From positions 1-35,343 of IMG/VR virus record IMGVR_UViG_3300032236_000281: a DNA stretch of 35,343 bases; one strand, 5' to 3'. The notes beneath the pieces are model-generated. The model saw nothing but the letters and a program-made list of their open reading frames with translations, was not told the origin of the DNA and ran no database searches. The DNA is from a virus. This document shows positions 1-35,343 of this stretch, piece by piece. The stretch's first letter is position 1. The number at the start of each line of letters is the position of its first letter. The translations under genes were made by a program, and so were the position numbers.

Positions 1-1114
1 CAGATAAAGTATTTTGGTTGGTAGATGTGCTATCACTGTTGTTGTTAAGTTCACTAGAAATCTGATTAACTTCTTTTTGTAAATTGGATATTTCAGATAA
101 AGTATTTTGGTTATTTGTATTACCACCAATATTGGTTGCACTTTGGTTATTTGTATTACCACCAATATTGGTTGCACTTTGGTTATTTGTATTACCACCA
201 ATATTGGTTGCACTTTGGTTGGATGTGTTATCACCAATATTGGTTGCACTTTGATTGGCTATATTTTGCATCTCAATATTAGATTTTTCAGCCAATTCTT
301 TTTCTTTTAACATACGTGCATCGGCTTTTGTTGCTGGGTCCAGGCCTTGATGTTTCAATAATTGAGCAATGTTTTGACGAATAACATTCATATCTCTTGA
401 CATGCCAATTAAAGCCGTTGTATTTTTAGCAATTACATCTAAGAATGATGAACCTGTTCCTCCATCATTTGAATATGATGGTTTCTTTTCAGTTTTGACG
501 GCCGACTTTGGTGATTTCTTTTCACTAGGTGGTGGTGAAGGAATATCTTCTTCTTCATCAATTGGTTCTGGTGCATGAATACCAGTGTAGTATGTGATAT
601 CTTCTTTGGCACGACCCATTTTGGTGCCATAGGCTGTTGTTGCCATTTTACCAAGACCACCTGGTAACTTACTCAAGTAGTTCATTGGGTCTTTTAGTTT
701 CTTGAGGCTCGTCATGTAAGCACCAAAGAGGTCCTTGCCACCCCCTTTGAGTGATTCTTTGATGCCTTGACCTGACATCATTCTTTCAGAAACTAATTGG
801 GAGAACCCCTTTTGTTTGTTGACATCGGCCTGCTCATATCCAGAACCAGTTCTCATTCTACGGCGAACTGGTTTACCATTAGCACCTACTGTATAGTAGT
901 AACCATGGCTTTCTTTTGGATTAGCACGGTCATGGTAGGCATCATACTCTGGATGCTCTTTAGCTTTCTTTTTATTATCTTCAGTTTTAGCATTTTCTGA
1001 ATTTAATTGCTTAGCTAATAAGTCAGCAACTCCATCACCTTTACGTGGTTTGGTTTGCTTAGAAGCGCCTATACTACTTTTATCGACACCTTGTTTTTTC
1101 TTATCTTCTGCCAT
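1..1114 (-). CDS. Tape-measure-position tail protein (partial, 3' end outside window)
   Basis: An open frame begins with ATG at 1114-1112 and runs off the left edge with 371 codons and no stop. The start shares its A with the TAA of the preceding short frame (TAATG), which implies translational coupling. The N-terminus is Lys-rich and charged. A central block has LVSERMMSGQG, then DPMNYLSKLPGGLGKMA and GRAKEDITYYTG. A Pro/Lys/Glu linker follows, then a hydrophobic helix region (SSFLDVIAKNTTALIGMSRD). Residues 289-336 are four 12-residue Asn-rich units (SATNIGGNTNNQ type), followed by predicted coiled coil (EISNLQKEVNQISSEL). I did not recognise the family with certainty. The role is inferred from position, because tape measure genes normally follow the tail assembly chaperones. 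A baseplate hub-associated structural protein is the alternative. Confidence 0.6.
   Translation of the reverse strand, partial: MAEDKKKQGVDKSSIGASKQTKPRKGDGVADLLAKQLNSENAKTEDNKKKAKEHPEYDAYHDRANPKESHGYYYTVGANGKPVRRRMRTGSGYEQADVNKQKGFSQLVSERMMSGQGIKESLKGGGKDLFGAYMTSLKKLKDPMNYLSKLPGGLGKMATTAYGTKMGRAKEDITYYTGIHAPEPIDEEEDIPSPPPSEKKSPKSAVKTEKKPSYSNDGGTGSSFLDVIAKNTTALIGMSRDMNVIRQNIAQLLKHQGLDPATKADARMLKEKELAEKSNIEMQNIANQSATNIGDNTSNQSATNIGGNTNNQSATNIGGNTNNQSATNIGGNTNNQNTLSEISNLQKEVNQISSELNNNSDSTSTNQNTLS
107..250 (-). repeat. Four tandem 36-bp repeats inside the tape-measure-position gene
   Basis: Units lie at 107-142, 143-178, 179-214 and 215-250. The first three are essentially identical and the fourth has several substitutions. 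Each encodes 12 residues in frame (SATNIGGNTNNQ type). A partial echo of the flank (cagataaagtattttggtt) occurs at 1-19 and again at 94-112, so a larger repeat order may continue beyond the window. Confidence 0.9.
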
Positions 1115-1311
1115 TACCGTTTTCTCTCAGCATTTTTCTGTTTAATTTTTTCATTCTCAGCTTCAACGTACTGAATTAGCAACGCAACGTAAATGTCACG
1201 TTCCCAAGGCATCATATTTTCAAGTTCTTCAAGGCTATAGTGATGGTGTTGCATTAGTGAGAAATTAGTTTTATAATAATTTCCCAATGTATCATAACGA
1301 AAGGTTACCCA
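1114..1311 (-). CDS. gp51-position short frame, likely the -1 frameshift extension of the gp26-like protein
   Basis: Read in the -1 frame after the slippery T7 run, this gives 65 residues (WVTFRYDTLGNYYKTNF, then an HHHYSLEELENMMPWERDIY segment and a charged helix ending NAERKR) before TAA at 1116-1114. The first ATG in this frame is at 1254-1252 and would give only 46 residues. That ATG has no visible Shine-Dalgarno sequence, and the conserved-looking part begins upstream of it, which favours expression by frameshifting. The stop overlaps the next gene's ATG. In T4, genes 26 and 51 are adjacent baseplate hub assembly factors. In lambda-type phages the equivalent slot holds a frameshifted tail assembly chaperone. 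A separately initiated 46-aa protein remains possible. Confidence 0.6.
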   Translation of the reverse strand, partial: WVTFRYDTLGNYYKTNFSLMQHHHYSLEELENMMPWERDIYVALLIQYVEAENEKIKQKNAERKR

Positions 1312-2030
1312 AAAAAACTTTGAAGCCCTTGTAACTCAATTTTGTGGTCAAATCCACATTTCTTACATTTAATATCTACAACTTTATCAAGTTTAGGTAA
1401 ATTGTCAATAAAGAATTCAATTTTCTCAAATTGTTCTTTGGTCATAGACTCAATAAAATTTAATAATTCTTCTTGTGAAACTTCATTAGCATAATATAAT
1501 GTATCATTATCGTATACATAATCAATACATTCTAACACAAGTTTAAAAGCTGAATCTGTGGCAGAATCATTTGATTTAATTTTCTTAGATACCTCAAAAT
1601 TAGGGTATCTCATCTTAATACCAACAGAATCAGAAATCTTAATTAAATCCGAACCTTCTGGTGGTTGTGTTACATTGACATTTAAAATATCAAAATTAAC
1701 ATCCATTAAGTTACCACACTTTTCACCGTTTACTTCATTCTCACATTTATATCGGCTGTCTACAACTTCACCAACAGACCTTGCTCTTAAATTTAAGAAA
1801 TAATATTCAATGTCAACTAAAGGTAAAGTGTCGATGTTTACATCTGACAAATTACAATTATTCAAAATCATTTGAATGTTATTTTCAATTTCTTTTTCAT
1901 CTTTTGATTCCATTGCTATCAATAGAATCTTCTGTTCTTTGACCAAAAAAGGTCTAAATTTCAATTGTACTTGTGATATCGGCAGTGTAATTTCATACAC
2001 TGGAGTATCAATCTTGGGTAAAGCCATCAT
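1305..2030 (-). CDS. 26: gp26-like baseplate hub assembly protein / tail chaperone (T4_baseplate family)
   Basis: The protein is 241 aa (T4 gp26 is about 208). It starts MMALPKIDTP, continues with a segment typical of this family (ITLPISQVQLKFRPFLVKEQ, then KILLIAMES) and has an acidic middle. Two cysteine pairs (C in YKCENEVNGEKCG and C in IKCKKCG) look like a split four-Cys zinc site. The family acts in hub assembly in T4 and probably as a chaperone rather than a virion part. A strong AGGAG lies just upstream of the first of two consecutive ATGs. The gene ends in QSFFG-stop across the slippery T7 run, so a 305-aa fusion with the next frame is predicted as a minor product. Confidence 0.75.
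   Translation of the reverse strand: MMALPKIDTPVYEITLPISQVQLKFRPFLVKEQKILLIAMESKDEKEIENNIQMILNNCNLSDVNIDTLPLVDIEYYFLNLRARSVGEVVDSRYKCENEVNGEKCGNLMDVNFDILNVNVTQPPEGSDLIKISDSVGIKMRYPNFEVSKKIKSNDSATDSAFKLVLECIDYVYDNDTLYYANEVSQEELLNFIESMTKEQFEKIEFFIDNLPKLDKVVDIKCKKCGFDHKIELQGLQSFFG
1311..1317 (-). other. Candidate programmed -1 ribosomal frameshift site (T TTT TTT)
   Basis: The zero-frame codons are AGT TTT TTT GGG TAA, so the heptamer T TTT TTT fits the X XXY YYZ rule exactly. The zero-frame stop is two codons downstream. A -1 slip continues as TGG GTA ACC TTT CGT and stays open for 65 codons to 1114. A weak flanking pairing (GTTAC upstream, GTAAC downstream) was seen, but there is no convincing pseudoknot. 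Confidence 0.6.
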
Positions 2031-2059
2031 CTTCTCCTATAATAAAACATCAAACAAAA

Positions 2060-2791
2060 TTATAAATTCATTCCACCTATAAACTGATTCGTATATGTTG
2101 TTGCTTGGTCAACCAATGGTGATGGTTGTGACATCAAATTCATACCACCTATAAACTGATTTGTGTAACTGGCCGCTTGGTCATTAATTGTATCTTGTAC
2201 AGAACTACTGCCAGATGGATTGCCAGCTGGACCACCAACTGTTGGTGTTGATGCAACTGCTTGTTGGTCTGGTGTTATAATTTCAATACTTTGCCAATAA
2301 CGATATGTAAATACCACACTTAATTTGTGATATACAGTTTCGTTTGACCAATCCAAATCTAATTGATTAACCAATAATGGAAAAGCATCAATCAATTTGA
2401 CAGCATATGAAACTTCATTTGCTACATCATATTGGGAAATGGTGATATCTGATACATAATTTTTTTTATATTCCATGTTCCAAGTTTCTGATGGGTTAAT
2501 CAATTCTAACCAATTATCAAAAGCTTTCTTTTCTTTCATACTATCTGAAACAATAAAAGTCATGGTTATGTCATCGTAAGAAGTTCTATGTGGAAACTTT
2601 TCAGATGGGCCATAAATTCGTAAGTCGGCCGTTTCGATTGTACGGCCAGGCATATTAGACATCTCACATCTCATTGCAAGAGTTTCGGTGGAAATAGCAC
2701 CTGCCACTTTTGATGGCAATTTTATTAATACATTAAATTTTGAAGGTCTAGCTAAGTCACTAGTGAAACTGGCTAAAAATTTGTCTATCAT
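2060..2791 (-). CDS. gp19-family tail tube protein (gp54 junction or gp19 tube role)
   Basis: 243 aa. The first ~170 residues follow the T4 gp19/gp54 tube-fold pattern: RPSKFNVLIKLP near the N-terminus, a CEMSNMPGRTIET segment, a YGPSEKFPHRTSYDD block, FDNWLELI, YVSDITISQYD, IDAFPLLVNQLDLDWS and a final VVFTYRYWQ strand. This fold stacks as hexameric rings in the tail tube, or starts the tube on the baseplate. After about residue 175 there is a Pro/Ser/Gly linker and two copies of a DQA-SYTNQFIGGMNL-like segment. The ATG overlaps the upstream gene's stop (ATGA). In T4 gene 54 lies beside 48, so gp54 is plausible here, but the short length fits gp19 plus a tail. I cannot separate the two without a search. 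Confidence 0.7.
   Translation of the reverse strand: MIDKFLASFTSDLARPSKFNVLIKLPSKVAGAISTETLAMRCEMSNMPGRTIETADLRIYGPSEKFPHRTSYDDITMTFIVSDSMKEKKAFDNWLELINPSETWNMEYKKNYVSDITISQYDVANEVSYAVKLIDAFPLLVNQLDLDWSNETVYHKLSVVFTYRYWQSIEIITPDQQAVASTPTVGGPAGNPSGSSSVQDTINDQAASYTNQFIGGMNLMSQPSPLVDQATTYTNQFIGGMNL
2062..2185 (-). repeat. C-terminal duplicated segment of the gp19-family protein
   Basis: Two imperfect copies encode DQA(A/T)(S/T)YTNQFIGGMNL, separated by a short MSQPSPLV linker. The second copy ends at the stop codon. The DNA copies share most bases (both contain ccacctataaactgatt). Confidence 0.8.
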
Positions 2792-3438
2792 GTTTGTCCT
2801 ATTACGTGTGCTGTATTGGCATGTTGAGTATGCCCTCTAATTTCCATAACAGAATCTTGCCACACTTCTTGAGCTCTCGCCTTTTGGAACTGTTGAGTTG
2901 GTAACATTACCGCAGTTTCCCATTCTTCAGGCTGAACTTTTAAAATCTTACTTGCAATGTTTGAATATAGATATCTTTTCAAACAAGGTCTAAATTCTTT
3001 ATAACGCTTAGTTGCGTCCAAAATATCATAACTTATTCTTACTTTGATTGGGTCATCACTTTCATTGACAACGGCTTTAGCCATCAATTTGTCCATGAAA
3101 CCCGCTCTAATTCTTGGTGGCAAATAATGTAAATTTAACCCCAAGAAACCATCATTATACCGTTGAAGAGGTATGACTAAAGGAAAAGCATCCCAATAAG
3201 TCAACTTATCTGCCGTTTTAGCATCATAATAGTAATAATATAAACCACCAATCAAAAATTTATTGGTGTTTCTACTTGTTTCTTTTCTGATTTGATTAGC
3301 TAATGCTATTGGATTACGTAAATTGTTAATTTTACTTGTAAACCATCTTAGTGATTCTTTTGAATATCTATCATATCCAAGACCACTACGTTGATGTGCC
3401 AAATCAGTTAATTTTGAAGGTTTTATATTTGTAGCCAT
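2788..3438 (-). CDS. Conserved-looking structural protein of unknown function
   Basis: 216 aa, not confidently recognised. The N-terminal third is basic and helical (YDRYSKESLRWFTSKINNL). The centre is rich in aromatics: a YYYYYDAKTADKLTYWDAFP block, then VIPLQRYNDGFLGLNLHYLP and a PPRIRAGFMDKLM helix. The C-terminal part is basic (KRYKEFRPCLKRYLYS). There is no signal peptide or membrane segment. It lies between the gp4-like nuclease and the gp19-family gene and overlaps the latter by ATGA, so it is probably made with them and acts in tail or neck assembly. I have a memory of this aromatic block in T4-like phages of water bacteria but cannot assign a T4 gene number. Confidence 0.6.
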   Translation of the reverse strand: MATNIKPSKLTDLAHQRSGLGYDRYSKESLRWFTSKINNLRNPIALANQIRKETSRNTNKFLIGGLYYYYYDAKTADKLTYWDAFPLVIPLQRYNDGFLGLNLHYLPPRIRAGFMDKLMAKAVVNESDDPIKVRISYDILDATKRYKEFRPCLKRYLYSNIASKILKVQPEEWETAVMLPTQQFQKARAQEVWQDSVMEIRGHTQHANTAHVIGQT

Positions 3439-3450
3439 ACTCTATTTATG

Positions 3451-3891
3451 TTATATTCCCAAATGGTCTTCTGTTAAAATCTTAAATTCCCAACCTCTAT
3501 CTTTACAATATTCTTCTGCATACTTCCACTTTGCCTGGTTCACAGACCATGTTACAACCTCATTGATGTATTGCTTGGTGATTCTTTTCTTGACCTGAGG
3601 TTCGGTGGCCTGCTTCTTAGGCTTAACCTCCCATAGATAAGACTTGAGTTTACCATCATTCGTTTTCACTTGAACATAGAAATCCACAAAATATCGATGC
3701 CACCTATTATCCACTGGTGATATGTATGGAACAACTATTTCTTCGGAAGACCATGAGATGATACCTGGATTCTTATCCAACCATATCATTACTTTCTTCT
3801 CCCACAGTGAACGGTAGACGATATTCTTATAATCGCCTTTGTATTTTTGAGGATTTACAGGAGTAAATATACCTTTGTAATTTTTCGTCAT
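3451..3891 (-). CDS. 4: gp4-type head completion protein, PD-(D/E)xK nuclease-like
   Basis: 146 aa, close to T4 gp4 (150 aa). The motifs are YRSLWEKKVMIWLDKNP, FVDFYVQ with Asp70, and LWEVKPKK with Glu88 and Lys90. Together these give the D...ExK layout of TnsA-like endonuclease folds. gp4 (gp50/4) acts at the end of DNA packaging so that filled heads can join tails. Gene context (beside tail completion genes, first gene of the leftward unit) fits. The start ATG at 3891-3889 is immediately followed by the divergent promoter gap. Confidence 0.82.
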   Translation of the reverse strand: MTKNYKGIFTPVNPQKYKGDYKNIVYRSLWEKKVMIWLDKNPGIISWSSEEIVVPYISPVDNRWHRYFVDFYVQVKTNDGKLKSYLWEVKPKKQATEPQVKKRITKQYINEVVTWSVNQAKWKYAEEYCKDRGWEFKILTEDHLGI

Positions 3892-3896
3892 AAATA
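3889..3896 (+). promoter_or_regulatory. Candidate late promoter CATAAATA for the gp48 operon
   Basis: It matches the T4 late -10 octamer TATAAATA at 7 of 8 positions and overlaps the first codon of the divergent gp4 gene. A start of transcription 6-7 bases downstream would leave a leader of about 22 bases before the gp48 ATG. Confidence 0.4.
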
Positions 3897-3924
3897 GTAT
3901 ATATATTTAATTTCAAAGCGAATT
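3892..3924. promoter_or_regulatory. Divergent intergenic gap between the leftward and rightward late units
   Basis: This AT-rich 33-bp spacer separates gp4 (leftward) and gp48 (rightward). Any promoters for the two units must lie in or near it. On the minus strand the best match to the T4 late octamer is ATTAAATA (3911-3904, 6 of 8), too close to the gp4 start to be convincing. Confidence 0.4.
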
Positions 3925-4914
3925 ATGGCTAACATTCCTTTTTCACAAAACGCTAAGCAAACGATTAATGGTCCATTGAAAGACCTTTATTCTAGTGCCT
4001 ATGACTTTTCGAACCTATATTATCCTAGAGATTTAGGTTCTTCTGCTCGTGGTCATTATATTAATTTCTATATTAACGTAGCTGAAAACACCAAGTATAT
4101 GGGTTCTGGTGGATATAATGTTGGAACTGGCCAAGTGGCAGTATTAGATGCGGGTGGTAGAACTGCAATCAATCAAGGTAATCAAGCATCTTCTGTTCCT
4201 TTAGGAATTGGAACGTTTCAACAAACAAAACAATCATTGGGTTCCGTCAGAAAGACAAAAAGAATTACTCAGGCGATTGCCCTTTATATGCCAGAAAGTA
4301 TTAATGTATCTTATAATGCTGAATGGCAACAAGAAAGTTTAACAAGTGCTTTGGGAGATAGGGGCAAATATGGCGCTTTAGCTTCAAACCTCAATCCTTT
4401 TTCAAACAAAACAGGTTCCGGTGTTTCGGCTCAATTAGCTGAAATTGCTGCTGAACAGGGAGTATTTGGAAATGGTACCGGAATAGTTGACTTTGCTGTT
4501 TTTGCTACTGGTTTTGCTGCTAACCCACAATTAGAAGTCTTATTTAAAGGTACTGAAATGAGAACCTTTTCTTTTGATTTCTTATTTTCACCATATGATG
4601 CAAATGAAGCACAAAATGTTTTAAATATTATTAAAACTTTAAGATTTCATCAAGCACCAGAAGTTGTAACTGCAACTGCTGGTCGTTTCTTTGTGCCACC
4701 TTCTGAATTTGATATTGACTTCTTGTTCAATGGTCAAATTAATAAAAACATTCATCAAATTGGTACTGTCGTATTGACAGGTATGAATGTCGATTATTCA
4801 CCTAATGGATGGTCTACATTCAATAATGGTATGCCAACACATATTAAAATGAGTTTACAATTCACTGAAACTGAAATTGTTACTAAACAACGAGTTGCAC
4901 AGGACAATTACTAA
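3925..4914 (+). CDS. 48: gp48-like baseplate tail tube cap
   Basis: 329 aa (T4 gp48 is 364). The N-terminal block LYYPRDLGSSARGHYINFYI is typical of gp48 proteins of aquatic T4-like phages. The middle is Gly/Ala-rich with a KTKRITQAIALYMPE segment. The C-terminal half carries the tube-like strands (FKGTEMRTFSFDFLFSP, then RFFVPPSEFDIDFLF and VVLTGMNVDYSPNGW) and ends in an ITEIV-type strand. gp48 sits on the hub and starts tube polymerisation with gp54. It is the first gene of the rightward unit, and its TAA overlaps the next ATG (TAATG). Confidence 0.78.
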   Translation: MANIPFSQNAKQTINGPLKDLYSSAYDFSNLYYPRDLGSSARGHYINFYINVAENTKYMGSGGYNVGTGQVAVLDAGGRTAINQGNQASSVPLGIGTFQQTKQSLGSVRKTKRITQAIALYMPESINVSYNAEWQQESLTSALGDRGKYGALASNLNPFSNKTGSGVSAQLAEIAAEQGVFGNGTGIVDFAVFATGFAANPQLEVLFKGTEMRTFSFDFLFSPYDANEAQNVLNIIKTLRFHQAPEVVTATAGRFFVPPSEFDIDFLFNGQINKNIHQIGTVVLTGMNVDYSPNGWSTFNNGMPTHIKMSLQFTETEIVTKQRVAQDNY

Positions 4915-5660
4915 TGTCAAGATATTTCAATTATTTTCCAAAGTTGCTGTATACAACCAACAATACAACTTCGATTGTTACTGATTTATTAACAAGACCG
5001 GCGTTAATACAAGATATCTTAGATAATACTTCATTGTATTATGAATATGATGTCCAAGAAGGTGACACTCCAGAAATTGTTGCTTCAAGATACTACGGAG
5101 ATGCAGAGTTACATTGGGTTATATTAATAGTCAATCAAATTACTGACCCATTTTATGATTGGCCAATGTCATATCAACAATTTGTCGCTTTCATTAATGA
5201 AAAATATGGTTCACAAGCTAATGCTTTGGAATTAGTACACCATTATGAACGTATCAATACATCTATTGACGGTGGTTCAAAACAATCAACTGTTGGAACA
5301 TATAGTATTCCGGTTACTATTCCATTTAGAAATTTAGGTAATGTAGATACTTTTAGTGAATTGCCCGTTGATGCTGAGTTAGGTGATGCCTATCAAACAC
5401 TTGACACTGAGTTGTTATATGTATGGGATGGTGTTAAATGGTTTGTGGAGTTGGCATTTAATGAATACAATTCTATCATTGAATCGACTACAACAAAAGC
5501 TATTGGTAATACTACTGTGACTGAAACTATTTCAAAACAAGAAGTTAGATGTTTTGATTACGAAAACACTTTGAATGAATCTAAACGTACAATAAAATTG
5601 ATTAAGAGTTCAATTATCGCTGATGTGAAGAACCAATTTATAAATTTAATGAAGGCTTAA
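4914..5660 (+). CDS. 53: gp53-like baseplate wedge protein
   Basis: 248 aa (T4 gp53 is 196). The N-terminus MSRYFNYFPKLLY and a LysM-like block (YDVQEGDTPEIVASRYYGD followed by LHWVILIVNQITDPFYDWPM) are typical of the Gp53 family. gp53 is a wedge component that helps join wedges around the hub. The middle (residues ~110-170) is an acidic extension with WDGVKWFVELAF that T4 gp53 appears to lack. The gene overlaps gp48 by one base and ends two bases before gp27. Confidence 0.85.
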   Translation: MSRYFNYFPKLLYTTNNTTSIVTDLLTRPALIQDILDNTSLYYEYDVQEGDTPEIVASRYYGDAELHWVILIVNQITDPFYDWPMSYQQFVAFINEKYGSQANALELVHHYERINTSIDGGSKQSTVGTYSIPVTIPFRNLGNVDTFSELPVDAELGDAYQTLDTELLYVWDGVKWFVELAFNEYNSIIESTTTKAIGNTTVTETISKQEVRCFDYENTLNESKRTIKLIKSSIIADVKNQFINLMKA

Positions 5661-5663
5661 TGA

Positions 5664-7037
5664 ATGGCCGCTATAGATAATACCCAATTATACCCACAAG
5701 ACTTTTTGCTTGATACTTGTAAGGTTGTGACTGCGTTGGCACAACCAACTGAAATAAGACCGGTTGTATTATATTTAAATTATTATGAAGATTTGTATAA
5801 TAATTTCATTACTGGTGATGTCACTATCAACGATTCTATTGGTTTGTTATCCAGTTTATCTATAACTGGACAAGATTATCTTATCTTAGGTTTCTCCAAA
5901 CCTGGAAGTACCCAAAAATTAGAAAAAACATTTAGAATTTTTAAAGTAACTGATAGACATATCGTTAACAATCAAAACGAAAACTATACATTACATTTCT
6001 GTTCTGAAGAGGCCATTCTATCGGAACAATATAAAGTTAGCAAATCATATAATAATATGAAAGTGTCTGACATTGTATACAATATTGCTAACACTCAACT
6101 TGCAATTGCTAATACTAAATTATTAACTACCAATGTTGAACCAACAAAAGGTGTTAGAAATATTGTTATTCCAAGCATGAAACCATTTGAAGCAATCAAC
6201 TGGTTATGCACTCAGGCTATTTCAGATAAAACAAAAACTGTAGGTTCTACATATTTCTTTTATGAGAATTTATATGGTTACAATTTTAAATCATTACAAG
6301 CTTTGTATACTAATCCTGTATATGATGTATACAAATATGAACCTAAGAATTTAACTATGCCTGATGATGCTAGATTGCAAGACTTAAGTGCAGAAGCGAA
6401 AAACGTAATTGGGTATGAATTTGTATCAAACTTCAATTCACTTGGAATGATTACACACGGTGCTTATGCTAATCGATTAATTGCAATTGATTTGTTAAGT
6501 TTAAAGTATACAGTAAATGATTTTGATTATTTAAAATACTACGGCCAAGGCGAAAGTTTGAATCAATATCCATTACTCGCTAACAATCAAAATAGATTTG
6601 TTCAAAATGCTAATACAACTTATCAATCAGTTTTAAAAACTGCGGTGACTAATACAGGTGATTCAACTTATAACGCTTACATTAAAAAAAGACAACCATC
6701 TATTAAAGATGTGAATGTAGAATCTACAATCCCATATAGAACTGCTCAGATACCAGAAATTAACGCAATTAAATATAAGATAAGTATACCTGGTGATCCA
6801 TATATGACAGTGGGTAATATCATTACATTTAATTTGCCAGAGATAGTTAAAACGTCAGATGATAAACCGTCAGATAAGTATTACTCAGGTAATTATTTGG
6901 TAACGGCAGTTAGACATACAATTGATGTAGAAAATAAGTTTATTACTATGATGGAAATCTCTAAAGAGAGTTTACCTAACCCTTATCCAGACCCCGATAA
7001 TACGTTACAAGCGTGGAAAGCAATTAGGAGTAAATAA
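5664..7037 (+). CDS. 27: gp27-like baseplate hub protein
   Basis: 457 aa (T4 gp27 is 391). The sequence has the hub pattern: YLNYYEDLYNNFITGDVTIN, then LPL-like GQDYLILGFSKPG, KTFRIFKVTDR and the line YTLHFCSEEAI, followed by a KVSDIVYNIA helix, KPFEAINWLCTQAI and TYFFYENLYGYNFKS. The C-terminal strands include SIPGDPYMTVGNIITFNLPE and YLVTAVRHTIDV. It should form the trimeric ring to which gp5 attaches. A GAAGG at 5651-5655 supports the ATG at 5664 rather than the out-of-frame ATG at 5660. It lies directly before gp5 with a TAATG overlap, which supports the pairing. Confidence 0.75.
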   Translation: MAAIDNTQLYPQDFLLDTCKVVTALAQPTEIRPVVLYLNYYEDLYNNFITGDVTINDSIGLLSSLSITGQDYLILGFSKPGSTQKLEKTFRIFKVTDRHIVNNQNENYTLHFCSEEAILSEQYKVSKSYNNMKVSDIVYNIANTQLAIANTKLLTTNVEPTKGVRNIVIPSMKPFEAINWLCTQAISDKTKTVGSTYFFYENLYGYNFKSLQALYTNPVYDVYKYEPKNLTMPDDARLQDLSAEAKNVIGYEFVSNFNSLGMITHGAYANRLIAIDLLSLKYTVNDFDYLKYYGQGESLNQYPLLANNQNRFVQNANTTYQSVLKTAVTNTGDSTYNAYIKKRQPSIKDVNVESTIPYRTAQIPEINAIKYKISIPGDPYMTVGNIITFNLPEIVKTSDDKPSDKYYSGNYLVTAVRHTIDVENKFITMMEISKESLPNPYPDPDNTLQAWKAIRSK

Positions 7038-8998
7038 TGCAACGTAAGAATTTTATAGGTTTAGATGGCTTTGTTTGGTTCATGGGTGTGGTAGAAAATC
7101 GCCATGACCCATTGCGCCTTGGACGATGCCAAGTAAGATGTTTTGGTTGGCACACAGAAAATAAAATAGATATCCCGTCTGCGGATTTGCCGTGGGCCCA
7201 ACCAATGTTTCCTGTTAATCGTGGCAATATTTCTGCTACATTAAAAGAAGGCGACTATGTAATTGGTTTCTTTTCTGATGGTGACTCTGCTCAGTTTCCT
7301 ATTATTATGGGTACTATTCCTGGTGTTCCAAATCAAGCACCAAATACCGGTAAAGGTTTCTCAGACCAAAGAAGTGAAGATGATTTAGCCAAATCACCTA
7401 GAACACCACAGTCAGTAACATTTAATAACACAGGCATTGGTGTAAATGTCACAGAGAAGGACAAAGCACCTCTATATCCAAATAATCTAAATGAACCAAC
7501 AACATCTCGTTTGTATCGTAATGAGAATGTGGCCAATACAGCAGTTGGTCTAAAACGCACATCACAAGATAAACAAGTACCAACTGCTTTTGGTGACTTT
7601 TGGGATGAACCATTTCCAGCATACAATGCAACACCACCTTTCAATCATGTAGTTGATACTGAATCTGGTCATCTATTTGAAATGGATGACACACCTGGTT
7701 CTGAACGTATTCATATGTTACACCGAACAGGTACATTCTTTGAAATGTATCCATCTGGCACTAAGGTGGAAAAGGTAGTTAAAAATAACTATCAGATTAT
7801 TCTAGGTGATGATATGATTCACGTAATGGGTCGTGTCAATATTACAGTAGATGGAGACACCAATATTCTATCACGTGGAGACATTAACATTATTGGTGGT
7901 AATGATTTAACTGCTCGTATTGCTGGTACAGTAGACATTACTGCTGGTGAGAACATGAATTTCAAAGCCGCCAATTTTACATTTAAGACTCCTGGTTCAA
8001 TCGATACAATTGCTGACACACTCAGAGAGTCTTTTGTTAATAAAAACGTTTCGGTTTCTTCCACACATGCGGAGACATCAGGTACAAAACATATGACCGC
8101 TGGCAATTACAATGAAACAGTTGGCCAATCATCATATCGATGGAATGGTGACAAACATATGTGGACAGGCGCTGATACTTATTCACGCCATGCTGATGGT
8201 ACCGATTATGGTTGTCCAGGTGACCCATCAAGAAGTGGAGATGATGATTGTGGAGGTGTTAATTCAGCAACCCCGCCACAATCTGCCATAGACCCTAATA
8301 TTCCAGAAGCACCATATCGTACTACTAAAAATGACCCAGCATTTAGTGAAGAAGAAGTTCCTATTCCTAATTTGGACGTTGTACCGTTAGAAGAGGTACC
8401 ACCACAACAAGCACAAGCTTTGAAATACACTGCGGCTTATGGTACTTCATCATCAAATACATCTGACCCAAGTGTTGTTGCATCTCAGGCTAATACAGCA
8501 AATGTAACTGCCAATCCAAATGCAGCTTGTATTCCTATTGCTCAATTAGTTCCTTCTGATAATTGCATCAATACAATCAAACGCTTTGAAGGATTTAGTG
8601 CTAATGCCTATCCAGACCCAGCAACCAAAGGACCACCAATTACTATTGGTTATGGTGCTACCGCTAGTGCATTAGGTAGACCAGTCAATATGGGTGATAC
8701 TATTACTGAAGCGCAAGCAACGGCAGATTTAAAGATGATGGTTTCTAAGTTTGCCAATTCTGTTCGTAAGTTATTAAAAACACCTTGTGTATCTCAAGGT
8801 CAATTTGATGCCTTGTGTTCTTTTGCCTATAATGCTGGTGCTGGAAATTTAGCCAAGTCATCTATGTTGAGTTATACTAATGCTGGCGATAAAGCGGCAG
8901 CTGCTGATGCCTTCTTACAATGGAATAAGGCAGCAGGTAAAGTAATGAATGGATTAACAACACGCAGAGAAGCTGAAAAAGCTCTCTATTTGTCATAG
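7037..8998 (+). CDS. 5: gp5-like baseplate hub needle with C-terminal GH24 lysozyme
   Basis: 653 aa. Residues ~10-110 form the gp5 N-terminal OB fold (FMGVVENRHDPLRLGRCQVR, LPWAQPM, GDYVIGFFSDGD, PIIMGTIPG). Residues ~233-325 are strand repeats typical of the gp5/VgrG beta-helix needle (GDDMIHVMGRVNITVDGD, then RGDINIIGGNDL and VDITAG). A Pro-rich linker follows. Residues ~496-653 are a lysozyme domain of T4/P21 type with Glu518 in RFEGF, Asp527 and Thr536 (the T4 lysozyme E11/D20/T26 pattern), then FDALCSFAYNAGAGN and RREAEKALYL. It should pierce the outer membrane and cut peptidoglycan during injection. In T4 gp5 the lysozyme lies between the OB fold and the needle, whereas here it is C-terminal. 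An AGGAG at 7026-7030 supports the start. Confidence 0.85.
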   Translation: MQRKNFIGLDGFVWFMGVVENRHDPLRLGRCQVRCFGWHTENKIDIPSADLPWAQPMFPVNRGNISATLKEGDYVIGFFSDGDSAQFPIIMGTIPGVPNQAPNTGKGFSDQRSEDDLAKSPRTPQSVTFNNTGIGVNVTEKDKAPLYPNNLNEPTTSRLYRNENVANTAVGLKRTSQDKQVPTAFGDFWDEPFPAYNATPPFNHVVDTESGHLFEMDDTPGSERIHMLHRTGTFFEMYPSGTKVEKVVKNNYQIILGDDMIHVMGRVNITVDGDTNILSRGDINIIGGNDLTARIAGTVDITAGENMNFKAANFTFKTPGSIDTIADTLRESFVNKNVSVSSTHAETSGTKHMTAGNYNETVGQSSYRWNGDKHMWTGADTYSRHADGTDYGCPGDPSRSGDDDCGGVNSATPPQSAIDPNIPEAPYRTTKNDPAFSEEEVPIPNLDVVPLEEVPPQQAQALKYTAAYGTSSSNTSDPSVVASQANTANVTANPNAACIPIAQLVPSDNCINTIKRFEGFSANAYPDPATKGPPITIGYGATASALGRPVNMGDTITEAQATADLKMMVSKFANSVRKLLKTPCVSQGQFDALCSFAYNAGAGNLAKSSMLSYTNAGDKAAAADAFLQWNKAAGKVMNGLTTRREAEKALYLS

Positions 8999-9010
8999 GA
9001 GTATTACATA

Positions 9011-9784
9011 ATGTTATGGCCACATGATAGATTTACAATACCTGGAACCTCAGGTGTTTCTTCAATGTTTGCTTTTGTGGATGATGCACCGGTGCAAGTT
9101 AATTCACAGGCCGCTGCTCAACAACAAGTAATTTTAAGAGAAACTATAGCAAATTCTAATACTTATAATAGTCCAGCTAATGCAGGTGGTGGTTTGAAAA
9201 CAAATTATCCGCCCGATACTACTGTTCCCTTTTCAGGTGGTGATGCTAAGAAAGACCCAGCCGCACCACCATGTGGGTCTTCAGGTACAGATATACCAAC
9301 ATTCTTAGATAAATGTTTAGCCGAAGCATCAAGTGGGACATGGAGAGAGTCAGGTCAAGGTGGTAAACAATCAAACCCAAATATCTTGGCCGCTTGGAAA
9401 AATATTGGTCTATCCTGCGCTAGTGACCAAATACCATGGTGTATGGTTTTCACTATGTTTGTAATGAAACAGACAGGACATTATTATATTGCTTCCGCTT
9501 CTGCGGCTGATATTGCCAATCCAAAACTAAAGGCAACATTGGTTACAACTAATGTATCGGAGATTGGTTCCAAAGGTCAACCTGGAGATATGATTCTATT
9601 TAATAGACAAGGTGGACACCACGCTGCCATTTTATATCAAGCAACAGGTAAAGTATGTTGGGTTGGTGGTAACCAAACACCAAGTGGTGGACATAATCCA
9701 GATGATGGTGATGTCACTAAGTCATCAGGTGATTCTTTTTTGAAATCAAATTTTGCAGGTCTCTACAGACCTACTTGTTCGTAA
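9011..9784 (+). CDS. Cysteine peptidase-like cell-wall hydrolase (NlpC/P60- or CHAP-type, TIGR02594-like)
   Basis: 257 aa. The N-terminal ~95 residues are Ala/Gln/Pro-rich and low complexity, and begin MLWPHDRFTIPG, possibly a virion-docking tail. The C-terminal domain has IPWCMVFTMFVMKQTG (Cys144), then GQPGDMILFNRQGGHHAAILY (His203/His204) and WVGGNQ (Asn221), giving a Cys-His-Asn order like NlpC/P60 or CHAP amidases/endopeptidases. It is probably a peptidoglycan peptidase acting with the gp5 lysozyme. No signal peptide is seen. AGGAG at 8997-9001, overlapping the gp5 stop, gives a clear ribosome site. Its place inside the baseplate operon suggests a virion role rather than a role in host lysis. 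A lytic endolysin is the alternative. Confidence 0.72.
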   Translation: MLWPHDRFTIPGTSGVSSMFAFVDDAPVQVNSQAAAQQQVILRETIANSNTYNSPANAGGGLKTNYPPDTTVPFSGGDAKKDPAAPPCGSSGTDIPTFLDKCLAEASSGTWRESGQGGKQSNPNILAAWKNIGLSCASDQIPWCMVFTMFVMKQTGHYYIASASAADIANPKLKATLVTTNVSEIGSKGQPGDMILFNRQGGHHAAILYQATGKVCWVGGNQTPSGGHNPDDGDVTKSSGDSFLKSNFAGLYRPTCS

Positions 9785-9796
9785 CATAAATAAAGT

Positions 9797-10192
9797 ATGG
9801 CTAATACACTACAAAATAGATATACAGATTTAGATTTAACATTCACAAAACATCCTATTAAAAAGGACATTGTGTTGAGTGTTGACGACCAGGCCGTTAT
9901 TCGTTCTGTGCGTAATCTAATCTTAACAGACCACTATGATAGGCCGTTTCATCCAGAGATTGGTTCTAATGTAAGAAAAATGTTGTTTGAACCTATCACA
10001 CCATTGACAGCCAACTACATACAAAGAGAAATAGAAGATACAATTAAAAACTTTGAACCGAGAGTATCAATCGAACAAGTAGTTGTTCAAGTATCTCCTG
10101 ATAATAATTCATATCAGGTAATTTTAAGTTTTTTTATTAACAATCAAGTTCAACCAATTACTACGAACTTAGTTTTGCAGAGATTACGATAA
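9797..10192 (+). CDS. 25: gp25-like baseplate wedge protein (GPW_gp25 family)
   Basis: 131 aa, the same length as T4 gp25 (132). It has KHPIKKDIVLSVDDQAVIRS, the line LILTDHYDRPFHPEIGSNVR, and FEPRVSIEQVVV with the EPR motif of the family. gp25 is the wedge core next to the hub and is thought to start sheath assembly. The gene lies 12 bases after the hydrolase gene and runs straight into gp6 (TAA then ATG with no gap). Confidence 0.93.
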   Translation: MANTLQNRYTDLDLTFTKHPIKKDIVLSVDDQAVIRSVRNLILTDHYDRPFHPEIGSNVRKMLFEPITPLTANYIQREIEDTIKNFEPRVSIEQVVVQVSPDNNSYQVILSFFINNQVQPITTNLVLQRLR

Positions 10193-12256
10193 ATGGCCGC
10201 AAATAATAATATTCAAATTTCAGAATTAGATTTTGATTCAATCAAATCTAACCTCAAGACCTTTTTAAGAGGCCAAAATAAATTCAAAGATTATGATTTT
10301 GAAGGTTCTGGACTTGCTGTTCTTTTAGATTTATTAGCATACAATACACACTACAACGCCTACTACTTAAACATGGTGGCTAATGAAATGTTCTTAGACA
10401 CTGCGGCTTTACGTAGTTCAGTTGTATCTCATGCTAAATTAATGAACTATACACCTAAATCGGCAACTGCACCGTTGGCAACTATTAACATGGTTGCAAC
10501 ACAACAAACAGGCACATCTTTAAGTCTTCCTAAGTTTACTAAATTCAAATCTGAAGCGGTTGATGGTACAAACTACACATTTGTAACTAAAGATATCTAT
10601 ACTGTTCCAGTATTCTCAGGTGTGGCTACGTTTAATGATGTAGATATTATTCAAGGTGAACCGGTTTCTTTATCATTCACGGTAGATACCGCAACAAATT
10701 CAAAACAATTATTCTCATTACCTGATGCTAACATTGATACTTCTACATTGACTGTTCAAGTTCAGCAATCAATTACTAATGGTACAATTTCTACATATAA
10801 TTTAGCTGATAAGATTTCAGAGTTGAATGGTTCATCTAAAGTGTATTTCTTGCAAGAAGGTTTTAATGGCTTATATGAAATTTACTTTGGTGATAACATC
10901 TTGGGTAAACAATTAACAGATGGTAATATTGTGTCTGTTACTTATTTGGTGACCAGTGGTTCAAATTCTTCTGGCGCAAATAACTTTACATTAATGGATA
11001 CAATTGGTGGCATTACTACAATCTATCCAGTTACACCAGCTAGTGCTGGTGGTGAAAAAGAATCAATTAATTCAATTAAATTTCAAGCACCTAAAGCTTA
11101 TTCTGCACAAGGTCGGGCTGTGTCGTATGAAGATTATATTACAGCAATTCAACAAAACAAACTAGGTTTTGATATTCAATCTGTTAGTGTTTGGGGTGGC
11201 GAAGATAATGACCCACCAGCATATGGTCAAGTATTCATTTCAATTAAACCAACAAATGGTTTTACATTAACAGATTCACAAAAATCTTTATTAATCAATG
11301 ACGTAATTAAACCTATGTCTGTTGTGACTGTTTCTCCTATTGTTTTAAATCCAGATTATAATTACTTGAAAATTAAAGCTGATGTTGTTTATGACCAAAA
11401 ACAAACAAACTTAACTGCATCACAAATTCAAGCTTCTGTGGCTTCTGCTATTAATAGATATTCAGAAGAAAATCTAAATACTTTTAATTCATCATTTAGT
11501 TTAGCAGATTTGTCAATCTATATTAAGTCGGCTAATCCATCCATCATATCAACAAATGTAGACATTCAAGTTCAAAAGAAATTCTATCCAACTTTGTCTG
11601 TACCAAAACAATATATTTTGAATTTTGGTTTGCCTTTGAAACGTGCATTGTTTGAAGCTGGTATAACAAGTAGTCCAACAATTCAATACTACACATCAGG
11701 TTCAAATATAACTTTAATTCCTGAAGTTTATATTGAAGAAATTCCATTTGGTGCTTCAGGTGTTGATTATATTAATGTTTTAAATCCTGGTTTTGGTTAT
11801 ACACAAACACCAACTATACAAATCTTAGGTGATGGAACCGGCGCTACTGCTCATGCTGTAATTAAAAATGGTTATCTATCAAAAGTTGTTGTTGATAATG
11901 CAGGTAATAATTATACACAAGTTATTACAAATGTTATCAATGCACCAACTGATACTACTGGCACAAATGCTTCAGTATACGCTTCAATTCAAGGTCGATA
12001 CGGAAACTTAAGGTCATATTATTATGGCCAAAATAATGTTAAAACTATATTGAATAATTCAGTTGCTACTATTGATTATCAATCTGGAATAATTACATTT
12101 AATGATTTTTCTCCATATGATATTAACAATGAATTGGGTCAATTGACAATCACTGCTAATCCAACAAGTACAATTATAAATTCATCAACAAACAGAATTG
12201 TTACAGTTGATCCATATGACCCAAATTCAATTACTGTTAATGTTATAGCAAAATAA
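10193..12256 (+). CDS. 6: gp6-like baseplate wedge protein
   Basis: 687 aa (T4 gp6 is 660). The N-terminus is the gp6/gpJ wedge pattern: FDSIKSNLKTFLRGQ, then YDFEGSGLAVLLDLLAYNTH and NMVANEMFLDTAALRSSVV followed by LMNYTPKSATAP. The next segment has GLYEIYFGDNILGKQLTDGN and the basic-plate line QGRAVSYEDYITAI. This is the main wedge scaffold that closes the ring of the baseplate. Residues ~524-590 hold a GxGY module (VLNPGFGYTQTPTIQI, then VVDNAGNNYTQV) that looks inserted when compared with T4 gp6 and recurs in three neighbouring proteins. Confidence 0.88.
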   Translation: MAANNNIQISELDFDSIKSNLKTFLRGQNKFKDYDFEGSGLAVLLDLLAYNTHYNAYYLNMVANEMFLDTAALRSSVVSHAKLMNYTPKSATAPLATINMVATQQTGTSLSLPKFTKFKSEAVDGTNYTFVTKDIYTVPVFSGVATFNDVDIIQGEPVSLSFTVDTATNSKQLFSLPDANIDTSTLTVQVQQSITNGTISTYNLADKISELNGSSKVYFLQEGFNGLYEIYFGDNILGKQLTDGNIVSVTYLVTSGSNSSGANNFTLMDTIGGITTIYPVTPASAGGEKESINSIKFQAPKAYSAQGRAVSYEDYITAIQQNKLGFDIQSVSVWGGEDNDPPAYGQVFISIKPTNGFTLTDSQKSLLINDVIKPMSVVTVSPIVLNPDYNYLKIKADVVYDQKQTNLTASQIQASVASAINRYSEENLNTFNSSFSLADLSIYIKSANPSIISTNVDIQVQKKFYPTLSVPKQYILNFGLPLKRALFEAGITSSPTIQYYTSGSNITLIPEVYIEEIPFGASGVDYINVLNPGFGYTQTPTIQILGDGTGATAHAVIKNGYLSKVVVDNAGNNYTQVITNVINAPTDTTGTNASVYASIQGRYGNLRSYYYGQNNVKTILNNSVATIDYQSGIITFNDFSPYDINNELGQLTITANPTSTIINSSTNRIVTVDPYDPNSITVNVIAK

Positions 12257-12259
12257 GAT

Positions 12260-15205
12260 ATGATAGATAAAACCTCAATTCGAGTACCATCGCAACTTCC
12301 TGAATTCGTCAGAGATGATGTCAACTACGAAACCTTTGTGGCTTTCGTACAGGCTTATTATGAATGGATGGAATTGCCAAATGCAGCCAATGCTGCAACA
12401 ACATTAGTTAATACATCTAATGAAGGTGTGACATTTGGTTCTAAAAATATATTAAATTATTCCGATGTTGATAAAACATTAGATGACTTCTTAGCATACT
12501 ACTTTAATGATTTTCTTCCTAACTTTCCAGAAGAAATTCTGTCAGATAAAACTAAAGTTCTTAAAGTAGCTAAACAATTATACCAAGCAAAAGGTACACC
12601 AGCTTCTTACAAATTATTATTCAGAGTTTTATATAATTCTGATGCTGAAATTTTGATGACTAAAGATTTAGTTTTCAGAGCTTCTGATTCACAATGGTAT
12701 GTTCCAAAATACCTAAAAATAAAATCAAACGATACTAATTGGTTACTGCCATCTGTTAAAAATTTAAGACTTTATGGTGAAAATTCTAAATCATTTGCAG
12801 TTATTGACAACATTGTTACTACAACCAATATTGATAAATTCAATTTGTATGTTTCTCAAATTGAAAGACTATTTGTGTCTGGTGAATACATTCGTGTTGT
12901 TGATTCAAACAACCAAGATGTATGGTTTGATGATGGTGTTATTGTTCCAAAAGGAACTCCTAATGCTTACACACTCAGAGCCAAAATTGTAGGTGCTATT
13001 TCTAATATCACAATTAATAACAGTAATAGAGGTTCAAAATATAAACCTGGCGATCCAGTTGTTGTTTATAATGGATTAGATAGTGCAGCGGGTGTTGGTG
13101 CAACCGCTCAGGTTGGTGAAACAACATCAGGCTCTATTCAACGTTTGAATGTTATTAATCCTGGTTATGGTTATAGAGTTCGACCACAAAGTACAATTAG
13201 TTTTGTTGGTGGTGGAACTACACCAGACCATGAAGCTAGAGCTCATATTCAAACTATTGATCCAGGAAAAACAACAACGGCTAATGTGGCTTATGATAGT
13301 CTTATTCCTTTTATTAATGCAAACACTAGAATAAATGCAACAAATTATGGTTTCAATGCCAATCCAACCGCAAATTCATCCACAAAATTAAAAGATGCTT
13401 TTTCTTTTATTACATTTGATGTTGGTCCAATTGATTCAGTTATTGTAGACAATGGCGGTGGTGGATATACTGATATTCCTAGTATTACAGCACAGTCATT
13501 ATATCAAGATATAATTGGAAATGAAAATGATTTGAGTGTTTTAGGTATTTTAGCACCTATTGAAATTATCAGTTCTGGTTTTGGGTATCAAGTTGACGAT
13601 AAAGTAATACTTACTGGTGGAACAGGAAGAGGTGCTTATGCAAATGTTACTTCTGTATCTCCAGCTGGTCATATTACTGGTATTTCATATGTTAATAGTT
13701 ATGTAAATAATGATACATATCCTTTAGGTGGTATGGGATACACAACAACTGGATTACCAAGTGCAACAGTTCTTTCAGCTAATACAAATGCTCATGGTGC
13801 ATCCGTTATTGTTCCAGCTATATTGGGTTCTGATGCTTCATTTAGTGCAGTAACAGATAGAATTGGTGCTATTACTACTATAACTATCAATTCAGCAGGT
13901 GAAGATTATGTCAAAACTCCTAATGTGTCATTTAGAGTTCAAGACCTAATTGTTACAAATCCAACCGGTGATATTGGTGAAGTTAAACCAGGTACACTTA
14001 TATACCAAGGTATTGATATTGATAATCCTGAAATAGATATTTTTGATTATCAAGCATCTATTGATTCTGTTACCGTAATCAAATCAACACCGTCACCAGC
14101 AACTAACATTTATCAAATTAGAGTGTATAATTATGTTGGCGTTATTGATATAACTAAACCATTATATGCTGATGTTGACCCGTTAAGTTCTTACCCTGTG
14201 TTAAATTTAAGTACATATGCTGATGCTGAAGGTTCATTCCAAGATGGTATTAAGATTTATGGTGATGGTGCTGCAAAAGGTTCAGCCAAATTTGCTCAAG
14301 GTTTGATATTTGGCCAAGGACGTTATTTGGATACTGTGGGACATCCAAGTTCATATTCTGTTCTACAAAGTGATATTAATAACGACTACACATATATTCT
14401 TTCAGTAGAAAAACCTATTGCTGAATATCGAGACCTATTGAAAAAATTATTACATCCGGCTGGCGCTAGATTGATTGGCCGAGATATATTGAAAAATTCA
14501 AAATCTTTCAATTTACATGGTCACAGAGGTCAAGGTCTACAACACTCAATTCAATACTGGTTGAACTATCCAGTTGGTGACCCATATGCTACAGTATCTA
14601 TGAATGTATCATCAGGTTCATTATCAACAAATACTGTGAATGTTCATACATCAGGCTCTTCAATGCTTGATAGTATTTTGCCAGGTGACTACTTAATGAT
14701 TGATTATGGTGCACCTTTCCCTATATCATCAACAATTAAATCAGTGAATGCTTCTAGCAACACAATTACTTTACAAGACCAAGTTTGGTTAACATTCCCA
14801 AATGTTGCTTATGGATGGTCAAATACTATTGCGAATGCTTTACAAGTTTCAGATTTTAATGTTTCAAATACTCCTAATTATAATATCGTTAATAATGGTG
14901 AATATTCTGATGCTAACAACCACATCAGAGATATTGTTTTTGTTGGTGATAATATTACAATTGGTGCTAATACGTATGTGGTTAGAAAAGTTGATTATGG
15001 TAATCATTTAATTTATATTGACAATGATATAGGGTTATTATCAATTGATCCAACAGGTGATAATATTTACACAAATCAACCTACACCAAATACAATTTTA
15101 TTAGGTGAACATATATTATCATATGGAACTAAAGAACATCCACTTCCATTCACAATAAATAGAGTGATAAATACTCCAAACGCTTACATAAGAAAACTAG
15201 ATTGA
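12260..15205 (+). CDS. gp7-position baseplate wedge structural protein with GxGY repeats
   Basis: 981 aa (T4 gp7 is 1032). The N-terminus (LPEFVRDDVNYETFVAFVQA, YYEWMEL, DKTLDDFLAYYFNDFLPNFP, QLYQAKGTPASYKLLFRVLY) is recognisable as a large structural protein of aquatic T4-like phages that follows gp6. Residues ~250-565 contain several copies of a strand-rich module centred on NPGYGY, DNGGGGY, SSGFGY and SAGEDY. The C-terminal third (residues ~690-760) has YRDLLKKLLHPAGARLIGRD. Position and size suggest the gp7 wedge role, but I did not see direct similarity to T4 gp7. It ends 7 bases before the next gene. Confidence 0.65.
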   Translation: MIDKTSIRVPSQLPEFVRDDVNYETFVAFVQAYYEWMELPNAANAATTLVNTSNEGVTFGSKNILNYSDVDKTLDDFLAYYFNDFLPNFPEEILSDKTKVLKVAKQLYQAKGTPASYKLLFRVLYNSDAEILMTKDLVFRASDSQWYVPKYLKIKSNDTNWLLPSVKNLRLYGENSKSFAVIDNIVTTTNIDKFNLYVSQIERLFVSGEYIRVVDSNNQDVWFDDGVIVPKGTPNAYTLRAKIVGAISNITINNSNRGSKYKPGDPVVVYNGLDSAAGVGATAQVGETTSGSIQRLNVINPGYGYRVRPQSTISFVGGGTTPDHEARAHIQTIDPGKTTTANVAYDSLIPFINANTRINATNYGFNANPTANSSTKLKDAFSFITFDVGPIDSVIVDNGGGGYTDIPSITAQSLYQDIIGNENDLSVLGILAPIEIISSGFGYQVDDKVILTGGTGRGAYANVTSVSPAGHITGISYVNSYVNNDTYPLGGMGYTTTGLPSATVLSANTNAHGASVIVPAILGSDASFSAVTDRIGAITTITINSAGEDYVKTPNVSFRVQDLIVTNPTGDIGEVKPGTLIYQGIDIDNPEIDIFDYQASIDSVTVIKSTPSPATNIYQIRVYNYVGVIDITKPLYADVDPLSSYPVLNLSTYADAEGSFQDGIKIYGDGAAKGSAKFAQGLIFGQGRYLDTVGHPSSYSVLQSDINNDYTYILSVEKPIAEYRDLLKKLLHPAGARLIGRDILKNSKSFNLHGHRGQGLQHSIQYWLNYPVGDPYATVSMNVSSGSLSTNTVNVHTSGSSMLDSILPGDYLMIDYGAPFPISSTIKSVNASSNTITLQDQVWLTFPNVAYGWSNTIANALQVSDFNVSNTPNYNIVNNGEYSDANNHIRDIVFVGDNITIGANTYVVRKVDYGNHLIYIDNDIGLLSIDPTGDNIYTNQPTPNTILLGEHILSYGTKEHPLPFTINRVINTPNAYIRKLD

Positions 15206-15212
15206 GGCTATA

Positions 15213-17516
15213 ATGTCTAACATAAAACTATCAGACTTAACTGAATTACTAACGGTTAATCCATCAAATACTATTTTATTTGCAACTGACTTATCCGTTA
15301 GTCCTAATGTTTCACATTACGTTAGGTCAGGAACTCTAACTCAAACAGATTATGCTTTAGCTAATGCTGCTTTTTTGAAAGCAAACATAGCATTTAGTAC
15401 AGGTTCTAGTGCTAATTTAGCATTGTTAACTGCACGTTTAGCGTATGATAAAAGTAATTTAGCTTATTCACAAGCTACTACTGGTACAAATTTAGCACAA
15501 GCGGCATATAATCAAGCTAACGTAGATTTTATTCATGCAAATTCTGCTTTCAATAAATCCAACTCTGTCAATGTTTTTGCACAATCAGCTTACAATCAAG
15601 CCAATACAGATTTAGTTCTTGCTCAGTCAGCTTTTGATAAAGCTAATTCAGATTTTGTTCACGCAAATTCAGCGTTTAACTTAGCAAATTCAATTAATAA
15701 TAGTTCATCAACTAATTTAGCACAAGCTGCCTTTGATAAAGCTAATTCAGATTTTGTTCACGCAAATTCAGCATTTAATAAAGCAAACTCAAATTTTGTT
15801 TTTATTACATCTGGTTATAATCAAGCTAATAGTGCATATTCAAGTGCAATAAGTGGTACAGTGTTGGCACAATCTGCTTTTGATAAAGCTAATTCAGACC
15901 AAATATTAGCACAATCAGCCTACAATCAGGCTAATACGGCATCAAATAATAATGGAACATCATTAGCGCAAGCCGCCTATAATCAGGCCAATACCGACTT
16001 AGCATTAGCACAAGCCGCTTATAATCAAGCTAATACTTCATACTTCAATGGCGTTAGTGCTTTTTCTCAAGCTAATACCGGTGTCACTATAGCAGGGTTA
16101 GCTTTTAATAAAGCAAACAATGCTTTACCGTTAACTGGTGGAACATTATCAGGTACATTAAACTTTTCTGGTACAGGTAGACTTATTACTGGTGATTTTG
16201 GTGATTCTGTTATAGGTAATAGACCTTTATTTCAATCTAATGTACCAAATTCAAATACGGATATTATGGCGGCGCCAAGTGGAACTGCTGTTATTTCTGG
16301 GTTTACTGCTTTCGGTTCATCTGATGTAAATAATTGCTCTTACGGCAATTTTTGGCAATTTGGTAAAACAACAATTGTTGAAGCTGGTGCGGATGGTACA
16401 GGATCATATGGCAATTTAATATTAGCCACACAATCACAAGCACGTGTCAACATAGCAGCTAATGGTAATATTTACACCACTAGTCCTTTATATTTGGCTT
16501 CCGATCCAACAACAGATTCTCAAGCAGCTACTAAACATTATGTGGATAATCTTAGTAATACAGTTTTAGCACAAGCTGCCTTTGATAAAGCTAATTCAGA
16601 CCAAATATTAGCACAATCAGCCTACAATCAGGCTAATACGGCATCAAATAATAATTTAGCGCAAGCCGCCTATAATCAGGCCAATACCGACTTAGCATTA
16701 GCACAAGCCGCTTATAATCAAGCTAATACTTCTTATTATAATGGTGTAGCTTCTTTCATTCAAGCTAATACCGGAGTCACCACAGCGGGGTTAGCTTTCA
16801 ATAAAGCAAACAATGCTTTACCGTTAACTGGTGGAACATTAACTGGTAACTTAAATTTTTCTGGCGACGATATATACATTACTGGTAATTTTGGCGATTC
16901 TCATATTGATAAAAGGCCCGTATTTCAATCAAATACACCTAATTCAAATACAGATATTATAGCCGCTCCAACCGGAACCGCGGTTATTTCCGGTTTTACG
17001 GCTTTTGGTTCTTCTGATTTAGATAATAGTTCATATGGTAATTTTTGGCAATCGAAGCAAACTACAATAGTTGAAGCTGGTTTTTCTGGAACAGGATCAT
17101 ATGGTAATTTAGTATTAGTCACACAATCTCAACCACGTGTCAACGTAGCTGCTAATGGTAACATATATTGTGTAACTCCTGTATATTTGGCTTCCGATCC
17201 AACAACTGATTCTCAAGCAGCTACTAAACATTATGTGGACGTATCAACATCTGGTGGCCTTGGAGTAGGACAAACTTGGCAAAATTTGACCTCAAGTCGA
17301 CAATTTAATCAAACTTATACAAACGCTACAGGTAAACCAATTATGGTAATGGTAATGTGTCCTCAAGGTCCTGAGGTTTATGTTGGAGATGTATATTTGG
17401 GTTCAAACGCCACCGCCGGGAATGATGACGGAACAATAACTTTTATAGTTCCAAATGGACAAACTTATCGGTGCACTAATGGAGGCACTCTTCAAAATTG
17501 GGCAGAACTAAGATAA
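15213..17516 (+). CDS. Tail fibre with heptad AYNQAN repeats and an internal duplication
   Basis: 767 aa. After a ~45-residue head (MSNIKLSDLTELL), residues ~45-300 are 14-residue double-heptad units such as LAQAAYNQANTDLA and SDFVHANSAFNKAN, expected to form a trimeric coiled-coil shaft. A module then starts at ALPLTGGTLSGTLNFSG and contains GTAVISGFTAFGSSD, YGNFW, RVNIAANGNIY and ends SDPTTDSQAATKHYVD. Shaft end plus module are repeated once (residues ~216-445 and ~450-676). The C-terminal ~85 residues (VMVMCPQGPEVYVGDVYLG, ending NWAELR) form a separate strand-rich tip. It is probably a receptor-binding or connector fibre. The gene sits between two wedge genes and has GAGG just before its ATG. 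Confidence 0.78.
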   Translation: MSNIKLSDLTELLTVNPSNTILFATDLSVSPNVSHYVRSGTLTQTDYALANAAFLKANIAFSTGSSANLALLTARLAYDKSNLAYSQATTGTNLAQAAYNQANVDFIHANSAFNKSNSVNVFAQSAYNQANTDLVLAQSAFDKANSDFVHANSAFNLANSINNSSSTNLAQAAFDKANSDFVHANSAFNKANSNFVFITSGYNQANSAYSSAISGTVLAQSAFDKANSDQILAQSAYNQANTASNNNGTSLAQAAYNQANTDLALAQAAYNQANTSYFNGVSAFSQANTGVTIAGLAFNKANNALPLTGGTLSGTLNFSGTGRLITGDFGDSVIGNRPLFQSNVPNSNTDIMAAPSGTAVISGFTAFGSSDVNNCSYGNFWQFGKTTIVEAGADGTGSYGNLILATQSQARVNIAANGNIYTTSPLYLASDPTTDSQAATKHYVDNLSNTVLAQAAFDKANSDQILAQSAYNQANTASNNNLAQAAYNQANTDLALAQAAYNQANTSYYNGVASFIQANTGVTTAGLAFNKANNALPLTGGTLTGNLNFSGDDIYITGNFGDSHIDKRPVFQSNTPNSNTDIIAAPTGTAVISGFTAFGSSDLDNSSYGNFWQSKQTTIVEAGFSGTGSYGNLVLVTQSQPRVNVAANGNIYCVTPVYLASDPTTDSQAATKHYVDVSTSGGLGVGQTWQNLTSSRQFNQTYTNATGKPIMVMVMCPQGPEVYVGDVYLGSNATAGNDDGTITFIVPNGQTYRCTNGGTLQNWAELR
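15858..17240 (+). repeat. Tandem ~0.7-kb duplication inside the fibre gene
   Basis: Copy 1 is about 15858-16547 and copy 2 about 16560-17240. The offset is 702 bp at the start and 693 bp at the end because copy 2 lacks 9 bp (three codons, GTS). Coiled-coil parts are nearly identical in DNA, while the globular middle shows both synonymous and amino acid changes. Confidence 0.85.
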
Positions 17517-17530
17517 TTTAAAGGAATAAA

Positions 17531-18898
17531 ATGTCAGCAAATACAGGTGTAGTAACATATGGTGGTTTTACCCATGAAGTTAATCAATACTACGATTCAG
17601 TCGTTGTTCAACTTCCAGGAACAGGACACACAAAAACAACGAAATATTGTTTTTTGTCTCGTGTCGACCCATGGCCAAATGAAGAAGCGCCACCAACACC
17701 AGCACTAACACAACAAAATATCAAAACAGTTTACAATAACATGTTTGTAATTAAACGTGTTTATCCGTCTGATATGTCTCCAATGACTGATAGAATTGAT
17801 TGGACATTAAACACAGTATATGATTATTACCGTGATGATGTTGATATGTTGGTTAGAGATTCTAATAAACGTTTTATTAAACAATTCTACATCAAAAACA
17901 AATATGACCAAGTGTTTAAATGTTTATGGAATAACAATGGTGCATTGGCAACTGATGAACCATACTTTGCACCTGGCCAAGTTTCGGAAACACTTGTTTA
18001 TACAGGTACAGATGGTTATAAATGGATTTTCATGTATACCATTGAAGGTAACAGAAAACAAAAATTCTTAGATACTGATTGGATGCCAACACCTTTAGCA
18101 AATACTGCTGGTTTTGGTTCAAACACAGTAAACTCAGGTAACATTCCCGTAGCCTGTGTATTTAATGGTGGTAATAATTACTGGCCATCTAATACAACAG
18201 TTCAAATTACTGGGGCTAACACAGTACCAGCTACTGCTAGTTTAGTTATTAATTCTGGTGTTATTACGGACGTCCTTATTTCGAATCCAGGTGCTGGTTA
18301 TATTAGTGCTAATGTTGTGATTACTTCACCAACAGGAACTGGCGCTAATGTTGCGGCATTTGTATCACCACCAAATGGTCACGGTTCAGATTCATTTGAA
18401 GAATTTGGCACAAGTCATGTAATGGTTACACAAACATTCTCAGAAGATGAAGCTGGTTTAATACCAACTGACATTAAATATAGACAACTTGGTTTTGTTA
18501 TTAACCCATCAGCACCAAGTTCATATCCATGGCAATGTGAAAAATCAATTTATGACCTTTCAACCAATTTGATTCTATCAAATGGTCCTCAAAATTATGT
18601 TTCAGATGAGATAGTATATCAAAGTACAGATGGAACATTGGCAAATTCTACATTTACTGCTACATGTTTAGACTTTATTCCATCAGAAAACAGATTACGT
18701 GTGATAAATACCGTAGGTACTGCAAATACGAATATGGCTATTTTAGGCCAAACAAGTAATTCAGACAGAACAGTATTAAGTGTGGCATTACCAGATTTCA
18801 CAATGTACTCTGGATACATCACATATATAGAAAACAGACAAGGAACTCAGCGCTCACCTGATGGTTCTGAACAAGTTAGATTAATTGTAGGATTTTAA
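17531..18898 (+). CDS. 8: gp8-like baseplate wedge protein
   Basis: 455 aa (T4 gp8 is 334). Typical gp8 signatures are present: YYFFLS-like KYCFLSRVDPWPNE, NNMFVIKRVYPSDMSPM, VYDYYRDDVDML, FYIKNKYDQVFKCLWNNNGA, then TGTDGYKWIFMYTI and KQKFLDTDWMPT. gp8 is a dimeric wedge component in T4. Residues ~210-285 contain one GxGY module (SNPGAGYISANVVI), which accounts for part of the extra length. The C-terminal part contains YITYIENRQGTQRSPDGSEQ, also typical of gp8. AAGGAA precedes the ATG. Confidence 0.88.
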   Translation: MSANTGVVTYGGFTHEVNQYYDSVVVQLPGTGHTKTTKYCFLSRVDPWPNEEAPPTPALTQQNIKTVYNNMFVIKRVYPSDMSPMTDRIDWTLNTVYDYYRDDVDMLVRDSNKRFIKQFYIKNKYDQVFKCLWNNNGALATDEPYFAPGQVSETLVYTGTDGYKWIFMYTIEGNRKQKFLDTDWMPTPLANTAGFGSNTVNSGNIPVACVFNGGNNYWPSNTTVQITGANTVPATASLVINSGVITDVLISNPGAGYISANVVITSPTGTGANVAAFVSPPNGHGSDSFEEFGTSHVMVTQTFSEDEAGLIPTDIKYRQLGFVINPSAPSSYPWQCEKSIYDLSTNLILSNGPQNYVSDEIVYQSTDGTLANSTFTATCLDFIPSENRLRVINTVGTANTNMAILGQTSNSDRTVLSVALPDFTMYSGYITYIENRQGTQRSPDGSEQVRLIVGF

Positions 18899-18907
18899 GG
18901 ATAACCC

Positions 18908-21900
18908 ATGGCACTAAATTTTAATGTATCTCCATACTATGACGATTTTGACCCAAACAAAAATTTCCATAGAATTCTATTTAAGCCTGGATATGCAGTT
19001 CAAGCGAGAGAATTAACACAATCTCAAACAATTCTACAGAATCAAGTTTCAACTTTTGCTTCTGCTATTTTTGCTCAAAATACACCAATCTCTGGCGGTA
19101 AAGTAACTATCAATACAAGTTGTGATTATATTAAATTACAATCAAAATATCTTAACGCTACTATTGATGTAACTTTATTTGAAAATCAAACTATTCAAAA
19201 TCAAACTGGAGATGTTTTAGCACGTGTTATAGCGGTAGCTCCTGCTACTGATCCTGATCCAACAAAAGGTGACCCAGCTACTTTGATGGTTACTTATGTG
19301 ACTGGAACTAAATTTAAAAATAGTGATGTCATCTACCTTGTAACTAATCCAAGTATAGCTGCCCAAGCTTTTGCTCAAAACGCAACTGGTCGTGGTTCAG
19401 TGGCTTCAGTGTCACAAGGTGCATTCTATGTAGTTAACGGAAATTATTTTTCAGATGTAACTCAATCAACTTATCAAGTAGGTAATTTTGTAAATGTTTT
19501 ACCTCAAACAGTTATCTTGGACAAATATGATGGTACACCAACATTAAGACTTGGTTTAAATATTGTTGAAACCATTTATGATTATGTTGATGATGTATCA
19601 TTATTGGATCCTGCTAGTGGTGCTGCTAATTATCAAGGTCAAGGCGCTGACCGTTATGTTATTCAATTAAATTTAGAAACACGTCCAATTACATTAGGTG
19701 ACGATGATGCTTTTATTGAATTAGCTCGTGTTAAAGATGGTAATATTGTTAAATTATTAGATAGAACAGCATATTCATCATTGGATGATTATTTCGCTCT
19801 TAGAACATTTGAAACAAATGGTGACTTCATTGTTAACAAATTTGATTTAACTGCTTTATCTAATACTGCTACACCAAATGGTAATGGCGGTTATTCACAA
19901 TATGATTTGAAAATTGGTAAAGGCGTGGCATATGTTCACGGTTATCGTTTAGAAAATCAAAGTGATTTAACATTAACAAATGACAGAGCACAAACATCAA
20001 TTACACAGACTAATCATAATAATTACATTGATTATGGCCAATATTTTTATGTTGATACTGTTAGTGGTGTATTTGACCCTACAGTGGCACAAAAAGTTGA
20101 TTTACATATTACACCATCTTCAGGCATCAATTCAGCCAATGCTACAACTTATAATTCAACATTAGTTGGTTCTGGTTATTTAAGAGGTCTTGTTTATGAC
20201 CATAATACTTCAGATGCCGCTACATCTTCATATGTGTTTAAATCATATGTTTATAACATTGTATCTAATACATTAACTGCTAATGCAGCGGCTGGTGCAG
20301 CTTACACTATTACATTCCCAGCAACACCTGGCCAATTCTCAGCAACAGCAAACGCATACTATAATGCTACGCTTGTTATTACGAATGGTCCTTCAGCTGG
20401 AGATAAACGTAGAATTGTTAGTTACGATGCTGCAACAAGAATTGCTACTGTGGATGCAGCCTTCTCTGCAACTCCTACTACAGCATCTGTATTTGCTTTA
20501 CAGTTATCAACTAAAGACGTTGATTCTGTTGTTACGGCTAATTCCACATATGCCTTGACTGCAAATTCTAACATTAATATTGAAAGTAAAGTTGGCGGTG
20601 TTGCAACTAATGCTACAATTTATGAAAATACAAATAATCCTCAGTTAATTTATAACGTTGGTTATCCATATGTTTCATCTATTACATCAGCTAGTTACTA
20701 TTCAACACAAACTTTCAGAAATAAATCTTTTGGTGGTACTTCATTAAGTATTACTTTGGCTAATCCAGGTGTGGTTAGTTTTGAAGGCGGACCTGGTACA
20801 CTTTCATCTGATGCAATCAAACAGAACTTTACTGCTACTGTGTCAGCTACAACAAATTCCGCTAATACGGGTGTAGTTGGTTCTATATTCAATCTTGCTG
20901 ATACTGCTAATGTTTCTGTGGTTGTTTCTGGCACTTACAATCAAATTCTAACGATTACTGATTTGACTGCTCACGGTAAGTTTACAAACGGAACAGGTTT
21001 ACAATTAACTATCGTTGCAAAAGTTAGTGTTGATGATGCATCTGATGCTCAACATGTATTAAAAACTAAAACATTAATAACAGGTAATACAACATCTAAC
21101 ACCGCAGTATCTGGCGGCACGGTGGTTAATACCAATACATATGTTGATTTGACCAATGCTCAAGTATACATTAAGAAAGCTGGTCTTGTTACCGCAGGTA
21201 CACCACAAACATTATATGTAACAGATTTGAAAAATATTGTTAAGATTGTTGATTCATTGGATCCAACTAAAGCAGTATCAATTGCTATGTTGTCTAATCC
21301 TGTTTATGATATCACCAACAAGTATACACTAGATAACGGTCAAAGAGATTCAATCTATGACCATGCTGCTATTACATTAAAACCTGGCGCAAACCAACCA
21401 ATTGGTAATATTTTGGTTATTTTCAACTACTATTCACACACTTCTCAGCTAGCTGATGGTTATTTTAGTTATGAATCATATAGAAATAGTGGTGAAACAT
21501 ATGGTAGTATTCCAACATACACAAGTATTTCTGGATTAAAATACGCATTAAGAGATTGTATTGATTTTAGACCTTCTCGCCTAAATGCAACTTCAACATT
21601 TACATTTGAATATACTGGTACACCTAGTGTTGATGACACTGGTACGCTTATTCCTCAAGATTTGACAAATTTCAAGAGTGATTATTCATATTACTTGGGT
21701 CGTAAAGATATTTTAGTATTAAGTAAAGACAAAAATTTTCAAATTATTCAAGGAAATCCAGCACTTAATCCAATATTCCCAAATCAACCAGATGGTTCAT
21801 TGTTGGTTGCTAAATTGTCACATGATCCATATACAGTTTATATTCCTAGTGAAGCACCCGTTGGCGTTTTACCTAACTTATCTATTGAGAAAGTTAAACA

Positions 21901-24900
21901 TCGCCGTTGGAGAATGCAAGATATTTCTGAATTAGAAGAACGATTTGAAACAAATTCAACAACTTTGACATCATTAGAACAAAATTTTGCCAATGAACAA
22001 ATTCTTGATAGTCAAGGCAAAGATAGACCAAAAAATGCTATTATTGTGGATGACTTTACTGCTTACAATGTAGTTGATACTTCTAATCCTGATTTCTCAA
22101 CTTCTATTGATACCTTAAAGAAAATTCTTTATCCAGCTCAAGCAGTAACAAACTATTCATTACAAGCAAATACATCAGTCAATAGTTTTGGTCAATTGAG
22201 TTCTGGTACTTTACTCAATTTAGGTTACACTTTACATAATATTGGTACAGCTTCAACTTATATTACATTACCTTATACTGCTTCTCCTGTTATTACTCAA
22301 CAATTAGCAAGTAGAACATTAAACTTGAATCCATTCTCAGTTCAAGTTTTCCAAGGCGTATGTAGTTTGTATCCTCCAATGGACAATTGGGTTGACAATA
22401 CTGTTGCGCCTGATTTGTTATTGGCTAATATTGACAACTTAGTTCAATCATCATCTATTAATGCAACTAATGTTACCAATTACCAAGCAATTCCTGGTAC
22501 ACAATATGCAACTGCTAACACCACAAGTTTGGTAAATTCTTACACATTGAATAATAGTTTTATTTCTAATAACTCTATTCAACCATATATTAGACCACAA
22601 CAGGTAATTGTTCGTGCTAAAAACATGAAGGTTAATACACCTGTTGATTGTTATTTTGATGGCGTTAAAGTTAGTCAATATATGACTAATCCTGATATTA
22701 TTGAATTATCAAATGCTTCTGGCTTATTCCAAGAAGATGACGTAATTGGCTTAAAGAGTTCTGTAGATAATAACTTCTACCCAATTGCTGTTGTTGCTAA
22801 TATCTACCAATATCCATCATCAAATAATGTTCGTCTGTATGTAACAAGTAACTTCCATACAGATTATAATTTCTTCACTCAAGGCGAAGCTATTACTAAC
22901 ATTATTTCTAATGCTAAGTTTGATGCTAACGGTAATTATGTAAGTAATACGGCTTTTGGTTATATTACTGATTCACGCATTGTTACTACAAAAAATAATG
23001 GTTTGATTGTTGGTGTTGGTGGGTCATTTACAGATGCCAATTCGAATACAATCACTGGTGTTTATTCAGTAACGCAGGTTGGTTATGGTAACTTTGCTAC
23101 ATCTTATGGTGTATGGCATAATCAAAATCGTACTACTGGTCAAATTTATGATGTTACTGTTCCATTAACAGTTACAGCAAATGGCACATATTATTTTGCT
23201 GCAATGGGTGATGATGAAGTTGGTGTTTATTTAAATGGAGTTCAAGTTGCTGGTGGTTCTACTTCTGGCGCTTTATATACATATTCAACTACATTAGTTG
23301 CCGGCACAACATACAATCTTCGTGTATTAAATACATTAAGTGATAATGATTGTTTTGTTGCCGTAGCCATATCAACTAAATCATGGACAACTGGTCCTAA
23401 TGCAACAACTTTAGGTACTGTTGTTTGGTCAACTAGAACACCACACACTACCACATTACCATCAGCAATTAATGGCGTAGCTCAAGTATTCTCTTTACCT
23501 GGAGGTGGTGTATATTACACAGGTGTAACTAAAGTTGCTTTGAGTCCAGCGTCAAGTAATGTGTCAACTAGCATGTATGTTGGTTCAAAAATCAATATTA
23601 CTACAAATTACATTTCATATGCTAATGCTAATGTATCATTTAGCCAATCTATGGTTAATAGTGCTAATAATGTTGGTAAATCAACACCATATTATTTCTC
23701 TGCTAATGTTACATCATATGACCCAACCACAAGAATTGCTACACTTGATACACCAGTAAGTATATCTATTGGTCAAAACTTGACTTACAATAATATTGAT
23801 TCAACATATACGTTGATTGGTACTGCTAATAATTATGTTGTATCTCAAAGTGCTGGTGGCCTTTCATCATTGTCAACTAATGAAAACGGAACATTCTGTG
23901 GTATATTCAATGTACCTGCTGCAACATTTACAAATCAAACGAAAACATTCCGTGTTGATAATAGAAGTATTCCAAATGATGGTTCAACAGCAACTACATA
24001 TTCTGAAGCAACATTCTATGGTTCAAGTTTAGGTACTATTAACGCCACTTCAGGTCAGTTCTCACCTTCTGTGGTGGCCGCTTCGCAAGTTATTCTTTCA
24101 ACTGCTCAAGCACCTAATGTTGTTATTAACCCAAGTACATTAACTAACTTATTGGATCCAATTGCTCAAACCTTTAGTATTGATGCAACAACTTATACTC
24201 ATGGTTTATTCTTGTATTCAATGAAGTTCTTCTTCCAAAGTAAAGCAACTACAACACAAGTTCCAGTTAACTTATCAATTGTTGGAACATCAAATGGTGT
24301 ACCAAATGGCGTTACTTTAGATAACTCTATTGTTACTTTAACTCCCGATAGAGTGAATGTTTCAAATACACCTTATGTTGGAACAAGTTCAACTGCTACT
24401 GAGTTTGTATTCAAGGCGCCTGTTTATATTCAACCTGGTGTAACATATTCTATTATCTTACAATCACAATCTACTGAATATAATGTTTGGATTGCTTCTC
24501 AAAATGATACAGCATTACAATCATCTGTTGGAGCAAACACAGTTGCAATCACTAAAATTTCAGCAGTTCCATATGCTGGTTCATTATTTGAAACACAAAA
24601 CGGAATTAATTGGATTGGTGATGCAACTAAATCATTAATGTTTGTTGTTAATCGTTGTGCGTTTGATACAACTAAAAAACCTAAAATTCCATTTGTTGTT
24701 CCAACTGGCGCAAAAACTCATAAATTAGTACAACAAAATATTGCTAATTATTATGGTACAGGTTTGGTTAACTTCCCAAATAATATGTCAAACAATGACG
24801 TTGAAATTGATGCTTTGAATGTAACAACAACTGATTACATTCCAACTAAAACCAATATCACTTATTCATATAAAGCTATGTTGAAAAATACTCGCTCAAT

Positions 24901-25804
24901 GGATATTGAAAGACCTATTGTTCCTGGTCGTTCAGGTTCTCCTAATTTACAAAATGAAAACTTGTATGATAATTTAGGACCAAGAGTATTACAAGCAAAC
25001 AATGCTAATTCATTTGTATTGTATGCTACTATGTCTTCAACTGATTCAAACATTTCACCAATCATCGCTGATGATGGTTTAACAATGTATAATGTGACAT
25101 GGGGTATCAATAATTTACCATTGAATAACAATTTGATTACATTAATTGGTGGTGGTTCAGGTTACAATGTAATGACTACTCAAGCTAATGTGTCTTCTCC
25201 AGATTTTGGTAGTAGTAAAGCAACAGCCAATGTAACTATTCAAAATGGTGTAATCACTGGTGTCAATATCGTAAATCCTGGTGCTGGTTATTTAACACCA
25301 CCATCAATTACAATCTTTGATGCTAATACTGTTCCTGGTTCTGGTGCTGCTGTTGTAGTTGCTTCTGAGTTCTCACCTAAGGGTGGTAATGCAATTGCTA
25401 AATACATAAGTAAAATTATTCCTTTATCTGCTGCAAATGAATCTGGTGATTTTAGATTCTACTTTAATGGATACTTACCAATTGGAACTAACATCTATGT
25501 ATTCTATCGTGTTCTAAATACTAATGATAGTCAAAGATTTGAAAACGGTGCATGGCAATTAATGACATATATCAATAATTCATTTAGATATTCACAAAGT
25601 ATTTCTGATATGGTTGATTTCCAATTAGCTCCAGGTATTAATGGTGTTGCTAATAACTCTGTAAGTTACACAAGTGCTTCATCTGGTTCTGTTTATAATA
25701 CTTTCAATCAATTTGCTTTCAAAGTTATTATGACAACTGATGATAATACTAAAGTGCCATTTATTAATCATTTAAGTATTATTGCAACTCCGGCAGGAGC
25801 ATAG
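18908..25804 (+). CDS. Giant DUF4815-type baseplate/tail fibre protein with a lectin-like domain
   Basis: 2298 aa. The N-terminus FNVSPYYDDFDPNKNFHRIL followed by LFKPGYAVQARELTQSQ matches the DUF4815 family of T4-like phages of water bacteria. Near residues 990-1060 the family block VKHRRWRMQDISELEERFE, then RPKNAIIVDDFTAY is seen. Residues ~1363-1495 look like a PA14- or lectin-type beta sandwich (TANGTYYFAAMGDDEVGVYL with NGVQVAG). Residues ~2078-2151 hold a GxGY module (VNPGAGYLTPPSITIF). The C-terminus (YINNSFRYSQSISDMVDFQL, INHLSIIATPAG) looks like the end of a fibre base. It is likely an outer baseplate or fibre-attachment protein, in the gp10 position by order. AAGGA precedes the ATG. 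Confidence 0.75.
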   Translation: MALNFNVSPYYDDFDPNKNFHRILFKPGYAVQARELTQSQTILQNQVSTFASAIFAQNTPISGGKVTINTSCDYIKLQSKYLNATIDVTLFENQTIQNQTGDVLARVIAVAPATDPDPTKGDPATLMVTYVTGTKFKNSDVIYLVTNPSIAAQAFAQNATGRGSVASVSQGAFYVVNGNYFSDVTQSTYQVGNFVNVLPQTVILDKYDGTPTLRLGLNIVETIYDYVDDVSLLDPASGAANYQGQGADRYVIQLNLETRPITLGDDDAFIELARVKDGNIVKLLDRTAYSSLDDYFALRTFETNGDFIVNKFDLTALSNTATPNGNGGYSQYDLKIGKGVAYVHGYRLENQSDLTLTNDRAQTSITQTNHNNYIDYGQYFYVDTVSGVFDPTVAQKVDLHITPSSGINSANATTYNSTLVGSGYLRGLVYDHNTSDAATSSYVFKSYVYNIVSNTLTANAAAGAAYTITFPATPGQFSATANAYYNATLVITNGPSAGDKRRIVSYDAATRIATVDAAFSATPTTASVFALQLSTKDVDSVVTANSTYALTANSNINIESKVGGVATNATIYENTNNPQLIYNVGYPYVSSITSASYYSTQTFRNKSFGGTSLSITLANPGVVSFEGGPGTLSSDAIKQNFTATVSATTNSANTGVVGSIFNLADTANVSVVVSGTYNQILTITDLTAHGKFTNGTGLQLTIVAKVSVDDASDAQHVLKTKTLITGNTTSNTAVSGGTVVNTNTYVDLTNAQVYIKKAGLVTAGTPQTLYVTDLKNIVKIVDSLDPTKAVSIAMLSNPVYDITNKYTLDNGQRDSIYDHAAITLKPGANQPIGNILVIFNYYSHTSQLADGYFSYESYRNSGETYGSIPTYTSISGLKYALRDCIDFRPSRLNATSTFTFEYTGTPSVDDTGTLIPQDLTNFKSDYSYYLGRKDILVLSKDKNFQIIQGNPALNPIFPNQPDGSLLVAKLSHDPYTVYIPSEAPVGVLPNLSIEKVKHRRWRMQDISELEERFETNSTTLTSLEQNFANEQILDSQGKDRPKNAIIVDDFTAYNVVDTSNPDFSTSIDTLKKILYPAQAVTNYSLQANTSVNSFGQLSSGTLLNLGYTLHNIGTASTYITLPYTASPVITQQLASRTLNLNPFSVQVFQGVCSLYPPMDNWVDNTVAPDLLLANIDNLVQSSSINATNVTNYQAIPGTQYATANTTSLVNSYTLNNSFISNNSIQPYIRPQQVIVRAKNMKVNTPVDCYFDGVKVSQYMTNPDIIELSNASGLFQEDDVIGLKSSVDNNFYPIAVVANIYQYPSSNNVRLYVTSNFHTDYNFFTQGEAITNIISNAKFDANGNYVSNTAFGYITDSRIVTTKNNGLIVGVGGSFTDANSNTITGVYSVTQVGYGNFATSYGVWHNQNRTTGQIYDVTVPLTVTANGTYYFAAMGDDEVGVYLNGVQVAGGSTSGALYTYSTTLVAGTTYNLRVLNTLSDNDCFVAVAISTKSWTTGPNATTLGTVVWSTRTPHTTTLPSAINGVAQVFSLPGGGVYYTGVTKVALSPASSNVSTSMYVGSKINITTNYISYANANVSFSQSMVNSANNVGKSTPYYFSANVTSYDPTTRIATLDTPVSISIGQNLTYNNIDSTYTLIGTANNYVVSQSAGGLSSLSTNENGTFCGIFNVPAATFTNQTKTFRVDNRSIPNDGSTATTYSEATFYGSSLGTINATSGQFSPSVVAASQVILSTAQAPNVVINPSTLTNLLDPIAQTFSIDATTYTHGLFLYSMKFFFQSKATTTQVPVNLSIVGTSNGVPNGVTLDNSIVTLTPDRVNVSNTPYVGTSSTATEFVFKAPVYIQPGVTYSIILQSQSTEYNVWIASQNDTALQSSVGANTVAITKISAVPYAGSLFETQNGINWIGDATKSLMFVVNRCAFDTTKKPKIPFVVPTGAKTHKLVQQNIANYYGTGLVNFPNNMSNNDVEIDALNVTTTDYIPTKTNITYSYKAMLKNTRSMDIERPIVPGRSGSPNLQNENLYDNLGPRVLQANNANSFVLYATMSSTDSNISPIIADDGLTMYNVTWGINNLPLNNNLITLIGGGSGYNVMTTQANVSSPDFGSSKATANVTIQNGVITGVNIVNPGAGYLTPPSITIFDANTVPGSGAAVVVASEFSPKGGNAIAKYISKIIPLSAANESGDFRFYFNGYLPIGTNIYVFYRVLNTNDSQRFENGAWQLMTYINNSFRYSQSISDMVDFQLAPGINGVANNSVSYTSASSGSVYNTFNQFAFKVIMTTDDNTKVPFINHLSIIATPAGA
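25795..25799 (+). promoter_or_regulatory. Ribosome binding site AGGAG that fixes the next start
   Basis: AGGAG lies inside the last codons of the DUF4815 gene, six bases before ATG 25806. An earlier in-frame ATG at 25782 has no such site, so 25806 is chosen. Confidence 0.65.
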
Positions 25805-25805
25805 T

Positions 25806-26027
25806 ATGCAACAAACTGTTAAAGTTAAAAATACTAAATTTGTTCGTGACCTTAATACGAGGGCTTTAATTAATACCGATACGGTTTCTCTTGAAGATTA
25901 TAAATCTAAGAGAAATCAATTGGTTATGGAAAAAAGTGAAATAAATAACTTAAATACAGAGATTACTGAGCTCAAGTCGGAATTATCTGAAATCAAAGAC
26001 TTAATGCGAAAATTACTAACGAAGTAA
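25806..26027 (+). CDS. Small coiled-coil protein between fibre genes
   Basis: 73 aa. Residues 1-30 have KVKNTKFVRDLNTRALINTD and the rest is a predicted coiled coil (LVMEKSEINNLNTEITELKS, then ELSEIKDLMRKLL). The ATG lies one base after the DUF4815 stop. Short proteins with this 'RDLNTRALINTD' type N-terminus occur next to fibre genes in T4-like phages of water bacteria, from memory. It may be a minor virion protein or a fibre assembly factor. I cannot assign a function. Confidence 0.7.
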   Translation: MQQTVKVKNTKFVRDLNTRALINTDTVSLEDYKSKRNQLVMEKSEINNLNTEITELKSELSEIKDLMRKLLTK

Positions 26028-26034
26028 GGCAGAC

Positions 26035-29000
26035 ATGGCAAATACTATACAAAATATCAGTTTATCTAATACCTTTAGTGATTGGGTTAGTACAACTATT
26101 CAGACCGTCAATGAGATTAATTCAATTGGTAATTATGAATGGCATAAAACTGGAGGTACATTATACTTAGATAGTATTGGTAATGCTTTAGATGTTGCTA
26201 ATACCGCCTACTTCCGAGGCACACTGAATGTGCCAGGCACTCTAGTTAACCCTACTTTAAATTCAGCATATAATCAAGCTAATACTGCATATAATTATGC
26301 AGTAGCGGCAAATAACTGGTTGCAAGCAAATGACGCTTTGACTTTGGCTACGTCTGAATTATATACCGATACCAATATTGTTGCTAATGTAGCTATTGTT
26401 GAATTATACACTGATACAAATATTAAAGCTAACGTTGTCACTTTAAATAATAATATTAAATCTAATGTATCTACTATAAACAGTAGCATTAGTGCTAACG
26501 TTGTTACTTTAAATAATAATATTACTGGTAATTTAGCCGTATCACAAACATGGGCTAACACAATTGGTGGTTACGCTAACACCTATGCTGATTCTGTTGG
26601 TGTCAGAGCTAATACCTATAGTACATCTTATACAAATTCAATTGGTGCTTCAGCCAATACTTATGCGGATTCTGTTGGCGTGAGAGCTAACACTTATAGC
26701 ACTTCATACACAAATAGTATTGGTGCAAGTGCTAATAACTTCTCAATGAATTATGCTAATAATATTGGTGTGTATTCTAACAATTATACAGACGTTGCTA
26801 ATTCAAAAAATATTCTATACACCAATACACAGATTACATCCAATTTAGCAATAGCTAACACATATGCTGATTCTGTTGGTGTTAGAGCAAATAATTATAG
26901 CACAACTTACACAAACATAGTTGGTGCTTCAGCTAATGCTTATGCTGATGTTGTTGGAACTAGAGCTAACACATTTAGCACAAACTATACCAACACAGTT
27001 GGTGGTTACGCTAATAATTACACAGATTCATCCAACACTAAAAATATATTATATACTAATAGTCAAATTAGTGCCAATTTGGTAATTGCTAACACATATG
27101 CCGATTCTGTAGGTGTTAGAGCAAATACCTATAGCACATCTTATACTAATAGTATAGGTGTCTCAGCTAACAATTATGCCGATTCAGTAGGCACTAGAGC
27201 TAACACTTATAGCACTAACTACACTAACACAATTGGTGGGTATGCTAATAATTATACAGATTCTTCAAATAGTAAAAATATATTATATACTAATAGTCAA
27301 ATTAGTGCCAATTTGGTAATTGCTAATTCTTATGGTGATATTGTAGGAACTAGGGCTAATAATTATTCAATGAATTATGCCAATACTATTGGTACATATG
27401 CTAATAATTATACAGATTCATTGGGTTCAAGAGCTAATAATTACACTATGTCATATGCCAATACTATTGGTACATATGCTAATACCTATAGCACCAACTA
27501 TACTAATAGTATAGGTAATTCTGCTAACACATATGCTGATTTAGTTGGAACTAGAGCTAATACTTATAGTACAACTTATACAAATTCAATTGGTGCTTCA
27601 GCCAATAATTATGCAAATACAATTAGCACAAATTCAAATAATTACACAAATAGTATTGGTGTAAGTGCTAATAACTACTCAATGTCTTATGCTAATACAA
27701 TTGGTGGTTATGCTAATAACTTCAGCACTACAGCAAATACTAATTTAAGAAATTATGTAGAATCTAAATTCTTATCAAGAGCGGCTGGTATTGCAAATAC
27801 ATTAACCGGCACATTATATGGCGTAGACGCTATATTCTCAGGTGGAGTCTCTGTTGGTGGTAATTTCACAATCAATGGTTCAACAGTTTATAACTCTGAT
27901 ACATTTACATTAAATTCAGCCGCATCAGTTAATGCTAATGCTTATTTGGTAAACTATAGACCAGGTGGTGCTAATTCACAAATTCGATGGAACGAATCTA
28001 GTCAATATTGGGACATTCGTGATATAAACAGTCCTTCAAATTACTATCAAATAATTACATCTCAACAAGTTGCTAGCACATCACAAGCTGGTGTGGTTCA
28101 GTTAATTGATTCTGTTACATCTACAAGCGCAACATTAGCTCCAACTGCCAGTGCTTTAAAAACAGCAAATGATTCTATCACATCATCAAATACAGCATTG
28201 ACAAATTATGTTAATACTGCAAATACTTATCACACCAACTACACTAACACAGTTGGTGGTTATGCTAACACTTATGCTGATTCTGTAGGTACAAGAGCAA
28301 ATACTTATAGTACCAACTATACAAATAGCATTGGTGTAAGTGCCAATAACTTCTCAATGAGTTATGCCAATACAATTGGTGTATATTCTAATAACTATAC
28401 AAATAGTATCGGTGTATCTTCTAACAACTATACTAATAGTATAGCAGTGAGTGCCAATAACTTCTCAATGAGTTATGCCAATACAATTGGTGTATATTCT
28501 AATAACTATACAAATAGTATTGGTGTTAGTGCTAATAACTACTCCAATTCAATTGGTGCTTCAGCTAATAACTATGCCGACTCAGTAGGTACAAGAGCTA
28601 ACACATTTAGCACAAACTATACCAACACAGTTGGTGGTTACGCTAACACATATAGCACAAACTATACCAACACAGCAAATACCAACATGAAAAACTATGT
28701 TGATACTGCTAATACAAATTTAAAAAATTATACAGATTCAACTTTCATTAAAGGTGTGGCGGCTGGTACTGTACAAACAATTTTATCCGATGTAACTGTA
28801 ACAGGTAATTTGATTATTAACGGTGCAACAACAACTGTTAATACAACAACTATTCAAACTACAGATTCATTAATTGAGTTAGCTAAGTATAATACTGCTG
28901 GTGACTCATTAGATATTGGTTTCTATGGTGCTTATCAAACAGGCGGTTTCACTCGATTTACTGGTTTGTTCCGTAAGGCTGCTGACAAATATTACTTGTC

Positions 29001-30411
29001 ACAAGGTATCACTGTTGACCCTACTGCAAATAACGTTGGTCAATATGGTACAAACTATCGTGCTACATTAGATGCAAACTTTACAGGTGGTTCTGTTTCT
29101 GGTTTATCACAAGCTATTACAGTTGGTGACGGCGGCACTGGTGTTCAATCTATCAATGCTGGTCAAATTGTAATTGGTAATGGTACTGGAAATATCTTAA
29201 CATTATCAAATACAGGTTCTTCTGTTGGTGCTTCAAACGGTACATATATTCCTGTTATCACTGTCGACCAATGGGGTCGCACTACTGTGTCAGGTAATGT
29301 TATTGTTATTGATGCTGGTGCTAACTCTTACGCTGATTTAGTTGGAACTAGAGCTAATACGTATAGCACAACATACACTAATAGTATTGGTACAAGTGCC
29401 AATAATTATTCAATGGCATATGCTAATAATATTGGCGTTTATGCTAATAACTTTAGTACAACATCCAATACTAATAACATCTTATACACCAATACACAAA
29501 TTAGTGCTAATTTAGCCGTATCGCAAACATGGGCTAACACAATTGGTGGGTATGCTAATAACTTTAGCACTACGGCAAATAGTAATAATATTCTATACAC
29601 CAATACACAAATTTCTGCCAATTTAGCCGTATCACAAACATGGGCTAACACAATTGGTGGTTACGCTAATACATATGCTGACTCTGTAGGCACTAGAGCT
29701 AATACATATTCGAATTCTATTGGTGTCAGTGCAAATAATTTCTCAATGAGTTATGCTAACACTATTGGTGTGTATGCTAATAATGTTTCAGCGCTCAAAG
29801 TTTCAAGTATTACCGGTAATTCTGGCGCTATTGTTGTAACAACTGGTACTGTTCCAACAATCAACTTGGCAACTACTGCTGTATCTCCTGGCATATATGG
29901 TGGTACAACACAAATTCCTGTTATTACAATTGACTCTTTTGGACGTGCTACATCAGCTGCTAACGTGGCATTTAGTGGCGGTTCTACTGTTTCAATTACA
30001 GATGATACAACAACCAACTCAACAAGATATCCATTATTTGCTGATGCTACTAACGGAACAGTAAGTACCGTTTATACTTCTTCAACTGATTTAGTTTATA
30101 ATCCTTCAACTGGTACATTATCAGCTACTATCTTTACTTCTCTTTCAGACCAAAGTTTGAAGGATAACGTTCAGACTGTGCCTAATGCTGTTGATACTAT
30201 CAATCAGTTGAACGGTGTTTCATTCAACTGGAAGACAACAGGCAATAAATCATATGGTGTAATCGCTCAAGAAATTGAACAAGTATTACCAGATGTTGTA
30301 CATGTACGTGAAGATGGTATCAAAACTGTAGATTATCAAGCTTTATCTGCTTTCTTAATTGAAGCAATTAAAGAATTGTCAAATGAAATTGACCAACTTA
30401 AAAAGAAATAA
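26035..30411 (+). CDS. Long tail fibre with 11/15-residue repeats and C-terminal S74 intramolecular chaperone
   Basis: 1458 aa. The head (~1-90) contains TFSDWVSTTIQTVNEINSIG, usual for fibre N-termini of this group. Residues ~165-579, ~725-902 and ~1088-1252 are repeats like GTRANTYSTNYTNSI and GASANNYADSV. A module at ~590-680 includes NYRPGGANSQIRWNES. Residues ~903-1010 include DSLIELAKYNTAGDSLDIGF, then RFTGLFRKAADKYYLSQG, a domain shared with the 907-aa fibre. The C-terminal ~90 residues are Peptidase_S74: Ser1371 in SDQSLKDNV with Lys1376, then SFNWKTTGNKSYGVIAQEIE and DYQALSAFLIEAIKEL. That domain trimerises the fibre, then cuts itself off N-terminal to the serine. The role is host adsorption. 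Confidence 0.88.
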   Translation: MANTIQNISLSNTFSDWVSTTIQTVNEINSIGNYEWHKTGGTLYLDSIGNALDVANTAYFRGTLNVPGTLVNPTLNSAYNQANTAYNYAVAANNWLQANDALTLATSELYTDTNIVANVAIVELYTDTNIKANVVTLNNNIKSNVSTINSSISANVVTLNNNITGNLAVSQTWANTIGGYANTYADSVGVRANTYSTSYTNSIGASANTYADSVGVRANTYSTSYTNSIGASANNFSMNYANNIGVYSNNYTDVANSKNILYTNTQITSNLAIANTYADSVGVRANNYSTTYTNIVGASANAYADVVGTRANTFSTNYTNTVGGYANNYTDSSNTKNILYTNSQISANLVIANTYADSVGVRANTYSTSYTNSIGVSANNYADSVGTRANTYSTNYTNTIGGYANNYTDSSNSKNILYTNSQISANLVIANSYGDIVGTRANNYSMNYANTIGTYANNYTDSLGSRANNYTMSYANTIGTYANTYSTNYTNSIGNSANTYADLVGTRANTYSTTYTNSIGASANNYANTISTNSNNYTNSIGVSANNYSMSYANTIGGYANNFSTTANTNLRNYVESKFLSRAAGIANTLTGTLYGVDAIFSGGVSVGGNFTINGSTVYNSDTFTLNSAASVNANAYLVNYRPGGANSQIRWNESSQYWDIRDINSPSNYYQIITSQQVASTSQAGVVQLIDSVTSTSATLAPTASALKTANDSITSSNTALTNYVNTANTYHTNYTNTVGGYANTYADSVGTRANTYSTNYTNSIGVSANNFSMSYANTIGVYSNNYTNSIGVSSNNYTNSIAVSANNFSMSYANTIGVYSNNYTNSIGVSANNYSNSIGASANNYADSVGTRANTFSTNYTNTVGGYANTYSTNYTNTANTNMKNYVDTANTNLKNYTDSTFIKGVAAGTVQTILSDVTVTGNLIINGATTTVNTTTIQTTDSLIELAKYNTAGDSLDIGFYGAYQTGGFTRFTGLFRKAADKYYLSQGITVDPTANNVGQYGTNYRATLDANFTGGSVSGLSQAITVGDGGTGVQSINAGQIVIGNGTGNILTLSNTGSSVGASNGTYIPVITVDQWGRTTVSGNVIVIDAGANSYADLVGTRANTYSTTYTNSIGTSANNYSMAYANNIGVYANNFSTTSNTNNILYTNTQISANLAVSQTWANTIGGYANNFSTTANSNNILYTNTQISANLAVSQTWANTIGGYANTYADSVGTRANTYSNSIGVSANNFSMSYANTIGVYANNVSALKVSSITGNSGAIVVTTGTVPTINLATTAVSPGIYGGTTQIPVITIDSFGRATSAANVAFSGGSTVSITDDTTTNSTRYPLFADATNGTVSTVYTSSTDLVYNPSTGTLSATIFTSLSDQSLKDNVQTVPNAVDTINQLNGVSFNWKTTGNKSYGVIAQEIEQVLPDVVHVREDGIKTVDYQALSAFLIEAIKELSNEIDQLKKK
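26530..29790 (+). repeat. Coding repeats of the 1458-aa fibre, three blocks
   Basis: Units are 33 or 45 bp. They include an exact 71-bp direct repeat at 28339-28409 and 28450-28520 (offset 111 bp). Blocks are roughly 26530-27770, 28210-28740 and 29300-29790, separated by unique modules. Confidence 0.85.
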
Positions 30412-30419
30412 ATAAAGAT

Positions 30420-30767
30420 ATGTCAGCTGGATACCAAGAATTATTTTTAGAACAAGGCACCACATTCAATACAACGATTACGTTGGATGATGTGTATGGC
30501 CAGTCTTATAATTTATTAAATTTTTCTGCTTCTAGCCAAATTAGAAAATCTTATTATTCTTCTAATGCTACAGCAGTATTTGATACGGTAGTAAATGGTA
30601 TACATGGCGAAATTGCATTGAATTTAAATGCAAATGCAACCGCCAATATTAGACCAGGCAGATATGTGTATGATGTTTTAATTTACGATGTCAACAATAC
30701 TGCTAATACTACTATAAGAATTTTAGAAGGAATAATTAACGTAACACCTAGCGTAACAAGGGTCTAA
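30420..30767 (+). CDS. Small fibre/baseplate accessory protein (beta-sandwich-like)
   Basis: 115 aa. It starts MSAGYQELFLEQGTTFNTTI, then LDDVYGQSYNLLNFSASSQI and RKSYYSSNATAVFDT, ending with RPGRYVYDVLIYDVNN and a last strand. The pattern of alternating strands resembles the N-terminal domain of BppU-like baseplate proteins and a recurring small protein of T4-like fibre loci. I infer an adaptor or decoration role. The start has only a weak site (AAAG), and the gene is followed after one base by the next ATG. Confidence 0.65.
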   Translation: MSAGYQELFLEQGTTFNTTITLDDVYGQSYNLLNFSASSQIRKSYYSSNATAVFDTVVNGIHGEIALNLNANATANIRPGRYVYDVLIYDVNNTANTTIRILEGIINVTPSVTRV

Positions 30768-30768
30768 A

Positions 30769-31038
30769 ATGTCACAAACCATAGGAAAAATAAAGGTTGT
30801 AGTAAACAACCAGAGCCTTGGCCCTATTAACGTTAAACAAAGTAACCAGATGGAGAATAGGGTTAGAACCATTAGTTATGGTCAACCTTTAGAAATTGGT
30901 AAAGCTATAGATTTGATACCTAATCCATCAGCTAATTCAGGTGATGCTATTGTTTATAATGCAAACACAAACACTTTTGAAATACAAGAAGTTACGGCCG
31001 CAGCATTTGTTGACCACGTATTTGGCGGCGAATTTTAA
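30769..31038 (+). CDS. Small protein of the fibre locus, function unknown
   Basis: 89 aa. It contains GKIKVVVNNQSLGPINVKQS, then a RTISYGQPLEIGKAIDL middle and SGDAIVYNANTNTFEIQEV near the end, followed by FVDHVFGGEF. Its 'GDAIVYNANTNTFE' segment resembles short surface segments found in fibre proteins. It begins one base after the previous stop, with AGGG upstream. The last residues (GGEF) resemble the GGTF ends of the 907-aa fibre. It is probably a small virion or assembly protein, but no family is recognised. Confidence 0.6.
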   Translation: MSQTIGKIKVVVNNQSLGPINVKQSNQMENRVRTISYGQPLEIGKAIDLIPNPSANSGDAIVYNANTNTFEIQEVTAAAFVDHVFGGEF

Positions 31039-31041
31039 ATA
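31034..31041 (+). promoter_or_regulatory. Candidate late promoter TTTAAATA before the 907-aa fibre
   Basis: It matches TATAAATA at 7 of 8 positions and overlaps the previous stop codon. A transcript starting 6-7 bases later would give a ~17-base leader carrying AAGGA at 31050-31054. The match could be chance in AT-rich DNA. Confidence 0.3.
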
Positions 31042-31063
31042 ATAATAATAAGGATACAAAAAA

Positions 31064-33787
31064 ATGTCTGTACTATCAACATTGATTCAGTTAAAATATT
31101 CTGAAGCAACAGCAACACCTCCTACTTTACAAGAATCAGAACCGGCATATTCTTTTGTTTCTAATAAATTATTCATTGGTGACCCAACAACTAATCCAAT
31201 TGCTATCGGTGGTCAGTTTTATACCGGTTTATTAGATGCTAATACTTCATATGCTACTCCAAATACATTAGTTACCAGAGATTCTCAAGGTAGTTCAGAT
31301 TTCAATAATCTGATGGCCAATACAATCAGTGCCAACTCTACAATCTTTGCTGGATTAGCTGATGCTTCTCCTTTGTCTGGTGCTACAAACCCACTGATTG
31401 GCGCTGGTGGTAACGCAAACAATTATATTCAAAATTACATTAGAAATGTAAACGCAGGTACAGAAGCTTCTGCTGATTTTGTAGCTTACTCTGACGATGG
31501 TTCAGATGTATCTGGTTGGGTTGACATGGGTATCACTAGTTCTAATTATGCTAGTGATAATTTTTCTGTTACTGGACCTGGTGAAGGTTACCTTTTCATG
31601 TCAGCAACCAACGGTTCTGGCACATCAGGTAACTTAGTAATTGCTACAGATTCAACTGGTGTACACAATGATATTGTGTTCCAAACTGGTGGTTTCACTG
31701 GTGCTAAACACCCAATTATGAGCTTGAGAAATGGTCAAGGTCTTGTTGTTGAGACAACAACAGTTTCTTCAAGTAACTTAACTGGCGCTTTAGTTGTTAC
31801 TGGTGGTGCTGGTATTCAAGGTTCTTTGTATGCTGACCAAGTATATGATGGTGGTTCACGAGTTCTTTCTTCCGCTTCAGTAAATTCTGGCGCAGGTATT
31901 GATGTATCGACATCTATTTCTGGTAATACAGAAACAATCACTATTAATAACACTGGTGTATTATCATTATCAGCAAACTCAGGTGAAACAACCGTTAGTG
32001 ATTCTACAGGTAACTTAACATTTGGCCTTGCTGACACCACAGTAACCGCTGGTACATACGGTGGCGCTTCTCAAGTTCCAACCATTACTGTTGACTCTAA
32101 AGGTCGTGTAACATTTGCTGGCAATAGTACAATCTCAACATCATTTACTGTAGAAGGTGATTCAGGTTCTGTAACTGTCAATGGCGGAGATACTCTAACA
32201 ATTTATGGCGGTGAAGGTCTCACTTCAACAGCGGGCGCTGGTCCAGAATTAACACTTGATGTTGATGATACTGTTGTTCGTTCAAATACAGCTGGCGCAT
32301 ATCAAACAATCGATGGTGTTCTAAACATTACCGGTGATTTAAATGTTACTGGTAATATTTCATATACCGATGTAGCAACAATCATTACTCAGAATTCTTT
32401 AATTTTCTTAGCAAATAATAACACAACATCAGATGTAGTTGACATTGGTTTTGTTGGTGAATCATATAACGGAGATAATGTAGTTTACACTGGTTTGTTC
32501 CGTCATGCTGGTGACTCTGGTAAAGATTACTACTTGTTTGATAATTATACAACAAATCCAGATGGTACATTTGTAATTGACCCAACAGATGCTTCATTTA
32601 GAGTATCTACCTTACATGCTAACTTAATTGCTTCAGTAGTAACTTCTGGTGGGTTCTTAGCACAAGAAGGTAATCCAAATTACGCTGCCACAGGTTATTC
32701 ATTCCAAGGTGACGGTGGTTATGACACTGGTATGTTCTCACCATCTGATGGTATTGTCCAATTATGGTCAAACAATGTTAAGATTTTAGAAGGCCAATTA
32801 AGTCAAGGTTTCACACTACAAAATAATGCAAGAATAGCAGATACCGCATCTAATGGTTTAATCATTGGTAATAACGCTAACGGTGACGGTGGTCAAGGTT
32901 CAGACGCAATCGCTATTGGTACTAACGCCGCATGGACCAGTCAAGCTGATAGTGCAATTGCTATTGGTGTCAATGCTGGTTATCAATATCAACAAAACGA
33001 ATCAGTTGCAATTGGTATAAACGCCGGTCATACAAATCAAACTTCAGGCGCTGTCGCAATTGGTTCTAATGCTGGTAACGAATACCAACAACAAAATGCA
33101 GTTGCAATTGGTATAAACGCCGGTCAATTATCACAAGGTTACAAAGCAGTTGCTATTGGTGATGAAGCTGGTAGAGACTCACAAAGTTACTTTGCTGTTG
33201 CTATTGGTCACAATGCCGCTGCTAATACACAATCAAACTCATCAGTTGCTATCGGTCATGCCGCCGCTCAAAACACTCAACAAAGTGATGCAGTTGCAGT
33301 TGGTGTTGCCGCTGGTAAAAATAATCAAGGCGCCGGTGCAGTTGCTATTGGTATGAGAGCTGGTTATGGTGCCTCAGATTCACAAGGTCACCATTCTATC
33401 GCAATCGGTTATCTAGCTGGTTACAATAGCACATATGTCAATTCTATTATTTTGAATGCCTCTGGTGATACACTAGATTCTGCCGCTGCTGGTTTCTTTG
33501 TAAATCCAGTTCGTAATACCACTACTGCTAATGTAATGTACTATGATGTTTCTACTAGTGAAGTGTCATATGGCGGTTTAGATGCTGGAACAATTTCATC
33601 AGGTACACTAGGTGTAGTTTATGGTGGTACAGGCACTTCATCATTCTCAATTAAGGGTGTTGTTGTTTCTGATAGTTCATCAACTACTGGTGCTTTATCT
33701 GCTTTAACTGGTACATCTGGTCAAGTATTACAATTAGATAGTTCAGGTACACCAGTATTTGGTGGTATCAACGGTGGTACATTCTAA
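31064..33787 (+). CDS. Tail fibre with YadA-type (Hep_Hag) AIG repeats
   Basis: 907 aa. The head MSVLSTLIQLKYSEATATPP then ESEPAYSFVSNKLFIGD is a fibre N-terminus of the 'gives a label and fibre data' type common in these phages. Strand-rich modules follow. Residues ~440-520 repeat the domain of the 1458-aa fibre (NSLIFLANNNTTSDVVDIGF, VYTGLFRHAGDSGKDYYLFD). Residues ~612-790 contain 11 units with a 16-residue spacing, each centred on AIGxNAG or close variants. This is the left-handed beta-roll motif of YadA and trimeric autotransporter heads. The C-terminus has STTTGALSALTGTSGQVLQL and ends GGINGGTF. There is no S74 domain. The role is probably receptor binding or a fibre shaft. AAGGA lies 9-10 bases before the ATG. 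Confidence 0.82.
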   Translation: MSVLSTLIQLKYSEATATPPTLQESEPAYSFVSNKLFIGDPTTNPIAIGGQFYTGLLDANTSYATPNTLVTRDSQGSSDFNNLMANTISANSTIFAGLADASPLSGATNPLIGAGGNANNYIQNYIRNVNAGTEASADFVAYSDDGSDVSGWVDMGITSSNYASDNFSVTGPGEGYLFMSATNGSGTSGNLVIATDSTGVHNDIVFQTGGFTGAKHPIMSLRNGQGLVVETTTVSSSNLTGALVVTGGAGIQGSLYADQVYDGGSRVLSSASVNSGAGIDVSTSISGNTETITINNTGVLSLSANSGETTVSDSTGNLTFGLADTTVTAGTYGGASQVPTITVDSKGRVTFAGNSTISTSFTVEGDSGSVTVNGGDTLTIYGGEGLTSTAGAGPELTLDVDDTVVRSNTAGAYQTIDGVLNITGDLNVTGNISYTDVATIITQNSLIFLANNNTTSDVVDIGFVGESYNGDNVVYTGLFRHAGDSGKDYYLFDNYTTNPDGTFVIDPTDASFRVSTLHANLIASVVTSGGFLAQEGNPNYAATGYSFQGDGGYDTGMFSPSDGIVQLWSNNVKILEGQLSQGFTLQNNARIADTASNGLIIGNNANGDGGQGSDAIAIGTNAAWTSQADSAIAIGVNAGYQYQQNESVAIGINAGHTNQTSGAVAIGSNAGNEYQQQNAVAIGINAGQLSQGYKAVAIGDEAGRDSQSYFAVAIGHNAAANTQSNSSVAIGHAAAQNTQQSDAVAVGVAAGKNNQGAGAVAIGMRAGYGASDSQGHHSIAIGYLAGYNSTYVNSIILNASGDTLDSAAAGFFVNPVRNTTTANVMYYDVSTSEVSYGGLDAGTISSGTLGVVYGGTGTSSFSIKGVVVSDSSSTTGALSALTGTSGQVLQLDSSGTPVFGGINGGTF
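32905..33430 (+). repeat. Eleven YadA-like repeats (16 residues each)
   Basis: Successive units read AIAIGTNAAW, AIAIGVNAGY, SVAIGINAGH, AVAIGSNAGN, AVAIGINAGQ, AVAIGDEAGR, AVAIGHNAAA, SVAIGHAAAQ, AVAVGVAAGK, AVAIGMRAGY and SIAIGYLAGY. Two 'gcaattggtataaacgccgg' stretches are identical in DNA. Confidence 0.88.
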
Positions 33788-33819
33788 GTAACATATATAA
33801 TATTATTAATTAATTATTG

Positions 33820-33825
33820 AAGGAG
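33820..33825 (+). promoter_or_regulatory. Ribosome binding site AAGGAG before the 163-aa coiled coil
   Basis: AAGGAG ends six bases before ATG 33832. It overlaps a possible in-frame TTG at 33817, which is therefore rejected as a start. The 44-bp spacer after the 907-aa fibre is strongly AT-rich and shows no clear hairpin. Confidence 0.65.
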
Positions 33826-33831
33826 TATGAG

Positions 33832-34323
33832 ATGTCTAATGATTTGACGTTTTTAAATAACTATACCGAGGTGATATTGGAAAATGTCACCTCAATTATT
33901 AAGCAAAATTTTGTTTTTCAGACACAATTAAAAATGTCTGAACTCAAAAGCGCTCAGTTAGATGATGCTAAGAAGGTTGCCGATGAACTAACGGTTAAAA
34001 ACCGTGAGTTACAATCAAAGGTAACTGAGTTAACTAATTTAACCGCATCATATAAAAATGTGACTGATGATAAAACTAGATTACAGGTTTCTTTAAATGA
34101 AACTTCTCAATCAAAAAATCAACTGCAATCACAACTTAATGATATGCAACAAGAGTTGACTAGACTCAGAAATCAATCAGTTCAGTTTGAAGAATTGAAA
34201 AAAGAAAATGCTCAATTGAAAACTAAGATTGAGGAATTAGAAACTACTGAAGTGCCTGATGTGGCGGTGATTGCTACTAAGAAAACAAGTAAAATTAAAA
34301 CAGCAACCGCTGGAACTTTTTAA
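33832..34323 (+). CDS. Coiled-coil protein of the fibre locus
   Basis: 163 aa from ATG 33832. Residues ~30-145 are almost all predicted coiled coil with Leu/Lys/Glu/Gln heptads (VADELTVKNRELQSKVTELT, then SQLNDMQQELTRLRNQS and KENAQLKTKIEELE). A basic tail TKKTSKIKTATAGTF ends it. No membrane segment or signal is seen. It may be a fibre-linked assembly protein or a scaffold, and it recalls the 73-aa coiled coil at 25.8 kb by position and composition, not by clear sequence similarity. The C-terminal GTF ending is shared with neighbouring fibre-locus genes. Confidence 0.7.
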   Translation: MSNDLTFLNNYTEVILENVTSIIKQNFVFQTQLKMSELKSAQLDDAKKVADELTVKNRELQSKVTELTNLTASYKNVTDDKTRLQVSLNETSQSKNQLQSQLNDMQQELTRLRNQSVQFEELKKENAQLKTKIEELETTEVPDVAVIATKKTSKIKTATAGTF

Positions 34324-34332
34324 TAAAGACAT

Positions 34333-34947
34333 ATGGCATACGAAACAACAATTGCTCTAAAGAATTCCGGTATATCAGGAAACACACCATCGGCCACCGA
34401 TTTGGCTTATGGTGAGTTTGCTATTAACTATGCGGACGGTAAACTATTCTATAGAACACCAGCTGATACACTAGCATCTTATGTTCTTTCTGTTGCGGGT
34501 ATTAATAAAGATGTTATTTTTAATGACTCCGGTGTATATGGTACAAGTGCTAATTTAACTTTTGATAAAGCAACCGCTAATTTATATGTTGGTGGTCTTG
34601 TCAATACTAACACTTTAAAATTAGATAATCAATCAAGTATCACCACAGGTACTTACACAACTACTTCAATTTCTACTGTAACTGTAGATTCTTTTGCCAA
34701 AGCATCATATAGAACGGCCAAGTATACCATGCAGATTACTTCTGCAACAGTATATCATTCGGAAGAAATCACTATTATCCATGACGGCACTACACCAAGA
34801 ATTGTGGAATATGGTGTTATCTATTCAAACGGAACTTCACTAGGTTCTTTTGATGTTGATATTGTTGGTGGTAATGTTGAATTAATATTCACTCCGGTTA
34901 ACTCTTCTACTACATTAAAATTCAATCGCACGTTAATCGCCGTATAA
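34333..34947 (+). CDS. Short fibre-type structural protein
   Basis: 204 aa. The N-terminus ETTIALKNSGISGNTPSATD then LAYGEFAINYADGKLFYRTP is the fibre N-terminal motif (GExAiNyaDGklFyr) common in aquatic T4-like phages. Residues ~115-204 form a compact beta-rich domain (VTVDSFAKASYRTAKYTMQI, then YHSEEITIIHDGTTPRIVEY and NVELIFTPVNSSTTLKFNRT), which is a recurring C-terminal tip domain in such fibres. It could be a short fibre or whisker-like receptor-binding protein. The stop overlaps the late promoter octamer. Confidence 0.72.
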   Translation: MAYETTIALKNSGISGNTPSATDLAYGEFAINYADGKLFYRTPADTLASYVLSVAGINKDVIFNDSGVYGTSANLTFDKATANLYVGGLVNTNTLKLDNQSSITTGTYTTTSISTVTVDSFAKASYRTAKYTMQITSATVYHSEEITIIHDGTTPRIVEYGVIYSNGTSLGSFDVDIVGGNVELIFTPVNSSTTLKFNRTLIAV

Positions 34948-34950
34948 ATA
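34943..34950 (+). promoter_or_regulatory. T4-type late promoter TATAAATA
   Basis: An exact match to the T4 late -10 octamer, overlapping the previous stop (TAA 34945-34947). Transcription would start near 34956 and leave a leader of about 33 bases before the TTG start at 34989. Confidence 0.6.
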
Positions 34951-34988
34951 TAGCATAATAATAACAATAACCTTGGGAATAGTGCACC

Positions 34989-35343
34989 TTGGCTAATAAT
35001 CAAAATTTCATCGTTAAGCATGGCTTAACGGTTGGTGGTAATCAACACGTAATAGATACAGCTGGTAACTGGATTGGTCCAGATACACCTTACGCTAACG
35101 CCTCGTTTGCGGTTGCCAATGTCAAGTCACACACATACACCCAAGATACTATTCCTGCCACGGCGAACGTGGGTGATTTTTGGATAGATTCTTCAAACGG
35201 TATAGAATATCTCTATACAACTTCAAACTCTACAAACATTTGGGTCGAATACGGACCAATCGGTTCACTTACCGGTAATATCACATTCTCAGACCAAACT
35301 ATCACAGGTTCTGTAACCAACCGTGATATAACAATATTACAAC
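34989..35343 (+). CDS. Tail fibre gene (5' part only, TTG start)
   Basis: The open frame runs off the right edge, with 118 codons visible. It reads MANNQNFIVKHGLTVGGNQH, then VIDTAGNWIGPDTPYANASF, a VGDFWIDSSNGIEYLYTTSN segment and GSLTGNITFSDQTI. The 'FIVKHGL...IDtaGNWiGP' N-terminus is typical of fibre proteins of aquatic myoviruses, which often continue into collagen-like or other repeats. An in-frame TAG at 34980-34982 and the lack of any ATG leave TTG 34989 as the only reasonable start. A weak GGGAAT lies upstream. Confidence 0.7.
   Translation, partial: MANNQNFIVKHGLTVGGNQHVIDTAGNWIGPDTPYANASFAVANVKSHTYTQDTIPATANVGDFWIDSSNGIEYLYTTSNSTNIWVEYGPIGSLTGNITFSDQTITGSVTNRDITILQ

Follow-up and report, generated by a model that had tools for sequence, protein, structure and literature searches.

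A gp26-like gene predicted to specify two tail-assembly chaperones by -1 frameshifting on a run of T, and its relation to T4 genes 26 and 51

The window analysed here is the whole stretch of an IMG/VR virus record (35,343 nucleotides, about 35 kb), and all window coordinates refer to it. The virus is tailed and a distant relative of phage T4. Its minus strand carries a gp4-like, a gp2-like and a gp19-family gene, followed by a gp26-like open reading frame (ORF) and by an ORF that runs off the window end (Table 1). The gp26-like ORF matches PF12322 (T4_baseplate, E 9.8e-61) and phrog_150 (E 4.9e-66). For the ORF behind it, family searches returned no family match of its own, and in the relatives HTVC008M and phiM12 tape-measure genes are annotated one gene further down. 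This ORF also contains four copies of a 36-nt repeat (106-253) that encode repeated QSATNIGGNTNN motifs. Elsewhere in the window, the first 1339 residues of a 2298-aa ORF (18908-25804) match phrog_358, a family of unknown function, and a 1458-aa tail-fibre-like protein (26419-29671) is encoded with extensive tandem repeats of 33, 78, 111 and 234 nt.

Table 1. Features of the gp26-like locus and its surroundings in window coordinates.
Feature	Position	Strand	Evidence or remark
gp4-like head-closure gene	3891-3451	-	
gp2-like end protector	3438-2788	-	
gp19-family tail-tube-like protein, directly upstream of the gp26-like gene	2060..2791	-	phrog_45 E 3e-38; PF06841 E 1.8e-6
gp26-like ORF, 241 aa, predicted short tail-assembly chaperone (TAC-N)	1305..2030	-	
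Weak Shine-Dalgarno (SD)-like AAGGG, 8 nt before the heptamer, candidate 5' frameshift stimulator	1326..1330	-	
Slippery heptamer T_TTT_TTT, in phase with gp26 and separated from the stop by a single sense codon	1311..1317	-	sequence; conservation
gp26-frame stop codon TAA, which the proposed shift would bypass	1305..1307	-	
-1 frame extension, 65 codons and TAA, starting at the re-read base 1311; predicted gp51-type C-terminal domain of TAC-NC	1114..1311	-	
ORF in tape-measure position, its ATG overlapping the -1 frame stop (TAATG)	2..1114	-	cut by window end

The 3' end of the gp26-like ORF reads AGT TTT TTT GGG TAA. An earlier note on this DNA had taken the TTTTTTT heptamer, the open -1 frame behind it and a predicted fusion of 305 aa as signs of a programmed -1 frameshift, and all three were confirmed. 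The heptamer lies in the gp26 frame as T_TTT_TTT, followed by GGG and the stop codon; the -1 frame is open for 65 codons up to a TAA at 1116-1114, which overlaps the ATG (1114-1112) of the next ORF; and conceptual -1 translation gives the fusion at the length proposed. In-phase T_TTT_TT occurs 6 times in the 10,862 codons of the window ORFs, and about 0.007 occurrences are expected by chance in a gene's final 12 codons. A second in-phase copy, T_TTT_TTG, is found near the start of the same gene (codon 27, window about 1950, minus strand). Family searches with the peptide of the -1 frame gave phrog_634 (E 2e-28), annotated as ‘baseplate hub assembly catalyst’. They also gave the C-terminal region of phrog_150, the gp26 profile (E 2.6e-8); phrog_150 therefore seems to include fused members. 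With this peptide as query, tblastn (E up to 0.01) gave matches in 587 phage records, and many matches overlap gp26 at its 3' end. Judged from sequence, the -1 frame is coding.

For a wider comparison, homologous loci were gathered from IMG/VR and from named phages by means of the gp26 protein, a gp26 alignment and an alignment of the -1 peptide. Thinning to at most 93% identity provided 158 non-redundant loci, with the window counted and T4 kept apart. The heptamer T_TTT_TTN was present in the gp26 phase in all 158, located 7-16 nt before the stop and in 132 loci at -10. Behind the stop the -1 frame remained open for at least 120 nt in every locus (158/158), the +1 frame in none (0/158). The conservation of both the T run and the open overlap among homologues, proposed earlier as a check, is thus complete, and the constancy of the heptamer rules out chance as its explanation. 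The heptamer-bearing phages include S-PM2, P-SSM2, P-HM1, Melnitz, HTVC008M, phiM12 and RL2RES, furthermore Vibrio phi-ST2 and D491s and a Desulfovibrio phage; T4 itself is without it. Two adjacent ORFs of this kind resemble one broken gene, such that the split might be taken for a sequencing error or for the decay of a formerly fused gene. The same junction recurs across the 158 non-redundant loci, and cultured, named phages have it too; this refutes the reading, whose probability we consider negligible.

Codon choice at the junction was evaluated on 103 loci from outside the -1 peptide scan; most of these were found with gp26 and a few named phages were picked from the -1 peptide search. The first Phe of the site was encoded by TTT in 103/103 loci, where 68 would be expected from each gene's own codon use, and the codon preceding it ended in T, again without exception (73 expected). 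The second Phe was TTC in 79 of the 103 loci, even though TTC makes up only 31% of the Phe codons in these genes. After thinning to 16 loci below 40% identity the codon bias persisted (log10 P -5.6 and -3.8). In RL2RES, a Leu replaces the second Phe (TTT TTG) and the T6 run is retained. The excess of TTT and of T-ending codons together with the T6 kept in RL2RES indicates a nucleotide signal under selection, beyond the constraint on the protein.

Besides translation by a slipping ribosome, the C-terminal part could be made from a separate short gp51 gene that is entered by reinitiation or coupling at an internal ATG after gp26, with no fusion being formed. Database records do annotate gp51 as its own gene, and in the Vibrio and Rhizobium relatives a TAATG or TGATG at the gp26 stop would allow reinitiation there as well. 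In the window, the earlier note had described 1254 as the only ATG of the -1 frame and as being without a ribosome site. The first part did not hold, since further ATGs are found at 1215 and 1212, and TTGs at 1287 and 1182. The second part did: with the scan used, an SD-like motif was absent before every ATG or TTG candidate of the -1 frame in the window. The first ATG moreover sits 19 codons into the conserved domain, and it is not kept in evolution, several relatives having Ile, Val or Ala at this place, as had been suggested. Across the family, an SD-preceded start was seen in only 8/158 loci, and the possible independent starts of the other 150 are without an SD-like motif; the expectation that the short frame has no conserved start with a ribosome site is borne out by these numbers. 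No ATG at all occurs within 25 codons in 21/158 loci, the conserved residues of the extension begin directly at the FF junction, and a separate gene would leave the universal heptamer without a reason. Because conserved starts with a ribosome site are lacking, an independent gp51 start was rejected, and we regard a separate short gene as very unlikely.

The region upstream of the heptamer carries a further signal. Nine-base windows that end about 6-9 nt before the heptamer can pair with the 16S anti-SD sequence with a mean of about -6 kcal/mol; the family-mean peak is -6.4 kcal/mol versus -0.9 gene-wide. Resampling of synonymous codons yielded only -4.97 ± 0.13 and reached the observed value in 0/100 cases, and the pairing exceeded synonymous resampling after each thinning as well (0/200). 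Within the motif, 46 of 72 loci encode Glu by GAG, against an expectation of 19. The AAGGG of the window (-4.2) is weaker than the family average, the family type being a stronger GAGG. The T4-type gp26 genes, which have no heptamer, reach values of -3.7 to -6.5 at some point of the corresponding 30-nt stretch, so that part of the SD-like element is explained by coding constraint. For a start codon of the -1 frame the element is unsuitably placed, and it may serve as a 5' frameshift stimulator. On the 3' side, RNAalifold gave no consensus structure for a conserved stem, neither for the 103 loci nor for the 27 closest ones; single-sequence folding of the individual loci was mildly strong just downstream of the heptamer (mean z -1.1).

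Alternatively, the frame change could arise in transcription, with the RNA polymerase instead of the ribosome slipping on the T run. The window has a run of 7 T that might allow this. In 80/103 loci, however, only 6 T precede another base, which is short for efficient transcriptional slippage, described on runs of 9 (PMC5009743). Two features of ribosomal slippage are also present, namely an invariable X_XXY_YYZ codon phase and an SD-like element upstream. Transcriptional slippage is therefore extremely unlikely, and we return to the slipping ribosome as the preferred reading.

Structure models were calculated with an alignment from the window and the IMG/VR loci. The AlphaFold2 model of the short form reached a pLDDT of 88.5. 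For its residues 1-96, the best PDB matches were 3fgx (Z 7.8), 3klu (7.1) and 2ob9 (6.9), the next being at 4.7; these values, all below 8 and obtained in a VIA-align second look, constitute the whole of the fold support. 2ob9 is the HK97 tail-assembly chaperone gp13; the predicted fold agrees with a tail chaperone, the match being moderate and not decisive at such Z values. A PDB sequence search with the gp26 profile found nothing relevant, and Foldseek of the model against the PDB gave no significant match. The gp51 model, from a shallow alignment of 8 sequences, had a pLDDT of 81. Its N-domain shows an order of elements similar to that of the short form, followed by three C-terminal helices, and no chaperone folds were among the structure matches listed for this shallow-alignment model.

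Profile alignments connect both predicted products to T4. With hhalign, the conceptual fusion aligned to the T4 gp51 family over 243 columns (99.7% probability, E 1e-26) without a gap at the junction, and the short form aligned to T4 gp26 (99.6% probability, E 2.7e-24). The -1 extension matched the C-terminus of T4 gp51 (profile E 1.1e-11), and T4 gp26 matched the N part of gp51 (E 1.8e-24); by these alignments the two T4 proteins are paralogues. T4 carries genes 26 and 51 on opposite strands, and in Pseudotevenvirus they are adjacent. The alignments and gene layouts lead to the view that T4 supplies as two genes what the window lineage makes from one: T4 and its near relatives have two separate genes with gp51 as an in-frame long form, in contrast to one gene and a -1 site in the window. 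By homology, the short and the long tail-assembly chaperone predicted for the frameshift-type lineage have their T4 counterparts in genes 26 and 51, respectively.

Passages in PMC10885494 and PMC12846349 credit Vladimirov, Gautam and Davidson (2022) with identifying the tail-assembly chaperones of T4-like phages. Citing that work, PMC10885494 states that frameshifting is replaced in some T4-like phages by a short gene plus a long, fused one, and PMC12846349 states that TAC-N genes of T4-like phages are known to contain poly-T frameshift signals. As far as these passages describe it, this is apparently the same pair of short and long proteins, which our alignments assign to the gp26 and gp51 types. 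The connection of T4 26/51 with a G/GT-type system put forward in the earlier note thus stands as homology, from the gp26 and gp51 alignments, while the novelty hoped for does not, given the 2022 work. The gene kind and the T4 26/51 link are already in the literature; the present analysis adds the SD-like element and the scale of conservation, for both of which no earlier report was found in the literature searched.

Phage lambda uses the slippery sequence G_GGA_AAG for G/GT. The window lineage differs from it by its T_TTT_TTN site, by N-domain Cys pairs (in this clade) and by a conserved 5' SD-like element. Common to both are a -1 slip, predicted for the window lineage, towards the 3' end of a tape-measure-region gene and a minor, C-terminally extended form (PMC5009743). 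The same source calls G-T frameshifting widely conserved in long-tailed phages ‘except T4’. With E. coli dnaX (PMC3711429, PMC5009743) the window shares a homopolymeric slippery heptamer and an upstream SD-like element as candidate stimulator; this dnaX-type feature, about 10 nt 5' of the heptamer, is present family-wide and weak in the window. Unlike dnaX, the run consists of T rather than A, a conserved 3' stem-loop was not found, and the predicted product becomes longer rather than shorter. Vandenendeviridae and Andersonviridae, which are other phage families, likewise conserve a poly-T -1 site where TAC-N ends (PMC12846349).

Taken together, it is very probable that one gene gives rise to two tail-assembly chaperones by a -1 slip on T_TTT_TTT, with probable SD-like help in most relatives and, by analogy, with lambda-like roles of the products. 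From the sequence features we infer that in vivo most ribosomes would stop at the TAA and release the short form. A minority would slip back by one base on the heptamer, where the two Phe-codon tRNAs re-pair to TTT TTT, and would read 65 more codons to give the long form (TAC-NC), whose C-terminus would be helical and of the gp51 type. The SD-like element of most relatives would probably assist by base-pairing to 16S rRNA. Lambda gpG and gpGT suggest roles by analogy: the N part common to both forms may coat the tape measure, and the extension may recruit tail-tube subunits.

In an N-domain tree, which is unrooted and has long branches, one branch (99/97) split the frameshift type from the two-gene type, and a Schizotequatrovirus-type Vibrio phage was nearest to the two-gene group. 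The two-gene form is probably the derived one, given that frameshift forms are found in several other families; the order of events is deduced from an unrooted tree. We lean slightly towards an SD-assisted shift on T_TTT_TTN as the ancestral means by which T4-superfamily phages obtained both chaperones, with Straboviridae duplicating the gene after the split from the Vibrio Schizotequatrovirus line, such that the long form would have become hard-wired as 51 and 26 would have kept the short form.

Public annotation of gp51 is inconsistent: it is absent from the S-MbCM7 and DSL-LC03 records, starts just past the gp26 stop in S-PM2 and P-SSM2, and starts deeper in the domain in Melnitz and HTVC008M. 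Cyanophage, pelagiphage and Vibrio phage records often list gp51 separately, use a doubtful ATG or omit it, and our data indicate that the gp51 of such records would be the C-terminus of a frameshifted gp26. The family provides a large natural data set for a poly-U slippery site with a candidate SD-like stimulator, and it suggests that frameshifting and a pair of separate paralogous genes are alternative ways of supplying the same two proteins.
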